In this document: piece by piece, positions 1 to 64,000 of the stretch
Layout: every line of letters begins with the position of its first letter
How positions within the stretch are numbered: the stretch's first letter is position 1
Assembly (NCBI GenBank): GCA_947476625.1
Contig: CANJRA010000002.1
Coordinates: forward strand, 124,001-188,000
Source of the DNA: Fidelibacterota bacterium
GTDB lineage: Bacteria; Pseudomonadota; Alphaproteobacteria; Rhodospirillales; Rhodospirillaceae
Length of the DNA: 64,000 bases
Direction: 5' to 3'
Made by a program: the position numbers and the translations under genes
Notes under the pieces: model-generated
The model's input: only the letters and a program-made list of their open reading frames with translations
The model's database searches: none
What the model was told of the DNA's origin: nothing

Positions 1-2692
1 CCAGCAGTACGAACACGCCGCGATCGGTGGCGCGGCGGATGAGGCGGCCGAAGGATTGTTTGAGGCGCAGGCGTGTGACGGCGTCGTCGTAGCCTTTTTT
101 GCCGAAGGCGGTGCGGCGGGCTTTGTGGAGAATGTCGGGGCGGGGCCAGGGGACGCGGTCGAAGACCACCAAGCGCAACGAGCGGCCCGGAACATCGACG
201 CCTTCGCGCACGGCGTCGGTTCCCAGCAAACAGGCGTCTTCTTCGGCGCGGAAAATATCCACCAGTGTCGAGATATCCATGGCGTCGACGTGCTGGGCGT
301 AAAGCGGCAATCCAGCTTCGTCGAGTGCGCCCACGATTTGGCGGTGGACTTCGCGCAGGCGGGCGATGGCGGTGAACAAACCGAGCGCGCCGCCGTTGGC
401 GGCGATGAAGAGTTCGCGGTAGGCCGCGGCGACTTGGGTGAGATCGTCTTTGCGCACATCGGTGACGACGATGACTTTGGTGCGGTCGATATAATTAAAC
501 GGCGAGATCAGCGACGTGCGTTCAACCGGCGGCGCCAAATGCAGCGCGCCGACGCGTTGCTCGGCGTTGCTCCAATCGGCGGCTTGGTCGGCTTCGCCAT
601 TTAAAAGCGTGGCGGACGTGACGACCATGCCGTGGGTGTGATCGGCCAAGGCGCGGGCAAAGGGCAGGGTGGGATCGACCCAGTGGCGGAACAGGCCGAC
701 ATCCATATCCATGCCGTCCATACGCTCGACGCTGAACCAGTCGACGAATTCCTGCGGCGTTGCGGCGCTGAGCGAGGCCAGCATCGCGCGCCACGCGGCG
801 ATGGGAATCACGCCGCGCCGCTCGAGCGTGCGGATGAGGCCTTCGATGCGGATGCGTGTGGCGGTATCGAGTTCGGCGGCGTCGGTGTCGAGCTTGCGCG
901 TGAAACCGGCCATAAGGCGGCGCAGCGGTTGTTCGAGACGTGTGAGCGCGGTGTCGAGTTCTTTCGCCGCTTCCGCGAGGCCGTCGATGGCGGGCGTGGT
1001 TTCGGCTTCGAGTGAGTAAGGCGAGGATGAATCGGTGCGCGCGAGAACTTGCTGGCGGACGAGGCTGAGAAACACTTCGGTCGGTCCGTGCGGCACACCG
1101 TCCTTGATGCGATTGCGCCAGCCTTGGGCGGGGAGCGTGCGGGCGCCATGCAGCGTTTCGTCGAGCGAAATCGCCAGGCCGCCATCGATTTGCGCGCCAT
1201 CAGCCGTACCGGCGGCTATCAGATCCTCGGTGCGTTTTTTCAGGCCGCGCGCGCGGGTGCGGACGGCGTTGCCTTCGGCGCCTAAGAGCCAACGTCGCAG
1301 GTCGGCGGCTTCGAGCCCGCTGAGGTGCGCGGAGAACGCGGAATCCGCTGCCTCGAAAATATGGTGGCCTTCATCGAAGACGTAGCGGGTGGGGCGCACG
1401 GCGTCGTCGATGCCGCCGAGGGCTGCCTGCACCATCACCAGCGCGTGATTGGCGACGACGATCTCGGCGTGGCGGGCGCGTCTGACAGTGCGTTCAATAA
1501 AGCACTTTTGATAATGCGGACAGGCGGCGTAAATGCATTCGCCGCGCCGGTCGGCGAGGCTGAGGGTTTTCTCGCGGCCGAGAATTTCCGGCAGCCAGCC
1601 GGGAAGATCGCCGCCGATCATGTCGCCGTTACGCGTGGCTCCGGCCCAACGCGCGAGCAGACCGAGGGCAATGGCATCGGCGGGTTGGGTTTGCAAACGA
1701 TTGACGGCGTCTTCGTAGTTTAGAAGGCAGAGATAATTCTCGCGGCCCTTGCGGATGACGACCTTGCGTTTCTTTTCGTCGGGGTCGGGATAGAGGCGGT
1801 CAAGCTCCTGATCCAACTGGCGCTGAAGATTGCGTGTGAAGGTCGAGAGCCACACAGCGCCTTCGTTGCGTTGCGCCCAGACACTCGCGGGCGCGACGTA
1901 TCCCAAAGTTTTGCCGGTGCCGGTGCCGGCTTCGGCGAGTACCAATAACGGCTGATCCGGCGCGGGGCGCGGCTGAAAGGCGGCGGTGACGCTGCGGGCA
2001 TAGCTGCGCTGAACCTCGCGCGTTTCCGCGCCCGCACCCAAGAGACGTGTGAGACGGTCCTCGACGTCTTCGGCTGCGATGGGTTGGCTGCCGGGCGGTG
2101 CGGGCGGCGGGCGCTCTTGCCACTCGGGCAGGCGTATCCACACACGCAAACCGGCGGCGGGGCCGAAACCTTTGGCGGCGTTGGGATCGCCGCTGAGGGC
2201 CGCGAGTACACTCGCCCCCCACGGCCAGCCGCCGCGCGCCATGGCGCCCGCGATTTCGGCCAAGGGTTTGGCTTCGAGATCGTGCAGGCGCGCGAGTTCA
2301 TTCAGCAGGGTTTTGACCGCTTCGAGCAATGTCAACGGACGGTCTTCGAGTGTGGTGGGGGCGACAAGCCCCAGCGCCTCGGCAAGTCCGGCGACGGTCG
2401 GCAGGCAGAAGGTGGCCGGGCGCACGAAGGCGAAGAGCTCCAGCGCGTCGTAAGCCGGAAAACGCTCGACGCGCAGACGCGCGGCGGTCGCCGGGCGGTG
2501 GCAGACAATCGGCCGTGCTGCGGCGATGCGCTGGCCGATGGATTTTGCCGGTTTCAGAGAAATCTCGCCGCCGGTATCGAGCTCTGCCGCCATGGTCCAA
2601 TCGGCCACGACGACGGGCACATCGGGCAAGAGGATGCGGCGGGCGGCGGGTGGCCGCGGAACGGAAGAGGTCGGTGTCACTTGATCGGACAT
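1..2692 (-). CDS. DinG/Rad3-type ATP-dependent DNA helicase (C-terminus cut by window edge)
   Basis: Reading the minus strand from an ATG at 2692 gives about 897 uninterrupted codons to the window edge. It is a superfamily 2 helicase of the XPD/DinG group. Walker A GTGTGKT lies near residue 257 and the Walker B/DEAH-like DEGHH box near residue 439. Between them are cysteines (one near residue 320 in NYLC, three near 387-398 in CIYAACPHYQKC) placed like the Fe-S cluster ligands of this family. Motif VI-like sequence (QSFGRLIRR) is near the edge. Family members unwind DNA 5'-3' and act in repair of R-loops or stalled forks. It is divergent from lysK. The last part of the protein lies outside the window. 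The helicase family is sure; the exact orthologue (DinG, YoaA or other) is not. Confidence 0.9.
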   Translation of the reverse strand, partial: MSDQVTPTSSVPRPPAARRILLPDVPVVVADWTMAAELDTGGEISLKPAKSIGQRIAAARPIVCHRPATAARLRVERFPAYDALELFAFVRPATFCLPTVAGLAEALGLVAPTTLEDRPLTLLEAVKTLLNELARLHDLEAKPLAEIAGAMARGGWPWGASVLAALSGDPNAAKGFGPAAGLRVWIRLPEWQERPPPAPPGSQPIAAEDVEDRLTRLLGAGAETREVQRSYARSVTAAFQPRPAPDQPLLVLAEAGTGTGKTLGYVAPASVWAQRNEGAVWLSTFTRNLQRQLDQELDRLYPDPDEKKRKVVIRKGRENYLCLLNYEDAVNRLQTQPADAIALGLLARWAGATRNGDMIGGDLPGWLPEILGREKTLSLADRRGECIYAACPHYQKCFIERTVRRARHAEIVVANHALVMVQAALGGIDDAVRPTRYVFDEGHHIFEAADSAFSAHLSGLEAADLRRWLLGAEGNAVRTRARGLKKRTEDLIAAGTADGAQIDGGLAISLDETLHGARTLPAQGWRNRIKDGVPHGPTEVFLSLVRQQVLARTDSSSPYSLEAETTPAIDGLAEAAKELDTALTRLEQPLRRLMAGFTRKLDTDAAELDTATRIRIEGLIRTLERRGVIPIAAWRAMLASLSAATPQEFVDWFSVERMDGMDMDVGLFRHWVDPTLPFARALADHTHGMVVTSATLLNGEADQAADWSNAEQRVGALHLAPPVERTSLISPFNYIDRTKVIVVTDVRKDDLTQVAAAYRELFIAANGGALGLFTAIARLREVHRQIVGALDEAGLPLYAQHVDAMDISTLVDIFRAEEDACLLGTDAVREGVDVPGRSLRLVVFDRVPWPRPDILHKARRTAFGKKGYDDAVTRLRLKQSFGRLIRRATDRGVFVLL

Positions 2693-2843
2693 TGAGGAGA
2701 CCTGTATCCGGCTGCGCTGCCGGACGCAAGAAAGGCCCGCTCACCCGCAAGTTGCCGCCTTCGGACGTGACCTCTTTGCTTGACCTGTCGGGGCCACACT
2801 CCTAGCTTGCCGCGTCCCTCCGCCCTATTCAGATAGACCTTAT

Positions 2844-4442
2844 ATGACCGACATTTTCTCACTCGCACGCAACAGCAACGCATGGCCCTTCGCCGAGGCA
2901 AAGGCGCTTTGGGACGAGCGGCTGAAAGCGAAAGTGCCGGCCAAAGGCTATGTGCTGTTTGAAACGGGCTATGGTCCGTCCGGTCTTCCGCATATCGGCA
3001 CCTTCGGCGAAGTGGTGCGCACCACCATGGTGCGGCGCGCTTTCGAAGCCTTGAACCCGGGCGTGCCGACCAAGCTGTTTGCGTTCTCCGACGACATGGA
3101 CGGCCTGCGCAAGGTGCCCGACAACGTTCCCAATAAAGACATCATCGCGCCGCATCTCGGTAAGCCGCTGACCAACATTCCCGATCCGTTCGGCACGCAC
3201 GAGAGCTTCGGGCACCATAACAATGCGCGGCTGCGCGCGTTTTTGGATTCCTTCGGCTTTGATTACGAATTCAAAAGCGCGACGACGACGTATAAGGCGG
3301 GTGAATTCGATACGGCGCTGCGCCGCGTGCTGGAAAAGTACGACGAAGTGATCGATGTTATTTTGCCGACGCTGGGGCCTGAGCGCCGCGCGACCTATTC
3401 GCCGTTCCTGCCCGTCTGCGCCAAGACGGGTGTGGTGTTGCAGGTGCCGATTATCGCGCGCGACGTTGCGGCGGGCACTGTCACGTATAAGGACGATGAC
3501 GGCAAGGATGTGACGGTTCCGGTCACCGGCGGTCATTGTAAATTACAATGGAAGGTCGACTGGGCGATGCGCTGGTACGCGCTCGACGTCGACTATGAGA
3601 TGTCCGGCAAGGATCTGATCGACTCGGTAAAGCTGTCGGGCCGCGTGTGCCGTATTCTTGGCGGTACGCCGCCAACAAATCTGACCTACGAGTTGTTCCT
3701 GGACGAAGAAGGCCAGAAAATCTCGAAGTCGAAGGGTAATGGGCTATCGGTCGAGGATTGGCTGAAGTATGCACCGCCGGAAAGCCTGTCGCTTTATATG
3801 TTCCAAAAGCCGAAGACGGCGAAGCGGCTGTTCTTCGATGTGATTCCCAAGGCGGTGGATGAGTACCTCGATTTCCTCGGCAAGTTTCCTGCTGAAACGG
3901 ACGACGCCAAGCTCAACAATCCGGTCTGGCATATCCATCACGGTAAGCCGCCGGTGGCGGAGTTTCACATTACCTTCGGGATTCTTTTAAATCTCGCCGG
4001 TGTTTGTAACACCGAGAACCCGGCGGTGCTGTGGCAGTTCATCTCGCGTTACAAGCCCGAGGCCAGCCCGACCAGCGCACCGCTGCTCGATCGTTTGGTC
4101 AAGCATGCACTGGCCTATTACCAAGACTTCGTGAAGCCGGCGAAGGTGTATAAAAAAGCCACGCCTGAACAGATGCCCGCGTTCGTCGATCTGCGGGATC
4201 TGTTGGTAAGCTTTACGGGCGAGCCGACGCCGGAAAATCTGCAGACCGCGGTGTTCGAGATCGGCAAGAAATATCCGAGCGTGTTCCCGTCGCTGCGCGA
4301 TTGGTTTCAGGCTCTGTACCAAGTTCTGCTGGGCCAGCACCAAGGCCCGCGCATGGGCTCGTTCATCGCGCTCTATGGTTTGAAGGAAAGCGTGGCGCTG
4401 CTGAACCGCGCCATAGCCGGAGAGGATCTGGCGGTTAGCTGA
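2844..4442 (+). CDS. lysK: Class I lysyl-tRNA synthetase
   Basis: This 532-residue enzyme charges tRNA-Lys with lysine in the cytoplasm. It is the class I (archaeal/alphaproteobacterial) form, not the class II LysS of most bacteria. The HIGH-type motif is HIGT at residues 50-53 and the KMSKS-type loop is KISKS at 292-296, followed by GNG. The C-terminal half is the helical anticodon-binding part. Length is typical of class I LysRS and the frame is clean. The start ATG at 2844 is the first in frame after a 150-bp divergent intergenic region shared with the helicase gene. Class I LysRS is one of the signs of an alphaproteobacterial host. Confidence 0.95.
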
Positions 4443-4725
4443 ACAGAACCTCTGGGTGCGCTTTCCTTACTCTATATGTAGTGATTCCAACCGTGCGCGT
4501 AACGCTATTGCGTCGCAATATAAAATGCGCCGTGGCAGCCGCAGTTCCAGCTTGAAGCCAAGGTCGAGGGCAAAAACGGCGGCCTTGCGCGCGGCGGCCC
4601 GTTCTTCGACACCACCGAGCAACTCGACGATTGCTAAAAGAACCTCTCTGATGCCGCTCAACGCCTGGGCCTCCGCGCTTTGCAAAACACCATATTTTTC
4701 CTGAAGCGGCGAGGGCCGCAGGATT
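4443..4725. other. Intergenic stretch with only a doubtful short ORF
   Basis: This gap separates the convergent lysK and methyltransferase genes. A minus-strand open frame of about 72 codons (4685-4467) exists but has only a TTG start, no clear ribosome binding site and no family I recognise. A plus-strand frame overlapping it looks like a shadow. I see no terminator hairpin or repeat. Confidence 0.4.
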
Positions 4726-5815
4726 TTACTCAGGACATTGAACAGGGGGGTCTATGTCGGCGGGGATGGTGTCGCTGATCACGGCCGCCCGCAATTTCGT
4801 GATCTGGGGATCGAAACCGCAGGCAATGAGATCGCCGATAATATCTAAATAAGCGGGGCGCATGCGCGGCGCGCCTGATGGTGTAGTAGCAACAATCTCG
4901 GTATGAATTTGATTGGCGGGTCGTTGCATACGCTCCATCGGCGTAATCGCGCGAATATCGAAGTGCTGTAGGCCGTAGTCGCTGAGCCGATCGGCGCCGC
5001 CGGTTCTGGGTACGTTGAAGCGGTTGGCGAAGAAGAAGATGCCGTCGGGGGTGCGTCTTGATCCATGCCACGTATGCGGCGGCGGTGGCGCGCGGCATTT
5101 CGCCCATGCTGGCGCGGTTCCATATCAGATCGAAAGGCGGGGCGGTGAGGTCGTCGGTGAAACTCGCCAGCGTGAAATTGAGTTGTGCGCCGCACGCGAG
5201 GCTTTCCGGTTTGCGCGGGTCGATCATGCAGTGCGTGCGCCCAAGGGCGATCGGGAGAAAGAGAGAAGATAGATATAAGTTCTCGGGCAAATCGATGACG
5301 GTATAGCTTTCGACATCGAGCAATTGATGGAGGATGGATGCGCCGCCGCCAAAGCCCGCGCCGGTTTCGCAGATCCGCAAGGGGCGCCCAACTGGGCCGA
5401 ATTGCTTCGCCGCCTGGACGACGCGCCATACCGGGGGAATATTGTGGAGAAATACCGAACTGAACAGATTGCCGCGATAGGGATGAACCGGAGGTGCGCC
5501 GATGGCAGGTTCGGTTATTTTTGCAATCACGTCGTCCGGAATGTTGTGCGCGTCGGCAACGCTGCTGAAGGACTGCTCCTCAAGGGCGGACATCTCGTCC
5601 TGCTCTTTCTGCGCGCCCACACCTACAATGGCTTCCGATGAGGGATGGCGAAACGTATGAAATTGTTCCGCGCTCAAAAAATTGGCGCGCTGGGCAAACA
5701 TGTCCTTCCAGAGCGGTGCAACGGTGCCGTACACGGTGTCTTTGGCGTAAGCCGCGGCGTCCCTGATCTCGGTTTGCCGCTGCGTGACAAGCGCGTTGAT
5801 GTCTCTGAAATTCAT
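4726..5815 (-). pseudogene. Putative sugar O-methyltransferase, frameshifted
   Basis: From the ATG at 5815 (MNFRDIN...) the protein reads as a SAM-dependent methyltransferase with a glycine-rich motif I (CETGAGFGGG) and the stretch DLIWNRASMGEM. It resembles the family annotated as putative sugar O-methyltransferase, which modifies glycans in surface polysaccharide clusters. Near residue 256 the frame breaks: after YVAWIKTHP the reading becomes arginine-rich nonsense. Dropping one base from the G run at 5047-5051 (a C run on the coding strand) restores DGIFFFANRFNVP and a sensible tail ending at the stop codon at 4726. An upstream in-frame ATG at 5863 is possible but adds an atypical leader. 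The frameshift could be real or a homopolymer sequencing error. The methyltransferase fold is fairly sure; the substrate is a guess. Confidence 0.65.
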
Positions 5816-5986
5816 AGCGGGTCCGATGCTGAGCGCGCGTGGCTTCAGAGGGTAAAATCGCAAAAAGGTGCTGCCAATTCGTTAATGGTAGATCGCGGAT
5901 AAGTGATTGAATGTGTTTGGTATTATTGCTGTATAATCGCGCTTGGCGTTCCGGTAGCTTCGGGCGCTTCCCGGGGGGTTCGTCTC

Positions 5987-6931
5987 ATGTCTGCGATCAT
6001 TTCGATTTCCAATCTTACTAAAATCTACAAATCAGGATTGCAGGCCTTAAAGCCGGTGAGCCTGGATATCAAAAAGGGCGAGATTTTCGCGCTGCTGGGG
6101 CCGAACGGTGCGGGCAAGACGACGATGATCAGCATCGTGTGCGGTCTGGTCACACCGTCGGGCGGGACTGTGACGGTCGATGGTCATGACATCCTGAAAG
6201 ACTATCGCATCACGCGCAGCAAAATCGGGCTGGTGCCGCAGGAGCTGACCACGGCGTCCTTCGAGACGGTTTTGGCGACGGTGACGTTCAGCCGCGGACT
6301 GTTCGGCAAGCCCGCCAATCCCGCCCATATCGAGAAGGTGTTGCGCGATCTGTCGCTGTGGGACAAGCGCCATTCTAAAATAACGACACTCTCGGGCGGC
6401 ATGAAGCGCCGGGTGTTGATCGCCAAGGCGCTGGCGCACGAGCCGGAGATCCTGTTTCTCGACGAGCCGACCGCAGGCGTGGACGTGGAATTGCGCCGCG
6501 ATATGTGGGCCATGGTGCGGACGTTGCGCGCCCAAGGTGTGACAATCATCCTGACGACGCACTACATCGATGAAGCCGAGGAAATGGCCGACCGGATCGG
6601 CGTTATCACCAAGGGCGAGTTGATTGTGGTGGAGGAAAAGACCGCGCTGATGCAAAAGCTCGGCAAGAAAGAACTGTCGCTGCAACTGCAGGAGCCGATG
6701 ACGGTTGTGCCTGCTGGCTTGAGCGATTGGAACGTGGCGCTGAAATCGGACGGCCACGAATTGCTGTATACGTTCGATGCGCATACCGAAGAGACGGGCA
6801 TTCCCGCGTTGTTGAAGCGCATGAGTGAGCTCGGCATCGGTTTCAAGGATCTCAAGACCAGCCAAAGTTCGCTCGAGGATATTTTTGTGAGTTTGGTCCA
6901 TAGCGACAGCCAGCCGGGAGCGCAGCCATGA
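5987..6931 (+). CDS. ABC transporter ATP-binding protein, YadG-like
   Basis: This 314-residue ATPase belongs to the ABC-2 exporter type. Walker [10 protein letters not shown] is at residues 38-46, the signature LSGGMKRRV near 136, and Walker B ILFLDEPT near 157. A C-terminal extension of about 90 residues after the nucleotide-binding domain is usual for DrrA/YadG-type subunits. I chose the ATG at 5987 because it follows a purine-rich GGGG site and starts right at the domain. The open frame extends to 5903, but that leader is cysteine- and tyrosine-rich and unlike the family. The stop overlaps the start of the permease gene (ATGA), so the two are co-translated. The substrate is unknown. Confidence 0.9.
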
Positions 6932-7695
6932 GCTTCAATGCACGCGGGATTTGGGCGATCTACTGCTTCGAAATGGCGCGGTTTACGCGCACGATTTGGC
7001 AAAGCCTGGTGACGCCGGTGATTACAACGTCGCTGTATTTCGTGGTGTTCGGGTCGGCCATCGGATCGCGCATGAGCGATGTTAACGGCGTGCCCTATGC
7101 CGCCTTCATCGTGCCCGGGTTGATCATGATGGCGCTGTTTACCGAGAGCATTTTCAACGGCTCGTTCGGTATTTATTTCCCGAAGTTCACCGGCACGATC
7201 TATGAACTGTTATCGGCGCCGATCTCCTACGGCGAAGCGGTGCTGGCTTATGTCGGTGCGGCGGCGACAAAGTCGGTTGTGCTGGGGCTGGTTATTCTTG
7301 GGACGGCCTCGCTGTTTGTGCCGATTCACATATTGCACCCCGTGCTGATGTTGGGGTTCCTGATTTTGATATCGGTGACGTTCAGCCTGTTCGGCTTCAT
7401 CCTCGGCATCTGGGCTGACGGCTTCGAGCAGCTGAACGTGGTGCCGATGCTGGTCGTGACGCCGATGACGTTTTTGGGCGGGGCATTTTACTCGATCGAT
7501 ATGTTGCCCGCGGGCTGGCGGACGGTCGCGCTGTTCAATCCGGTGGTTTATTTGATCAGCGGATTCCGCTGGGCCTTCTTCGGCGCGTCGGATGTGGCGG
7601 TTATTTTGAGTTTGAGCACGACGCTGGTCTTCTTTTTTGCGTGTCTCACTGTCGTGGCATGGATCTTCAAGACCGGATACCGGCTGAAGAACTAA
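6928..7695 (+). CDS. ABC-2 type permease, YadH-like
   Basis: This 255-residue inner-membrane permease has about six hydrophobic segments, as in the ABC-2/NodJ/YadH family. The conserved [17 protein letters not shown] region near residue 180 and the [13 protein letters not shown] motif after it are typical. It overlaps the ATPase gene by four bases and should pair with it in a small exporter. Its 3' end overlaps the convergent thioesterase gene by four bases. Family assignment is firm; the transported molecule cannot be read from the sequence. Confidence 0.9.
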
Positions 7696-8213
7696 GCCTT
7701 CAAAAGCGCGTCCAGCTCGTCTTTCTTCTGCAAGGCGGCTGTGAAATCCGGCCGCGGCGCCGTGTAGCCCATGATGCTCATGAGCTGTTCCATCGGGATG
7801 CGGCCATTCTTGTTAATAAAAATGCCCTTCATAATACCGAGGGTGGCGGGCTCGTTGTTGCCGATGATGATGTTGTGACTAAAGTAAATCCAGCGATCAT
7901 CCCAGGACACGATGCGCGTCGTGACGCGGAACTTCTGAAACGGCGCAACGGGGCGGCGGAAACGCACGGTGGATGAGCCGAGGACGGGATAGAACCCTTG
8001 TGCCCGCAAGCGCACCCAGGCTCCCGTTCTTATCGCGAAATCGATGCGGCTTAAGTCCATGAAGCTGTAGTAGCGGCTGTTGGTCATGTGCATGTTCATG
8101 TCCAAATCCCACGGCCAGCAGCGGTAGGTGAGGGAGCTTTCCTCCATCACGCCGCGCTTCGCGCCGAAGCGGGCGGCAATCAGCATCCAGATAAGGCGGA
8201 AGATGAGGTTCAT
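7692..8213 (-). CDS. Hotdog-fold acyl-CoA thioesterase family protein (THEM6-like)
   Basis: This 173-residue protein has a hydrophobic N-terminus (about residues 1-17), then a 4HBT_2-type hotdog domain with the characteristic [18 protein letters not shown] stretch at about residues 39-56. The family is annotated as thioesterases or THEM6-like proteins. Activity on acyl-CoA or acyl-ACP is expected but not proven here. It lies 9 bp downstream of the ligase/SGNH chimera at the end of the minus-strand fatty-acid block, which fits a role in releasing or trimming acyl groups. It converges on the ABC permease with a four-base overlap. Confidence 0.8.
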
Positions 8214-8222
8214 GACCGCTGC

Positions 8223-9645
8223 CTATGTGCTTTGTTTGATGACGTAGTCTAACAGTCTTGCGCCGTTTGTGCGGCCCATATGAACGCCGTCGAAATAGTC
8301 TGCATCAACGCCGCCAAAATCCGCTGGTGTGGTGAAGGCCTGAACCGACACGCCGGATTGGCTGGCTTTCCGCAGGTGATCGACCAAAAGCGCCTGCGTT
8401 TCCAGATAGGGTGTTTGCTCCCGCAGGCGCGTAATCATCGCGGGGTGCAGGGGGTTGGTATAGATCATGAGTTCGCAACCGGCCTGCTGGGTGAGCGTCA
8501 TAAATTTATCGAGATAATGCAGCCGGCGTTGATGCAGGTGCGTAATGTCTTTCGCGGCCAGAAACTGCTGCGGCCAGACGGCGGTGATATTGGCTTCGTT
8601 GTAGGATAGCGTTTTCATATCATCGACCCGCTGGCGGAAGAGTCTGATGACGTCGCCGCTTTTGGGATCGAAGGCCCGTTCAATGTCCCATGCACTGTAG
8701 CGCACGCGCATGGTGTTGGTATGCCGCTCGCCGTCTTCGCCGGTTTCGAGAGCAAGGCCTAAGCGGCCTTCGCGATCGTTGTCGTCCAGCAAGGAAAACA
8801 GGCTGGGAGATTTTTGGAATCTGATGTCGATGGGCAGTGTGGGCGAGAACTGGATGGGATCAGCGCCCCATATGATTTTCTTAACCGCGGATTTGTTGGT
8901 TGTGAGGAAGAAGCGCGTGATGGCTTTCAGCAGCATGAGCGGGTTTTTGACCCAATCGAACGGCGACATGACGGTGATGGGCGTGCCGGTGAGAAGCGGC
9001 GTGAGTAGCGACGTCAGTAATCCCATGTCGTGATAGTAGGGAAGCCAGCTGACGATGTGGTCGTTTGGCCCAAGACCGATCTCGCGTGCGTAGGCATCCA
9101 CCTGCCACAAAAGTTGTTCCTGCGAGATCGCCACGCCCTTTTTTGTGCCGGTTGTGCCGGAACTATATTGGATAAAGAAGGTCGGGTTGTCGGTCGTCAC
9201 AACACTTGGGAGTGTGCCGGGGGCGTCGATGTCGTCGAAGCTGGCGACGCGGCGTCCAATGGCCGAGCTGAGATAAGAACAATATGAAGGGTCGCCGACG
9301 ATCAGCGACGGCGCGGCATTCTCGATCAGCGGCAGAAGCGTGCGACCGAAATCGTTGAGCGATAACTTTGCCGAAGGATGGGCCGAGACGATCGGCACGC
9401 GCCCGGTCAGAAGGGCGGCGGCTTCGGCGAGGAACACGTCGCGCGGATTAGACAGCACGAGGATGACAGTGCCGCCCACAGGAACATGGAAGCGGTCGTG
9501 CAGGCTGGCCGTGACCATGGCTTGCAGGAAGAATTCGCGGAAGGTGAATTCCTGCGCGTTAAGGCCGATCGCGCAAAAGCGCGAGCACGCGATTGGCAAC
9601 GCTGTCCGCAGCGGGTTTTGCCCCGGCTTGGCCGCGAGAGTTCAT
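8223..9645 (-). pseudogene. Chimera of an acyl-adenylate ligase N-half and an SGNH-hydrolase C-half
   Basis: The main open frame (9599-8223) begins as an AMP-binding enzyme, with the A3 motif YSSGTTGTKKG and the later YYHDMGL motif of fatty-acyl-AMP ligases. Just after LLKAITRF (about 8905) the similarity stops. The rest, ending in a DGVHMGRTNGARLLDYV stretch with the Asp-x-x-His pattern of SGNH hydrolases, belongs to an unrelated protein. The ligase has lost its second half, including the C-terminal catalytic lysine region. The hydrolase part shows no GDS-type nucleophile block. At the 5' end an ATG at 9645 opens 28 plausible codons (MNSRGQAG...) in another frame that runs into the main frame near 9565, suggesting a second lesion; otherwise the start is a weak TTG at 9599. 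I read this as two former neighbours joined by a deletion. The ligase half is sure; the hydrolase half is probable. Confidence 0.65.
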
Positions 9646-9711
9646 GCGTGCGTCGCTTTGCAGACAGGCGGGATATCCCGCAAATCTAGGCGGCGAATAT
9701 TAATAAAGCGC

Positions 9712-11517
9712 TTAGGCCGCCACCGCCGCATCGAAGAGTTCGTCTTCCATGTCCATAAGGGTCTCGCCGCCCGCCATGATAGAGGACAGCAGCGAACTGG
9801 TGATCGGCATCAGCTTGTGCATGTAGAACTTGGCGGTCTTGATCTTGCCTTTGTAGAAACCCGTGGGGTCGTCGTTCTGTTTTGCGATGGCAAGCTTGGC
9901 CATGCGCGCCCACATGTAGCCGACCGAGACGTAGCTGAGGAGCTTGAGCAGATCTGATGCGCCGGCGCCGGCTTCGTCGGGATTGCTCATGCCTTTTTGG
10001 GCGATCTGGCCAATAGCTTGTTGTAAGCGTCCGAAGCCTTTGGCGAGTTCTGTGACGATTTCTTCCATGGCCGGGTCGGCGGCGTTGTCTTCGATGAACT
10101 GCTGCACCGGATGGAAGAAGCCGCGCATATAGCGGCCGTAGTGGGCGGTCATCTTGCGGCCGACGAGATCCAAAGCTTGAATGCCGTTGGTGCCTTCGTA
10201 GATTTGCGTGATGCGCGCGTCGCGGACGAATTGCTCCATGCCGTGTTCGCGGATGTAGCCGTGGCCGCCGTAGATCTGCACGCCGAGGTTGGCATTGTCG
10301 AAGCCGATGTCGGTGCCGAAGGCTTTGACCACGGGCGTCAGGAACTGGATGAGGTCGTCGTGTTGGGTGCGCTCGGCTTCGGTCGCGGCTTTCTCGGATT
10401 TGTCCTGGCTGATGGCGACCCACATGACGAGGGCGCGCACGCCTTCGGTGAGGGCCTTCATGGTCAGGAGGTTCTTGCGCACGTCGGGATGCACGATGAG
10501 CGAGTCCGCGGGCTTCTCGGGGCTCTTTGCCCCTTTGAGGCTGCGGCCTTGCAGACGTTCACGCGCGTAAAGCAATGCACCCTGATAGGCAACTTCCGAC
10601 AGGCCGAGGCCCTGAACGCCGACGCCGAGGCGGGCGGTGTTCATCATGGCGAACATGCCGCGCATGCCTTTGTTTTTCTCGCCGACGAGCCAGCCTTGGG
10701 CGCTGTCGAAGTTAATGACGCAGGTGGCGGAGGCTTTGATGCCCATCTTGTGTTCGATGGCGCCGCAGGCTGCGCCATTGCGCGCGCCGGGCGTGCCGTC
10801 CGCTTTGGGCAGAAACTTGGGGCAAATGAACAGGCTGATGCCTTTGATGCCCGGCGGCGCATCGGGCATGCGGGCCAGTACCAAGTGGACAATATTCTGC
10901 GTCAGGTCGTGTTCGCCGGCGGAGATGAAAATCTTGGTGCCGGTGATGCTGTAGCTGCCGTCGGCCTGGGGTTCGGCATTGGTGCGGACAAGCCCGAGGT
11001 CGGTGCCGCACTGCGGTTCGGTCAGGCACATGGTGCCGCTCCAGCTGCCGTCGGTGAACTTGGGCAGATACATCTGCTTCTGTTCGTCGGTGCCGTAGAG
11101 CTTGAGCGCGTTGTATGCGCCGTGGGTGAGGCCGGGATACATGCCGAAGGACATGTTGGCCGAGCAGATCATTTCCTCGACCATCATGTTAATGGCTTTC
11201 GGCGCACCCTGACCGCCGTATTCCGGGTCGGTGCCGAGGCCGGTCCAGCCGCCTGCGGTGAACTGGTCGTAGGCTTCCTTGAAACCCTTCGGCGTGCAGA
11301 CGACGCCGTTCTCAAAAGTGCAGCCCTCTTCGTCGCCGGAGCGGTTGATGGGGAACAGCACTTCGGAGGCCATCTTGCCGGCTTCCTCAAGCACCGCATC
11401 CACCACGTCAGCCGAGAAGTCGGCGTAGCCGGTGAGGTTTTGCAGTTCGTCACCGTCAAACAATTCGCGGTAGACGAATTTCATGTCGCGCAGAGGGGCG
11501 GAATAAGTGGCTGCCAT
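9712..11517 (-). CDS. Acyl-CoA dehydrogenase, long form with C-terminal extension
   Basis: This 601-residue flavoprotein catalyses the first oxidation step of fatty-acid beta-oxidation, making trans-2-enoyl-CoA. It has the N-terminal helical domain, the middle beta domain with TEPQCGTDLG near residue 158, and the C-terminal helical domain with the QIYGGHGY and YEGTNGIQALDL motifs. The extra 130 or so C-terminal residues are typical of the roughly 600-residue DmdC/AcdA-like group. The N-terminus (SAPLRDMKFV) is also characteristic. It lies 21 bp downstream of the FadN-type gene, so it is almost surely in the same operon. Confidence 0.92.
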   Translation of the reverse strand: MAATYSAPLRDMKFVYRELFDGDELQNLTGYADFSADVVDAVLEEAGKMASEVLFPINRSGDEEGCTFENGVVCTPKGFKEAYDQFTAGGWTGLGTDPEYGGQGAPKAINMMVEEMICSANMSFGMYPGLTHGAYNALKLYGTDEQKQMYLPKFTDGSWSGTMCLTEPQCGTDLGLVRTNAEPQADGSYSITGTKIFISAGEHDLTQNIVHLVLARMPDAPPGIKGISLFICPKFLPKADGTPGARNGAACGAIEHKMGIKASATCVINFDSAQGWLVGEKNKGMRGMFAMMNTARLGVGVQGLGLSEVAYQGALLYARERLQGRSLKGAKSPEKPADSLIVHPDVRKNLLTMKALTEGVRALVMWVAISQDKSEKAATEAERTQHDDLIQFLTPVVKAFGTDIGFDNANLGVQIYGGHGYIREHGMEQFVRDARITQIYEGTNGIQALDLVGRKMTAHYGRYMRGFFHPVQQFIEDNAADPAMEEIVTELAKGFGRLQQAIGQIAQKGMSNPDEAGAGASDLLKLLSYVSVGYMWARMAKLAIAKQNDDPTGFYKGKIKTAKFYMHKLMPITSSLLSSIMAGGETLMDMEDELFDAAVAA

Positions 11518-11538
11518 GACTGTCTCCTAATGCCGCGT

Positions 11539-13875
11539 TTAATTGCGTAAGGGTTTGCCGGTGTCGAGCATGACTTCCATGCGCGCGAGCGTGGCCGGGT
11601 TCTTGGCAAGTTCCAAGAAGGCTGCGCGTTCGAGCTTGAGGATGTCTTTCTCGGTGACGGTTTCGGTGAAGTCGGTGTCGCCACCTGTCAGCACTCTTGC
11701 GAGCGCCATTGATACGACCTGATCATGCGGGGTGACTTTGCCTTGGAGCACGAGACCTTCGAGCGCGACCTTCAGCGCGGCGATGCCGTTGGGGCCGGGG
11801 AGCGAGATGCTTTGCTCCTTGGGCGGCACGTAACCTTCCGCGAGTGCCAGAACCTTGGCTTTGGCGTCGGCCAGCAGGCGGTTGCGGTTCATGGTGATGC
11901 TGTCGGTGGGGCGCAAGATTCCCATCTCCTTGGCTTCGGCTGCCGACTTGGCGACCTGGGCCGTGCCGATAAGCTCGAAGGCTTTGGCGATGGCCGGGAT
12001 CGGGCCTTTGGGCATCTTGGGATCGTTCTTGAGGCGCAGCAGGATTTCCTTACAGCCGCCCCATCCGGGGATCACGCCGACGCAGACTTCAACCAAGCCG
12101 GTATAAGTTTCGGCGTAAGCTTGGATGGCGTCGGAGTGCAGCAGGATTTCGCAACCGCCGCCGAGCGCCATGCCGATCGGCGCGGAGACGACGGGGAACG
12201 GCGCTTGCTTGAGGGCCATATAAGTCTTTTGGCCTTCTTCGATCTGGCTTTCCAGCTCGGACCAGACCGCGATGTTGGCGGCAAAAAGCACGAGGCCGAT
12301 GTTGGCGCCGACCGAGAAGTTGGGGCCCTCGTTGTGAACAACCAGGCCTTTCCACTTCTTGTCGTTCTTGATGAGCTTCAGCACGTCTTTGTAGGCGGCC
12401 ATCGTCATCGGATCGAGACTGTTGGCACGCGAGGTAAATTCCAAGCACAGCACGCCGTCGCCGATGTCCCAGACTTTAGCGGACGGATTCTTGATCACGG
12501 GTTTGCCCGCGCGTTTGACATCGGACAGCAGCAGAACGCCGGTACCGCGCACGACATCGGCGTAGGTGCCTGCGGTGGTGAGGTATTGCAGCTTGCCGTT
12601 TTCGGTGCGGTAGAAACCGCCTTTGTCGGCGGCGAGCTTCAGGAGCGGCGGCACAGGCATTTTCTCAGCCGCGAGTTTATCGGCGAACCACTTGGCACCC
12701 ATGGTGTCGATGACTTCGAAGGGACCTAAGCCCCAGCCGTAGCCGTCCTTCATGGCCTCGTCGACGTCGACGATAGTGTCGGCGATCTCAGGTACCAGCG
12801 CGGCGGCATAGGTGAGGCCCTTGCTGGCAACCTTCCAGGCGTATTGGCCGCCCTTGTCGGGAAACTCGACCAACGCTTTAAGGCCGCCTTTCTTGGACGC
12901 GCCCATGCTTTTCAAATCGGGCGCGGTGCTGGGGCCGTATTCGGCGGTTTTGAGATTGAGGCTTTCTTTGATTTTGGTCGCGCCGTCTTTGCGCAGGCGG
13001 AAGAAGCCGCCGCCGCCCTTGCGGCCGATCCAGCCGTTCTTGAGCATGGTGCTGATGATCGGCGGTTCGCCGGAGATGTCGACGTAAGGGTCGGTCTTGG
13101 GCAGAAGCGACAGCATCGATTTCGCGAGATGCGGCATCAGGTCGAGGCCGATGAGATCGAGTAGGCCGAACACGCCGGTTTTAGGAATGCCGAAGGGTTT
13201 GGAGCCGATGGCGTCGGCTTCGTCCACCGTCAGACCAAGCGCCAACGCTTCGATCACCGCGTTCTGCATCCAATAGATGCCGATGCGGTTGCCGATGAAG
13301 CCGGGTGTGTCTTTGCAGAGGACAACGCCCTTGCCGAGTTTCACGTCGCAGAATTCGCGGATGGTGGCGATCTGCTCTTTTTTGGTCTTCGGACCGGTGA
13401 CGATTTCCAAAAGCCGCATATAGCGCGGCGGATTGAAGAAGTGCGTGATGACAAAATCCTGCGCGAGGCTCTCTGGCAATCCCGAGATCAGTTCATGCAG
13501 CGGGATGGTCGAGGTGTTGCTGGAGATGATCGTGCCTTTTTTGCGTTTGGCATCGACCTTTTTGTAGAGGTCTTGCTTGATATCGAGGCGCTCGATGACG
13601 GCCTCGACGATCCAGTCGCAGTCGGCGAGCAGATCGAGGTTGTCTTCGATGTTGCCGGTGGTGATGAGGTTGGCATTGCGCTTGGACATGAACGGCGCAG
13701 GATCGGTCTTCAACATCTTCGCGACGGCACCTTCGGCAATCGCATTGCGGTTGTCGCCGGTCTTGGGAACGATATCGAGCAGTACGCAGGGGATGCCGGC
13801 GTTGGTGATGTGCGCGGCGATCCCGGCGCCCATGACGCCGGCTCCAATCACCGCGGCTTTTTTAATCTCGGCCAT
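11539..13875 (-). CDS. 3-hydroxyacyl-CoA dehydrogenase / enoyl-CoA hydratase (FadN/FadB-like)
   Basis: This 778-residue multifunctional enzyme of beta-oxidation hydrates enoyl-CoA and oxidises the 3-hydroxy product. Domain order is dehydrogenase first (NAD-binding GAGVMGAGIA at residues 9-18, then the 3HCDH C-terminal domains) and enoyl-CoA hydratase last (about 500-680, with the APIGMALGGGCEILLHSD stretch). This order matches FadN rather than E. coli FadB. The ATG at 13875 is preferred because it follows a GGGGGCC purine-rich site and begins at the NAD fold; the longer frame from 13968 adds a lysine- and arginine-rich leader overlapping the thiolase gene. It is 13 bp from the thiolase stop and 21 bp from the acyl-CoA dehydrogenase gene. 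Confidence 0.92.
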   Translation of the reverse strand: MAEIKKAAVIGAGVMGAGIAAHITNAGIPCVLLDIVPKTGDNRNAIAEGAVAKMLKTDPAPFMSKRNANLITTGNIEDNLDLLADCDWIVEAVIERLDIKQDLYKKVDAKRKKGTIISSNTSTIPLHELISGLPESLAQDFVITHFFNPPRYMRLLEIVTGPKTKKEQIATIREFCDVKLGKGVVLCKDTPGFIGNRIGIYWMQNAVIEALALGLTVDEADAIGSKPFGIPKTGVFGLLDLIGLDLMPHLAKSMLSLLPKTDPYVDISGEPPIISTMLKNGWIGRKGGGGFFRLRKDGATKIKESLNLKTAEYGPSTAPDLKSMGASKKGGLKALVEFPDKGGQYAWKVASKGLTYAAALVPEIADTIVDVDEAMKDGYGWGLGPFEVIDTMGAKWFADKLAAEKMPVPPLLKLAADKGGFYRTENGKLQYLTTAGTYADVVRGTGVLLLSDVKRAGKPVIKNPSAKVWDIGDGVLCLEFTSRANSLDPMTMAAYKDVLKLIKNDKKWKGLVVHNEGPNFSVGANIGLVLFAANIAVWSELESQIEEGQKTYMALKQAPFPVVSAPIGMALGGGCEILLHSDAIQAYAETYTGLVEVCVGVIPGWGGCKEILLRLKNDPKMPKGPIPAIAKAFELIGTAQVAKSAAEAKEMGILRPTDSITMNRNRLLADAKAKVLALAEGYVPPKEQSISLPGPNGIAALKVALEGLVLQGKVTPHDQVVSMALARVLTGGDTDFTETVTEKDILKLERAAFLELAKNPATLARMEVMLDTGKPLRN

Positions 13876-13888
13876 ATGATGGCCCCCC

Positions 13889-15025
13889 TTACATCGCTTC
13901 GAGGATTGTGGCGATGCCTTGACCGCCGCCGATGCATTGCGTGGCGAGCGCGTATTTTTTCTTTTCACGCTGGAGAAGCGCTGCGGCCTTGCCGGTGATG
14001 CGCGCGCCGGTGGCGCCGAGCGGGTGACCGATGGCGATAGCGCCGCCGTCGATATTGATCTTGGAAACGTCGGCGCCGAGATCCTTGATCACCGCGAGGC
14101 TTTGCGCGGCGAAGGCTTCGTTGAGTTCGATGATGTCGATCTGGTTTATCTTCAGACCGGCGCGGGCGAGGGCCTTGTTGGTCGCGCCGACGGGGCCGAT
14201 GCCCATGATTTCCGGCGCGCAGCCCGAGGTGGCAATCGAGAGAATGCGCGCGAGCGGCGTGAGGCCGTTTTTCTTGGCGTATTCTTCGGTGCAGACCAAC
14301 ACGGCGGATGCGCCGTCGGTCAGCGGCGAGGAGGTGCCGGCGGTGACGCTGCCGGTTTCTTTGAAAGCGGGTTTGAGGCCGCCGAGGATTTCAGCGGTTG
14401 TCTCGGCGCGGATGCAGCCGTCGGTGTCGACCATGCCGCCGTCGCCTTTGACGGGGATGATCTCGGCCTTGAATTTGCCGGTGGCTTGCGCAGCGGAGGC
14501 GCGCTTCTGGCTTTCGGCGGCGAAGGCGTCCTGTTCGGCGCGCGAGATTTTATATTGGTCGGCGAGGTTCTCAGCGGTTTCGCCCATGCCGACATAAGCT
14601 TTGTGACCGGCGTTGATTAGCGTTGGGTTCGGCATCGGGTTGTAGCCGCCCATGGGAATGCGGCTCATGCTTTCAATCCCGGCGCAGATGAACACTTCGC
14701 CTGCGCCCATTTTGATGGCGCCCGCGGCCTGGTGGATGGCTTGCATGCTGGAGCCGCAGAAGCGGTTGACCGTGGCGCCGCCGATGCTGATCGGCAGGCC
14801 TGCGAGGAAAACCGCGATGCGGGCGATGTTGAAGCCCTGTTCGGCTTCAGGGAAGGCGCAGCCCATGATGAGGTCTTCGATGTCGGCGGGATTAACCTTG
14901 GTTTTGTCGACCAAGCCTCGGACGACGGCGCCGGCCATGTCGTCGGGCCGCGTCTTACGCAGCGCGCCCTTATTGGCCAGAGTGAAAGCAGAGCGGACAT
15001 AACCCGCGATAACGATGTTGCTCAT
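13889..15025 (-). CDS. Acetyl-CoA C-acyltransferase (3-ketoacyl-CoA thiolase)
   Basis: This 378-residue thiolase cleaves 3-ketoacyl-CoA to acetyl-CoA and a shortened acyl-CoA. The nucleophilic cysteine is in NRFCGSSMQ near residue 90, the catalytic histidine in GHPLGATGAR near 330, and the second cysteine in TQCIGGGQG near 365. Length and C-terminus are complete. It sits between the acyl-CoA ligase and the FadN-type gene in the minus-strand operon. FadA/FadI-type degradative function is favoured over a biosynthetic PhaA role because of these neighbours. Confidence 0.93.
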   Translation of the reverse strand: MSNIVIAGYVRSAFTLANKGALRKTRPDDMAGAVVRGLVDKTKVNPADIEDLIMGCAFPEAEQGFNIARIAVFLAGLPISIGGATVNRFCGSSMQAIHQAAGAIKMGAGEVFICAGIESMSRIPMGGYNPMPNPTLINAGHKAYVGMGETAENLADQYKISRAEQDAFAAESQKRASAAQATGKFKAEIIPVKGDGGMVDTDGCIRAETTAEILGGLKPAFKETGSVTAGTSSPLTDGASAVLVCTEEYAKKNGLTPLARILSIATSGCAPEIMGIGPVGATNKALARAGLKINQIDIIELNEAFAAQSLAVIKDLGADVSKINIDGGAIAIGHPLGATGARITGKAAALLQREKKKYALATQCIGGGQGIATILEAM

Positions 15026-15070
15026 GGACTGGTCCCCTTGTGACGTATCTCGAAAATGTATGCGACGACC

Positions 15071-16798
15071 TCAGCTGGTCTTTTTCTCAGCTGCGGCCTC
15101 CTCCTGCTTCAGTTCTTTCTTCGATAGTTTTCCGATCAGCGATTTCGGCAGCTGATCGCGGAATTCGTATTGTGCCGGCTGTTCGATCTTCGACACTTTG
15201 GTCTTCATGAAGGCGCGGATTTCGTCTTCCGTCAGCGTCATGCCGGCGCGCACCTTGATGAAAGCCTTGGGCGCTTCGCCGCGGTCAGGATCTGGAATGC
15301 CGATGACCGAGGTTTCCTCGACGGCCGGGTGCTCGTAGAGCGCTTCTTCCAGCACGCGCGGATAAATCTTGTAGCCCGAGGCGTTGATCATGTCCTTGAT
15401 GCGGTCGACGATGAAGACATAGCCGTCGTCATCGATGTGGCCGACGTCGCCGGTATGCAGCGCGCCGTTCTTCATGACGTCGGCGGTGTCCTTCGGGCGA
15501 TTCCAGTAGCCCTTCATGACTTGCGGGCCGCGCACGCAGATCTCGCCTTTTTCGCCGATGCCGAGGACGCGGTCGTCTTCCAGCGAGCGGATTTCGATGA
15601 TTGTGCCGGGCATCGGCAAACCCACCGAGCCAGGCTTATTCTCGCCTTCGGTGGGATTGGTGCAGGCAACAGGCGACGTCTCGGACAGGCCGTAGCCTTC
15701 GACGACGACGCATTTGGTGCGCTCCTCGAAAGACTTTTTGACTTCGACCGGCAAAGGCGCGCCGCCCGAGATGCAAAGTTTGATGGAGGTGAGGTCGTAT
15801 TTGCCGACATCGGGCGTGTTGTTGATGGCGGTGTAAATCGTCGGCACCGCCGGAAACAGCGTCGGCCTCTTTTTGTCGATAGCCTTCAGGCAGTCTTTTA
15901 AATCGAAGCGCGGCATCATGATGATCTCGGCGCCGTATTCCATGCCGACCAGTAGGATCACGGTCATCGCGAAGACATGGAAGAACGGCAGAGCGGCCAG
16001 GAAACGTTCGTTGCCGCGGTCGGGGTTGTTGAACCACGACGACACCTGCCGCGCGTTCGCCGTGATGTTGGCGTGGGTCAGCATGGCGGCTTTGGGAACG
16101 CCGGTCGTGCCGCCGGTATATTGCAGAACGGCCAAGTCCTCGGTCGGGTTGATGGCGACCGGCTCGGGCGTGCCGTCGTTGTCGATGAGGTCATCCCACC
16201 AGATTTGACGATCGTCTTCCTCGACGGCGGCGACATCACCGCGCTTGAACAGGTTGAACAGCACGGCGGTCGCGAAAGGCAGCGCCTCGGCCATGGAGCA
16301 GACAATCAATTTCCGCAGGCCGGTGTTGTTTAGAACCGTGCGCGCCTTCGGATACATGACGTTGAGGTCCATGGTGATGAGGAACTCGGCACCGGAGTCC
16401 TTCACCATGTTTTCAAGTTCGGGCGCGGCGTACAGCGGGTTCATGTTCACGACCGTGCCGCCGGCCATCAGGATGCCGAAGAAGGCCGCGATATAATAAG
16501 GCGAGTTCGGCAGCAGAAGGCCGACGCGCGTGCCTTTGGTTACACCGAGTTTCTGGAAACCTTGCGCGGCTTGCGCAGCCAGCTTGGCGGTCTCGGCATA
16601 GGTCCACTTCTTGCCGAGGAATTCCATGCAGGGATTGTTGGGGAACTTGGCGACCGCATCGTGCAAAAGCTGTGCGGCGGGGGCTGCGGGAATCGGCATA
16701 TTCCACGGTGCGAAACTGGGATACTTCTTCAGCCACGGATAATCCGTTCTGGTTGTATCGGTGCTCCACGCGGAATTATGTGCGTCGACGGCCGCCAT
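15071..16798 (-). CDS. fadD: Long-chain fatty acid-CoA ligase
   Basis: This 575-residue AMP-forming synthetase activates fatty acids to acyl-CoA, feeding the beta-oxidation genes downstream. The A3 loop YTGGTTGVPKA is near residue 225, the A5 motif GYGLSET near 370, and the hinge/A8 region VDRIKDMINASGYKIYP near 465. The C-terminal lysine region PKSLIGKLSKKEL is present. It is the first gene of the fad block. The spacing to the thiolase gene is 45 bp. No clear FadR-type operator was found upstream. Confidence 0.92.
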   Translation of the reverse strand: MAAVDAHNSAWSTDTTRTDYPWLKKYPSFAPWNMPIPAAPAAQLLHDAVAKFPNNPCMEFLGKKWTYAETAKLAAQAAQGFQKLGVTKGTRVGLLLPNSPYYIAAFFGILMAGGTVVNMNPLYAAPELENMVKDSGAEFLITMDLNVMYPKARTVLNNTGLRKLIVCSMAEALPFATAVLFNLFKRGDVAAVEEDDRQIWWDDLIDNDGTPEPVAINPTEDLAVLQYTGGTTGVPKAAMLTHANITANARQVSSWFNNPDRGNERFLAALPFFHVFAMTVILLVGMEYGAEIIMMPRFDLKDCLKAIDKKRPTLFPAVPTIYTAINNTPDVGKYDLTSIKLCISGGAPLPVEVKKSFEERTKCVVVEGYGLSETSPVACTNPTEGENKPGSVGLPMPGTIIEIRSLEDDRVLGIGEKGEICVRGPQVMKGYWNRPKDTADVMKNGALHTGDVGHIDDDGYVFIVDRIKDMINASGYKIYPRVLEEALYEHPAVEETSVIGIPDPDRGEAPKAFIKVRAGMTLTEDEIRAFMKTKVSKIEQPAQYEFRDQLPKSLIGKLSKKELKQEEAAAEKKTS

Positions 16799-17010
16799 AT
16801 TCCTCCTCAGTCGACCCGCGGCTTGTGGATAATTCTGGCAAGCCGCCTCCCGGTCGAGGAAGAATCCTAGCGAATCAAATACTTCTCTACCAGCGCCGCG
16901 ATAAAACCGATGTGAAACGGCCTAATACGATGGGTCAAAGGGTCGTAGGCGGCTATCCAAGGGCTTGAGAAAGCCCGACACCGCAGCCCCCGAGTCCTTA
17001 TATAGGGGCT

Positions 17011-17319
17011 CTATTTATCCAAAAGGCCTGAAAGCTTGAGCGCGATGCCCTTGGAACCAAAGACCTTCAGCTTGCCCAACGTGAAAGCGACCATCGGGTT
17101 CAGATCGCCGGCGATCAGTTTTTCCATATTCGCGACCGACAAAGCGAGTGTGGTTTCGGCATCCTCGTCTTCGGGATTGAGCGTGATTTTGACGTCGCCG
17201 CCGGTCGCATCCAGCAGGATTTTGCCGTCGTCACCGAGATCGAAAAGCACGGTGTGGTTCAACTCTTTGAGTTGATCGGCTTTGCTCTGCATTTCGCCGA
17301 CAAGATCTTCCAAGGCCAT
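17011..17319 (-). CDS. SCP2 sterol-transfer-type lipid-binding protein
   Basis: This protein of about 102 residues matches the SCP2 fold found as single-domain proteins in bacteria. It has the pattern of alternating strands ending in a C-terminal KLSGLLDK helix, with the conserved NPMVAFTLGKLKVFGS region. Such proteins bind acyl-CoA or other lipids in the cytoplasm. The ATG at 17319 follows a good GGGGAGGA site; the longer frame to 17409 has no such support. It lies upstream of fadD on the same strand with a 212-bp gap, so it could share regulation, but whether it is co-transcribed is unclear. Confidence 0.8.
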   Translation of the reverse strand: MALEDLVGEMQSKADQLKELNHTVLFDLGDDGKILLDATGGDVKITLNPEDEDAETTLALSVANMEKLIAGDLNPMVAFTLGKLKVFGSKGIALKLSGLLDK

Positions 17320-17580
17320 GGCTGTCCTCCCCTTTTTGCAGGTAACGGTAGCAAGCACGGATATCTCCCCCAAAGCCCGCGGTACGGGGTCCAGAGGTGC
17401 GGCTGCCAATCAATATGCCACAGAAATATAAGCATATCATGGCGTTAATTGACCTCGCGTGGCTGACGGGCTAGCTTTAATACAGGTGGCCAGGGTCTCC
17501 CGGATTATGTCGTGCAAAGTTGCGCAGACGGGGCGGCAAATGCTTCTTTCGGTTGAGAGCCGGCGGCTAAGGATAGGCGA

Positions 17581-18285
17581 ATGTCAGCTTCACACGCGGC
17601 CGCGAGCCAAGCTGGGGCAGCGCACGATAAGCCCAAGGATTTACGCGCGCTGGTTCAGGATATGGGCCACTGGCGTCATGCGCCCGAGGGCGGCGTCAAT
17701 CTCATCATCATCAGCGCCAGCGCGGCGTTGCCCGAAACCAAGCGCACGCAGGAATTGATCAACCAGATCGGCGAGGGTGTCGTTACCATCGCCGGCAAGC
17801 ATCGCGGGACGACCTACGCCGTTTCGCCCTTCGACTTCGCCATCATGGTGAAGATCAACGAAAACATTCTTGTCGGCATGGTGCGCGACCTCAAGGTCGA
17901 CATGCTGCGGACCATCGAAAAGAATTTCCCAGGATCGTTCGGCACAATCGATCAGAGCCGCCTCGTTTTAAGTTACGACCTTGTCGCCAACTACCGCTCG
18001 GCCGCCGACCGTGTCGCGAAATACGCCGAGATTGCCCAGCGTCAGGTCGCCGAGCCCGAGGGCGACAAGCAGCTTCGTCCGCTAACGACGGTCGACATCA
18101 AGAACGTCATGAAGGCGTACGAGAAGTTCGGTACCGATAAGTTCGTCAAAGCGTTTGTGCGCAGCCAGGATGTGATGCTGAACATCAAAGGCAAGGCACC
18201 CGGGCCACCAGTTCGGCATAGCGCCAGGCGATGCCGATGTCGCTTTTTGCCAGCACCATGTCCATATTCGAGAGCATCGTCGTGA
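17581..18285 (+). CDS. Uncharacterised protein, C-terminus probably replaced by a deletion junction
   Basis: The first 200 or so residues look like a real, balanced cytoplasmic protein. It begins [10 protein letters not shown], has a central [14 protein letters not shown] strand and a stretch [22 protein letters not shown], and ends sensibly near DVMLNIKGK. After about 18195 the reading becomes arginine-rich because it enters the antisense of the convergent ppc gene. Both convergent genes lose their ends at the same place, so the tail here is most likely not native. I do not recognise the family. There is no signal peptide or clear membrane segment. Confidence 0.6.
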
Positions 18286-20660
18286 AGAACGGCCATGCGC
18301 GGTACATAGCGCGCAGCGTCTCCATGCCGTCTTTGGGGTGCGCGGCTACCCAGGCTTTGACGGCGCTGCCGAAGCCGTACCAGCCGGGCAGCATCAGGCG
18401 GCATTGCGCCCAGCTGAACACCCAGGGGATGGCGCGCAGATCCTCGATACGCGCCGAGCTTTTGCGCGCAGACGGGCGGCTGCCGATGTTGAGGCTGGCA
18501 ATTTCGCCGATGACGGTGGACTCGCGGAAAAAGGTTTCGAAGCCTTCCGTCTCATAGACTAAGCCGCGATAGGCATTGAAAGCTGCCACCGATACCTCAT
18601 CCATGGTCGCGAGGTATTGCGCGGGCGGTGGAGTGTCGGCGTGTTTAAGCAGCGTGGCTTCCAATGTCGCGGCGGCCAAGATTTCGAGATTACGGCGCCC
18701 GACTTCGGCGTTGGAATATTTGGCGGCGATGACTTCGCCTTGTTCGGTGATGCGGATGGAGCTTTGAACCGCCCCGGCCGACCGAGCCGCCGCGGCCGTG
18801 AAATAGGCGCATTTTGACGCCGTGGCGCTTGAAGACGTCAATCAACGCCACTTCGGTTTTGTAGAGCTCCCAGGTCGAGGTTGTGTAGCCGCCGTCCTTG
18901 TTGCTGTCGGAATAGCCGAGCATGACTTCCTGGACGTCGTCACGCGATTTCAGGAAGCGGCGGTATTCTGGCATCGCGAAAAGCGTTTCCATGATGCCGG
19001 CGCTGCGGCGCAAGTCATCGATGGTCTCGAACAGTGGGATCACGTCCATGTCCAAGCGATTTTCGTGGGGATGCAGAAGCCCCACTTCTTTCAGTAAGAC
19101 GAGAACTTCGAGCAGGTCCGAGACGCTGGCGGCTTTCGATATGATGTAGTGGGGCGCGGCGGCGGTGCCGTAATGGGCGCGTCCCACGGCCGCTGTGCGC
19201 GCGACCGCGAGTTCTTTGACGCTTTCCTCGGAATAGGCGATGTGCGGCGACGACAGCGGTCGCGGGCTGGCGATCTCGGTGCGCAGCAGCGCGACACGGG
19301 CGTCTTCGTCGAGCGCCAGATAGTCAGGATTCACATCGGCGGTTTTGCATAACTCGTGGATGACGCGTTCGTGGACGTCGGAGTTCTGCCTGAGGTCGAC
19401 GGCGGCGAGGTGGAACCCGAAGACGTCCGCAGCCCGGCGCAAGATGCGCAGCCGTCCACGCGCGAGTTCGGCGGCGCCGTTGCTTTCAAGCGAGTGATAG
19501 ATCGTATCGAGATCGTCACTGAAGGCGCGCGCGTTGGGATAAATCGGGGCGTCGGCGGCAGGGCGCGGCGGCTCTATACCAATGAGATTGCGCGCGGTCG
19601 CGGCCATGCGGGCATAAAGACCGCTGATGGCGAGGCGGTAAGGCTCGTGTTGGCGCTGCGATGCTTTATCGGGCGATGAATCTGTCAGCGCTTGAAGCGC
19701 CGGAGAGACTTTGACGATGCGGCCGTCGAGCGACAGTTCCGATCCGAGCGTGTGAAGCTCGTCGAGATAGAAGCGCAAAGCGCACTCGCTTTGCATGCGC
19801 AGGGTTTGGCGCAGAACATCGGCGGTGACGAAGGGATTGCCGTCGCGGTCGCCGCCGATCCAGCTGCCGATCTGCAGGAAGGAGGCAACGTCGATATCCT
19901 TCCAGGCGGGATCGATGACGCCGATCTGGTCTTCCAGGTTGGCGTAGAAGCGCGGCAACTCGCGCAAGAAGGTGTGGTCGTAATAGGCGAGGCCGTTGGA
20001 GGCCTCGTCGATCACCCGCAAACGGCTGTCGCGCAAAATGCTGGTCTGCCACAGCGTCAGGACGGCGCGGCGCAAAGCTTCGCGGTTGGTTTCAAGTTCT
20101 TCCGGCGTGAGCTGCATACGGTCGCGCTCGTCCAGAAGCCGGGAGATTTCCATCTCGCGGTCGATTGAGCTGCGGCGGCGAATTTCGGTCGGGTGCGCGG
20201 TCAGGACCGCGACGCAGAGCGCCGAAGTAAAAAACGCCTGCAGTTGATCGCGCGACGTGCCCTCGGCTTTGGCGCGCGTCAACGCATAGGCCATCGTGCC
20301 GGCGCGCGCAGGAGCGCCGAGCAGGGCGTGCGCACGGGTGCGGCGAATATGGTGCTGGTCTTCGGCGATGTTGGCGAGGTGCGAGAAGTAACCGAAGGCG
20401 CGGACAATGCTGATGGCCTGATCGTTCGCAATGCCCGCGATGATTTTCCGCAACTCCATACGGGCGGTGTTGTCGGCATCGCGGTGGAAGCGAATCCCTA
20501 AGCGGCGGATTGACTCGACCGCGTCAAAGGTCGCATCGCCGGACTGAACGTGGACGATATCGCCGAGGATGCGCCCGAGCAGGCGGATGTCATACCGTAG
20601 GGGGGGGGCGTCCTTTTCGTCTTCCGCCGCCTGTTTGTCCGACACCTGTTGGTCTGCCAT
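18185..20660 (-). pseudogene. ppc: Phosphoenolpyruvate carboxylase, internally deleted and 3'-truncated
   Basis: PEP carboxylase makes oxaloacetate from PEP and bicarbonate. The N-terminal 630 residues are clear, with the catalytic histidine motif LTAHPTEIRRRS near residue 153, the FLKSRDDVQEVMLGYSDSNK region and the active-site loop [12 protein letters not shown]. Right after GRGG (about 18768-18780) the frame breaks. The other frame resumes at [13 protein letters not shown], so roughly 14 residues expected in this family are missing and the phase is lost. The coding-strand sequence at the join (GGCCGGGGCGG) could be one copy of a short repeat left after slippage. The 3' end is also gone: after AWRYAELVA (about 18200) about 100 family residues including the C-terminus are missing. 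I chose the ATG at 20660 (MADQQ). As written it cannot make active enzyme. Confidence 0.85.
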
Positions 20661-20762
20661 CTGCGCCCCTCTTTCGATACCGTTCCCCGGAAGCGTCACA
20701 GGCATAACAATACAAGGACTTATTGCGGCGATACCAGCAGGGCCTTGGCGACAAAAGCTGAT

Positions 20763-21650
20763 TTAGTTGGCGAGAACGATCGCCAAACCCGCCGCCATGA
20801 CGGCGATCCCGGCGATTTTCGGGCCGGTGATTTTTTCCTGGAAATAGGCCCGGCCGAAAATCAAGGCGGAGACCAAGCCAATGGAGCGCTTGAATAATTC
20901 TACAATGCCCACGAGGGCTATTTTGTAGGCCGCCAGTTGTAGGCCATATGCCAAGCCGGCGGCGAGAGCCCCGCCGATCAGCGGCTTCCAGGCGGCGCGG
21001 GGCGCGATCAAGGCCCGGGGTCCGCCGCGAAAGAGGAGCCAGCCGCCCAGTGTGATCCAGAGGATCATCAGTTGCAGCAGGCCGTGCATGCCGACCGAGG
21101 ACGCAGCGACGCACACTTTATCCACCGGTGGGCTAAGCGACCACAGCGTCACAACGCCGATCATGGGCCGCGCGCCCGGCTCGCGTAGAAAGTGACGCCA
21201 CACATGCAAAGGGTGGAAGCCGCCGTCTGTCGGGATGTAAAGAATGAAGAGCCCCACAACCACCGTGACGATGCCCACACCTTGGAGCGGTTTCGGCCAC
21301 TCGCCGAGGGCCGCGCCGCCGAGCAGCGTGGTGGTCACGGGAATGAGCGCTAACAGCGGCACCATCAAGCTGAGCGGCGAACGCCGGACGGCGATGATGA
21401 AAAACATATTGGCGCCCAGACCAATGAGCGCGGCCACGAGCCCGGGCCAGACATAATCGGCCGTCAGGCGTATATCGCCGCTCACAAGGAGCCACGCCGC
21501 CAGCACAGGGGTTTCCAAAACGAAGGCGTAAAACAGCGCCAGCGGCGCCGACGCGCTGAGGGGAATCGCCTTGCGGAAGTAATCCGCAGCCGAATAAGCA
21601 ACAGCGCAGCCTATGCTTAAGGTCAGCGCGGGAAGACCAAGTGTCAGCAT
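20763..21650 (-). CDS. EamA/DMT-family membrane transporter
   Basis: This protein of about 295 residues has around ten hydrophobic segments in two similar halves, as in the EamA (drug/metabolite transporter) family. The ATG at 21650 (MLTLGLPALT) is preferred to the upstream one at 21674 because it begins directly at the first membrane helix. The last helix ends GLAIVLAN at the stop. It is read in the same direction as ppc, about 100 bp upstream of it, and is divergent from the DUF2333 gene. The substrate is unknown. Confidence 0.82.
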   Translation of the reverse strand: MLTLGLPALTLSIGCAVAYSAADYFRKAIPLSASAPLALFYAFVLETPVLAAWLLVSGDIRLTADYVWPGLVAALIGLGANMFFIIAVRRSPLSLMVPLLALIPVTTTLLGGAALGEWPKPLQGVGIVTVVVGLFILYIPTDGGFHPLHVWRHFLREPGARPMIGVVTLWSLSPPVDKVCVAASSVGMHGLLQLMILWITLGGWLLFRGGPRALIAPRAAWKPLIGGALAAGLAYGLQLAAYKIALVGIVELFKRSIGLVSALIFGRAYFQEKITGPKIAGIAVMAAGLAIVLAN

Positions 21651-21799
21651 GAGGCCTTGCTCACATGCCGCCACCTGCTAAGCAACCATAAATCTGAAAC
21701 CTATGGTTTTGTTTGCACATATGAGACAGGTGCCGCTGGCGACTCGGCGTGGTATAAGCCGTGCAGCGCATCCCTTTATCCTTATTCGAGTACGTCTTC

Positions 21800-22804
21800 A
21801 TGGCTGAATCACCGGCGGCATATATCCAGAAACTTCGCGCGCGGCTTTCGGCGGCCTGGCAAGGTTTGCACGACAAACTGACCGGTGCGGAAACCACCGA
21901 GCGCGGCTATGCGCCCTGGCTCCTGGCGATCCTGTTTATTCTGCTCGTGGTGTATTACCCGCTCGGCATGCTGCTTAATAACAGCATCGACGATAATTTG
22001 GACTTGAAGCCCGCCCCGCAGCACGATGTCGCCGGCGGCAGCAAAGCGGTTGCGATCGTCACCACCTTGGTATCGCGCGAGATTGATCATTGGCTGCCGA
22101 ACGCGCCTTTCTGGCATCCGGCCGCGGCGCTCGACAATGCGCCGAACTTTCAGCTGGGCGAGATCTATGCCGTGTCGCGGTTCGCGTTGGAACTCGGTGA
22201 TTATCTGGGGCGCGTGCGCGGCTCCAGCGCCATCGACGGTAACCTGGACAAGGCCGTGGGCCTTCTGAAGTACGACGGCACGACCTGGTATTGGGGACAG
22301 GGCAATATTATCCCCAAGCCCAAAGCGGAATCGCAATACGACGAAGCGGTCAAGTTTCTCGAGGCCTACAATCGCGATGTGGCTGCCGGTAAATCGACCT
22401 TCGACCGGCGCGCGGATAATCTGATCGCGTTTCTGGATCGTGTCGCCGCCGACTTGGGATCGGCCAGTGCCGTGCTCGACACGCACGCCCAGAAGGGCGG
22501 CGGTTATTTCGATTTCGAAGCCGATGATATTTTCTACAACACCAAAGGCAAGCTTTACGGCTACTACATCATTCTCAATGCTCTCGGCGAGGATTTCGCC
22601 GAAATCATTAAAGAGAAACAAGGCGGCGAGACCTGGGCGGCGTTGTTGTTGTCGTTGCGCACGGGCGCGGGGATGGACCCGCTGATCGTGGTCAACGGCG
22701 ATCCTGATGCCTTAACGATGCCGTCTCATTTGCGCGCTATCGGCTTTCCATTGCTGCGTGCGCGTATTCAAATGCGCGAGATGGCCGACATCCTGCAGAA
22801 GTGA
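21800..22804 (+). CDS. DUF2333 family membrane-anchored protein
   Basis: This protein of 334 residues from the ATG at 21800 matches DUF2333, an uncharacterised family in alpha- and gammaproteobacteria. One membrane helix lies near residues 40-60 (LLAILFILLVVYYPLGMLL). The rest is predicted to be periplasmic, with an aromatic-rich segment YDGTTWYWGQGN. The open frame extends to 21761, but the upstream residues are not typical. It is 6 bp from msrB, so the two are probably co-transcribed. No function is known. Confidence 0.75.
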   Translation: MAESPAAYIQKLRARLSAAWQGLHDKLTGAETTERGYAPWLLAILFILLVVYYPLGMLLNNSIDDNLDLKPAPQHDVAGGSKAVAIVTTLVSREIDHWLPNAPFWHPAAALDNAPNFQLGEIYAVSRFALELGDYLGRVRGSSAIDGNLDKAVGLLKYDGTTWYWGQGNIIPKPKAESQYDEAVKFLEAYNRDVAAGKSTFDRRADNLIAFLDRVAADLGSASAVLDTHAQKGGGYFDFEADDIFYNTKGKLYGYYIILNALGEDFAEIIKEKQGGETWAALLLSLRTGAGMDPLIVVNGDPDALTMPSHLRAIGFPLLRARIQMREMADILQK

Positions 22805-22810
22805 GCGCTC

Positions 22811-23212
22811 ATGACAAAAATCAATAAGTCCGACGATGAATGGCGTAAGGATTTAACGCCCGAACAGTTTCACATCCTGCGGGAGAAGGGCACCGAGCGT
22901 GCCTTTACCGGCCCCTACAATGATTTTAAGGGCGACGGTGTGTTCAAGTGCGCGGGTTGCGGACAGACGTTGTTCGATGCCACGACGAAATATAATTCGC
23001 GCTCAGGCTGGCCCAGCTTTTTTGCGCCCGCCGATCCCGCCGCAATCGACGAGCATACCGATCGCAGCCACGGCATGGAGCGAACCGAAGTGACGTGCGC
23101 CAATTGCGGCGGACATTTGGGACATCTTTTCCCTGATGGCCCCGCGCCCACCGGACAGCGCTATTGCATCAATTCGGCATCGCTGGCGTTCGACGGCAAG
23201 AAGAAGCCTTAA
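22811..23212 (+). CDS. msrB: Peptide-methionine (R)-S-oxide reductase
   Basis: This 133-residue enzyme reduces methionine-R-sulfoxide in proteins. The zinc-binding pairs CAGC and CANC are visible, as is the catalytic cysteine in the RYCINSASL motif near the C-terminus and the GWPSFF signature. It has no export signal, so it should act in the cytoplasm. It follows the DUF2333 gene by 6 bp. A strong hairpin terminator lies about 220 bp downstream. A separate MsrPQ system for periplasmic repair is encoded at 31.6-33.3 kb. Confidence 0.95.
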
Positions 23213-23436
23213 GCGCGGGCGAGCCCCGGCAGCGGTACAACCGCAGTTGTCAAAGGCGCGGTCGTCAACATGATTATTTCCGGCCGACGACGTGACGCCG
23301 CTTGCCGTCACTTACACCTTCAGTATTATGCCCTCGTCGCGATGTCCTCCGTCGCGGCCACGGGATATTAGCCTGGGACAACGGGGAGGGGGACTTCGGT
23401 TTGCGCCGGTAACGGCAGCGGTCCGGAGAAGAGACG

Positions 23437-23474
23437 AAGGGCGCGGATGGTGATCCGCGCCCTTTAATTTTTTT
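23437..23474 (+). terminator. Intrinsic terminator downstream of msrB
   Basis: A perfect 11-bp stem (23437-23447 with 23454-23464) closes a six-base loop and is followed by TAATTTTTTTT. Two copies of a TTTTTCCGGCAA unit follow immediately to about 23500. The T tract is on the plus strand, so it ends the DUF2333-msrB transcript. The 220 bp before it hold no gene I can support. Confidence 0.85.
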
Positions 23475-23500
23475 CCGGCAATTTTTCCGGCAATTTTTTA

Positions 23501-23962
23501 TCAGCCGCGTCCACGATAGGACGGCACGCCTTGATCCGGAATCCATAAGCCCTCGGGGATGGTTCCGGTTTGCCAGAAGACATCGATGGGAATTCCGCCG
23601 CGCGGATACCAATAACCGCCGATGCGCAGCCACTTGGGTTCGGCGGCCTCGACGATGCGCTTTGCGACGGTCAGCGTGCAGTCTTCATGGAAGCCGCCGT
23701 GATTGCGGAACGAGGCGAGAAAGAGCTTCAAGGATTTCGACTCTACAATCGTTTCGTCGGGCGCGTAGTCGATCACCAGATGAGCGAAGTCGGGCTGGCC
23801 GGTCACCGGGCACAGCGAGGTGAATTCCGGGCAGGCGAAACGAATAAGATAGTCAGTTTCTTGATGGGGGTTTGGCACGGTCTCCAGCACCGCCACGTCG
23901 GGCGAGGCGGGGATGGGGGATTGTGCGCCGAGGCGCGTGAGGTTTTCGTATGATTCGGTCAT
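23501..23962 (-). CDS. queF: NADPH-dependent 7-cyano-7-deazaguanine reductase (preQ1 synthase)
   Basis: This 153-residue enzyme reduces preQ0 to preQ1 in queuosine biosynthesis. It is the short, single-domain (type I, B. subtilis-like) form. The catalytic cysteine is C51 in [13 protein letters not shown] with the conserved aspartate following. The substrate-binding HEDC block and [14 protein letters not shown] segment are present. It stands alone here; the other que genes are not in the window. Its 3' end faces the msrB terminator region. Confidence 0.95.
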
Positions 23963-24115
23963 CTGTGAGCCTTCCTAATTTCCCCACCATAAACCGCCGC
24001 TGACGCTTCCGCGAGCCGGGGAGTGCCTTAACGGCCGCGTCCGGCGCTGCCAAGCTTGCGGCTTGCCCAAGCTTTCAACTTGCCAGGGGGGCTCCGCCGC
24101 CTTATCTGATTTCTC

Positions 24116-24349
24116 ATGTCGTACGATCTGCCATCTGGATTTGAAAGTGTCACGTCGCCCTGCACAGGTGTGTGTACGGTCGATAAGGAGCGGGGCATGT
24201 GTATCGGTTGCCTGCGGACGCTGCAGGAAATCGGCGCGTGGCGGTTGATGTCGGCCTCCGACAAAAAGAAGGTTGTCGCGGCTTGCGACGAGCGCGCCAA
24301 AACCATGACACGGCGCGGCAAGGACCGGGAACCGCTCCTACCCACCTAG
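24116..24349 (+). CDS. DUF1289 cysteine-motif protein
   Basis: This 77-residue protein has the four-cysteine arrangement of DUF1289 (C16, C20, C29, C32, in SPCTGVC and GMCIGC), followed by a helical region with EIGAW. The cysteine pattern suggests metal binding, but the role is not established. The family is widespread in proteobacteria. It is transcribed alone, divergent from queF. Confidence 0.85.
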   Translation: MSYDLPSGFESVTSPCTGVCTVDKERGMCIGCLRTLQEIGAWRLMSASDKKKVVAACDERAKTMTRRGKDREPLLPT

Positions 24350-24507
24350 AGGTTTATTTGAAATCCCAGGCGATTCTTTTGGGAACCCCATCTGCCGAGG
24401 GCCGTTAACTCTCGGAGGAATGGCGGATTTCTGCGGGTGTGCGCGCTATAGTTTGTGTTTCTGGAATCCCGCGCTACAATCACTGGTAGACAAAAGGGAA
24501 GCTGCAC

Positions 24508-24762
24508 ATGGGCAATCTGACAGCGGATGTATATGGCGGGCGTTATCTGCCGAGCCAGGGTTTTTCATCCACGCTCTACCGGCCTTACCTGCGTGATCTC
24601 GAGGGAATCGTATCGCGTACGATCACCAATTCCCGCGCGGCGGGACGTGATTACATGTCGCAAGGCCGTGAAGCCGCCACCGCCGTTTTGGCTGTACGTC
24701 CCGACCTGTCGTTTGGACAGGCGATGGATGCGGTCGAGCGGCTACGTGACGTTGCCGCTTAA
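24508..24762 (+). CDS. Small uncharacterised protein (84 aa)
   Basis: An ATG preceded by an AAAGGGAAG ribosome binding site opens 84 codons with balanced composition (MGNLTADVYGG...). The C-terminal half looks helical (GREAATAVLAVRPDLSFGQAMDAVERLRDVAA). There is no signal peptide or membrane helix. It is probably a real cytoplasmic small protein, but I recognise no family. Its stop is 22 bp from the convergent GGDEF gene. Confidence 0.65.
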   Translation: MGNLTADVYGGRYLPSQGFSSTLYRPYLRDLEGIVSRTITNSRAAGRDYMSQGREAATAVLAVRPDLSFGQAMDAVERLRDVAA

Positions 24763-24784
24763 AGTCGGCGGGCTTTTTCTCTCA

Positions 24785-25931
24785 TCACTGCATTAGAGCA
24801 TCGAGCGCCGCAGTTTCGTCGCCGGCAGGCGGCTGTGGCGGGGGCTCGGCAAAGACGGCTTGGTTGCGACCGCGCTCAATCGCGTCTTCCAGGCATTGCT
24901 CCACACGGCGCAACAGATCGCCCGCCCAGCGGTCATGTGCATCAAGGGCACCGGCGCCAATGCTGACCTTGAAATTGACCACTTCGCCGCCCACCATCAC
25001 ATTGTGTCCGCTGAGATCCTGGCTCATGCGCCCAGCTAACGTAGCCGCGCCCGGGCCTTTTGTTTCCGGCAGAAGGGCCATAAAGCGGTGGGGCGAAAGG
25101 CGGCCAAAGCTGTCGCAGTGGCGCATGACGACGACGCAATAGCCGGTAAACACCTGCACGACGACATCGGCCGCGTGGGGGGCTTTTTTTGTAAGGGCTT
25201 CGTAGTCGTCGATCTCGATCATCAGGCAGGCAAACGGCTCGCGGTAGCGGCGCGCGCGCGAATTCATTTTGTGCAAGCTGGCTGATATGGGCGCGGTTCG
25301 AGACGCCGGTGAGATTGTCCGATGTGGCACGCCGCTCTAATTCCGTCTTTAACGCGAAGGCTTCGCTGCGTTGGCTCTCAAGTCCGATGGCGACGATGGC
25401 GCTCATCGCAAGTGTCAGCGCGGTGTAACTCGCGGCTTCGATCGCTTCGAATGGTGTGATGCCGTGCGCGGGCAAATACCAAAAAGCGCCCAGGGCTGTT
25501 GTCAGCGCGGTAACCATCCACGCCGCCACAGTCGCGCGCAAGGTCGGCGCTATCATCACGGTGAAAAAGCTCAGGACGCCGAACAGCAGCGCAAAGCGCG
25601 TCGCAGCGCCATCCGGCGCGGCGGCGGCGCCAAGAATGATGTTGTAACCAAAAGCGACGGCAAAAAGGCTTGGATTGATTTCAAGCAGCGGGCCCGGCTG
25701 ATGCTTAGCGTGCGTCAAGCCGTAAAGGAGGAGTGTGACCGGTAATAGCGCAAGCGATGCGCGCGAGAATTCAAGCGGCGAGCCGATGCGTAAACTCGCC
25801 CACACGCAAGCCAATGCGTAGAGCGCGCCGCCCACCAAAATCATCCAGCGCTGACGCGTCTGGATGGTCTGTGTCAGGTGCAGCCGGTAGGCGACCGTAC
25901 GCGAGGAATCCGAACCGGCGGAATTGACCAC
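24785..25931 (-). pseudogene. Membrane-anchored GGDEF-like protein with frameshift and degenerate active site
   Basis: The 5' frame (25931 downwards) has about six hydrophobic segments, then a linker ERRATSDNLTGVSNRAHISQL typical of the start of a GGDEF domain. Near 25250-25262 the frame is lost in a CG-dinucleotide run. The rest of the domain continues in another frame (RYREPFACLMIEIDDYEAL onward) to the stop at 24785. Adding one CG unit would restore the frame. The signature loop reads SPHRF instead of GGDEF, so even when intact the domain should not make cyclic-di-GMP. It might instead have been a sensor or binding domain. The frameshift may be real phase variation, decay or a sequence error. 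Confidence 0.75.
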
Positions 25932-25997
25932 GGCAAACTATCCCCAAAGAATCACGACCCGGCGACACTATAACGGACTCGGGTCCGCGGACGGGAC

Positions 25998-26966
25998 TTA
26001 ATGCATGTGAGCGACGGCGACGTGCGAGCGCCCATTCAGGCGGGCTTTGTTCTTGGCGTTGAACATCGCCTGGCCTGCTTGCACCAGCAGTTTATCCGCT
26101 ATAGCCGCTGCCCAATCCGCGGCGGCGGCGGCGGGCTGTCGGATCGCTTGGGCGGCAACGCCCCCGGCGACAGTAATAACGTGCTCGCCGTTATCCGTGG
26201 CGATCGGACCTGTCATGCCTTCCGCCAGATGTGTAGCGGCGGTGACGGCTTGGTTCGCGAGCAAGAAGTCAGTCATCAGCACCGCGAATTCGTCGCCGCC
26301 AAGGCGTGCGACAAGGTGACCCGGCGTTTTGGTCGCGGCCAATCTTTCGGCGCAGCGGCGCAAAACATCGTCGCCGCCTTCGCGGCCAAGCGCTTCGTTG
26401 ACGAACTTCATGCCGTTCAGATTGAACAAGGCAACGCCAACCATGCCGCCGGCAGCGGCATTGTCTGTCACGGCGCGCGTGAGTTTCTCAACGAAGGCAG
26501 CGCGATTTGGCAGCGCTGTGAGCGCATCGAAATATGCGGCTTTGGCGAGCGCGCTTTCGCGGCGATGGCGTGTGAGCGCATAACGCATCGAGCGTTCAAG
26601 ACCTTCCACCGTCAGTTCGCCCTTAATCAGAAAATCATAAGCGCCATGAGACAGCGCGCCGTCATCGACGCTGCGATCATCGAGCGCGGTGACGACGATG
26701 AAAGGGACATCGACATCAAAGCGGCGCGCTTCGTCCATCAGGTCAAAGCCGGTATGCGGCCGCAAGTGATAGTCGGTCAGGCAAAGGTCGACGCGTTCGC
26801 GCGCGAATACCTGAAGCGCCGAAGGAATTGTGTCGGCGTGGTAGATATGGCGCGCCGATACACCCACCGTGCGCAGGAATTTTTTAATCAGGGCAGCGTC
26901 CATGGCGTTATCTTCGAACAAAAGAACGCGCAGTTCGGCCGGCGTGTAGTCGGGGGTCTCGGTCAT
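25998..26966 (-). CDS. Response regulator with receiver and GGDEF domains
   Basis: This protein is about 322 residues from the ATG at 26966, which follows a GGAGAGAAG site; an upstream ATG at 27014 is less likely. The N-terminal receiver domain has its acidic pocket (FEDNAMD) and the phospho-acceptor aspartate in DLCLTDYHLRP near residue 60. The C-terminal diguanylate cyclase domain has an intact ARLGGDEFAVLM motif. It should make cyclic-di-GMP in response to an unidentified histidine kinase. There is no RxxD-type I-site that I can place with confidence. Confidence 0.88.
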   Translation of the reverse strand: MTETPDYTPAELRVLLFEDNAMDAALIKKFLRTVGVSARHIYHADTIPSALQVFARERVDLCLTDYHLRPHTGFDLMDEARRFDVDVPFIVVTALDDRSVDDGALSHGAYDFLIKGELTVEGLERSMRYALTRHRRESALAKAAYFDALTALPNRAAFVEKLTRAVTDNAAAGGMVGVALFNLNGMKFVNEALGREGGDDVLRRCAERLAATKTPGHLVARLGGDEFAVLMTDFLLANQAVTAATHLAEGMTGPIATDNGEHVITVAGGVAAQAIRQPAAAAADWAAAIADKLLVQAGQAMFNAKNKARLNGRSHVAVAHMH

Positions 26967-27620
26967 CTTCTCTCCATGGGATCTTTCGCACGTATCAGGG
27001 CGACGTCCCTTCATTGCCGGCGACTGTAAAGCCTAGGAGTTGATAGATTGTGAATTCCGGAGGCGAATAAAAGGGTCGCCATCCCATCGTCGGGTGCGTC
27101 TTTGGAGTTGGTCTAAACCAGCCACACCGAGAGAATCGTTTTCGGAAGCTAAATATTCTTCACGCCCGCGGGCCCCTGTGTGCAGTGCACTCTCAGGAAC
27201 ATCGAGATTGTCGTGCTGCAGCAAACAGTTCGCACGGATTGCACGACGGTTTTTGGGGCTACATCAAATAAAGGCCCGAATTTACTATAAAAACAAAACG
27301 CCCGCGCTCTGTGACGGCCTTATGAATGCGGCGTTGTAAGCGCGTGATTTTTTCGGCGACTGCGTTTTCTAACGCCGCCAGAGACATTCTTACTTGACAC
27401 AGACTTGTGCATGCCGTTGTTTACACCCGCTTACTTAATGTTTCGAAGGGGAGCGTTGAGGGGGAAGGTCGGAGCCGGTATCCATGATCGGCTTCGAGAT
27501 GGGAAAGCTAATGCCAACGTCGGCATCGCCTTGGTACATCCTCCCAGCTTTCTACCCATTAATACTGAGCAATAAAAACGCACGACCATTTTTTGGCTAA
27601 TTTCAGTTACGAGTGAACGC
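26967..27620. promoter_or_regulatory. Long divergent intergenic region upstream of the TonB operon
   Basis: This 654-bp gap separates the response regulator gene from tonB. Short open frames exist on both strands but have poor composition. A TTGACA hexamer is at 27394-27399, with only a weak -10 (TTGTTT, spacer 17 bp). A short inverted repeat TGGT-CTAA-ACCA lies near 27110. The region is AT-richer than its surroundings, fitting a promoter region. I can support no specific operator. Confidence 0.4.
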
Positions 27621-28253
27621 ATGGATGATCTAGGTAGAAGATACAGCGCTCCACAGACGAATAATCGTCGTGCGATCGGCTTTGTCGTCGTAGTTATTTT
27701 ACATATCGGCTTTTTCTATGCCCTGACGTCCGGCTTGGCAAAAACGCTGGTCGACAAGATCACGGGTCCGCTGGAAACGCGCGTTATTGAAGAGATCAAG
27801 GCAGAGGCTGAAGCGCCGCCGCCGCCGCCGCCGAAGTTCCAAGCTCCGCCGCCGGTGTTTGTTGATATGCCGGCCGTCGACTTCAATGAGACTGCTACTT
27901 CGCAGACCATTGATCCGAATGCGCAGGCAAAAGCCGCGCCGCCGCCGCCGAAGGCCGACATCACAGTTCCGCCGAAACAAAATCCACGTAGCCCGATTAC
28001 GCAGCCCGAGTATCCGACGTTGTCTCGCCGTCTCGGCGAAGAAGGCGCGGTCATTCTTCTGCTGGCGGTCAACGAGGAAGGTCGTGTCATCGAAGCTAAA
28101 GTAGACACGACCAGTGGCTTCGAGCGCTTAGATGAAACTGCGGTGAAGGAAGCATTGAGGCCGCGGAACTGGAAATTCATTCCAGGCACCGTCAACGGCA
28201 AACCAGCATCGATGAGCTTCAAGTTTAGAGTTGTCTTCAAGATCGAGAAATGA
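27621..28253 (+). CDS. tonB: TonB-family energy transducer
   Basis: This 210-residue protein has one N-terminal membrane anchor (about residues 20-40, IGFVVVVILHIGFFYALTSG), a proline-rich periplasmic spacer with PPPPPP runs, and a C-terminal TonB domain (about 135-208) with the YPTLSRRLGEEGAVIL start. It passes proton-motive energy from the ExbB/ExbD motor to outer-membrane receptors. It heads an operon with exbB, two exbD copies and a TPR gene. No receptor gene is in the window. Confidence 0.92.
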   Translation: MDDLGRRYSAPQTNNRRAIGFVVVVILHIGFFYALTSGLAKTLVDKITGPLETRVIEEIKAEAEAPPPPPPKFQAPPPVFVDMPAVDFNETATSQTIDPNAQAKAAPPPPKADITVPPKQNPRSPITQPEYPTLSRRLGEEGAVILLLAVNEEGRVIEAKVDTTSGFERLDETAVKEALRPRNWKFIPGTVNGKPASMSFKFRVVFKIEK

Positions 28254-28324
28254 GCGGCTCTGGCAGCCGGGTTGGGCCGGCTGGCAGGTCAAATTTGAGT
28301 TTAGAGTGTAGTGAGGATCACACC

Positions 28325-29224
28325 ATGAATACTAAGTACACCTTCGGTTCTAAGCTGACGGCTTGGCTGTCGGCCATCGCTGTAGCGGCTATCCTGGTAG
28401 GCGCTTCTGCCAGTTCCGTCTCTGCCCAGGACGCTGCCGCTCCGGCTGCTGCGCCTGCCACTGATGCCGCCGCTCCGGCTGCTGCGCCTGCCACTGATGC
28501 CGCCGCTCCGGCCGCTGAACCCGGCCTCGCCGGCGCCCCGACTGGCGGCGCTAACGAAATCGAAAACCCCTACGGTATCGAGCACATGCTGAAGGAAGGC
28601 GATTTCGTCAACCGCACTACGTTCATCATCCTGGCTCTGATGTCAGCGGGTAGCTGGTACCTGACGATCATGCGTTTGATCGACCAGGCCATCATCATGC
28701 GTCAGGCTGACAATGCTCAGAAGAACTTCTGGGGCGCTGGTAACCTCAAAGAAGGCCTCAAGAAGCTGGAGCCGGACAGCACCTTCCGAACCATCGTGGA
28801 AGACGGCTTGAAGGCCGCTGAGCACCACGACGGCAAGCTCACGGACCAAATTGACCTAAACGAATGGGTGGCAATGTCCCTGCACCGCGCGACGGACACT
28901 GTCAGCTACCGCCTATCGGCCGGCGTGGCCTTCCTGGCTTCGGTTGGTTCGACCGCTCCGTTCGTCGGTCTGTTCGGTACCGTGTGGGGCATTCTGAACG
29001 CCCTCATCAAGATCGGCGTTGCAGGTCAGGTGTCGATCGACAAGGTTGCCGGTCCTCTGGGTGAAGCCTTGATCATGACCGCCATTGGCCTCGTGGTCGC
29101 CGTGCCGGCCGTGCTGGGTTACAACATGGTTGTCCGTCGTAACAAGATCGTGCTTGAGCGCCTGCGCAACTTCAGCGCCGACGTCCACGCCGTACTGTTG
29201 GCCGGTGGCGCAAAGCGCGCCTAA
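28325..29224 (+). CDS. exbB: MotA/TolQ/ExbB-family proton channel with exported N-terminal extension
   Basis: This 299-residue protein has a signal-like segment (residues 10-40, ending VSAQDAA). An Ala/Pro-rich stretch carrying a DNA tandem repeat follows, then the channel domain with three membrane helices. The core motif GLFGTVWGILNA near residue 218 is typical of ExbB. The ATG at 28325 is chosen over the longer open frame starting at 28250, which overlaps tonB. It forms the stator of the TonB motor with ExbD. Extended N-termini of this type occur in several TonB systems of alphaproteobacteria and Bacteroidetes. Confidence 0.9.
   Translation: MNTKYTFGSKLTAWLSAIAVAAILVGASASSVSAQDAAAPAAAPATDAAAPAAAPATDAAAPAAEPGLAGAPTGGANEIENPYGIEHMLKEGDFVNRTTFIILALMSAGSWYLTIMRLIDQAIIMRQADNAQKNFWGAGNLKEGLKKLEPDSTFRTIVEDGLKAAEHHDGKLTDQIDLNEWVAMSLHRATDTVSYRLSAGVAFLASVGSTAPFVGLFGTVWGILNALIKIGVAGQVSIDKVAGPLGEALIMTAIGLVVAVPAVLGYNMVVRRNKIVLERLRNFSADVHAVLLAGGAKRA
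28439..28504 (+). repeat. Two 33-bp tandem repeats inside exbB, plus a partial third
   Basis: The unit starting GCTCCGGCTGCTGCGCCT is repeated exactly at 28439-28471 and 28472-28504, and a diverged partial third copy follows. Each unit encodes 11 residues (APAAAPATDAA). Exact identity suggests recent slippage, and copy number may vary between strains without breaking the frame. Confidence 0.9.
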
Positions 29225-29254
29225 TCAGCTGATTTTGGTAAGGAGACCGCTGTT

Positions 29255-29683
29255 ATGGGCATGAGTGTTGGCAATTCTGATGGTGATGATGAAGTAAACT
29301 CGTCCATCAACACTACACCGCTTGTGGACATCATGCTGGTGCTGTTGATCATCTTCTTGATCACCATCCCAGTCGTTGTGAAGACCGTGCCGCTGAAGTT
29401 GCCGGATATTTCCAACGAAGCTTTGGTGACCAAGCCGGAAAACATCGTGATCGCCGTAAATGCCGATGGTAAAATTTACTGGAACGAAAAACTGGTCGCG
29501 CAACGTGATCTGCTCGCCAGGATCCAGGAAGTTGCTCAGATTGTGCCCCAGCCGGAAGTCCACATCCGTGGCGACCGGGAGGCTCGGTATGAGTTTATCG
29601 GCCGGGTGGTCGCCACCTGTCAGCGTGGCGGCATTATGAAGGTCGGTTTTATAACCGACCCAGAAGTAAGAAATGTAGATTGA
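29255..29683 (+). CDS. exbD: ExbD/TolR-family motor protein (first copy)
   Basis: This 142-residue protein has a short cytoplasmic N-terminus with the conserved NTTPLVDIMLVLLIIFLIT segment, whose aspartate carries protons, and a periplasmic domain after it. It follows exbB by 30 bp with a good AAGGAG site. The intergenic gap contains a perfect 12-bp palindrome (AATCAGCTGATT at 29223-29234) that also occurs at about 52462. Confidence 0.92.
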   Translation: MGMSVGNSDGDDEVNSSINTTPLVDIMLVLLIIFLITIPVVVKTVPLKLPDISNEALVTKPENIVIAVNADGKIYWNEKLVAQRDLLARIQEVAQIVPQPEVHIRGDREARYEFIGRVVATCQRGGIMKVGFITDPEVRNVD

Positions 29684-29717
29684 TCTGAGTACTTAGGGTC
29701 AGCGGGAGTATTAAGAC

Positions 29718-30143
29718 ATGAGTATGAGCGTAGGTCCGGCTTCGGGCGATGCTAGCGAAATGGTGGAAATGAACACCACACCGTTGATCGACGTGATGTT
29801 GGTGTTGCTCATCATGTTCATCATGAGTCTGCCTGTGCAGACGCACGCGGTGAAGCTTGATATGCCGCGTCCGAACAACAACAAGCCAGTCGAGCCACCT
29901 GCTGTGATCGATCTGGAAGTTGATTTCGACGGCACGGTGATGTGGAACGGCAACGTTGTTGCCTCCATGGACCAACTGGCCCGTTATTTGGCCAGCGTCG
30001 TGGTGAAGGACAATCAGGACGAAATCCACCTGCGTCCGAACCGTTTGGCGAAATACGATACCGTCGCCAAGATTTTGGCGATTGCCCAGCGCCTGGGCGT
30101 GAAGAAAATCGGCTTTGTTGGCAACGAACAGTTCCTACAATAA
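29718..30143 (+). CDS. exbD: ExbD/TolR-family motor protein (second copy)
   Basis: This 141-residue paralogue of the preceding gene has the same membrane motif, MNTTPLIDVMLVLLIMFIMS, with the channel aspartate. The periplasmic domain is diverged (DNQDEIHLRPNRLAKYDTV). Two exbD copies next to one exbB are common in alphaproteobacterial and xanthomonad Ton systems, where the second can have a receptor-specific role. It is 34 bp downstream of the first copy. Confidence 0.92.
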   Translation: MSMSVGPASGDASEMVEMNTTPLIDVMLVLLIMFIMSLPVQTHAVKLDMPRPNNNKPVEPPAVIDLEVDFDGTVMWNGNVVASMDQLARYLASVVVKDNQDEIHLRPNRLAKYDTVAKILAIAQRLGVKKIGFVGNEQFLQ

Positions 30144-30207
30144 TAAGCCTTGGGGCTTCTTCGCCATAAAATGGCCAGAAACTCCAACGAAGCTATGGGT
30201 CAAAGGG

Positions 30208-30249
30208 AATGAGGGGCGCCGTATCGGAATACCGATGGCATTCCTCATT
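30208..30249 (+). other. Hairpin between exbD and the TPR gene
   Basis: AATGAGG (30208-30214) pairs with CCTCATT (30243-30249), with an inner ATCGG/CCGAT stem (30223-30227 with 30232-30236). No T tract follows. It may be a processing or partial-attenuation structure that sets the level of the downstream gene. Confidence 0.45.
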
Positions 30250-30267
30250 TATGTCTGAGAGGACACG

Positions 30268-31494
30268 ATGAAGGCATTAAATTTTGTTTCTCGTATCGCA
30301 CTGTCTCTGGCTCTTGCCGTAACTGTGAGTTCCGCCGTGCCCGTCATGGCCGCGTCGAAAAGCACGGTCAGCCCCGCTGTTGGTAAGCCGTTGCAGGAAG
30401 CCATTAATCTGCTGAAGAGTGGCAAGAACAAAGAAGCCGTCGCCAAGGCACAAGAAGGCGCAGCCGCCGCGAAGTCGCCCTTCGAAATCTATACGGCCAA
30501 TGAAATCCTGATCAACGTGTGCTTGAAAGTGTCGGACTTTGCCTGCGCCGTGAAAGCCGTTGAAGCTTCTATGGCTAGCGGCCAAATGCCGCCGGAAGAC
30601 AAAGTGCAGCACCTGAAGATTCTGGTTCAGGTTAACTACGCGACGAAAAACTACGCCAAGACCGCGGAAGCGGGCACCTTGCTGCTGAAAGAAACGCCGA
30701 ACGATACCGAAACGCAGGTACTGGTGGCGCAAAGCTACTATCTGCAGAAAGACTATAAAAAGGCGTCTGACAGCTTGCGTACGATCGTCCGTTCCAGCGA
30801 CACCGCTGGCCGTCCGGTGAAAGAGGAAACCCTCAATCTCCTGATGAGCTCGGAATACGAGCTGAAGAACGATGCGGGTGTGGAAAGCACACTCGAACTT
30901 CTCGCGGCCCGCTATCCTAAGCCGCAATACATCAAAGACCTGATCTCGATGAAGGAGCGCGGCTTAAGCGGTAGTTCCTCGAAGACAAGCCTCGATGTCG
31001 CGGTCATAAAGTATAACGTCGGCGTGTTTTCGAAGCCGCGCGACTATACCGACCTGACCGAACTTGCCTTGCAAGACGGTCTGCCCGGCTTGGCCAAAAA
31101 GGTCATGGTAAAGGGCAATGCGGATGGCGTGCTCGGTAAAGATCCGACCGCTAAAGACCGTGAAACGCGCCTGTTAAACATGGCCACCACCACTGCCACC
31201 AATGACGAGAAAAACTTGGCAAAGGGTGAAGCAGAAGCCGCCAAAGCAAAGAATGGCGACGCGCTGGTGAAGTTCGGTGAGGCCTACTGGAGCTACGGTA
31301 TGTACGACCAGGCGATTGCCGCCACTCAGGCCGGCATTGCCAAGGGCGTTACCCTTGCTGACGACGCTCAGCTGCGTCTAGGCATCATCTATCAAAGTGC
31401 CGGCCAGAAGGCGAAAGCCAACGAAGCTTTCAAAGCCATCGCGCCGGGTACGGTTTCTGCTCAACTTGCTGCACTGTGGAAATTGTCTAAGTAA
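30268..31494 (+). CDS. Exported tetratricopeptide-repeat protein of the Ton operon
   Basis: This 408-residue protein has a signal peptide (about residues 1-27, cleaved near VMAASKS). Helical TPR-like repeats follow, for instance residues 115-170 and 325-400 (DALVKFGEAYWSYGMYDQAIAATQAGIAKG). It should be periplasmic. TPR proteins often accompany TonB-ExbB-ExbD-ExbD sets, and a structural or loading role in the Ton complex is plausible but unproven. It ends the operon, with an intrinsic terminator 27 bp past its stop. Confidence 0.82.
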   Translation: MKALNFVSRIALSLALAVTVSSAVPVMAASKSTVSPAVGKPLQEAINLLKSGKNKEAVAKAQEGAAAAKSPFEIYTANEILINVCLKVSDFACAVKAVEASMASGQMPPEDKVQHLKILVQVNYATKNYAKTAEAGTLLLKETPNDTETQVLVAQSYYLQKDYKKASDSLRTIVRSSDTAGRPVKEETLNLLMSSEYELKNDAGVESTLELLAARYPKPQYIKDLISMKERGLSGSSSKTSLDVAVIKYNVGVFSKPRDYTDLTELALQDGLPGLAKKVMVKGNADGVLGKDPTAKDRETRLLNMATTTATNDEKNLAKGEAEAAKAKNGDALVKFGEAYWSYGMYDQAIAATQAGIAKGVTLADDAQLRLGIIYQSAGQKAKANEAFKAIAPGTVSAQLAALWKLSK

Positions 31495-31520
31495 AAGCCG
31501 GTTTCGCGTTAATGTGAATG

Positions 31521-31553
31521 ACGCCGGGTCATATTTTGTGGCCCGGCGTTTTT
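31521..31553 (+). terminator. Intrinsic terminator of the TonB operon
   Basis: A 10-bp GC-rich stem (ACGCCGGGTC at 31521-31530 with GGCCCGGCGT at 31540-31549, one G-T pair) closes a nine-base AT-rich loop and runs into TTTTT. It ends transcription of the tonB-to-TPR operon before msrP. Confidence 0.88.
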
Positions 31554-31630
31554 CATTTGGGGCTGGCTTAGGATAGGCTGCCTTAAGCTGAGATAAGCTT
31601 TACATGCGTTAACGCCAAAAGGGTTAAGTC

Positions 31631-32629
31631 ATGCTGATCCGCCGCAAGAAAGCCTCCGGCGTCGCCTCGCACGAGATCACGCCGGAAAGTGTCTATCTGA
31701 ATCGCCGTCAGATCATCAAAGCGAGCGGGCTCGTAGCCGGTTCGCTGGTGGCCGGATCTGCAGTGTCGGCCTTCGACGCGGTGATGCCCAAAGACAAGAC
31801 CACCAAGTTCGCGGGTGTCGCGAAGGGTTACAGCAAACTCGGTGAGACCGATAAGTTGACGCCGCTGGAACTGGCGACCGGCTACAACAATTTCTATGAG
31901 TTCGGCACGGGCAAAGACGATCCCGCGCAGAATGCCGGTCCCTTCAAGCCGCTTCCCTGGACGATCAAGGTCGATGGGCTCTGCGCCAAACCCGGCACGC
32001 TCGATTTCGACGACTTCCTCAAACCGCACGCGCTGGAAGAACGCATTTATCGCATGCGCTGCGTCGAGGCGTGGTCGATGGTGATTCCGTGGGTCGGAAT
32101 TTCACTGGCTGATGTTGTAAAGCGCTTCGAGCCCCAAGGCAGCGCGAAGTACATCCAGTTCGAGACGATCGTGCGTCCGGAGGAAATGGTAGGCCAGCGC
32201 GGCCGGGGCGGGCTGCCCTGGCCTTACGTGGAAGGCCTGCGCATTGACGAAGCCAGCAATCCGCTCGCTATTCTGGCCGTCGGTCTTTACGGCGCGCCGT
32301 TGCCGAACCAGAACGGTGCGCCGTTGCGTTTGGTCGTGCCGTGGAAGTATGGCTTCAAAGGTATCAAATCGATCGTGCGTATGAGCTTTGTCGAAAACGA
32401 GCCCAAGAATACATGGAAGGCCATGCAGTCTTCCGAATACGGATTTTACGCCAACGTGAATCCGAAGGTTGATCATCCGCGCTGGACTCAAGCCAGCGAG
32501 CGTCGATTGGATGGCGGCGGTAGTTTGGGCGGCTTGCTCGCTGCGCGGCGTCCGACGCTGATGTTCAACGGCTATGAAGAAGAAGTCGCGGGTCTCTACG
32601 CCGGAATGAATCTCGCGACGCATTACTAG
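31631..32629 (+). CDS. msrP: Periplasmic methionine sulfoxide reductase, molybdoenzyme subunit
   Basis: This 332-residue molybdopterin enzyme (YedY/MsrP) repairs oxidised methionine in envelope proteins. A Tat signal with twin arginines at residues 25-26 ([10 protein letters not shown]) directs folded export. The molybdenum-coordinating cysteine is C144 in [14 protein letters not shown]. The later [20 protein letters not shown] stretch is a family signature. The stop overlaps the GTG start of msrQ by one base, so the pair is translationally coupled. Confidence 0.95.
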
Positions 32630-33261
32630 TGCCGACCGAAGCATCTATCCCCGCGCCCAGGCGCGCACCATTTGCCGGGTTTCTTAAACACGGGTTGAAG
32701 CCCGTCGTTTTTGCGCTGTGCCTGCTGCCATTCGCCTGGCTGGTGTACCGCACCTTCAATAATCAACTCGGCGCAAATCCGTTCGAGACCATCATCCGGT
32801 ATCTCGGCGACTGGGCGCTCAGGTTTCTGTTGATCGCGCTGGCGGTCACACCCCTACGCATTATCACCGGGTGGCTATGGGTGGCGCGGCTGCGGCGTAT
32901 GCTTGGGCTGTTCGCTTTTGCCTATGTGGCGATACATGTGTTCGCCTACGTGGGTGAACACGCCTTCAACTGGTCGGAAATTTGGGGCGATATCGTCAAG
33001 CGCACCTATATCACCGTCGGCATGGCGGCGTTGACGATGTTGACCCCACTGGCCGCGACGTCGATGGACTGGGTGATCCGGCGCATGGGTGGCGCGGCAT
33101 GGCGCAAGCTACATCTGCTGGTCTATCCGGCCGCAATCCTTGGCGTGATTCATTATTTTCTGATGATCAAGGCAGGCTATCAGCAGCCGCTGATCTATGG
33201 CGTGATTCTCGCGGCGCTGTTTGGCGTGCGCCTTTACAAAAACTATGCGCGGCGCATTTAG
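32629..33261 (+). CDS. msrQ: Haem-containing membrane partner of MsrP
   Basis: This 210-residue protein has about six membrane helices and the histidines expected of the ferric-reductase-like fold (AIHVFAYV, KLHLLVYP and GVIHYFLM). It passes electrons from the quinone pool or a flavoreductase to MsrP. It starts with GTG at 32629, within the msrP stop region (TAGTG). The 3' end overlaps a small convergent gene by four bases. Confidence 0.93.
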   Translation: MPTEASIPAPRRAPFAGFLKHGLKPVVFALCLLPFAWLVYRTFNNQLGANPFETIIRYLGDWALRFLLIALAVTPLRIITGWLWVARLRRMLGLFAFAYVAIHVFAYVGEHAFNWSEIWGDIVKRTYITVGMAALTMLTPLAATSMDWVIRRMGGAAWRKLHLLVYPAAILGVIHYFLMIKAGYQQPLIYGVILAALFGVRLYKNYARRI

Positions 33262-33437
33262 CGTGCGGCACTCAGCTGGTTAACGACCTGCAGCCACAAT
33301 GCGCAATGTTTAAAGGCCGCCGCGCCCAAGTGCTGTTTGACGTTCTGAACAGCGACCTCAAATGCGCCGGGGCCGTGAGTGCGACGTAGCTCTTCGACAA
33401 GGCTGTTTACGTCGGTGCGGTAGAGTGGATCGGCCAT
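33258..33437 (-). CDS. Small uncharacterised protein (59 aa)
   Basis: The ATG at 33437 follows an AGGAAGAAA site and opens 59 codons of helical, balanced composition (MADPLYRTDVNSLVEELRR...). The open frame extends further upstream, but the start at 33437 has the only convincing ribosome binding site. There is no membrane segment. The family is not recognised. About 290 bp of apparently gene-free sequence separates it from the divergent PAS/GGDEF gene. Confidence 0.65.
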   Translation of the reverse strand: MADPLYRTDVNSLVEELRRTHGPGAFEVAVQNVKQHLGAAAFKHCALWLQVVNQLSAAR

Positions 33438-33729
33438 TGGTTTCTTCCTCTGTGCTGTCCTTGATGGGGTCCTAAGGTATTCCCCTAGGTTGTCTTCCGG
33501 TTTAGACGCGCCGTGTGTGATCCATTTGATATTTTTACTATAGACTCGAAACAAAGTTCTGAAAAAGGGCTAAACTGCTGGCGCGCGGGGTGTTTTAGGA
33601 CGCCATCGACGCCCTAGGCTTTTTCCAAGGCCGTGTATAAGATAGCCAAACGGAACATAAATCCTTGTCAACCCTGAGTTATTTCCGGTTTGCATGAGAG
33701 ACCGTAGGACCAGCCGCGGCCAAGGACAT

Positions 33730-35451
33730 ATGCCGGCAAAAAAGAAAAGCGCTGCACGTAAAACGGCGAGAGTCCGTGCAAAGAGCCCGGCGAAGGCCAA
33801 ATCGGGCCAACTTTGGTCCCTTACCCCCCTGGCAGCGCTATCCGAGTCGGTGATCTTTGACTGCCTCGGCGATACGGTCGTTGCTCTCAACCCTGCCGGT
33901 AAGAAGCTTTTGGGCGCCAAGGGCGTCGGCTATTCGCTGGCGCAGGCCTTTGCCGCCGAGACGTCGCTCAAGGCGCTCGTTAAAGGCCCCCAGCCGAAAT
34001 CGATGGTGTTGATCGACTGGGAAGGCCGCCGCCGGCCGGTGGATGTTTCGGCTAAGCCTCTTGGTGGCGCCGGCGTCAAAGCGCGCGCGGTGGTTATAGC
34101 CACGCTGTCCGCCGCTAAAACGACGCCCGCACGCGGCGCGGCTAAATCCGGTGGGTTGGACACAGCTTCCAGCCTGACCGCCCAAATTCTCGGCGCGGCT
34201 TCGAACGGTATTGTCGCGCTCGATCTGCAAGGTGTCATCACACTCGCCAATCCCGCCGCCGCCGATATGCTCAATCGCGATGCGGGCGCCATGAAAGGCA
34301 TGGCCGTTGAACGCGCCTTTGTGCACGGCAGCAGTCACGCGCAGGCCGGCAAACCCGTGCCGATCAAGGCGCAGCTCCAGCAGGGCTCTTATCACGTCGA
34401 TCAGGAAGTCCAGCTTGCGCGCAGCGACGGCGAAAGCTTCGACGCGGTTTATTCGGTCGTGCCGCTCACCGCCAATAAGCGCACGGCTGGTTATGTCATT
34501 ACGTTCCGCGACATTAAGCAACGTCGCCGCGCCGATGCCGAAATGCGCTTGGCCGCTGTGGTTTTCGATCATAGCCCCGAAGGCGTGATCGTTGCCGATG
34601 CCAAAGGCCGGGTCACGAAAATCAATCCGGCCTATCGGCGTATTGCGGGCAGCGAAGAGCGCGAAGTGCTCGGTAAACAACTCTCGGACATTTTATTCAC
34701 CGAGACCAAAGGCACGACGACCGTGCTCGACATGCTCCAAGGCAGCGACCAAACGCAGTGGGAGCAATGGTGCAAAGCGACGTCCGGCCGACGCTATGCG
34801 GCGCGTATCTCGGTGTCGGTGGTGCGCGACCACGACGGCAGCATTCAGCAATACGTCGCGATCATGGCCGACGTCACGCGGCGTAAGTTGGACGAAGAGA
34901 AGATCATCTATCAGGCTAACTACGATCAACTCACCAGCTTGCCGAACCGCACGCTGTTCATGGATCGTTTGACACGGCTGGTGCTGGAAAGCCGCCGTGC
35001 CAAAACAAGTATTGGTTTGATGTTCATCGATCTCGACGGCTTCAAGGCCATCAACGATACACTGGGCCATGACGCGGGCGATGAATTGCTTAAAAGCACC
35101 GCGCGGCGTCTTGAGAAGTGCGTGCGCGAAGCTGATACCGTGGCGCGCCTCGGCGGCGATGAGTTCACCGTCATCATGCCGTTGATCGACAATTTCGATG
35201 CCGCCGGCTTTGTCGCCGGCCGTATTATTAAGTCGCTCTCGGAGCCGTTCGACCTGCGCGGCAGCGAGGGCAGGGTGTCGGCATCGATCGGCATTTCATT
35301 GTTGCCGGCGCAGGCCTCAACCGCCGGTGAACTGCTTCATAACGCCGACGTCGCCATGTATCACGCCAAGCTCCAGGGCAAGGCGAACTACCAGTTCTAC
35401 GCCCCCGAACTGGCCCAGACCGTGAAGGTCAAGGAACGGGATTTAGGCTAG
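33730..35451 (+). CDS. PAS-domain diguanylate cyclase
   Basis: This cytoplasmic protein is about 573 residues from the ATG at 33730, which follows AAGGACAT; the frame opens at 33694. It begins with a lysine/alanine-rich tail. A PAS-like region is at about 145-270 and a second PAS domain at about 280-395, ending in DVTRRKLDEEK. A GGDEF domain at about 405-560 has an intact ARLGGDEFTVIM motif. It should make cyclic-di-GMP under control of PAS-sensed signals. It stops soon after the GGDEF domain (YAPELAQTVKVKERDLG) with no EAL domain. Confidence 0.88.
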   Translation: MPAKKKSAARKTARVRAKSPAKAKSGQLWSLTPLAALSESVIFDCLGDTVVALNPAGKKLLGAKGVGYSLAQAFAAETSLKALVKGPQPKSMVLIDWEGRRRPVDVSAKPLGGAGVKARAVVIATLSAAKTTPARGAAKSGGLDTASSLTAQILGAASNGIVALDLQGVITLANPAAADMLNRDAGAMKGMAVERAFVHGSSHAQAGKPVPIKAQLQQGSYHVDQEVQLARSDGESFDAVYSVVPLTANKRTAGYVITFRDIKQRRRADAEMRLAAVVFDHSPEGVIVADAKGRVTKINPAYRRIAGSEEREVLGKQLSDILFTETKGTTTVLDMLQGSDQTQWEQWCKATSGRRYAARISVSVVRDHDGSIQQYVAIMADVTRRKLDEEKIIYQANYDQLTSLPNRTLFMDRLTRLVLESRRAKTSIGLMFIDLDGFKAINDTLGHDAGDELLKSTARRLEKCVREADTVARLGGDEFTVIMPLIDNFDAAGFVAGRIIKSLSEPFDLRGSEGRVSASIGISLLPAQASTAGELLHNADVAMYHAKLQGKANYQFYAPELAQTVKVKERDLG

Positions 35452-35591
35452 GCATTTTGAGCTAGCGGGCGGGCGGATTTGCCCCTTGCAATCTGCGGCC
35501 CTGTCGGCCAAAAGCAGTTGCATATCGCCGGGGCTGTTCAATGGGCGCGCGATTGGCGCTAAGCCATTGATGTAAAAGTGAAAAAGACAAT

Positions 35592-37583
35592 ATGAAAGAC
35601 GACGTCACCTCGGGTTCCAGCGTGAGCCACGCGAACTTGGCTAATGCCATCCGTTTCCTGTCCGTTGATGCAGTTCAGAAGGCCAACTGCGGCCATCCCG
35701 GCATGCCCATGGGCATGGCCGATGTCGCGACGGTGCTGTTTACAAAATTTCTGAAATTCGATGCGAGCGCGCCGAAATGGCCGGATCGCGATCGATTTAT
35801 CCTGTCGGCGGGCCACGGCTCGATGCTGCTCTACAGCCTGATGTACCTGACCGGGTACAAGGATATGACGCTCGAGCAGATCAAGAATTTCCGCCAACTA
35901 GGCTCCATTACGGCGGGCCATCCGGAATACGGCCATGTCTCGGCCGCCGAAACCACCACGGGTCCGTTGGGCCAGGGGATCGCCAATGCCGTCGGTATGG
36001 CGCTGGCCGAGCGTTTGCTCGCCGCGCGATTTGACGGTGTAGTCGATCACTATACGTACGTCATCGCCGGTGACGGCTGCCTGATGGAAGGCATTAGCCA
36101 CGAAGCGATTTCGCTGGCGGGTCACTTGAAGCTCTCGAAGCTGATCGTGTTGTGGGACGACAATCGTATCTGCATCGATGGACCGACCGACATGACGGTA
36201 TCCGACGATCAAGCGAAGCGTTTCCAAGCTTCGGGCTGGAATACCTGGGCTGTCGACGGCCACAACCCCGACGACGTAGCACAGGCAATTGCCGCCGCGC
36301 AGAAAAGCGACAAGCCCGCGATGATCGCGTGCCGCACGACCATCGGCTACGGCGCGCCCAAGCTCGCGGGCACGTCCAAGACGCACGGCTCGCCTTTAGG
36401 CGCCGAAGAAATTGCCGGTGCGCGCGCGAAGCTGGGCTGGCCGCATGAAGCATTTTTCGTGCCCGATGATGTGATGAGCGCCTGGCGCGCGGCCGGGACA
36501 CGCGGCGTTGCCGCGCACAAAGCCTGGGGCGAACGCGTCGCGAAGCTGGGCGACAAGGCTGCGGAATTCAAACGCCTCATGGCCGGCGAGCTTCCCGCCG
36601 GTTGGGAAAAGGCGATCACCGAGCTCAAGAAAAAAACCTCTGCCGAGCTGCCGAAGGTTGCGACGCGCCAATCCTCGGAAACCGTGCTCAATGTGCTGGC
36701 GCCGCTGATTCCGGAAATGATCGGCGGCTCTGCCGATCTGACCGGCTCCAACAATACCAAAGCCAGTGTGATGAAGCCGGTGACGGCCAGCGATTTCTCG
36801 GGCCGCTATGTGTACTACGGCGTGCGCGAACACGGCATGGCCGCGGCCATGAACGGCATGGCGCTGCACGGCGGTATCATCCCCTACAGCGGGACCTTCC
36901 TGGTGTTCACGGATTACTGCCGCCCGTCCATTCGCCTGTCCGCGCTGATGGGCCAGCGCGTGATCTATGTCATGACGCATGATTCTATTGGTCTGGGTGA
37001 GGACGGGCCGACGCATCAGCCGGTCGAACACCTTGCCGCACTGCGCGTGATTCCCAATCTGTATGTCATGCGTCCCTGCGATACGGTGGAAACCGCCGAA
37101 TGTTGGGAGCTGGCTATCGCGGCCAAAAACACGCCGTCGGTGCTGGCGCTCACACGTCAAGGCTTGCCGACACTGCGCACGACGCACACCGACGAGAACC
37201 TGTGCGCCAAGGGCGGTTACGTCATCGCCGAAGCGGAAGGCAAACGCCAAGCCACATTGATGGCGACGGGCTCAGAAGTGTCGCTTGCGATGGATGCACG
37301 CGCGAAGTTGAAGGCGGAAGGCATCAATGCTGCTGTTGTCTCGCTGCCGTGCTGGGAATTGTTCGACGCACAGCCGGAAAGCTACCGCGAGCAAGTGTTG
37401 GGCGATTGCCCGCGCGTGGCTGTCGAAGCCGCCAGCGTTTTTGGCTGGGAACGCTATGTCGGCCCGAAAGGCGCCGTCGTCGGTATGACGACGTTCGGCG
37501 CTTCGGCGCCCGCACCTGAACTTTATAAGCACTTCGGCATCACGGCAGAGGCCGTGGTGAAAGCCGTAAAGGCGCGCATCTAA
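35592..37583 (+). CDS. tkt: Transketolase
   Basis: This 663-residue thiamine-diphosphate enzyme moves two-carbon ketol units in the pentose phosphate pathway. The N-terminal [21 protein letters not shown] motif region, the ThDP-binding [13 protein letters not shown] near residue 160 and the [13 protein letters not shown] and [16 protein letters not shown] motifs are all present. Length is complete. It is followed after 11 bp by rpe, giving a small pentose-phosphate operon. Confidence 0.96.
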
Positions 37584-37594
37584 AGGATCACCTC

Positions 37595-38236
<642 letters not shown>

Positions 38237-38293
38237 CACCGTCATAGACGGCGACCACAATAGAGCATAGCCTGTCGGGCTTGATGCGTCGTT

Positions 38294-38307
38294 GTACGGT
38301 ACCGTAC
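38294..38307. promoter_or_regulatory. Perfect 14-bp palindrome upstream of the Crp/Fnr gene
   Basis: GTACGGTACCGTAC lies about 100 bp before the regulator's start codon, in the gap after rpe. A weaker CCGG-TAAAAT-CCGG repeat follows at about 38321. It could be an operator, but no known consensus is matched. Confidence 0.4.
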
Positions 38308-38405
38308 CGCTGCCTCGCTGCCGGTAAAATCCGGCCTCTCTTGCCATTTGATCTGCTCGACAGACTGCTCCCCAAGGCCATCCCGGCACCACCAGGAGAG
38401 AACAC

Positions 38406-39161
38406 ATGCCGCCCGCGCAGAAAAAAAACAAGGCGCGACCGCCGAAAGTGCGGGTGCTGAAAAAGCCAGTACCCAAGCCTAAGTCAACGTCTAAGCCTAA
38501 GAAAGCACGCGATCAGAATCCTGGGGGTTTCAACGCCCAGGAATTTCTCGACACGGTTGGTGCCGGCAGGCTGATTAGAAAATACAAAAGCGGCTAAGCG
38601 ATGTTTCTGCAGGGCGACCCTGCCGACGCGGTGTTTTATATTCAAAAAGGCAAAGTGCAGATCACGGTGGTCTCTAAGCAGTGTAAGGAAGGCGTTATCG
38701 CGGTTTTGGGTGCGGGTGAATTCTTCGGCGAGGGGTGTCTCGCGGGGCAGCCGCTGCATATCGCTACCGCAATCGCCATGGCAGAGTCGACGGTTGCCAA
38801 GATTGAGAAAGACGCCATGATCCGCGTTCTGCGCGACGAGCCGACATTATCTCAGATGTTCATGTCGTTCCTGCTGTCGCGAAATATTCAGGTCGAGGCG
38901 GACTTGATCGACCAGTTGTTCAATTCCAGCGAGAAGCGTCTCGCGCGTATCCTTCTTTTGCTGACGGCTATCGGCAAGGAAGGGAAAATGGAAACTATTC
39001 CCAAGATCAATCAGGATGTCTTGGCGGCACGGGTTGGCACAACCCGGTCGCGGATCAATTTCTTCATGAATAAGTTCCGCAAGCTGGGTTTCATCGATTA
39101 CGACGGGAACAGCACCCTGAAAATCCATTCGTCGCTGCTAAACGTCATTGTTCACGACTAA
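38406..39161 (+). pseudogene. Crp/Fnr-family regulator interrupted by an in-frame TAA
   Basis: Two open frames in the same phase read as one protein. The first, 38406-38597, gives a Lys/Pro-rich leader, then FNAQEFLDTVGAG and RKYKSG. The second, from 38601, gives MFLQGDPADAVFYIQKGKVQ, the standard cyclic-nucleotide-binding domain, then a C-terminal winged helix with ARVGTTRSRINFFMNKFR. In relatives the join reads as an uninterrupted G-E-x-(I/M)-F motif. Here the glutamate codon position (38595) is TAA, one substitution from GAA. An ATG three bases later could allow reinitiation, giving a protein without its first 64 residues. The missing part includes only the start of the sensor domain, so residual function is possible. 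Confidence 0.8.
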
Positions 39162-39174
39162 AGCCTGATGCGGG

Positions 39175-39244
39175 GTGTTCACTTTTGAACACACGCATAA
39201 AGGCGAAAGCGCGATTATTCGCGTGAAGTGTCCCTTATGGGACA
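39175..39244. promoter_or_regulatory. Cluster of inverted repeats between the Crp/Fnr gene and the entericidin gene
   Basis: Two clean inverted repeats are visible: GTGTTCA-CTTT-TGAACAC at 39175-39192 and TGTCCC-TTAT-GGGACA at 39229-39244. A shorter CGCG-ATTATT-CGCG lies between them. None is followed by a T tract. They lie 80-150 bp before the entericidin start codon and look like operator sites or a processed leader. Confidence 0.5.
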
Positions 39245-39327
39245 GCGCGCCTTAGGGGATGGGTCTAGGTTCCGGGCATGACCACACAACGTGGCCGCCG
39301 AAAAAATCCCCTGAAGGAACCTCCCAC

Positions 39328-39489
39328 ATGACCAATTTGCGCAAGGCCGCCTCCACCGTGCTCGGCGTGACAGCCACCCTCGTTGTCCTCTCAATCGGGC
39401 TTTCCGCCTGCAACACCATCGGCGGCGCCGGTAAGGACATCAAAAGCACCGGCAAGTCCATCGAGAGGGCCGCCGAAGACAGCAAGTAG
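39328..39489 (+). CDS. Entericidin A/B-family small lipoprotein
   Basis: This 53-residue protein has a short basic N-terminus, a hydrophobic segment and the lipobox LSAC, followed by the NTIGGAGKDI and helical tail typical of entericidins. It should be lipidated and placed in the envelope. In the alphaproteobacteria many such small lipoproteins are stress-induced; the ECF sigma gene 49 bp downstream fits that. The ATG at 39328 follows a GGAAC-type purine site. The open frame extends upstream but the leader is not part of the family. Confidence 0.85.
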   Translation: MTNLRKAASTVLGVTATLVVLSIGLSACNTIGGAGKDIKSTGKSIERAAEDSK

Positions 39490-39538
39490 CCGTCACGGGA
39501 TTCACGATGCGCGCATAACCATTTTAAGGATGCCGAAT

Positions 39539-40114
39539 ATGTCAAAACCGTTCCGAGGCATGCTGATCGATCACCTGCCGCGCTTGAGGGCGTATGCCAT
39601 GTCGCTGACACGCCATGCCGCAGACGCCGATGATCTCATTCAAGCCGCCGCCGAACGTATGCTGAAATTCGAATCCCACTTCGAAGTCGGAACGAATTTC
39701 TCGGCCTGGTCTTACAGAGTCTTGAAGAACAGCCACATCACCAATTGCCGTAAGAACAAGCACCGCCCGATTTCGTTAAGTCCGTTTATTGACGATGCCG
39801 CGCCTGATGCGGCGCTGGTTTCCCGTGCCTCCCAGGAAGATCAGATCTTTGTTCAAGAAGTTCTGGGCGGGTTGGATAAGTTGTCACCCGCTTTGCGCGA
39901 AATCCTGACGCTGGTCTGCGGCGCGCAGCTTTCATACGAAGAAGTGGCGGTGGTGTTGTCGTGCTCGGTCGGCACCGTTAAGAGCCGCCTCTGGCGCGCC
40001 CGCGCGCAAATGAAAGGTCTGCTGATCGGCGACGTTAGCGAACAAACCGACGAATCAGACTCACGCGACAGTGCTAAAAATACGTGGATCGGCGCTGATA
40101 CTGTCGCTAGTTAA
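39539..40114 (+). CDS. ECF-type RNA polymerase sigma factor
   Basis: This sigma factor is 191 residues from the ATG at 39539. Region 2 (about 10-75) includes RHAADADDLIQAAAERML and the SAWSYRVLKNSHI segment. Region 4 (about 110-160) includes ALREILTLVCGAQLSYEEVA and GTVKSRLWRAR. It resembles the alphaproteobacterial EcfG general-stress group, but no NepR or PhyR partner lies nearby, so the subgroup is uncertain. An anti-sigma gene is not evident either. It probably acts in stress response together with the adjacent entericidin. Confidence 0.85.
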   Translation: MSKPFRGMLIDHLPRLRAYAMSLTRHAADADDLIQAAAERMLKFESHFEVGTNFSAWSYRVLKNSHITNCRKNKHRPISLSPFIDDAAPDAALVSRASQEDQIFVQEVLGGLDKLSPALREILTLVCGAQLSYEEVAVVLSCSVGTVKSRLWRARAQMKGLLIGDVSEQTDESDSRDSAKNTWIGADTVAS

Positions 40115-40182
40115 GGCACAGCTGTTTCCATGTATGCGGCAAATCGTAGCGACTCCGATACTCATTTTATGTGCATTCCCCG

Positions 40183-40212
40183 CCGATTTGTGATTATTGC
40201 GTCACAAATCGG
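40183..40212. promoter_or_regulatory. 11-bp palindrome with a TGTGA/TCACA core
   Basis: CCGATTTGTGA (40183-40193) and TCACAAATCGG (40202-40212) form a perfect inverted repeat around eight bases. The half-sites match the CRP half-site TGTGA/TCACA, but the spacer is eight bases rather than six. It sits 38 bp before the 55-codon gene. It could be a Crp/Fnr-family operator or a transcript hairpin; there is no T tract. Confidence 0.55.
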
Positions 40213-40249
40213 TAACGCTGCAACGGCGCAGCGTTAAAAGGGATTTGCC

Positions 40250-40417
40250 ATGGCGAACGTTATTCAAATCAGCGAGCACATCACCCGCCTCAGCGCGAAA
40301 AAGGGTTACGACCCGCTCGCGGTTGTAGGTCTTCTGACGGTGCATGCTCTGGCCGATGTGGATTTCACGACGTTGCGCTTTTGGCGGAATGTCTCGGAGA
40401 GACTGGCGGCAGCGTAA
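40250..40417 (+). CDS. Small uncharacterised protein (55 aa)
   Basis: An ATG after an AAAAGGGAT site opens 55 codons ending in TAA at 40417 (MANVIQISEHITRLSAKKGY...). Composition is balanced and the gene has its own palindrome upstream. The middle VVGLLTVHALADVDF segment is mildly hydrophobic but too short for a confident membrane helix. I recognise no family. After it, 40418-40622 holds nothing I can support. Confidence 0.6.
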   Translation: MANVIQISEHITRLSAKKGYDPLAVVGLLTVHALADVDFTTLRFWRNVSERLAAA

Positions 40418-40622
40418 CTCGCCCCGACTCCTTTTAATTCGCCCGGCGACGGTAGATACGGGCTTTTCCAAATATAACAGCGTAAAACCTGCCGCGGCCT
40501 GTCCGGGCGGGTTTTGAAGACGCGTGCCGTCCGTGCGGCCTTATTCAGAATACCTATTTATTTCAGCCGCTTATATGTTGGTCCGGGCGTGTAACTGCCA
40601 GGTGGCCCCGGCTGCAATAAAA

Positions 40623-40640
40623 CCTTCATATTTCCGTCAC
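40623..40640 (+). promoter_or_regulatory. Pho box upstream of pstS
   Basis: CCTTCAT (40623-40629) and CCGTCAC (40634-40640) form two 7-bp direct repeats separated by ATTT, closely matching the PhoB-binding pattern CTGTCAT-4-CTGTCAC. A -10-like TATATT follows at 40660-40665. PhoB encoded at the end of this operon is the expected activator under phosphate limitation. Confidence 0.8.
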
Positions 40641-40709
40641 AAAAGGTATGGGCTCCCCCTATATTGATGGCGTGTTCGGCACTTCCTTCCACTCACTGGA
40701 GAACACCCC

Positions 40710-41681
40710 ATGCTTAAAACATTCGCAGGCGCTTTAGTCCTCGCTGGCACATTTGCCGCGACGGGCGCCTATGCCCTTGATGTTGATCCGGCACTTAAGG
40801 ACTACAAAAAGAAGGCCGGCGTCGAAGGCAGCTTGAAGTCGGTCGGCTCCGACACGCTCAATAACCTGATGGCGCTCTGGGCCGAGACCTTCAACAAAGA
40901 ATATCCCAGCGTGAAGATCGAGATCGAAGGCAAAGGTTCGGGCACCGCTCCGCCGGCGCTGATCTCCGGCTCGGCGCAATTCGGTCCGATGTCGCGCCCC
41001 ATGAAGGGCGGCGAGATGGACGATTTTGAAAAAAAGTACGGCTACAAGCCGACCCCGATGCGCGTCGCCGTCGATGCCTTGGCGGTATTCGTACACAAGG
41101 ACAACCCGATCCAATGCTTAAGCCTGGCGCAGGTCGATGCCATGTTCTCCAAGACCCGCAAGAAGGGCGGCAAGGAAGACGTGAAGACCTGGGGCCAAGT
41201 CGGTCTGACCGGCGAATGGGCGTCGAAGCCGATCTCGCTCTACGGCCGTAATTCGGCCTCGGGCACCTACGGTTACTTCAAAGAAGTCGCCATGGGCGAC
41301 GGCGACTATAAAGACAGCGTGAAAGAACAGCCCGGCTCCTCGGCCGTGGTGCAGGGCATTGCCTCTGACAAGTTCGCCATCGGTTACTCGGGCGGTGGTT
41401 ACAAGACCGCGGACGTGAAGACTGTGCCGCTGACCGCGAAAGAAGGCGGCAAGTGCTTTGACGCCAACTCCGACAACGCCTATGCCGGCGACTATCCGAT
41501 TACGCGCTTCCTCTATGTCTATGTGAACGCGAAGCCAGGCTCGAAGCTTGAGCCGTTGCGCGCGGAGTTCGTGAAGTTTGTTTTGTCAAAGCAGGGCCAG
41601 ATGGGCACCATTAAAGACGGGTTCTTTCCGGTCCCGTCTGCGGTTGCCTCTCAGGATCTGGAAGTTCTCGGCGTCGAGTAA
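40710..41681 (+). CDS. pstS: Periplasmic phosphate-binding protein
   Basis: This 323-residue protein has a signal peptide (residues 1-22, cleaved near GAYA-LD). The PstS fold follows, with the phosphate-contacting GSDTLNNLMALW and SRPMKG segments and the GRNSASGTYGYFKE loop. It captures phosphate for the PstC/A/B transporter encoded downstream. A Pho box lies about 70 bp upstream. A stable hairpin 28 bp after its stop may lower transcription into pstC, as expected for a binding protein made in excess. Confidence 0.94.
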   Translation: MLKTFAGALVLAGTFAATGAYALDVDPALKDYKKKAGVEGSLKSVGSDTLNNLMALWAETFNKEYPSVKIEIEGKGSGTAPPALISGSAQFGPMSRPMKGGEMDDFEKKYGYKPTPMRVAVDALAVFVHKDNPIQCLSLAQVDAMFSKTRKKGGKEDVKTWGQVGLTGEWASKPISLYGRNSASGTYGYFKEVAMGDGDYKDSVKEQPGSSAVVQGIASDKFAIGYSGGGYKTADVKTVPLTAKEGGKCFDANSDNAYAGDYPITRFLYVYVNAKPGSKLEPLRAEFVKFVLSKQGQMGTIKDGFFPVPSAVASQDLEVLGVE

Positions 41682-41709
41682 GCAGACGCTGGGATAAATG
41701 ATGCAACGG

Positions 41710-41741
41710 GTGACGCCGACACTTCTGATGGTCGGCGTCAC
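41710..41741 (+). terminator. Intercistronic hairpin between pstS and pstC
   Basis: A perfect 11-bp stem, GTGACGCCGAC (41710-41720) with GTCGGCGTCAC (41731-41741), closes a ten-base loop. It is followed only by GCCGTTTTC, so termination is probably partial. It may also protect the pstS message. Confidence 0.65.
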
Positions 41742-41795
41742 GCCGTTTTCGCTCTAGCCGACTAAAACCGAACTAAACGTCGCAGGTACCTCCGC

Positions 41796-44450
41796 ATGGC
41801 TCCCACCGACTCATCCGTACCCTCCGATACGCCGCCTGCGCCTAAGGCCGTGCCGCGTCAGCGTCGCTCGATGAAGACCTCGCGGACCGTGCTGATTGCC
41901 GACAAAGTCGCCGATTGGACGATCCGTATTGGTGGTCTGGGTGTTATCGCGGCCGTGTTCGGCATCATGATGTTCCTGGGGTTGGTGGTGGTGCCGCTAT
42001 TCACCGGCGCTTCGGTCGAAGGTACGGGCGTGTCCGAGAAGGCCATTCCCGGCAGCCGTCCGTTGATGGACATCGTCGACGAATACAACACGCTGAGTGT
42101 TTCCATTGATGAGAGCGGCGCGATCCACGCGTTTCACATTAAAACCGGCACGCAACTCGAAGTGCCGCAGATGGATTTCGGCGGCAAGACACTGACGGCT
42201 TTCGCGCGCACCCTGAACGGCCGCGATATTGCGTATGGATTTTCAGACGGCACTTTGCGCTTGGCCACGGTCAAGGTCGGCGGTGTGGTTATCAATAGCG
42301 CCGATATCTCGGCTGATCTCAAGCGCCTGACCGATAAGGATTCGACCGACGGAAAGGCAATTTATACGGCAGTGAGCGCCGATCAAACGCGCCGTATCAG
42401 CATCGATGTGGAATTAAGCGCCGAGCAGCAAGTAGCCCCTGCCGGAACGGCCATTGTCGCCGCCGATTACCGGATGGGCGGCGCTGCGGAACGCCCAACG
42501 ATTTCGTTCATCACCGTCGATGCCGAGGGCATGGGCCGCCTGAGCCGCAGTGAATCCAAGACCAACATGTTGACGGGTGCGACGACGACCTCGTTGACGT
42601 CATCCGACTTGCCGGGCTTGCCCAAAGGCGTGAAGGTTCTGCGGGTACTGATGACCGACAAGGCCGATCAGGTCTATGTCATCGATCTCGGCGGTACGGT
42701 TTATCGCTACGACACGCGCGAATTCGATGCGCCGGGGCTGGCGGAAACAATCGATTTGTTGCCGGGTAACGTCACCGTCGGCGCGGCCAGCTTTTTGATC
42801 GGCGAGCAATCCCTGACTGTCGCCGGATCGGACGGCAGCGTCGGAGTGTTTTTCCGTCTGCAGGAACCGGGCGCTAAAACGACCGACGGCTATCAGTTAA
42901 CGCGCGCGCACGCGCTGGAGCCCCATAAATCTGCTGTCGTCGCCATGGATGCCAGCCAGCGCGGCAAAATGTTCATTACCGCCGATGCCGACGGCGAAAT
43001 CTGGCTGCGTCATTCCACCAGCGAACAGGTGTTGCTGAAACTGACACCGGAGCTGAAGGCCGGTCAGCACAAGCCGCTGTATCATGCGATCGCCTTGGCG
43101 CCGCGCGAGAATGGCGTACTGGCCGTTGCCGACGATGGGCGCGTCTATACCTGGGACATCGCAGCCCCGCATCCCGAGACCACCGTGAACACGATGTTCG
43201 GCAAAGTCTGGTACGAAGGCTATCCCGGCCCGGGATACACGTGGCAGTCGTCCTCGGGCACCGATGCTTTCGAGCCTAAGTTATCGCTGGTGCCGTTGAT
43301 CTTCGGCACCATCAAAGCGACGATTTATTCGTTGTTGTTCGCGATCCCGATTGCACTGGGCGCGGCCGTTTACACATCCGAGTTCGTGCATCACCGCGTG
43401 CGCGCATTCGTGAAACCGACCATGGAGCTGATGGCGTCGTTGCCGTCGGTGGTGTTGGGCTTTATTGCGGCGCTGATTTTAGCGCCGATTGTCGAGACGT
43501 GGATCGCGGCGATTTTCTTCGCCTTTGCCGTCATACCGGCAGGCCTGTTTTTCGGCGCCTACCTTTGGCAACTGCTGCCCGGTCCGGTTGCTTTGCGTTA
43601 CGGCGGCTTGCCGAAGTTCGCGCTGATCTTCTTGTCGCTGGCGGTGTTTGGGTATCTTGCATTCTTGGGTGCGCCCATTTTTGAAGCGATCTTCTTCGCC
43701 GGCGATTTGAAAGCCTGGGCGAACGGCGACGTCGGCTCCAGCATCCCGTTTACGGCGATGTTGGCTTTCCCCTTAGCCTTCCTCGTTCTCTATCTCGGCT
43801 TGGATGGATACGTGACGCGCTATCTCGGGTTCATTCTGCGCGGCGAGGATCGTACACGCGCGGGCGTCACCGACTTGGCGCGCTGGATCGCCACGTTGTT
43901 GCTCGCGGCGCTCATAAGTTACCTGTTGGCGGTTTTGCTGGTCGCGACCGGGCTCGACCCGCGCGGCGGCGTGGTCGATACCTACGTTCAGCGCAATACG
44001 TTGGTGGTCGGCTTCGCCATGGGCTTTGCCGTTATCCCGATCATTTACACAATCTCGGAAGATGCGCTGAACACAGTGCCCGAGCATCTGCGGGCTGCGA
44101 GCTTGGCTTGTGGCGCGACGCCGTGGCAGACGGCCACCAGCGTCATCGTTCCCACGGCCATGAGCGGCATTTTCTCCGCCATTATGGTGGGAATGGGCCG
44201 TGCGGTCGGCGAGACGATGATTGTCGTCATGGCGGCGGGCAATACGCCGGTCATGGAATGGAACATCTTTAACGGCTTGCGCGCGTTGTCGGCCAACATC
44301 GCGGTTGAACTGTCCGAAGCGGTGCGCGATTCCACGCTTTACCGCATGCTGTTCCTCGCGGCCTTAACGCTCTTTATTATTACCTTTGTTGTTAACACCT
44401 TAGCCGAGATGGTGCGCCAACGCTTCCGCAAGCGCACCGCTCAATTGTGA
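41796..44450 (+). CDS. pstC: Phosphate ABC transporter permease with large periplasmic insertion
   Basis: The protein has 884 residues, against about 320 for E. coli PstC. Helix 1 (about 44-70) is followed by roughly 425 residues predicted to be periplasmic. That part has repeated short strand patterns such as SAVVAMDASQRGKMFITADADGEIWLR and AIALAPRENGVLAVADDGRVYTWD, which look like WD40/beta-propeller blades. The permease domain follows from about residue 498, with the EAA-type loop near 765-785 (HLRAASLACGATPWQTATSV). Long PstC forms are known in other proteobacteria, but the insert's role is not established. It pairs with the similarly extended PstA. Confidence 0.92.
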   Translation: MAPTDSSVPSDTPPAPKAVPRQRRSMKTSRTVLIADKVADWTIRIGGLGVIAAVFGIMMFLGLVVVPLFTGASVEGTGVSEKAIPGSRPLMDIVDEYNTLSVSIDESGAIHAFHIKTGTQLEVPQMDFGGKTLTAFARTLNGRDIAYGFSDGTLRLATVKVGGVVINSADISADLKRLTDKDSTDGKAIYTAVSADQTRRISIDVELSAEQQVAPAGTAIVAADYRMGGAAERPTISFITVDAEGMGRLSRSESKTNMLTGATTTSLTSSDLPGLPKGVKVLRVLMTDKADQVYVIDLGGTVYRYDTREFDAPGLAETIDLLPGNVTVGAASFLIGEQSLTVAGSDGSVGVFFRLQEPGAKTTDGYQLTRAHALEPHKSAVVAMDASQRGKMFITADADGEIWLRHSTSEQVLLKLTPELKAGQHKPLYHAIALAPRENGVLAVADDGRVYTWDIAAPHPETTVNTMFGKVWYEGYPGPGYTWQSSSGTDAFEPKLSLVPLIFGTIKATIYSLLFAIPIALGAAVYTSEFVHHRVRAFVKPTMELMASLPSVVLGFIAALILAPIVETWIAAIFFAFAVIPAGLFFGAYLWQLLPGPVALRYGGLPKFALIFLSLAVFGYLAFLGAPIFEAIFFAGDLKAWANGDVGSSIPFTAMLAFPLAFLVLYLGLDGYVTRYLGFILRGEDRTRAGVTDLARWIATLLLAALISYLLAVLLVATGLDPRGGVVDTYVQRNTLVVGFAMGFAVIPIIYTISEDALNTVPEHLRAASLACGATPWQTATSVIVPTAMSGIFSAIMVGMGRAVGETMIVVMAAGNTPVMEWNIFNGLRALSANIAVELSEAVRDSTLYRMLFLAALTLFIITFVVNTLAEMVRQRFRKRTAQL

Positions 44451-44456
44451 TATAAT

Positions 44457-46196
44457 ATGAGCGCCATGACAGACGCCGCCGCCCTGCAGCAAGAAAGCGT
44501 TCCTATGTCTAAAAGCACCGGACGGCGAACCGATATGCGCTCGCGCGGCGAGCCTGCACTGTGGAGCTTGGGCGGTGCGCTGGCCATCGGCATCATCATG
44601 ATCCTTGGCTTTCTGGCGCTGGTGTTTTCCAACGGCGTCGAGACGTTTATTCCTAAGCCGATCACGGTTGTCACGGGCATCGATGGAACGGTGACCGCGG
44701 GGGAGCCTTTCCGCAGCGAATTGTTTAAGCCGACGCCGGAAGACTTCGCCAAGGCGTCTCCCGACTGGCAAGCGCGCATTAAGGACGCTAACGGTTACGC
44801 CAATCGCACGCTCTATCGTATGGGCAATTTCGACATCTACGGCGAAGATTTCCGTTGGGTTCCAGATTTTATGGCCGCAAAGATCGAACAGCCTCACGGC
44901 TTGGTTTTTGTCGAGCGCATGGAATGGGGTCCGTTTGTCGGCACCGTAAAGAGCATCAAGGTGGATGGGGTCGAGCGTCCTTTCACCACGCTCGACGACA
45001 CAGCGTTTGTGAAGGCGCATGAGACGGCGCGCGATCGGTCGAAGGCAATACGCAAAATCGAACGCGTCGGCATCAACGATGTCAATCACGCGCTCGAGCA
45101 GGAACGGCTTGGACTGCGGAAAGTTGAGTTGGCGTCGGGCCGCAACAGCGCGGAATACAAGGATGCCGAGGCGCGCCTTACCGGCATCAGTGCCGGACTT
45201 CAGCAACGTTATGATGCTCTGTCGGCCGACGTGCAGAAGCTGCGCGAAATCAATGCCGGCAATACGATCACCCTCGCCGAAATCGGTGGGCGTGAGAAGA
45301 CCATCGAATTCTCGGCGCTCGTGCGGGCCTATGCCGCCAACGATTTGAGTTTCGCCCAGAAAGCCGGTGTTTATGTCTCGCGGTGGGCTGAGTTTCTTGG
45401 CAGTGAGCCGCGCGAAGCCAATACCGAGGGCGGCGTATTCCCGGCGATCTTCGGCACGGCTGCCATGACGCTGTTGATGGTGATTGTCGTGGCGCCCTTT
45501 GGCGTCATTACCGCTTTATACCTGCGTGAGTATGCGCAGCAAGGGCGGCTGGTGTCGTTCGTGCGCATCTCGGTCAATAATCTGGCGGGCGTGCCGTCGA
45601 TTGTTTATGGCGTGTTCGGCTTGGGGTTCTTCGCTTACGTGTTGGGCGGTTCGATCGACGCGCTGTTTTATCCGGAGCGCCTGCCGAACCCAACCTTCGG
45701 CACCGGCGGCCTGTTATGGTCGGCGCTGACGCTGGCGCTTCTGACTGTGCCGGTGGTGATTGTCGCGACGGAAGAAGCTTTGGCGGCGGTGCCGCGGTCG
45801 ATGCGCGAAGGCTCGTTGGCCTGCGGCGCCTCCAAATGGCAGACCATTAAATACATCGTTCTGCCACGCGCCATGCCCGGCATCATGACCGGCGTCATCC
45901 TGGCCATGGCGCGCGGTGCGGGCGAAGTGGCGCCGTTGATGCTGGTCGGCGTCGTGAAGCTTGCGCCCGAATTGCCGGTCGACGGCATGTTCCCCTTCGT
46001 GCACCTAGAGCGCAGCTTCATGCATTTGGGCTTCCACATTTTCGACGTCGGCTTCCAGTCGCGCAATGCCGAGGCCGGAAAGCCCATGGTTTTTGTCACC
46101 ACCGTTTTGCTTATCGCGCTTGTTACGCTCGTCAATGCGACGGCTATCGTCGTGCGTAACCGGCTGAAAAAGCGTTTCGCCGGTTCACAGTTTTAA
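44457..46196 (+). CDS. pstA: Phosphate ABC transporter permease with helical periplasmic insertion
   Basis: The protein has 579 residues, about twice E. coli PstA. Helix 1 is near residues 35-60. The insertion (about 61-328) includes a charged helical stretch, roughly 180-290, likely to form a coiled coil ([18 protein letters not shown] and following). The permease domain starts near 331, with the EAA-type loop [20 protein letters not shown] near 455. The first ATG at 44457 is six bases after pstC; later in-frame ATGs at 44466 and 44505 are also possible because no strong ribosome binding site marks the first. Confidence 0.92.
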
Positions 46197-46218
46197 GCCG
46201 GCAGCTCAGGAGCCTCAG

Positions 46219-47052
46219 ATGAATATGGTAGCAACGCTCGCCCCGTACCCCGACACGACATTCGGAAGCACGGTCTATCACCTCAAGAGCGGGGGTAGCG
46301 GCACCATTCTCGATATCAACGACCTGTGTCTGTGGTACGGCGCGGCGCAAGCGCTTCACAATGTGCAGATGTCGGTCGAGAAGGGGTTGGTGACGGCGCT
46401 GATCGGTCCTTCGGGCTGCGGCAAGTCGACGCTGCTCCGCTGCATCAACCGCATGAACGATCTGGTGGATAATCTCAGAATCACTGGCGGGATCCGACTG
46501 AACGGCGAAGATATTTACGACCGTAGCGCCGACGTCATTGCGTTGCGCAAGCGCATGGGCATGGTGTTCCAAAAACCCAATCCGTTCCCGATGTCGATTT
46601 TCGAAAACGTTGTTTATCCGCTGCGCGTCGACGGCGTGCGCGACAAGGCGCTGCTGGAAGAAACCTGCGAGCGCGCACTCAGGGGCTCTGCGCTCTGGAA
46701 TGAAGTGAAAGACCGCCTGGATCAAAGCGCGCTTGGTATGTCGGGCGGGCAGCAGCAGCGCTTGTGCATTGCGCGTGCTATTGCCGCCGATCCGGAAGTA
46801 TTGCTGATGGATGAGCCGTGCTCGGCGCTCGATCCGATCGCGACCGCCAAGATCGAAGATCTGATCAACGAGCTTGCGGGGCAATATACGGTCGTGATTG
46901 TCACGCACAATATGCAACAGGCCGCGCGCGTGTCGGACAATACCGCATTTATGTACCTGGGACGTTTGATCGAATACGGCGATACCGAAGTCATCTTCCA
47001 GACTCCGAAGTCGCCGAAGACTCAAGATTATGTCACTGGCCGCTTTGGATAA
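46219..47052 (+). CDS. pstB: Phosphate ABC transporter ATP-binding protein
   Basis: This 277-residue ATPase powers phosphate import. Walker A is GPSGCGKST near residue 69, the signature [14 protein letters not shown] near 174 and Walker [14 protein letters not shown] near 195. The [11 protein letters not shown] and [16 protein letters not shown] segments are characteristic of PstB. It lies 22 bp after pstA and is preceded by an AGGAG site. Confidence 0.96.
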
Positions 47053-47059
47053 GGCATGA

Positions 47060-47830
47060 ATGGGCGTGCTTGATCAAAATTCGTCGCTGCAAAGTGCATT
47101 AAGCGCTCATGGCAGCCGTCCCATCGGCTCGGAGCTTGCCGTGCTGGCAGGACGGATCGCGGCCATGGGCGGGCTTGCCGAGGCGCAACTAGCCGCGGCC
47201 GTTGAAGCTATCGCCAACCGCGACAGCGAAGGCGCGCAGCGCGTCATCGCCGGTGATGAAGCGCTGGATGATTTGGAAACCGAAGTGAATTCGCGTGCCA
47301 TGCGCCTGCTGACGCTGCATGCGCCGGTCGCCGCCGACTTGCGCGAAATTGTCGGCGCTTTGAAGATCTCGGCCAATGTCGAGCGTATTGGCGACTATGC
47401 CGCTAATGTCGCCAAGCGCAGTATTATTGTGAACGGTTACCCCACGGTTCTGGCCCTGGGCGGTGTGATTGAGTTGGGACGTCTTGTGCGCCAATATGTG
47501 CAGAACACCTTCGATGCCTATGCCGAACGCAATATCGAGAAAGCCGAAGCCGTTTGGCGCGGCGATGCCGACATCGATGCGCTCCATGCCAGCGTCTTCC
47601 AGGATTTGATGTCCGACATGCTGACGGAATCGGACTATGTTCTGGCCTGCACGCACCTGCTGTTTGTGATTAAGAACTTTGAACGCATCGGCGATCACGC
47701 CACTAATATCGCCGAGACCATTCAATTCCTCGTGGCCGGCCAGCATCTGGCCGAGAAACGACCGAAACGTGCTTACGCGACCGCTGCCGCAACCGCGGAC
47801 GCTTTTAATATCCTTGGAGATAAATCATGA
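47060..47830 (+). CDS. phoU: Phosphate-signalling regulator PhoU
   Basis: This 256-residue protein consists of two three-helix bundles, each with the PhoU metal-binding-type motif (LKISANVERIGDYAANVAKR near 100-120 and KNFERIGDHATNIAET near 205-220). It links the Pst transporter to the phosphate kinase and represses the regulon when phosphate is plentiful. The stop overlaps the start of phoB by four bases. It follows pstB by seven bases. Confidence 0.95.
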   Translation: MGVLDQNSSLQSALSAHGSRPIGSELAVLAGRIAAMGGLAEAQLAAAVEAIANRDSEGAQRVIAGDEALDDLETEVNSRAMRLLTLHAPVAADLREIVGALKISANVERIGDYAANVAKRSIIVNGYPTVLALGGVIELGRLVRQYVQNTFDAYAERNIEKAEAVWRGDADIDALHASVFQDLMSDMLTESDYVLACTHLLFVIKNFERIGDHATNIAETIQFLVAGQHLAEKRPKRAYATAAATADAFNILGDKS

Positions 47831-48528
47831 AACCGACAGTAATGATCGTCGAAGACGAAGCCTCGTTGGCGACCATGCTGCGTTATAACCTCGAAAAAGA
47901 AGGTTATAACGTCACCGAAGCGGCGGACGGCGAAGAGGCGGTGACGGTGGCCGACGAGACGCCGCCCGACGCGGTGATCCTCGACTGGATGCTGCCGCGC
48001 ATGTCGGGTATCGAAGTGTGCCGGCAACTGCGGCGCAAAAACGAAACACGCGGCGTGCCGATCATCATGCTGACGGCGCGCAGTGAAGAAACCGATAAAG
48101 TGCGCGGGCTGAATGTCGGTGCCGACGATTATATGACCAAGCCTTTTTCGATGCCGGAACTGGTCGCGCGCGTGCGGGCGCTGTTGCGCCGCGCCAAGCC
48201 GTCGCAGGCCAAAGGCCAGCTCGTATTCGGCGATATCTTGCTGGACCTCGACGCTCACAAAGTCAGCCGCGGCGGCAAGTATATCCATCTCGGTCCGACC
48301 GAATTCCGTTTGCTGCAATATTTGATGGAGCGCCCGGGAACCGTGTTTAGCCGCGAGGAACTTCTGAACGGCGTGTGGGGCCCGGATATTTATGTCGAGC
48401 CGCGCACCGTAGACGTGCACATTCGCCGTCTGCGCAAGGCATTGAATTTAGACAACGGCGCAGATGTCATCCGTACCGTGCGTGCCGCGGGCTATGCGCT
48501 CGACAATTCCGATGAGCCGGTAGCATAG
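47827..48528 (+). CDS. phoB: Phosphate regulon response regulator PhoB
   Basis: This 233-residue protein has a receiver domain (1-120; phospho-acceptor aspartate in VILDWMLPRMSG near residue 56) and an OmpR-type winged helix (about 130-228; HLGPTEFRLLQYLMERPG and RTVDVHIRRLRKAL). It should bind the Pho box upstream of pstS and close an autoregulatory loop. The sensor kinase gene phoR, usually adjacent, is absent; the next gene is an outer-membrane barrel. Confidence 0.95.
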   Translation: MKPTVMIVEDEASLATMLRYNLEKEGYNVTEAADGEEAVTVADETPPDAVILDWMLPRMSGIEVCRQLRRKNETRGVPIIMLTARSEETDKVRGLNVGADDYMTKPFSMPELVARVRALLRRAKPSQAKGQLVFGDILLDLDAHKVSRGGKYIHLGPTEFRLLQYLMERPGTVFSREELLNGVWGPDIYVEPRTVDVHIRRLRKALNLDNGADVIRTVRAAGYALDNSDEPVA

Positions 48529-48757
48529 AGTTTTGCGCGCGCGAGCGAAGTTTTCATGTCGCACACTTAGCGCCTTAGTTCTGCACTCATAGCAGAACCG
48601 CGCGCATAAACGTCAAACCTATGCGGGCAAATCTGCGGCTCGCGCGCAACAGTCACTCCTAATCACACGGTGTTATCCGAACTTTCACGGAGACACCTCG
48701 TTGGGTTTTCGTGCTTCACGGCACGAAATCATTTCGAAAACAGATTGGGAGATTGTT

Positions 48758-49450
48758 ATGAAGAATTCGAAATACGCACTGATGTGCGTTTTGGCCGGCG
48801 TTTCATCACTGACGATTGCAGCCGGAGCGGCCTTCGCACAAGAAACCCGCGAGAATACCTACGTCAGCATTGGCGGCGGCGCGAGCTTTCCCGGAAGCTC
48901 AAGCGTCAACTACACCAATGCACCTGCGTCGCCTGCCGTGAACGGTCAGACATCTTTTGACACGGGATATATTTTGTCCGGTGCACTTGGCTATCGTTGG
49001 GCCAGTGGGATGCGAACCGAAGTTGAATATAATTTTCGCAAAGCGGGCGTGGATCACATCGCCGGCGCGGATGCTGCGGGTAAGCAGCGCGTGCATGGTC
49101 TGATGGGCAACGTGCTGTTCGACATCGGCGATTACAATTCGTTCCGTCCGTATGTCGGGGGCGGTGCGGGTGTGGGCTGGAACCGTTGGAGCGGCGTGCA
49201 AGGGGGGTCGTCGGCGACGTTCCCGGCCGGCACGGCGCTTTTCACTGATACCGATACCGCCCTGCAATGGCAGGCGATCGGCGGCGTGACTAAGCCGCTC
49301 AGCGAAAACGTCGATGGTTTTGTTGAGTATCGCTATATCGGGCTGGAGAACAATAAGTTCCGCGGTGGCACTACGCCGACCGCTATCGCCGCCAGCCGTC
49401 ATGACGACCGCAGTCATAACATTCTCGCGGGCGTGCGCTATAACTTCTAA
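48758..49450 (+). CDS. Outer-membrane beta-barrel protein (OmpA-like/Opa-type fold)
   Basis: This 230-residue protein has a signal peptide (about 1-27, ending AAFA-QE). Amphipathic strands follow, of the small eight-stranded porin type: TYVSIGGGASF, GALGYRWASGMRTEVEYNF, YVGGGAGVGWNRW, and a C-terminal strand NILAGVRYNF ending in phenylalanine as barrel proteins do. It could be a surface antigen or stress porin. It stands alone after phoB with a 229-bp gap, and an intrinsic terminator follows its stop. Confidence 0.82.
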   Translation: MKNSKYALMCVLAGVSSLTIAAGAAFAQETRENTYVSIGGGASFPGSSSVNYTNAPASPAVNGQTSFDTGYILSGALGYRWASGMRTEVEYNFRKAGVDHIAGADAAGKQRVHGLMGNVLFDIGDYNSFRPYVGGGAGVGWNRWSGVQGGSSATFPAGTALFTDTDTALQWQAIGGVTKPLSENVDGFVEYRYIGLENNKFRGGTTPTAIAASRHDDRSHNILAGVRYNF

Positions 49451-49456
49451 AAATCA

Positions 49457-49497
49457 GCCCTCCGCGGCGGCAAGCACGTCGCGGAGGGCATATTTTT
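49457..49497 (+). terminator. Intrinsic terminator of the outer-membrane barrel gene
   Basis: A perfect 10-bp stem (GCCCTCCGCG at 49457-49466 with CGCGGAGGGC at 49480-49489) closes a 13-base loop and is followed by ATATTTTTATT. It abuts the stop codon of the convergent apt gene. Confidence 0.85.
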
Positions 49498-50014
49498 ATT
49501 CGCTGTCGTATTCCAGCAGCGCTTTGAAGGGCATGTCGAGCTTGGCGCGGCCCTTGAGGAAAGACAGCTCGATCAACGCAACCGCTCCGACGATGTTTCC
49601 GCCCGAGGATCTAATGAGGTTGGCGGCGGCCATCAGCGTGCCGCCGGTTGCGAGCAGATCGTCGACGATGACCACGCGCTGACCCTGCTTCACCGCGTCG
49701 TCCTGCATCTCGATGACGTCGGTGCCGTATTCCAAGCCGTATTTGTGCGATTTGACCTTGCCGGGCAATTTGCCCGACTTGCGGATCATAATAACACTGC
49801 AGTTGAGTGGGATCGCGACGGGGGCCGCGACTAAAAACCCGCGCGCATCAATCGCGGCCAGAACGTCGGGTTTCCACTCCTGTAACAGCGCCGTCGTGCG
49901 CTCCACGGTGACGCGCCAGGCTTCGGGGTGGCCGATCAGTGTCGAGATATCGAAAAAGTTGATGCCCGGCTTTGGAAAATCCGGAATTTGACGTACGTGA
50001 TTCTTAAGATCCAT
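49496..50014 (-). CDS. apt: Adenine phosphoribosyltransferase
   Basis: This 172-residue purine salvage enzyme makes AMP from adenine and PRPP. The PRPP-binding loop VVIVDDLLATGGTLMAA lies near residues 115-131, and IPDFPKPGINFFDISTL at the N-terminus is typical of Apt. I take the ATG at 50014; another in-frame ATG at 50050 adds twelve residues of unclear value. It is divergent from the DUF350 gene. Confidence 0.95.
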   Translation of the reverse strand: MDLKNHVRQIPDFPKPGINFFDISTLIGHPEAWRVTVERTTALLQEWKPDVLAAIDARGFLVAAPVAIPLNCSVIMIRKSGKLPGKVKSHKYGLEYGTDVIEMQDDAVKQGQRVVIVDDLLATGGTLMAAANLIRSSGGNIVGAVALIELSFLKGRAKLDMPFKALLEYDSE

Positions 50015-50134
50015 CGGCGCGCTGTCCCCTGACGCTTCGTTACAATCCATCGGCAGATTAAATGGTTTCCCCCTGGGCGGGCGAGTCCTTATTCTCGGCT
50101 AAAGCAATGATGAGAAATCAAAAGGGAGAAGATC

Positions 50135-50527
50135 ATGTTCGCGGAGCTTCCGGCTTATCTGGAGTTTTTTGGTGCGTCGGTCGTGCTGCTGGCGCTAGCC
50201 ATGACAGCCTATGTGCTGATCACGCCCCACCGCGAAATTACGCTGATCCGCGCGGGCAACCAGGCGGCAGCCTATAGTTTTGCCGGTACGGCGATCGGGA
50301 TGGCGATCGTGCTTTTCAGCACGGCCGCGGGCAGCTATAACGTCGCCGAACTCGCGGCCTGGGGCGCGGTGGGCCTGGTCGGGCAGGTGGCCGTGCTGTT
50401 TGTCGTGTCGTTGCTGATTCCGGGGTTGAAAAAAGGCCTGGAGGAGGACCGGATCGCGCACGGTATTCTGCTGGGTGGCTTGTCGATCGCTATGGGCATT
50501 TTGAACGCGGGCGCACTGAGCACTTGA
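50135..50527 (+). CDS. DUF350 membrane protein
   Basis: This 130-residue protein has four hydrophobic segments (about 8-28, 45-65, 72-92 and 105-125). It belongs to DUF350, the family of E. coli YjfL. It is first in an operon with YgiB- and YgiC-like genes, an arrangement also seen in the E. coli yjf cluster. The function is not known. Confidence 0.8.
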   Translation: MFAELPAYLEFFGASVVLLALAMTAYVLITPHREITLIRAGNQAAAYSFAGTAIGMAIVLFSTAAGSYNVAELAAWGAVGLVGQVAVLFVVSLLIPGLKKGLEEDRIAHGILLGGLSIAMGILNAGALST

Positions 50528-50580
50528 GATTGGCGCGCTGCTTTCCAATATAAGAACCAGCAATTTTCCGGGGACGAGTT

Positions 50581-51210
50581 ATGCGCAAATCGCGTTACGT
50601 AACACTTTTGCTGGCCGGTGCCGCCGCGACAACGCTGGTTGCCTGCGACCAACAGCACGACATGACCCAGGACGGCGAAACGCTTTACGGCGACGTCGCG
50701 GCTTGCGCGAAAGAACGCGACCCCGCCGAATGCGATCAAGGGTTCGCGCAAGCTAAAGAAGAACACCTCAAGCAGGCGCCGAAGTTCACAACCAAGGAAG
50801 AGTGTGAAGCGGCCGGGTTCACGCAATGCGAGACCGCGCAAGTGCGCACCGCTGAAGGCGGCTCGCAGAGCTTTTTCATGCCGATGATGATGGGCTACAT
50901 GATGGGCCAGATGCTCGGCGGACGCGGATACGGCGGAGGCATGGGCATGCCGCCGCGCCAGGATCAGCAATCGACGGGTTCTGCTGGTGGTAGCGCTGCT
51001 GGTGGTGCCAGTGGCGCAGCGGGCGCCAATACCGCTGCCCGCACGGCCAGCCGCCCGGTCTACGGCGACCGCAACGGCTATCTCTACACTGGCGGTACGG
51101 CGGTAGCGCGTGTGCAGCCTGGCACGACCTCGCTGGGGTCGACGCCTGTACGCATGACATCGCGCGGTGGTTTCGGTTCGTCGGCGCGCGGCTTCAGCGG
51201 CGGCGCGTGA
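50581..51210 (+). CDS. DUF1190 (YgiB-like) lipoprotein-type protein
   Basis: This 209-residue protein begins with a signal ending in a lipobox-like LVACDQQ. A cysteine-bearing domain follows (ACAKERDPAECDQGFAQAKEEH, then ECEAAGFTQCET). A methionine/glycine-rich tail comes next, FFMPMMMGYMMGQMLGG, and finally a Ser/Arg/Gly-rich end. This matches DUF1190. Four bases separate it from the YgiC-like gene, so the two are tightly coupled. Confidence 0.82.
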   Translation: MRKSRYVTLLLAGAAATTLVACDQQHDMTQDGETLYGDVAACAKERDPAECDQGFAQAKEEHLKQAPKFTTKEECEAAGFTQCETAQVRTAEGGSQSFFMPMMMGYMMGQMLGGRGYGGGMGMPPRQDQQSTGSAGGSAAGGASGAAGANTAARTASRPVYGDRNGYLYTGGTAVARVQPGTTSLGSTPVRMTSRGGFGSSARGFSGGA

Positions 51211-51213
51211 ACC

Positions 51214-52443
51214 TTGCAGCGTATTTCTCTCGCGCCGCGACCCGACTGGATTGCGAAAGTCGAAGCGCTCGGCTTTGATTGGCATTCGGTACCGGAGACA
51301 GAACAGCCGTCCTATTGGGACGAGAGCGCCTACTGGAAACTGACGGCGGATGAAGTCGACCGGCTTGAAGCGGCGACCGAAGAACTACACGCCATGTGCA
51401 TCGAAGCCGCCGGCCAGGCTGTGGAGCGCGGCTTGCTGCCGCATTTTGGTTTTTCAGAGACCGCCATCGCGCTGATCGAAGAGTCCTGGCGTCGCCGCGA
51501 TGCCGATCAGCTCAGCATCTATGGCCGTTTCGACTTCGCCTATACGGGCGCGGATGCGCCGCCGAAAATGCTGGAATACAACGCCGACACGCCGACCGGG
51601 CTTTATGAAGCCGCCGTCGTGCAGTGGGCGTGGCTTGAAGAGCGTTTTCCCGAGAGCGATCAGTTCAACTCCTTGCATGAAGGCTTAGTCCAGGCGTGGA
51701 CGAAGTTGCGCGACAAAAACAAAGGCGTCCTGCACCTCACATGCCTTACGCCTCACGCCGAGGACGAAGGCACGCTGCGCTACATGCTGGATACGGCGCT
51801 GGAAGCTGGGTGGACGGCGAAGATCGTCGGTGCCTCTGACATTGGTTGGTCGACGCTGGACGGCGCCGCGACCAATATCGCCGACGGATATTTTGTCGAT
51901 CTTGAGGACAGCAAGATCGAGACGCTGTTTAAGATCGTGCCGTGGGACTGGCTGTTGTCCGATGAATTCGGTGCGCGCCTCGTGCATGCCGTTAAAACGG
52001 GCGAGCTGACAGTCATCGAACCGGCGTGGAAGATGATCATCGCCAACAAAGCTATCCTCGCGCTGTTGTGGGAGATGTATCCCGATCATCCCAATTTGCT
52101 GCCGGCCTTCATGGACAGAAGCGCCTTCGCGCCGGGCAGCACGGTTGTGGCAAAGCCTTTGTTGGGGCGAGAAGGTGCGAATATTTCCATTGCTGAGCTG
52201 GGCGCGGACGGCCCGCTGGCGGGTGCCCCCATCGCCAGCATGGACGGCGCTTACGGCGACGAGGGTTATGTCTATCAGGCGCTCTCGCCGATGGCCTCGG
52301 CGGTTGATGACGCGGGTAAGACCCACCATGCCGTTATCGGTAGCTGGGTTATCGACGGCATCGGCCGGGGTATCGGCATCCGCGAGGATACCGGACTGAT
52401 CACGCATAATCGCAGTAGGTTTGTGCCGCATCTGTTTGAGTGA
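51214..52443 (+). CDS. Glutathionylspermidine-synthase-family ATP-grasp protein (YgiC-like)
   Basis: This 409-residue protein matches the C-terminal synthetase family of glutathionylspermidine synthase, as in E. coli YgiC and YjfC. Visible motifs include GRFDFAYTGADAPPKMLEYN and ADTPTGLYEAAVVQW, then a late LLGREGANIS segment of the ATP-grasp fold. The amidase half of true glutathionylspermidine synthase is absent. It starts with TTG at 51214, directly after the upstream stop. The substrate of this stand-alone form is unsettled. It is co-transcribed with DUF350 and YgiB-like genes. Confidence 0.85.
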   Translation: MQRISLAPRPDWIAKVEALGFDWHSVPETEQPSYWDESAYWKLTADEVDRLEAATEELHAMCIEAAGQAVERGLLPHFGFSETAIALIEESWRRRDADQLSIYGRFDFAYTGADAPPKMLEYNADTPTGLYEAAVVQWAWLEERFPESDQFNSLHEGLVQAWTKLRDKNKGVLHLTCLTPHAEDEGTLRYMLDTALEAGWTAKIVGASDIGWSTLDGAATNIADGYFVDLEDSKIETLFKIVPWDWLLSDEFGARLVHAVKTGELTVIEPAWKMIIANKAILALLWEMYPDHPNLLPAFMDRSAFAPGSTVVAKPLLGREGANISIAELGADGPLAGAPIASMDGAYGDEGYVYQALSPMASAVDDAGKTHHAVIGSWVIDGIGRGIGIREDTGLITHNRSRFVPHLFE

Positions 52444-52521
52444 TAAGCGCGGTCTTAGGTTAATCAGCTGATTTTGAAGGATAAATTTTGCATTGACGCC
52501 GCCGAATCTCGTCACTTTAAG

Positions 52522-52537
52522 TACCAACCAGTTGGTA
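52522..52537. promoter_or_regulatory. TetR-type operator
   Basis: TACCAA-CCAG-TTGGTA is a perfect 6-bp inverted repeat with a self-similar core, ending five bases before the TetR start codon. Sites of this ACCAAC/GTTGGT type are common for TetR-family autorepressors, so it is probably bound by the product of the next gene. Confidence 0.75.
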
Positions 52538-52541
52538 TGTT

Positions 52542-53204
52542 ATGACGAAGGGTCAGATGGAAACGGCGGGCATACACAGCGAAGCCAAACCCAAATCCCG
52601 GAACAGCGCGGTGACGCGCGCTAAAATCCTGGATGCGGCGCGCGATGTGATTCGTGCGCAGGGCTATACAGCGACCACCGTCGACGACATTTGCGTCGCT
52701 GCCGGGGTTACTAAAGGCAGCTTCTTTCATCACTTCGCCAGCAAAGAAGAAATGGGCGTAGCGGCTATCGCCGCTTTCGGTGCGATGGCTGACGTCTTGT
52801 TTGGCGCCGCGCCCTATCACGCCGATCCCGATCCGCGCGCGCGGGTGCTGGGCTATGTCGATCTGCGTGCATCGCTGCTGCAAGGCGACATCGCGCAGTT
52901 CACATGTTTGATGGGCACGACTGTCCAAGAAACCTATGCGACACATCCCGATCTGCGCGCAGCCTGCGAACAAGGCATGACGTCGCATGTGGACGGATTG
53001 GTGCGCGATGTCGAAGCTGCGAAGCAGCGCTATGTGCCCGATGCGCCGTGGAGTGCGGAAAGCGTGGGCTATTACATGCAGTCGGTGCTGCAGGGCGCGT
53101 TCATCTTCGCCAAGGTGAAACAAACACCCGAAGTCGCGGTTGAATGTTTGAAACATCTGCGCCGCTACCTCGAAATAATTCTCACACCCACGACATCTCA
53201 TTAG
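52542..53204 (+). CDS. TetR-family transcriptional regulator
   Basis: This 220-residue protein has an N-terminal helix-turn-helix (about 25-75, TTVDDICVAAGVTKGSFFHHF) and a C-terminal ligand-binding domain. It resembles the AcuR/YxaF-type group. The ligand is unknown. It lies 11 bp upstream of a VOC-family gene and should control itself and the VOC and SRPBCC genes through the palindrome just before its start. Confidence 0.9.
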   Translation: MTKGQMETAGIHSEAKPKSRNSAVTRAKILDAARDVIRAQGYTATTVDDICVAAGVTKGSFFHHFASKEEMGVAAIAAFGAMADVLFGAAPYHADPDPRARVLGYVDLRASLLQGDIAQFTCLMGTTVQETYATHPDLRAACEQGMTSHVDGLVRDVEAAKQRYVPDAPWSAESVGYYMQSVLQGAFIFAKVKQTPEVAVECLKHLRRYLEIILTPTTSH

Positions 53205-53215
53205 GGAGAGTTGCT

Positions 53216-53704
53216 ATGCCGACAGTCGCCGCGAAAATCGTTCCGCATCTTTGGTATACGAAAGAAGCCGAAGAGGCCGCGAAGTTCTATGTCTCGCTGT
53301 TTCCGGATTCCCGTATCGACCATGTCGTGAGGATGCCCGCTGAAAGCCCCAGCGGCACGCCGGGCTCGGTCACGGTTGTCGAATTTACACTCTCGGGCGT
53401 GCCCTTCATGGCGATGAGCGCGGGGCCGCTAGACCCTTTCAACCACGCGATTTCCTTCGTCGTGAATTGCGATACCCAAGCCGAGATCGACAAGTATTGG
53501 GATGCCTTCGGCAAGGATGGGTCCATTGAGCAATGCGGCTGGGTGCGCGACCGTTACGGCGTTTGCTGGCAAATCGTTCCCACCATTCTGGGCGAGATGA
53601 TGCGCGACACAGATCGTGTGCGCGGCAAACGCGTCACCGAAGCCATGCTGCAAATGTTCAAGCTCGACATCGCCGGGCTGCAAAAAGCCTATGACGGCAA
53701 ATAA
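53216..53704 (+). CDS. VOC-superfamily protein, PhnB/3-demethylubiquinone-type
   Basis: This 162-residue protein begins MPTVAAKIVPHLWYTKEAEEAAKFYVSLFPDS, which is the PhnB-like start. The family glyoxalase-like fold includes FMAMSAGPLDPFNHAISFVV and GWVRDRYGVCWQIVP. The ATG at 53216 follows a GGGAGAG site; the frame opens upstream within tetR. Catalytic function is unknown. It pairs with the SRPBCC gene 27 bp downstream. Confidence 0.85.
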   Translation: MPTVAAKIVPHLWYTKEAEEAAKFYVSLFPDSRIDHVVRMPAESPSGTPGSVTVVEFTLSGVPFMAMSAGPLDPFNHAISFVVNCDTQAEIDKYWDAFGKDGSIEQCGWVRDRYGVCWQIVPTILGEMMRDTDRVRGKRVTEAMLQMFKLDIAGLQKAYDGK

Positions 53705-53731
53705 ATTCAGACTCACACCGGAGCAACGCAC

Positions 53732-54217
53732 ATGAACGCCATTCCGACACCACCCACCGCCGCGCGCGAGCTTGTTATTAACCGTATTATCGACGCAGCG
53801 CCGGAAAAGCTGTATCGCGCGTGGACCGAACCGGCATTGCTCAAGCAATGGTTTGCGCCCAAGCCGTGGACCACGCCGGGCGCGGAACTCTACGTGCGGC
53901 CGGGCGGCGGCAATCTCATCACCATGCGCAGCCCTGAAGGTCAGGACATGCCGAATCCCGGTATGTATCTGGAGGTTGTGCCAAACAAGCGATTAGTGTT
54001 TACCGATGCCTATACCAAGAACTGGGAGCCGAAGGACGGCAATCCGTTCATGACCGTGATCCTGACGTTCGAGGACATGGGTAACGGCAAAACCAACTAC
54101 ACGGCGCGCGTATTGCATTGGACGCAGGAAGCTTACGACCAGCACGTGAAGATGGGCTTCCATCAGGGTTGGGGTATCTGCGCCGATCAACTGACAGCAC
54201 TCGTCACAACGCTCTAA
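53732..54217 (+). CDS. SRPBCC/AHSA1-family protein
   Basis: This 161-residue protein belongs to the START/AHA1-C-like (polyketide cyclase) superfamily. Typical features are VINRIIDAAPEKLYRAWTEP, LLKQWFAPKPWTTP and a C-terminal GWGICADQLTALV helix. Such proteins bind hydrophobic ligands; pairs of VOC and SRPBCC genes behind a TetR or ArsR regulator are common. No specific substrate can be read. Confidence 0.85.
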   Translation: MNAIPTPPTAARELVINRIIDAAPEKLYRAWTEPALLKQWFAPKPWTTPGAELYVRPGGGNLITMRSPEGQDMPNPGMYLEVVPNKRLVFTDAYTKNWEPKDGNPFMTVILTFEDMGNGKTNYTARVLHWTQEAYDQHVKMGFHQGWGICADQLTALVTTL

Positions 54218-54234
54218 CGCGCGTCCCCGCGGCG

Positions 54235-55521
54235 TCAGCTTTGTGCTTTTGAAGGCGGACTCGCATCCGTTTCAACAACGGTGTTATCCGGTCCAAGTTC
54301 CTTCTCCCACGTCGCAACCGCCGAGGTGGCGATGGCGTTGCCCAGCACGTTGGTGGCGCTGCGGCCCATGTCTAGGAAGTGATCGACGCCAAGGATCAGC
54401 AGAAGACCGGCTTCCGGAAGGTGGAAGGTTGTCAGCGTCGCGGCGATGACGACAAGCGATGCGCGGGGCACACCAGCCATGCCTTTGCTGGTGATCATCA
54501 ACAGCAGCAGCATGCTGAGCTGATCGGTCCACGGTACGTGGATGCCGTAGGCCTGGGCGATAAACAGCACGGCGAATGTGCAATACATCATCGAGCCGTC
54601 GAGATTGAACGAATACCCGATCGGTAGAACAAAGCTCGCGATGCGCTTCGAGACACCGCAGCGCTCAAGCTGTTCGAGCGTCTTCGGATATGCGGCTTCG
54701 GATGATGCAGTCGAGAAGGCGAGCAGGATCGGCGCGCGGATGGAAAAGACAATGCGGCGGATGCGTGGGCCGACAACGATATGGCCGGCGACGAACAATA
54801 GCGTCCACAGAATCGCCAGCGATAAATAGAAGCCGCCCATGAACTTGCCGTAGGTGACGAGGATGCCAAGCCCCTCGGTCGTCACGGCCGCAGCTATTGC
54901 CGCAAAGATCGCGACCGGCGCGGCTTTCATGACGTAGCTAGTGACCCGCAGCATGACGTTGGCGACGCTGTTGGCGAAGTCGGACACGACCTTGCCGTGA
55001 TGGCCCAGCGCCGTGCAGGCCACGCCGACAAAAATCGAGAACACGACGATTTGCAGAATTTCGTTTTGCGCCATGGCTTCGGCGATGGAGCGCGGCACCA
55101 AGTGCGTGACGAAATCTTTCAAGTTCAATGCCGAGCCTGTGAGGGCCGCGGCGGCATGCTCTTCGGGGAGGGGAAGATTGAGCCCTGCGCCCGGCTGCAG
55201 CAGGTTGACCATGAACAGGCCCAGCAGCAGCGACATCAGCGATGCACCCAGGAACCATCCCAGCGTTCGCGCACCGACCCGCCCTAATGAGGACGATCCA
55301 TGCTCGGGATCGCCCATGTGCGCGATGCCGACCACCAGAGTGCTGAACACCAGCGGCGCGATGATCATTTTGATGAGGCGGAGAAAGACGTCGGTGAGGA
55401 TCGAGAAGTAACCCGAGGCGGCTTTGGCAGCCTCCGGCGTCAGGCTGAGGTGCAGGCCGTAGCCCACAACGATGCCCAGCACCATGGCGCCGATAATTAT
55501 ATTGGTGAAACGTCCTGACAT
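54235..55521 (-). CDS. Dicarboxylate/amino acid:cation symporter (DAACS family)
   Basis: This inner-membrane protein is about 428 residues from the ATG at 55521, with around eight helices and two hairpins of the GltPh/DctA fold. Motifs include SSEAAYPKTLEQLERCGV (HP1 region) and YSFNLDGSMMYCTFAVLF (helix 7), then SKGMAGVPRASLVVIAATL (HP2 region). The Asp and Asn/Arg residues that choose glutamate or dicarboxylate cannot be fixed by eye. It imports a C4-dicarboxylate or acidic amino acid with sodium or protons. It converges on the SRPBCC gene. Confidence 0.9.
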   Translation of the reverse strand: MSGRFTNIIIGAMVLGIVVGYGLHLSLTPEAAKAASGYFSILTDVFLRLIKMIIAPLVFSTLVVGIAHMGDPEHGSSSLGRVGARTLGWFLGASLMSLLLGLFMVNLLQPGAGLNLPLPEEHAAAALTGSALNLKDFVTHLVPRSIAEAMAQNEILQIVVFSIFVGVACTALGHHGKVVSDFANSVANVMLRVTSYVMKAAPVAIFAAIAAAVTTEGLGILVTYGKFMGGFYLSLAILWTLLFVAGHIVVGPRIRRIVFSIRAPILLAFSTASSEAAYPKTLEQLERCGVSKRIASFVLPIGYSFNLDGSMMYCTFAVLFIAQAYGIHVPWTDQLSMLLLLMITSKGMAGVPRASLVVIAATLTTFHLPEAGLLLILGVDHFLDMGRSATNVLGNAIATSAVATWEKELGPDNTVVETDASPPSKAQS

Positions 55522-55877
55522 GTATTCCCCATACCGCTGCGGCGTTGACCATGGCATTAGCCCCGCCTCGGCGCAGCCTCTTTCGCCTGCAACAGACCCG
55601 CACTTTCAGGCGTTGGCAATGCGAGGCCCCAAAAGCCGCCGGATTCCGCCCCTTTTGGTTGTATATGCATGCGGTTAGGCTGACCCTGGTATTTTGCCCT
55701 AAACCGTTGTCAGGCGCTGTTTTTCGTGTATCATTCGCGCCTAGCGCATGCCAAAATACAACTTCTGGACGATAAAGCCGAGCAGCGGCCCAGAAAAACA
55801 GCTTTGTCATTGGTGCCGCTTTGTCAAAAAGCTGTAACAACACATTGTGAAACTAGGTCTGAGTAACGGAGCTCACT
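55522..55877. other. Gene-free stretch between the symporter and the DUF2336 gene
   Basis: This 356-bp region lies between divergent genes. Open frames across it are low-quality. No hairpin, repeat or known operator stands out. It probably holds the two promoters. Confidence 0.5.
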
Positions 55878-57002
55878 GTGGCAGGACTTTCGATGGAAGA
55901 TGTGAGCCGCCTCTCTCAGGATCCTTCGCCCGCCGCGCGCGTGGGAACTGCTGCCAAGCTGGCGCAACAATTCAAAACATCGAGTTTTAGCCCCGCCGAG
56001 ATGAAATTGGCGGAGCAGATTTTCATGGTGATGGCGCGCGACGCCGAAGTGCGCGTCCGCGAAGCGCTCGCCGCCAATCTAAAGCACAATCCGCACTTGC
56101 CGCACGAAGTGGCGGTGGCGCTTGCCAAGGATGTGGATTCCGTCGCGCTGCCGGTCTTAAGCGTCTCCGACGTGCTGACGGCGGACGACTTCGTGCAGAT
56201 CGTCAAAAGCCAGGGCACGCCGTCGCGCCTTGATGCCATCGCCGGACGCAAGCAGGTTGATGCTACGGTTTCTGCGGCCATCGTCGATGTCGCGTCGGAA
56301 AACGTTGTTGCCAAACTGCTGGCTAATCCCGGCGCCGATTTTGCCGAGCCGACGCTGCACAAGGTTGTCGATAAATTCGGCGATAGCGAAAACATTCAAG
56401 GGCCGCTGGTTCACCGCAATGTGCTGCCCGTGACGGTTGCCGAAAGACTGGTGACGCGTGTGGCCGAACATTTGCGCGCCCACCTGCTGGCCAGCCATAA
56501 AATCTCGCCGGAGCTGGCGCTCGACCTGGTGCTGAACAGCCGCGAGCGCGCGACCGTCGGCATCGCTATGGGTGTCAGCGAAGCAGGGCTTGTGGCGCTG
56601 GTGACGCAGTTGAAGGACAACAACCGTCTTACCGGTTCGCTGGTGCTGCGCGCAATTTGCATGGGAAATCTGCGGTTCTTTGAACACGCCGTGGCGTCGT
56701 TGACGGGTATTCCTGTCGGCAATGCCCGCATTTTGATTCACGATCCCGGTCGGCGCGGTCTGGTGACCACCTGGACAAAAGCCGGATTGCCGACCTCGTT
56801 GTTGCCGGCGATTCAATCGGCGCTCGATGTGGTGGTGCACACCGAACTCGACGTGGACGACCCGGACCGTTATTCGCGCCGCATTATCGAACGCATTTTA
56901 ACGCAGTATGAAAAAATCGGCGTCGAGTTAGCCGACGATGACCTTGAGTATCTACTCGCCAAGGTCAATCAACTGCCGGCGACGCAGCAAAGCGTTCACT
57001 AG
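55878..57002 (+). CDS. DUF2336 protein
   Basis: This 374-residue protein starts at a GTG (55878), before MAGLSMEDVSRLSQDPSPAARV. Its helical-repeat core (AEQIFMVMARDAEVRVREALAANL at about 49-72) is the HEAT-like pattern of DUF2336. The family is nearly confined to alphaproteobacteria and has no settled function. It has no signal peptide. It converges on the glyoxalase-type gene with a 19-bp gap. Confidence 0.82.
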   Translation: MAGLSMEDVSRLSQDPSPAARVGTAAKLAQQFKTSSFSPAEMKLAEQIFMVMARDAEVRVREALAANLKHNPHLPHEVAVALAKDVDSVALPVLSVSDVLTADDFVQIVKSQGTPSRLDAIAGRKQVDATVSAAIVDVASENVVAKLLANPGADFAEPTLHKVVDKFGDSENIQGPLVHRNVLPVTVAERLVTRVAEHLRAHLLASHKISPELALDLVLNSRERATVGIAMGVSEAGLVALVTQLKDNNRLTGSLVLRAICMGNLRFFEHAVASLTGIPVGNARILIHDPGRRGLVTTWTKAGLPTSLLPAIQSALDVVVHTELDVDDPDRYSRRIIERILTQYEKIGVELADDDLEYLLAKVNQLPATQQSVH

Positions 57003-57021
57003 CCCCTGACCGCGCGCGTTT

Positions 57022-57441
57022 TTACCAGACACCCGTATTCGGCATCGACGACCACGGCTCGGCCGGGGCGAGAGGCGTGCCCTTTTGCAACAGCTCGATC
57101 GAGATGTTGTCGGGTGAGCGCACGAACGCCATGCGGCCGTCGCGCGGCGGGCGGTTGATGACGACGCCCTTGTCTTTCAAGCGCTGACACGCGGCGTAAA
57201 TGTCATCCACTTCATAGGCGAGATGGCCGAAGTTGCGTCCGCCGGTATAGGCCTCGGGATCCCAGTTGTAGGTCAGCTCGACCTGGATGTCGGTTTGGCC
57301 GGGCGGGGCGAGAAAGACCAGCGTGTAGCGCCCTTGCGGCACTTCCGAACGGTCGACCTCAACCAGCCCCAGTTTGTTGCAATAGAAGTCCACCGATTGC
57401 TCAAGGTTGGTAACGCGGACCATGGTGTGGAGATATTTCAT
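57022..57441 (-). CDS. VOC-family glyoxalase I-like protein
   Basis: This 139-residue protein has the lactoylglutathione lyase pattern: [22 protein letters not shown] at the N-terminus, then [10 protein letters not shown] and DNISIELLQ. The metal ligand positions (His5, Glu near 63, His near 81, Glu near 118) appear to be present. It would detoxify methylglyoxal-glutathione adducts if it is a true GloA. The tail beyond residue 125 is slightly longer than usual. Confidence 0.85.
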
Positions 57442-57632
57442 TGCGAGATTCCTGGCTGGTTGCGGCGGTGTGGACGTGACGGCAGTCGCCCGATATAGCG
57501 CAAAATATGAGATTCCAATATGCCGTGATGATGCAACCGACCGCGAAACCTATGCGTTGTATGGCTAACGTGGCCTCACAACCACTGGGTGAAACACCTT
57601 CGCGCCCACGTTTTGATAGTAACGCCCGGTTT

Positions 57633-58550
57633 TTATTGGCATTCCCGGCCCAGAGTTGAGATGTTGAGGGCGATTTCGCCGCCGACGCCCGCAAAAAAGC
57701 CGTTCCAGCTTTGGGTTTCGTAGGCGACGCGCAACCGCAACGTCGATGCGGTGGCGGTTTGCGGCCGCGACGCTTGATCGACATATTCATAACGATAGCG
57801 GCCATCGATTTTGAATTTACCCTGGATGAGCGCGGTGCCGACATCGTCAGCGGCGGCGACGGGCTGGGCGTAGGGCAACGTGCGCTCCGTCGCGCGCGCC
57901 AACGTGACGAGGCCAAGCGCGCGATTGACGCGCTCGGGCGCCCACGTCAGGGCCTGTGTCGGCGCGCCCGCGGTTTTTATATCGGGGCCCCAGATGTCTG
58001 TGCCTTCGCCGGGACGCAGCAGTGTTTCACCGGCGGCGTTGGTGACCGCGACGCGGTAGCCCGAGAACAACGCCACCGAGAGATGTCCGCCGTCTTGCTC
58101 GACGAAAAAGTCCGTGCCGCGGATGCCGATAGTCGCAACAGGCGTGGCGACCTGAATGGCCTGCGGACCGCCGGCCTTTTCCAGTGCGCCTGCCACCAGC
58201 CGCATGGCGCCCGCTGTGACGCGTAACGCCGCAGTGTTCGCCCCGCCGTTCGGATTATAGACAAACGCATCGATCACGACCTCCGCGTTGGGGCCGAGCG
58301 TGAGCTTGGTGGCATCCGTGAGCGTGATCAGCAGCTTTGCGCCGGGGCCGGTTTCGAAGAGATCGTCCTTAAATACGGGATCGCCGTTTTTAAGTCCGCG
58401 CGCGGGCGCGGTGCCTTGCGTGACGGTGGCGCTACCTTGGAGCTGCGTGACGGTGCCGACGGATGCGTTTTGCGCGGACGCCGCGCCCGCAAGCAACAGC
58501 ATCGCCATTCCCACGGCGCAAAAATATTTACGCCAGAAAAAGAGCTGCAT
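57633..58550 (-). CDS. FecR-domain protein with truncated C-terminal beta-barrel
   Basis: This 305-residue protein has a signal peptide (about 1-27, ending ASA-QN), then a FecR domain (about 30-190) with the VATPVATIGIRGTDFFVE motif. After about residue 235 it continues as the start of an outer-membrane barrel of the alginate-export-like type (GKFKIDGRYRYEYVDQASRP and ASTLRLRVAYETQSWNGFFAGVGGE). It then stops at STLGRECQ, after only a few strands. A whole barrel should have several hundred more residues, so the 3' part is probably lost. The remaining FecR part may still fold. About 190 bp of gene-free sequence follows. Confidence 0.72.
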   Translation of the reverse strand: MQLFFWRKYFCAVGMAMLLLAGAASAQNASVGTVTQLQGSATVTQGTAPARGLKNGDPVFKDDLFETGPGAKLLITLTDATKLTLGPNAEVVIDAFVYNPNGGANTAALRVTAGAMRLVAGALEKAGGPQAIQVATPVATIGIRGTDFFVEQDGGHLSVALFSGYRVAVTNAAGETLLRPGEGTDIWGPDIKTAGAPTQALTWAPERVNRALGLVTLARATERTLPYAQPVAAADDVGTALIQGKFKIDGRYRYEYVDQASRPQTATASTLRLRVAYETQSWNGFFAGVGGEIALNISTLGRECQ

Positions 58551-58580
58551 GATCCCCGTCCCCCAAGATAGCAGTCCGCG

Positions 58581-59519
58581 TTAGCTTCGTGGATTATAGG
58601 GCTTACGCGCGCTCCAGGCTTTGACGAATTCTTCTAATTCGGGGTCGGGGGTTTTGGGGAGGACGATTTTTAAGGTCACGTATTGGTCGCCCGCCGGGTC
58701 GCGCTTGGTCGCGGCGACGCCTTTGCCCTTGAGCCGCAGCCGCGTGCCGCTATTGGCGCCGACCGGAATCGTCACGGTGACCGGGCCATGCACCGTCGGG
58801 ACATCGACCTTGCCGCCGCTGACCGCTTCGCCCAGAGACACCGGCAATTCCACATGAATGTCGCGGCCTTCGCGTTTGAACATGGGGTCGGGTTTGATTT
58901 TGATTTCGACTAAGGCATCGCCCACGCCGCCCGGACCGGGTGCGCCCTGGCCCTTCAGGCGAATAGTTTGACCCTCGTTGATTCCGGCCGGGATCGTCAC
59001 GTCGAGCGACTTCCCGCCCGGCATGGTGACGCGCCGTTTGGCGCCGGTGGCGGCGTCGGCGAAATCCACTTCCAAAGCAAAACGGGTGTCTTCGGCTTGT
59101 TGCGGCCCGCCTTGTCCGCCGGCTCCGAAGGGGCTTCCGCCGCCGCCCCGGAACATGCCGCCGAACAGGTCGCTCAAGTCCTCGAAGCCAAAGCCGCCGG
59201 CTTGCCCACCGGGCCCGCCGCCTGGGCGGTGTCCGCCGCCGAAGCCGCCCGGCCCCGCACCCCGGCCGCGCGCGAAGGGGTTTTGCCTGATTTCGGCACC
59301 CGATGCGTCGATTTCGCCGCGGTCGAAGCGCGCGCGCTTTGCCGCATCGCCAAGGATGTCGTTGGCGGAATTAAGCTCCTTAAAACGGTCCTCGGCTTTT
59401 TTATCTCCGGGGAATAGGTCCGGATGGGACTTCTTCGCCAAACGGCGAAAAGCCTTTTGAATGTCGGCATCGCTGGCGTCGCGGTTTACGCCGAGTACCG
59501 TGTAGGGGTCTTTTGCCAT
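58581..59519 (-). CDS. CbpA-type J-domain co-chaperone
   Basis: This 312-residue protein has an N-terminal J domain with the HPD motif at residues 32-34. A Gly/Pro-rich linker follows (about 85-140), then two substrate-binding beta domains (about 145-305). The cysteine-rich zinc-finger repeats of DnaJ are absent, which places it with CbpA/DnaJ2. It stimulates a DnaK partner in the cytoplasm. It is transcribed in the same direction as, and 30 bp upstream of, the FecR gene, but a functional link is not implied. Confidence 0.92.
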   Translation of the reverse strand: MAKDPYTVLGVNRDASDADIQKAFRRLAKKSHPDLFPGDKKAEDRFKELNSANDILGDAAKRARFDRGEIDASGAEIRQNPFARGRGAGPGGFGGGHRPGGGPGGQAGGFGFEDLSDLFGGMFRGGGGSPFGAGGQGGPQQAEDTRFALEVDFADAATGAKRRVTMPGGKSLDVTIPAGINEGQTIRLKGQGAPGPGGVGDALVEIKIKPDPMFKREGRDIHVELPVSLGEAVSGGKVDVPTVHGPVTVTIPVGANSGTRLRLKGKGVAATKRDPAGDQYVTLKIVLPKTPDPELEEFVKAWSARKPYNPRS

Positions 59520-59743
59520 CGTTAATTTATACCACTGCCGTCATAAGCTTTGTTCATATGCCACTTAGGTGCGTTCACCGGGCGGGTTTGTAAAGGCCGC
59601 TTAAGCCTAACGCCGCAGCCCTATGACATTCCCAGAAAAGGTTGACCAGAAAAGGCTGAATTACGTTTTGCCTTCTTTCTACCGCTGGGCCCGCTTTCAC
59701 CCTTATAGTGTCCATCATTTCGAGAGTAGGGCAGCGCGGGTAG

Positions 59744-61479
59744 ATGGTCAAAGCACGGAACTGGAACACATGGGCCCAGCCAATTCTGGTTCCGGCTGTG
59801 GTTTTTCTTGTCGTGGCGCTTTTGCTGACCATCGTCAGCCGGCAGCTCATAGCGCTTCAGGAGAGCGTTCGCCATACCCAGGAAGTGAAAGATCAGCTGA
59901 GTTCCATCCAGTCACGCCTGCAGGACGGCGAGAGCGGCATGCGGGGCTATGTGCTGTCGCGCAACGAGTCCCTCCTTCAGCCATATTTCCTCCTGCGCGA
60001 CTCAGCCGAGGCTAGCCTCAATACCCTGGAAAAGCTGATCGCCGACAATCCGGTGCAGGTTCAATCCATGGCGGCTCTCCGGCCGCTTCTGATGGAGCGC
60101 ATAGAGACTTTAACGCGCGGCAGGAATCTCTATAAGCCCGGCGCCATGTTGCCGTTGCCCATAGGACAGGGACCGGAACTCCAGAACAAGATTCGCGAAG
60201 CTATCGTGCGGATGATGACCGAGGAAGACCGGCTTCTGGGCGAGCGGCGCACAAGTGCGGGCCGCATCGCGGTCTATTTGCAATTGTTGGCCTATGGAAC
60301 GCTTTTCGTTGTGATGACGATTGCGACAATCAGTCTATCGCAGTCGCGCCGGCGAAGTAAGGAATTGGAAACGGCGCACGAGGCGCTGCGCGCCACGAAC
60401 ACACGGCTCAGTTCCGAGATTGAGGAGCGCGAGAAAATCGAGGATCAGTTGCGTCAGGTTCAGAAGATGGAAGCGCTCGGCCAACTTACCGGCGGCATCG
60501 CGCACGACGGCGCGCTGACCCAGCGCCTGCTGGCTTTCGCGCGCAAACAAGTTCTTGAGCCGCGGCCCGTGGATGCCAATAAATTGGTGTCGGGCATGTC
60601 CGATCTGTTGCATCGGACGTTGGGCGAAACCATACAGACCGAGATTGTTTTGGCGGGTGGGCTCTGGCGTATCCATGTCGATGCGAACCAGCTCGAAACG
60701 GTGATACTCAATTTGGTCGTCAATGCGCGCGATGCGATGCCCGAGGGCGGCAGGTTGACGATTGAGACCGCCAACGCACATCTCGACGAGGGTTATGTCG
60801 GCAGACATATGGATGTGCCGCTGGGTCAGTACGTTTTATTGTGTGTTTCGGATGTCGGGATGCGCATGCCGGCCGACGTGCTGGAGAAGGCCTTCGACCC
60901 ATTTTCACCACCAAAGGTGCGGGCCGCGGCACGGGGCTGGGGCTTAGCCAAGTTTACGGCTTCGTCAGGCAATCGGGCGGCCACGTCAAAATTTATTCGG
61001 AACCCGGGCAGGGAACGACGGTCAAAATCTATTTGCCGCGCTATCTCGGTGACGGCGAGGAGCTTGCGAGCATAAAGCCTCTGCACAGCAGCGCGTTCCC
61101 GCAAGGCAGGGCCGATGAAACGGTACTGGTGGTCGAGGACGAAAATGCCGTTCGCGCCCTGACGACCGAAGGGCTGAAGGATTTAGGCTACACCGTGCTG
61201 GAAGCCGCAAACGGTGCCGAAGCCTTGCGGCTGCTCGACAGCAACCCCCAAGTAACGCTCTTGTTCACCGACGTTGTGATGCCGAACATGAATGGCCGCC
61301 AGTTGGTCGATGAAGCGATCAAGCGCAGGCCGAACCTGAAAGTGCTTTTCACGACCGGCTATGCCCGTAACGCGGTGGTGCATAACGGTACGCTCGATCC
61401 CGGTGTGCGGCTGTTAGGCAAACCTTTCACGCTCGAACTTCTGGCGCGTACCGTGCGCGACGTATTGGATGCGCGTTAG
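59744..61479 (+). pseudogene. Hybrid histidine kinase/receiver, internally deleted and frameshifted
   Basis: The N-terminus has a membrane helix (about 12-32), a CHASE3-like helical sensor (about 35-180), a second helix near 190-210 and a coiled-coil linker. The kinase core begins GQLTGGIAHD with the phospho-accepting histidine. At 60506-60512 it jumps directly to ALTQRLLAFARKQ; the roughly 60 residues expected between FNNLL and this point are missing, in frame. The ATPase lobe is present (N box NLVVNARDAMP), but the G1 box reads SDVGMRMP instead of the usual DTGTGMP. At 60902-60905 the frame breaks; one more T restores FFTTKGAGRGTGLGLSQVYG. The receiver domain then runs intact to 61479 (VVEDENAVR; LFTDVVMPNMNG). 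Confidence 0.8.
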
Positions 61480-61818
61480 TGCCGGATGTGAGCGTTCTCT
61501 CGCTACTGCTGCTGGTCCACTTTGTTCTGGCGCTGTGGGCGTGTGGTCACATCCTTATGACCAAAACTGAATCGGCGGCGCCGGGGTGGATTGCGCTGGT
61601 GCTGGTGTCGCCGTTTATCGGCAGTTTGTTTTATTGGATTCTCGGCATTAACCGTGTCGAGCGCCGGGCCCATAAGCTGCGCGGCCGGCGCACTGGAGGA
61701 GCATTTCCAGAGCATGCTGCAGGATGCGGAACTGCTGTCTTTAAAGGCCATTCAGGCCACGCCCGCAGCCGTGAGGCTCCGCAATAATATCGCGCGGTTA
61801 TTCACGCCTTACCTGTAA
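61479..61818 (+). pseudogene. Cardiolipin synthase remnant: membrane N-terminus joined to C-terminal tail
   Basis: The frame starts with GTG at 61479, overlapping the upstream stop. It gives a PLDc_N-type double membrane hairpin (VSVLSLLLLVHFVLALWACG and APGWIALVLVSPFIGSLFYW, then ILGINRVERRAHKLRG). Cardiolipin synthases continue for about 400 residues with two HKD motifs. Here, near 61680-61692, the reading shifts. Another frame gives EHFQSMLQDAELLSLKAIQA and ends VRLRNNIARLFTPYL, the typical C-terminal signature of these synthases. Both HKD motifs are gone, so the product would be inactive. A strong bidirectional terminator follows. Confidence 0.7.
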
Positions 61819-61845
61819 TGCGCGCCGTACAGACCGGCACGAAAT

Positions 61846-61878
61846 AAAACGCCCGGAGTTTTGCTCCGGGCGTTTTTT
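61846..61878. terminator. Bidirectional intrinsic terminator
   Basis: A stem of 13 bp (AAAACGCCCGGAG at 61846-61858 with CTCCGGGCGTTTT at 61864-61876) closes a five-base loop. T tracts on both strands let it serve the plus-strand remnant and the convergent methyltransferase gene. Confidence 0.93.
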
Positions 61879-61896
61879 CTTAAGCGAAACGGGTGC

Positions 61897-62673
61897 TTAT
61901 TTCTTTCTGAACTTCAGGGCGAACTGATCGGTCTTGCCGCGCACGCCCGCGTCGAAAACTTTCGCCGTATGATCATCCGCCGGATGGGCGAGCAGGTTGC
62001 TTTCGCCGACCAGCTCAAAGCCGGCGGCGAGCACTTCGGTCTTTACCTGTTCCGCATCGATACGATGCAAAAGTTCGGGATCGCGCAGGCCCGAACCTTT
62101 TGCGGCGGCATGGTCGATGACAATATAAGTGCCACCCTTTTTAAGTGCGCTAAACGCGGCGCGATTGACCGCGGCAGCGTCGGCACCCAAAGCCTTCACA
62201 TGGAAGTCGTGGTAATTGAGCGACGTCCACACAACATCCAAAGGCTCGGACACGGCAATCGCATTGAACGGCGTCGAAACGACACTGACATTGGCATAGG
62301 CGGCATCGGCGGCGATCGCCTTGACGGCGTCGGCGGCGGTTGCGCGCATCGTCACAAGTTCACTGGGGACGAGCGCGTAAACTTTGCCCTTTGGTCCGAC
62401 GGTCTTGCTGAAGATGCGGGTAAAGTATCCGCCGCCCGGCACCAGATCGAGAACCTTGTCGCCTTCTTTGATGCCGGCAAACGCGATAATTTCGGCGGGC
62501 TTGCGGTCGGCATCGCGCGCCTTATCGGCGTCGGGTCTGCCCGCATCGGCCACGGCCTTGGCGACGCCGGCCGGAATCATATCGGCGGCATAAGAATAGG
62601 TGAAAGCCGCGAGGCTGAGCGCCGCGCTGGCGGTCAAAACGGCAACGTGCCTTCTCGTGAAAATTCCAAGCAT
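61897..62673 (-). CDS. Exported methyltransferase-like protein (COG4798 type)
   Basis: This protein is 258 residues from the ATG at 62673 (MLGIFTRRHVAVL). A signal peptide covers about residues 1-30 (TASAALSLAAFTYSYAAD). A class I methyltransferase fold follows with motif I as KVLDLVPGGGYFTRIFS. Family members are predicted periplasmic SAM-type proteins with no established substrate; how SAM would be supplied outside the cytoplasm is unknown, so the fold may serve another purpose. The longer frame from 62721 is less likely. Confidence 0.8.
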   Translation of the reverse strand: MLGIFTRRHVAVLTASAALSLAAFTYSYAADMIPAGVAKAVADAGRPDADKARDADRKPAEIIAFAGIKEGDKVLDLVPGGGYFTRIFSKTVGPKGKVYALVPSELVTMRATAADAVKAIAADAAYANVSVVSTPFNAIAVSEPLDVVWTSLNYHDFHVKALGADAAAVNRAAFSALKKGGTYIVIDHAAAKGSGLRDPELLHRIDAEQVKTEVLAAGFELVGESNLLAHPADDHTAKVFDAGVRGKTDQFALKFRKK

Positions 62674-62755
62674 ATGAAAGCCTCCCTGAAACGCGTTTAT
62701 GTGAATCGTGAAAAATGACACCCAAAGTGTTGGGAGTGTAACGCTCTCCGCCGCA

Positions 62756-63758
62756 TTAACCTAGGCGGTTAATTCCATCAAATGCTGCGGTTTTGTAACA
62801 TTCCGCGAGGGTCGGATAGTTGAAGACCGTTTTCACAAAGTAATCGATGGTGCCTTTGTTGGCCATGACGGCCTGGCCGATGTGAATGAGTTCGGCAGCG
62901 TCTTCACCGATGATCTGGCCGCGCGCAATTTCCTTATAGCTCGCTTTGCCGATTTCATAGGGAATGCCGTCTTGCGTCAGCTCTTCCTCGTTGCGGCCCA
63001 CGGTCGAGATTTCCGGAATGGTGTAGATGCCGTAGGGGGAAGAGTTCGGGCTGGCTGTTGGTCTTTTCGTTGAAGGCGTGACAGGCGGCGAGGCGGCCTT
63101 GTTCCATCGACGTAGACGCCAGGCTCGGGAAGCCGATGACATCGCCCGCGGCATAAATGTGCGGCACGCTGGTCTGATAGAACTCGTTTACTTTCAAACG
63201 GCCGCGCTCGTCGGGCGTAATGCCCGCGGTGGAAAGGTCGAGCGTTTCCGTAGCACCGGTACGGCCAATGGAGTAGAGCGCCTTGTCCGTCACGATCTGC
63301 TTGCCGCTGGCCAGCGTGATTTTCACGCGCTCGCCTTTATCGTCGGACATCAGTTCCAGTTTGCAGACTTCTTCGCCCAAACGCAGCGTCACGCGGTTTT
63401 GATGCATATGGTAGGCGAGGTTGTCGGTGATCTCGCGGTCGAGGAACGGCAGCAGGTGATCGCGCTTGTCGATCACCGTTACGCGCACGCCCAGCGCCGA
63501 GAAAATCGTCGCGTATTCCAAACCGATGACGCCCGCGCCGATCACGGTCAAGGTGCGCGGCAGTTTTTCCAGCGTCAGGATGTCGTCGCTGATGAGAATG
63601 CGCTGGCCGTCGAAGGGAATGCTTTTGTCGCGGGTCGCGTGCGTGCCGGTAGCGATCACCACATTGGCGGTGGTGACGCTGCGCTGGCCGCGGCCGTCGA
63701 TATCCGAGAGGCACACCGTATGCGGATCGATGAACTTGGCCTTGTGAAGCGCCGACAT
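62756..63758 (-). pseudogene. sthA: Soluble pyridine nucleotide transhydrogenase, 5'-truncated and frameshifted
   Basis: The protein reads from KAKFIDPHTVCL through the NAD-binding GAGVIGLEYATIFSALG motif to [14 protein letters not shown], as in SthA (Sth/UdhA), which moves reducing equivalents between NADPH and NAD. Two lesions are visible. Near 63035 a C run on the coding strand is one base too long; removing one C restores [17 protein letters not shown] and the tail to the stop codon at 62756. The first 120 or so residues, with the FAD-binding GSGPAG motif, are absent. Upstream of about 63745 the sequence has no similarity, and another gene begins at 63853. The gene cannot give active enzyme as written. 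Confidence 0.82.
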
Positions 63759-63852
63759 TCAGAGGGAAACGGCTGTAGGCGCATGCCGCGTCGGGCTGCG
63801 ATGTCATCCCGAGTCAATTGTGACAACTGATTGGCAGTGAAAACCTTATTCT

Positions 63853-64000
63853 TTATTTGCCGCAGTTTTTGAAATCGTTGCGGCGGCATTGTTCGGCCAT
63901 GGCTTCGGCTTTGGCGATGTCGGCGGCCGACATGTTTTTACGCGCGGTGTCGTGGTCGGCGATGCCTTCGGGATAATCCTCGACCGCACCCAGATGAAGC
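63853..64000 (-). CDS. C-terminus of a protein continuing past the window edge
   Basis: The minus-strand frame entering from the right edge gives about 48 codons (...GAVEDYPEGIADHD, then NMSAADIAKAEAMAEQCRRN, ending KNCGK) and stops at 63853. The ending AEAMAEQCRRNDFKNC is reminiscent of Sel1/TPR-repeat proteins, but too little is present to name it. Confidence 0.55.
   Translation of the reverse strand, partial: LHLGAVEDYPEGIADHDTARKNMSAADIAKAEAMAEQCRRNDFKNCGK

Follow-up and report, generated by a model that had tools for sequence, protein, structure and literature searches.

A probably inactivated gene in a fatty-acid operon points to a protein family in which a FAAL-like ligase, a carrier region and an SGNH domain resembling DltD form one chain

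In the MBOAT/SGNH systems of acylation, a membrane protein hands an acyl group to an SGNH partner, as set out in the sections of PMC12148441 that deal with them. The SGNH partner is recognized by the serine of block I and by the Asp/His pair of block V, defined in the corresponding sections of PMC9487903 and PMC12148441. On the side of the ligases, didomain FAAL-ACP fusions are among the subjects reviewed in PMC11837247, and the FAAL-specific insertion and the rejection of CoA are covered both there and in passages of PMC8460268. The fusion partners that the relevant parts of these two papers give for FAALs are PKS/NRPS, dehydrogenases and oxygenases, and the word 'hydrolase' is absent from the main texts of both. 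In the literature, of which subscription journals are mostly uncovered, nothing was found that pairs a FAAL or an acyl-AMP ligase with SGNH, GDSL or DltD, and a search for FAAL together with pseudogene returned only works unrelated by title. The intact protein family to which the present locus leads was likewise not found described.

The locus lies in a window of 64,000 nucleotides, by which we mean the whole stretch of DNA that was analysed (contig CANJRA010000002.1, positions 124,001 to 188,000). It shares with FAALs and FAAL-ACP fusions the AMP-binding domain, solved FAALs are among its best PDB matches, and its relatives have the KSTSGK motif and a DSL region; it differs from them in that the window copy is only a slice and that the complete relatives add an SGNH domain. 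The best explanation, to which we give a probability of about 0.83, is that the window holds a recently inactivated gene whose ancestor, of about 950 residues, combined a FAAL-like ligase with a carrier region and an SGNH domain similar to DltD. This preserves the core of the original prediction, the collapse by in-frame deletion of a once complete enzyme within a fatty-acid operon. The remnant itself would then be an ordinary young pseudogene, and its value lies in exposing a small, patchy three-domain family. The features of the locus are collected in Table 1.

Table 1. Positions of the remnant, its parts, its operon neighbours and the related frames (window positions unless a record is named)
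Feature	Position	Strand	Basis
Open frame of the remnant (458 codons, TTG start), with ligase slice and C-terminal SGNH slice in frame	8223..9599	-	
Ligase-derived part (start of the adenylating N-domain), ending at Arg229	8913..9566	-	
A3-type motif YSSGTTGTKKG	9135..9167	-	sequence
A4-type motif WLPYYHDMGLL	9015..9047	-	sequence
Junction of the in-frame internal deletion of 1,362-1,368 bp	8910..8915	-	comparison with relatives; residues hand-counted
SGNH-derived C-terminal part	8223..8912	-	
DGVH, the DxxH (block V) Asp/His pair	8280..8291	-	
Leader frame: ATG at 9645, 28 codons, then stop; resembles the N-terminus of relatives, in a different frame	9559..9645	-	
Site of the out-of-frame 35-bp deletion, about 9566, relative to four homologous copies	9565..9567	-	
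4HBT_2 thioesterase-like gene, downstream operon neighbour, outside the collapsed gene	7692..8213	-	
Acyl-CoA dehydrogenase-like gene, upstream (named by eye)	9712..11517	-	
Paralog on contig C31; codon 873 of its open frame is followed by a single in-frame TGA, beyond which the SGNH domain continues in the same frame	L006 12285-15242	-	
FAAL-carrier-GDSL frames	L042 5814-8798, L043 5717-8734	-	

Zero stops interrupt the remnant (472 codons when measured stop to stop), in agreement with the original reading of a single frame that runs from adenylating motifs into a DxxH tail. Its residues 131-230 match the Pfam AMP-binding family PF00501 (E 1e-19, profile positions 155-255 of 384). We take the two motifs of this part to be A3 and A4, motif names (A3, A4, A10) being assigned by eye. 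Of the traits of the ANL superfamily, the window copy has the AMP-binding domain with A3 and A4 and no KSTSGK lysine region; of those of SGNH proteins, it keeps DGVH and has no block I GSS. The best solved-structure match by sequence, over residues 136-235, is 3kxw, which carries the name Saframycin Mx1 synthetase B; fatty acyl-adenylate ligases come next. The NCBIfam matches include fatty acyl-AMP ligases, all below cut-off (at best 80 of 572 bits), and the top match of the window copy is named a CoA ligase, so that the enzyme may be an AMP-ligase or a CoA-ligase. The C-terminal half alone matches zero Pfam families above cut-off and zero NCBIfam families. AlphaFold models the remnant poorly (mean pLDDT 50.6, pTM 0.48, from a 4-row alignment), which is weak evidence, as a complete SGNH domain modelled alone also reaches only 65.1. 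A plasmid search with the remnant matched 95 records, none spanning 80% of the query; among the best 20 of the 95, 19 are confined to the ligase part and one, H1, extends to residue 318 at 27% identity.

When the halves are compared separately, as had been proposed, both match the two ends of one protein of G015 (CANJBL010000023.1), at 80.8% and 54.9% identity, and because of these values the match is not due to chance. The corresponding identities to the protein of G011 (CANJPG010000043.1) are 83.6% for the ligase part and 50.7% for the SGNH part, and those to a stretch of the own genome (2.6 Mb in 50 contigs) that matches both halves, the C31 paralog, are about 69-70% and about 46%. Among 61 genomes, three besides the own one (G011, G015 and G019) hold both halves in one frame. 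Measured stop to stop, the frames have 951 codons in G015, 955 in G011, 958 in G019 and 967 in G304 (locus L047, WLXB01000039.1), and two more distant members of the class, G652 (1,034 codons) and G426 (963 codons), also have ligase and SGNH in one frame. In these complete relatives a carrier region, recognized by Pfam or by eye, sits between ligase and SGNH domain. A motif search finds KSTSGK, the DSL serine and GSSR in all five longer copies (G015, G011, G019, L047 and C31). Pfam AMP-binding coverage is 5-384 in G015, and the best stretch is 164-384 in G011, 155-384 in G019 and 151-384 in C31. PF23024, the C-terminal ligase subdomain, is above cut-off in C31 only. The phosphopantetheine site of Pfam is above cut-off in G011 and G019, below it in G015 and not listed for C31; a Pfam carrier match is above cut-off in G652 and none is listed for G426, whose best NCBIfam ligase score, 324 of 600 bits, is short of the cut-off.

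The surroundings of the gene bear on how it came to this place. The thioesterase is present in 14 of the 19 genomes of the genus, the own one included, and in all 13 others it is adjoined by the dehydrogenase, with match ends 12-89 bp apart in 11 of them. The gap is wider in G010 (484 bp) and G001 (1,211 bp), with other open frames inside, and tblastn and blastn searches for remnants of the collapsed gene in these two gaps gave chance-level matches only. By eye, the G001 gap (L084 7898-9109) holds a frame or frames of about 400 codons, TPR and sugar-transferase-like, and the G010 gap (L083 2404-2888) a GIY-YIG-like frame; the space between dehydrogenase and thioesterase is perhaps a recurrent insertion place. 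In G015 the complete enzyme stands beyond the thioesterase, and in G011 it has flagellar-looking genes (by eye) as neighbours; the G019 and L047 copies share another neighbourhood, and the C31 paralog lies beside a Maf-like gene (by eye). Since neighbourhoods differ among relatives, the gene looks like an accessory one that lands in several places, and a third-position G+C of 71% in the remnant versus 81% in both neighbours is consistent with such a gene. The neighbour names used here (FadA, FadB, dehydrogenase, ABC transporter, flagellar, NadC, Maf, GIY-YIG) are our own assignments by eye. We suppose that the gene entered a fadB-acdH-thioesterase operon as an accessory insertion. The original prediction had supposed that ligase and hydrolase began as neighbouring genes, that a single deletion joined them, and that the thioesterase completed the ancestral set. 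The window order ligase-hydrolase-thioesterase suits this origin, which is hardly credible given that all six complete relatives examined are single open frames, that 11 of the 13 congeners have dehydrogenase and thioesterase adjacent without the gene, which takes the thioesterase out of the ancestral set, and that the G015 and G011 copies stand beyond the thioesterase and by the flagellar-looking genes, respectively. As for other genes of the window, a methyltransferase-like gene (by eye; 4730-5863, minus strand) agrees at 71% with a G015 protein from residue 15 to residue 274, beyond which its frame breaks; a consensus error or a second broken gene is possible there.

Relative to G015, G011 and C31, the window copy is without 456, 454 and 455 residues, respectively, in frame (by hand count). 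The lost middle contains the remaining ligase with KSTSGK, the carrier region with DSL, and SGNH block I (GSSR). The passage from ligase to hydrolase falls inside the interval 8890-8930 that had been pointed out, and comparison with G018 and C31 suggests a possible short repeat shared at the junction, where the ancestral sequence no longer exists. Near 9566, 35 bp are absent relative to all four aligned copies, which shifts the frame: translation from the ATG ends at the stop at 9559, and the ligase frame resumes past the gap. A second break near 9565, with an ATG-started leader in the wrong frame, had been anticipated as well. Through both deletions, the window copy is left without the C-terminal lysine motif of the ligase, the carrier serine and the SGNH serine; the missing lysine and nucleophile block of the original prediction thus both belong to stretches that the relatives have.

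Both gaps might instead be artefacts of assembly or consensus, with the gene intact in the cell. Faults of this kind are suggested by the break of the methyltransferase-like gene at about 5041, beside a C5 run, and by the in-frame TGA of the C31 paralog. We regard this as improbable: homopolymer errors do not account for missing stretches of 35 bp and about 1.37 kb, contig C2 is 193 kb long, and the missing segment is on no other contig, the C31 paralog excepted. Indeed, a search of the own genome with the missing middle gave 8 matches, at 60% in C31 and next best at 33% in a ligase on C7; those besides C31, at 26-43%, cover stretches of other ligases, and a middle placed on another contig is thereby ruled out. 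A chimera of two own-genome copies is also ruled out, since both halves are nearer to G015 and G011 (80.8 and 83.6% for the ligase part, 54.9 and 50.7% for the SGNH part) than to C31 (70.0 and 46.5%).

The age of the loss can be approached through substitutions. Counts of private changes at codon positions 1 and 2, with G015, G011 and C31 as the other rows, give 14 of 319 in the window versus 27 of 637 in G015 and G011 together for the ligase part (Fisher p 1.0), and 31 of 241 versus 58 of 478 for the SGNH part (p 0.81); G019 and L047 enter pairwise values only, and G018 (L041) and the G014 fragment (L044) are omitted from the substitution counts. Rough Nei-Gojobori dN/dS values are 0.128 (ligase) and 0.242 (SGNH) for window-G015 and 0.146 and 0.252 for G015-G011, to be read with the high synonymous change, several other pairs being saturated. 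As amino-acid changes are not in excess, the death of the gene, if it is dead, is recent. Simulations that introduced nothing but substitutions into today's stop-free sequence (1,000 runs each) left 442 codons open in 50% of the runs with 0.02 substitutions per site and in 2.9% of those with 0.1; the neutral drift of the remnant has thus been short.

Low amino-acid change fits recent loss and continued use alike, and the deletion might have made a selected short protein, such as a regulator that binds acyl-AMP or AMP. The in-frame junction, the 472 stop-free codons and the lack of excess change are in keeping with such a product, as is the other in-frame loss in G018, where a complete SGNH domain has become attached to a TPR protein. 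A used protein is nevertheless very improbable, as the leader start is out of frame, the slice cuts through two folds whose half domains both lack catalytic residues, and the same joined form occurs in none of the listed matches elsewhere. Fused homologues, named in the original prediction as the sign of a genuine two-domain enzyme, do exist as one frame; a homologue with the middle absent is not among the matches listed. What tips the balance towards recent loss is the out-of-frame leader start together with the absence of most catalytic residues, and relative to longer homologues the window copy has the lost start frame and lost catalytic residues of a pseudogene. In a recently inactivated gene, function would have been lost with the 35-bp and about 1.37 kb deletions, and translation from an internal start would yield two half-domains without activity.

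For the SGNH domain, profile searches are empty: the family profile has no match among PDB sequences and only two chance-level matches, below threshold, in Pfam. The identity of the domain therefore rests on motifs, on fold comparison and on the MBOAT company of relatives. All seven complete SGNH domains aligned share GSS and the Asp/His pair of DxxH without exception. A model of the complete L048 domain, built on a 4-row alignment (mean pLDDT 65.1, pTM 0.73), aligns with DltD chains 7dxm_A (Z 12.5 over 245 residues, 4.2 A), 3bma (Z 12.3), 6o93 and 6pfx (both 12.2). The DltD alignments cover 237-251 residues, the greater part of the domain, and that of PatB 8tlb 172 (Z 11.7), the two being counted as tied on Z. 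PAF-acetylhydrolase and GDSL esterase chains follow at Z 10-11, so that SGNH chains as a whole (Z 10-12.5) stand above Rossmann-type rows (7-8). Foldseek with the same model reached E 0.001 or better for no structure; an unrelated lyase heads its rows (probability 0.20), and several DltD rows have E 4e-3 to 3e-2 and probability 0.87-0.98, with identities of about 10%. With DltD and PatB the family has in common the fold, GSS and DxxH, and, for six of nine stand-alone relatives, an MBOAT neighbour; it differs in that the SGNH domain of complete relatives is fused behind ligase and carrier and is not a separate protein.

Nine such stand-alone relatives, with frames of 341-493 codons, come from the class and phylum draws (385 and 398 genomes), with E-values per genome of 4.5e-12 to 9.8e-4, so that chance may account for a few of the weakest. 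A Pfam-confirmed MBOAT gene lies beside six of the nine (G625, G495, G712, G700, G856 and G1037), and none is seen by eye in the stretch examined for G412, G723 and G802. G268 (834-codon frame, E 6.4e-4) was left out of the nine, and weak matches to CFAP300, DUF1574 and a DfrA10 fragment were set aside. Beside the close complete copies, no MBOAT gene was recognized by eye in the fetched stretches, and the intact protein has no obvious membrane segment, again by eye only.

In intact relatives, the ligase would turn a fatty acid into acyl-AMP and load the fused carrier, from which the SGNH serine may hand the acyl group to a hydroxyl acceptor or to water. A single chain that carries ligase, carrier and DltD-like domain suggests loading and transfer without a membrane step. 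Tentatively, and with doubts outweighing confidence, the intact relatives can be regarded as an undescribed one-chain cytoplasmic acylation enzyme that combines the roles of DltA, DltC and DltD without a membrane O-acyltransferase, moves a fatty acyl group to a hydroxyl acceptor such as a glycan, and is an accessory at varied loci, repeatedly lost by in-frame deletions (window, G018) and by a stop (C31). A simple release role, as a thioesterase, is also possible. A fused protein could permit a direct test-tube assay of transfer from carrier to SGNH serine. TPR proteins lie near three family loci (L109 54-3861; L038 2-1729, called by eye; L041 1188-2849, which also has a Glyco_transf_9 match) and might hint at a glycan acceptor.

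With the own genome counted each time, the SGNH-domain profiles match in 7 of 73 genomes of the family, including 5 of 19 in the genus, in 6 of the 385 class-drawn and in 7 of the 398 phylum-drawn genomes. Damage is evident in three of the six copies seen in the genus, namely those of the window, G018 and C31, and a fourth, in G014, is a fragment only, near a contig end; each of the four could be an assembly fault. In G018 (L041 2796-4979, plus strand) the TPR protein is joined in frame to the complete SGNH domain, ligase and carrier being gone, and a NadC-like gene (by eye) comes next, as in G011.

A second three-domain family of the genus consists of the FAAL-carrier-GDSL frames of G001 and of a second copy in G011 (994 and 1005 codons). 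It has the same three-domain order; its last domain gives a weak Pfam GDSL match, below cut-off (E 0.0001-0.009), whereas that of the window family gives none. The ligase frames of G045, G047, G054 and G055 (974-985 codons) were rejected as not having the same architecture, since their C-terminal part is by eye PlsC-type acyltransferase-like; four genomes of the order have this ligase and PlsC-type-like combination as a single frame (L045 7869-10793, L115 5122-8076, L116 5066-8023 and L114 710-3640). The ligase frame of G046 has 1007 codons; in G037, G043 and G051 the frame is cut off by the contig end. Finally, the records of L046 and L048 are titled Candidatus Marinimicrobia and that of L047, of the same family, Alphaproteobacteria; the titles of L046 and L048 look mislabelled.

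Follow-up and report, generated by a model that had tools for sequence, protein, structure and literature searches.

A predicted β-propeller in PstC and helical hairpin in PstA occur together with an N-terminal PstS arm in a long-type phosphate importer

In many bacteria the main high-affinity phosphate importer is the Pst system, which also serves as a model for Pho signalling. The Escherichia coli transporter PstSCAB (PDB entry 9k3s) belongs to the same class as the system described here, having permease cores that are related and the usual set of partners (PstB, PstS and PhoU), but its PstC (319 residues) and PstA (296 residues) are too short to contain the propeller, hairpin, β-domain and extra PstC membrane helices reported below. 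The Pst system of Pseudomonas aeruginosa (locus L120; PstS structures 4omb and 4pqj) is of the same long type, with the propeller insert, a hairpin-containing PstA and the PstS arm. Its PstA is 48% identical to that of our system, the propeller region of its PstC is about 40 residues shorter and its annotated PstC (677 residues) starts after TM1. Medium-type alphaproteobacterial Pst systems, from the same order of bacteria, likewise have PstC and PstA proteins with additional N-terminal regions (DUF3708, PF12501; DUF3333, PF11812), but these have no detectable relation to the inserts studied here and the accompanying PstS is of a distant subfamily. How the binding protein of a type I importer is kept close to the pore when substrate is very scarce is little understood outside the maltose system. 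The P2 domain of the maltose permease subunit MalF is one smaller insert (MalF residues 91–271) than the module considered here, has another fold and another place in the permease, and serves a binding protein, MalE, that is not known to have an arm. In PMC3150292, citing Daus 2009, P2 is described as a large folded insert that lies in the periplasm, belongs to the permease of a type I importer and contacts MalE.

The window analysed is a stretch of 64,000 nucleotides from a genome deposited as Fidelibacterota bacterium (GCA_947476625.1, CANJRA010000002.1:124001-188000; 2.6 Mb in 50 contigs). It contains the genes pstS, pstC, pstA, pstB, phoU and phoB in that order, all on the + strand, which is the pstSCAB–phoU order of a Pst phosphate ABC importer. 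The 323-residue phosphate-binding protein PstS (40710..41681) scores 265 bits against TIGR02136 (cut-off 206.6), and its closest solved structures are 4omb and 4pqj. PstA (44457..46196; 579 residues) scores 234.3 bits against TIGR00974, above the cut-off of 193.45. The 884-residue product of 41796..44450 contains PF00528 and matches TIGR02138 in two stretches with the insertion between them, giving 192.0 bits against a cut-off of 196.45; it is assigned as PstC because TIGR02138 is its best family and because of its operon context. These two permease lengths agree with an earlier sequence-only reading of the window, which had set them against the short E. coli forms. Downstream lie the genes for the ATPase PstB (46219..47052; PF00005), for PhoU (47060..47830; PF01895) and for a PhoB-type response regulator (47827..48528; PF00072 and PF00486). 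From these profile matches and gene order, the system is identified as a Pst-type importer that is predicted to take up phosphate. Its own genome has twelve permease-family matches, among which a search with the window PstC found no second Pst-like pair, and a PhoR-like kinase is encoded on another contig (306 bits, below the cut-off of 334).

The first transmembrane helix of PstC, TM1 (about residues 48–70; 41937..42005), was assigned from hydropathy and is helical in the model. Residues 56–500 were modelled with AlphaFold2 from an alignment of 70 sequences, with a mean pLDDT of 88.6 and a pTM of 0.85; the pLDDT of the propeller domain itself is about 95, and values below 50 are confined to the last ~39 residues. 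The insert is all-β in this model, with seven four-stranded blades by our own strand count, the last of which is closed by the strand directly after TM1. It matches WD40 proteins in Foldseek with an E value of 2e-15 and WD40 structures in VIA-align with a Z score of 23.8 (307 residues aligned, r.m.s.d. of 3.9). The fold of the insert (residues ~73–456; 42012..43163) is therefore, as a high-confidence prediction, a WD40-like β-propeller, which bears out the propeller-like repeats that the sequence-only reading had noticed. WD40-repeat proteins have this fold in common with the insert but are only ~10–15% identical to it, and the PstC propeller forms part of a permease and lies on its periplasmic face. 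The relation to WD40 families holds in the structure search and fails by sequence, where the insert falls under every Pfam WD40 cut-off (PF00400, 19.4 versus 27 bits; PF25173, 33.9 versus 154 bits). The boundaries proposed earlier (residues 71–495) also need revision at their C-terminal end: the insert is real, but residues ~459–503 (HPE...FGKVWYEGY...FEPKLSL; 43170..43304), the most conserved part of the insert region and the source of the low pLDDT values, align with the medium-type PstC loop and are the ordinary TM1–TM2 periplasmic loop common to other PstC proteins. In WD40 domains, by convention, both ends exit on the face formed by the AB and CD loops, and this face of the PstC propeller should therefore face the membrane. 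With the strand assignment made by us, the loops on the membrane-side face are more conserved than those on the other face (mean conservation of 0.573 versus 0.443, permutation p of 0.004), as would be expected if the propeller sits on partner subunits.

PstA residues 40–350 were also modelled with AlphaFold2 (pLDDT of 90.2, pTM of 0.78). The model runs from TM1 through a β-domain, a pair of antiparallel helices (46 and 36 residues), the remainder of the β-domain and a further helix to TM2. The first part of the predicted periplasmic β-domain comprises residues 65–181 (44649..44999; pLDDT ~90–96) and the second part residues 268–298 (45258..45350), with an 86-residue hairpin between them (residues 182–267, with helices 182–227 and 232–267; 45000..45257). 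The charged helical stretch noticed earlier in the insert (about residues 61–328) is borne out by the hairpin, and the insert has the β-domain as its second part. VIA-align matches cover the hairpin only and reach a Z score of 9.3 or less (~9 for two-helix hairpins), a level expected of a common two-helix arrangement, and single out no particular family. In Foldseek the hairpin has weak matches to the periplasmic adaptors AcrA, EmrA and MacA (E values from 0.12 upwards, probabilities of at most 0.63), and the β-domain has no significant match, the weak ones being to Sm-like and adaptor proteins. A stripe of conserved polar residues runs along helix 1 of the hairpin (R194, E202, N210, R217 and R221). 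The position of both inserts directly after TM1 supports the periplasmic location already proposed for them.

Both stretches are near-constant in length (435–450 residues for PstC 56–500 in 73 loci, 306–317 residues for PstA 40–350 in 74 loci) and contain many invariant columns in their alignments, which rules out that they are random linkers. Long PstC and PstA proteins are not new in themselves, being present and annotated in sequence databases, and the statement of the sequence-only reading that long forms exist in other proteobacteria is borne out: a scan of a genome collection gave 474 stretches encoding the long type, and the best 80 of these come mostly from Alphaproteobacteria, some being records under the titles Desulfomonile, Syntrophobacteraceae and Nitrospinae. 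The long type is also present in P. aeruginosa and Aeromonas caviae. Among relatives of the window its distribution is patchy, with the insert in about 22 of 61 and many of the others having the medium type with DUF3708 and DUF3333. The window proteins match neither of these two families up to an E value of 1, whereas the medium-type relatives match them clearly; a profile comparison that might have revealed homology between the two kinds of insert aligned the permease core only. PstS of the medium-type relatives is of a distant subfamily (22–25% identity or no match), yet the adjoining phoU–phoB genes are clearly related to those of the window. At L190, for example, PhoU and PhoB are 60% and 82% identical to their window counterparts and lie beside a medium-type Pst. 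This combination suggests exchange of the pstSCAB cassette as a unit.

The association of the parts was surveyed in a phylum sample of 299 genomes. A profile of the PstC insert finds 51 genomes (leaving out the off-target matches G109 and G141), and a profile of the PstA insert finds the same 51 together with divergent or partial matches. A search with P. aeruginosa PstS at E < 1e-90 recovers exactly these 51 genomes again, and the pairing of PstS with the inserts extends to genomes whose pstS is at another chromosomal site. What distinguishes long-type PstS in the alignment is a conserved N-terminal arm of ~15 residues ahead of the first domain, with the consensus DPALPxYxKxSGVSG; it was present in all of the long-type PstS sequences aligned and corresponds in the window to residues 23–37 of the precursor, at the start of the mature protein (LDVDPALKDYKKKAG; 40776..40820). 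The arm did not feature in the sequence-only reading, which had proposed a survey of long PstC with long PstA. In a wider gammaproteobacterial set, both inserts are present at all 125 loci examined (PstC loop of 342–472 residues, PstA segment of 156–174 residues) and the arm motif is found in 82 of 82 adjacent PstS sequences. At equal PstB distance, long-type PstS is somewhat more conserved (69.7 versus 63.9% in the 70–75% PstB bin), a comparison that spans different clades and has little weight as a sign of extra contacts.

A natural exception is provided by 22 loci of a gammaproteobacterial family (f68), in which the PstC loop is 25–28 residues long instead of ~400–440. The PstA segment, normally ~160 residues, is 91 residues in 21 of these loci, with the hairpin gone, and is shortened to 144 residues in the remaining one. 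PstS is still recognizable (44–45% identity), and three genomes of this family come directly after the 51 in the PstS search (E of about 1e-73 to 1e-79), but the arm is missing in all 22 PstS sequences whose PstC is without the propeller, the signal peptide being followed directly by the first domain. In a FastTree tree built from 473 columns of the PstA and PstC cores, in which the medium type provides a distant root and some supports are low, the family is nested within the gammaproteobacterial long type, with locus L301 as its sister (support of 0.90). The simplest reading of its state is a loss of all three parts, and the joint reduction counts as one evolutionary event. In L301 itself the propeller loop is retained, the hairpin is shortened (132 residues) and the arm is altered, and this mixed state indicates that the three parts are not rigidly coupled. 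Most sampled members of the family have, in addition, a second and more distant Pst system, and the joint reduction could therefore also stem from relaxed selection on the operon as a whole. One genome (G357) contains both a full operon (L279) and a reduced operon (L269). Two other short PstA reading frames (L300 and L302), considered as reduced forms, are contig-edge truncations with intact hairpins.

Covariation between PstS and the propeller was assessed by mutual information with average-product correction in alphaproteobacterial and gammaproteobacterial sets with effective sequence numbers of 47–76. In the alphaproteobacterial set, 15 of the top 0.1% of pairs link the arm to the propeller against 4.5 expected from entropy-matched PstS columns (p < 0.001), and the best covarying nine-residue propeller window is PstC 271–279. 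Removal of a deep clade leaves 10 pairs against 3.1 expected (p of 0.004) with the same window still best; when ten divergent loci are removed as well, a window at 148 comes first and the stretch 267–279 is among the top five. These p values are optimistic, as several subsets and more than one definition of the arm were tried. The enrichment is absent from the gammaproteobacterial set (4 pairs versus 3.4 expected), in which the top window is nevertheless the loop ERIELPQIA, homologous by alignment to the alphaproteobacterial loop; the chance of the same loop topping both sets is estimated at roughly 0.03. No enrichment was found between the propeller and the hairpin. The covariation of the arm with one propeller loop is suggestive of a contact, and makes residues 271–280 (DLPGLPKGVK; 42606..42635) a candidate site.

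The joint presence and joint loss of these parts suggest a device that holds PstS on the importer. Our main reading, to which we give a probability of about 0.55 on the basis of the sequence comparisons, the models and the analogy with MalF, is that the propeller, the β-domain with its hairpin and the PstS arm form one periplasmic docking module that tethers PstS. The bottom of the propeller would rest on the permease next to the pore, the hairpin of PstA would frame the seat of PstS, and the PstS arm would hook onto the propeller, possibly at loop 271–280. Such a tether would keep PstS close to the pore throughout the transport cycle and improve capture efficiency at low phosphate, as the MalF P2 domain does for MalE. 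More tentatively, and with the odds somewhat against it, these parts may amount to an undescribed three-part clamp in a large class of importers that includes P. aeruginosa, in which the propeller receives the arm, the hairpin frames the seat and PstS is permanently or semi-permanently tethered rather than freely diffusing. A mutant of the P. aeruginosa PstS N-terminal loop, attributed to Neznansky in 2014, reportedly affects biofilm formation and not phosphate uptake, which argues somewhat against an essential role of this loop in uptake.

The same observations bear on three other explanations. The domains could do no more than stabilize the PstC–PstA pair, the PstS arm being a lineage feature without contact to them; the strict pairing of the PstC and PstA forms, the membrane-side position of the conserved propeller loops and the failure of the arm–propeller enrichment to replicate in the gammaproteobacterial set would all fit. 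We consider this unlikely, as the clade in which propeller and hairpin disappear is also the one without the arm, in a PstS that is otherwise still recognizable. Comparably unlikely is an envelope anchor, in which the propeller or hairpin would position the importer by binding to peptidoglycan, to an outer-membrane protein or to a different partner in the periplasm. The length of the hairpin (about 55–70 Å), its polar stripe and the presence of AcrA, EmrA and MacA hairpins among its matches are what such a role might produce, but those matches are insignificant, of the two propeller faces the one distal to the membrane is less conserved, and the association of the arm with the inserts would be left unexplained.

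The sequence-only reading had proposed that the inserts could sense PstS docking or envelope state and signal to PhoU. The docking part of this proposal gains support from the way in which the inserts accompany the arm and are lost with it, and from the arm–loop covariation in one of the two data sets; the signalling part does not. A relay of PstS docking or phosphate state from the propeller and hairpin through the permease to PhoU or PhoR would suit the adjacency of phoU and phoB to the operon in the window and the view that conformations of E. coli PstSCAB are read by PhoU and PhoR (PMC5775613). The short E. coli system, however, signals without inserts (PMC5775613), nothing connects the inserts to the cytoplasmic side, and phoU remains beside the operon at both of the module-less loci examined (L219 and L220), so that we regard this explanation as improbable and the least likely of those considered.

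A propeller in PstC and the association of the three parts were not found described in the open-access papers searched, which does not amount to proof of absence. Should the module prove to be a tether, the textbook Pst based on E. coli would not describe the form present in Pseudomonas and many alpha-, delta- and gammaproteobacteria, and the PstS N-terminal loop, hitherto discussed for biofilm formation, would gain a role in transport. With a natural clade that is without the module and a genome with both versions of the operon, the idea of a tether is directly testable.

PstC contains, in addition, a second insertion (residues ~572–728; 43509..43979), also absent from the sequence-only reading, which by hydropathy consists of extra membrane-embedded helices between TM3 and the C-terminal core. 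Measured between anchor residues 565 and 729, it spans 165 residues in the window against 85 in gammaproteobacterial and 12 in medium-type PstC, and in P. aeruginosa it is about half as long as in the window.

The phoU and phoB genes of the window operon (40710-48528), whose PstC carries a periplasmic β-propeller and whose PstA carries a helical hairpin (the long type), are close kin of those at L190, L200 and other medium-type loci, which encode DUF3708 and DUF3333, despite the differing pstSCAB types. Because phoU-phoB is closely related where the neighbouring pstSCAB types differ, the comparison suggests that the pstSCAB cassette has been swapped next to a resident phoU-phoB pair. Both a full Pst operon with propeller and hairpin (L279) and a reduced operon of the same type (L269) are present in genome G357. 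A long Pst operon of alphaproteobacterial type is also found in a gammaproteobacterial genome (L303, genome G644); it is placed within the alpha sequences in the tree and looks like the result of horizontal transfer or contamination. Several MAG records with operons very like those of the window genus (L039, L043-L045, L047 and others) are titled 'Candidatus Marinimicrobia', while the remaining relatives are titled Rhodospirillaceae; the former titles are probably wrong.

The stretch 5' of pstS (38601-40114) encodes a Crp/Fnr-like regulator together with a sigma factor of the ECF type, which has a PhyR-sigma2-like match. No phoR was seen next to phoB in the window.

PstC contains a second, membrane-embedded insertion (residues ~572-728; 43509-43979), which adds hydrophobic helices ahead of the C-terminal permease core. 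It is about twice as long as its gammaproteobacterial counterpart and is almost missing in the medium type.

Pseudomonas aeruginosa PstC (L120:1393-3801; plasmid record NZ_CP070468.1) is annotated as a 677-residue protein starting past TM1 (WP_003123734.1) and bears no more specific name than 'ABC transporter permease subunit'. Its reading frame favours a 761-residue protein from MNDMANSPMN, with TM1 and the propeller start included. In genome G205, a PstS-like match (39%; C19:63604-64428) starts past the N-terminal arm and lies within a 754-residue open frame, which is perhaps a fusion.
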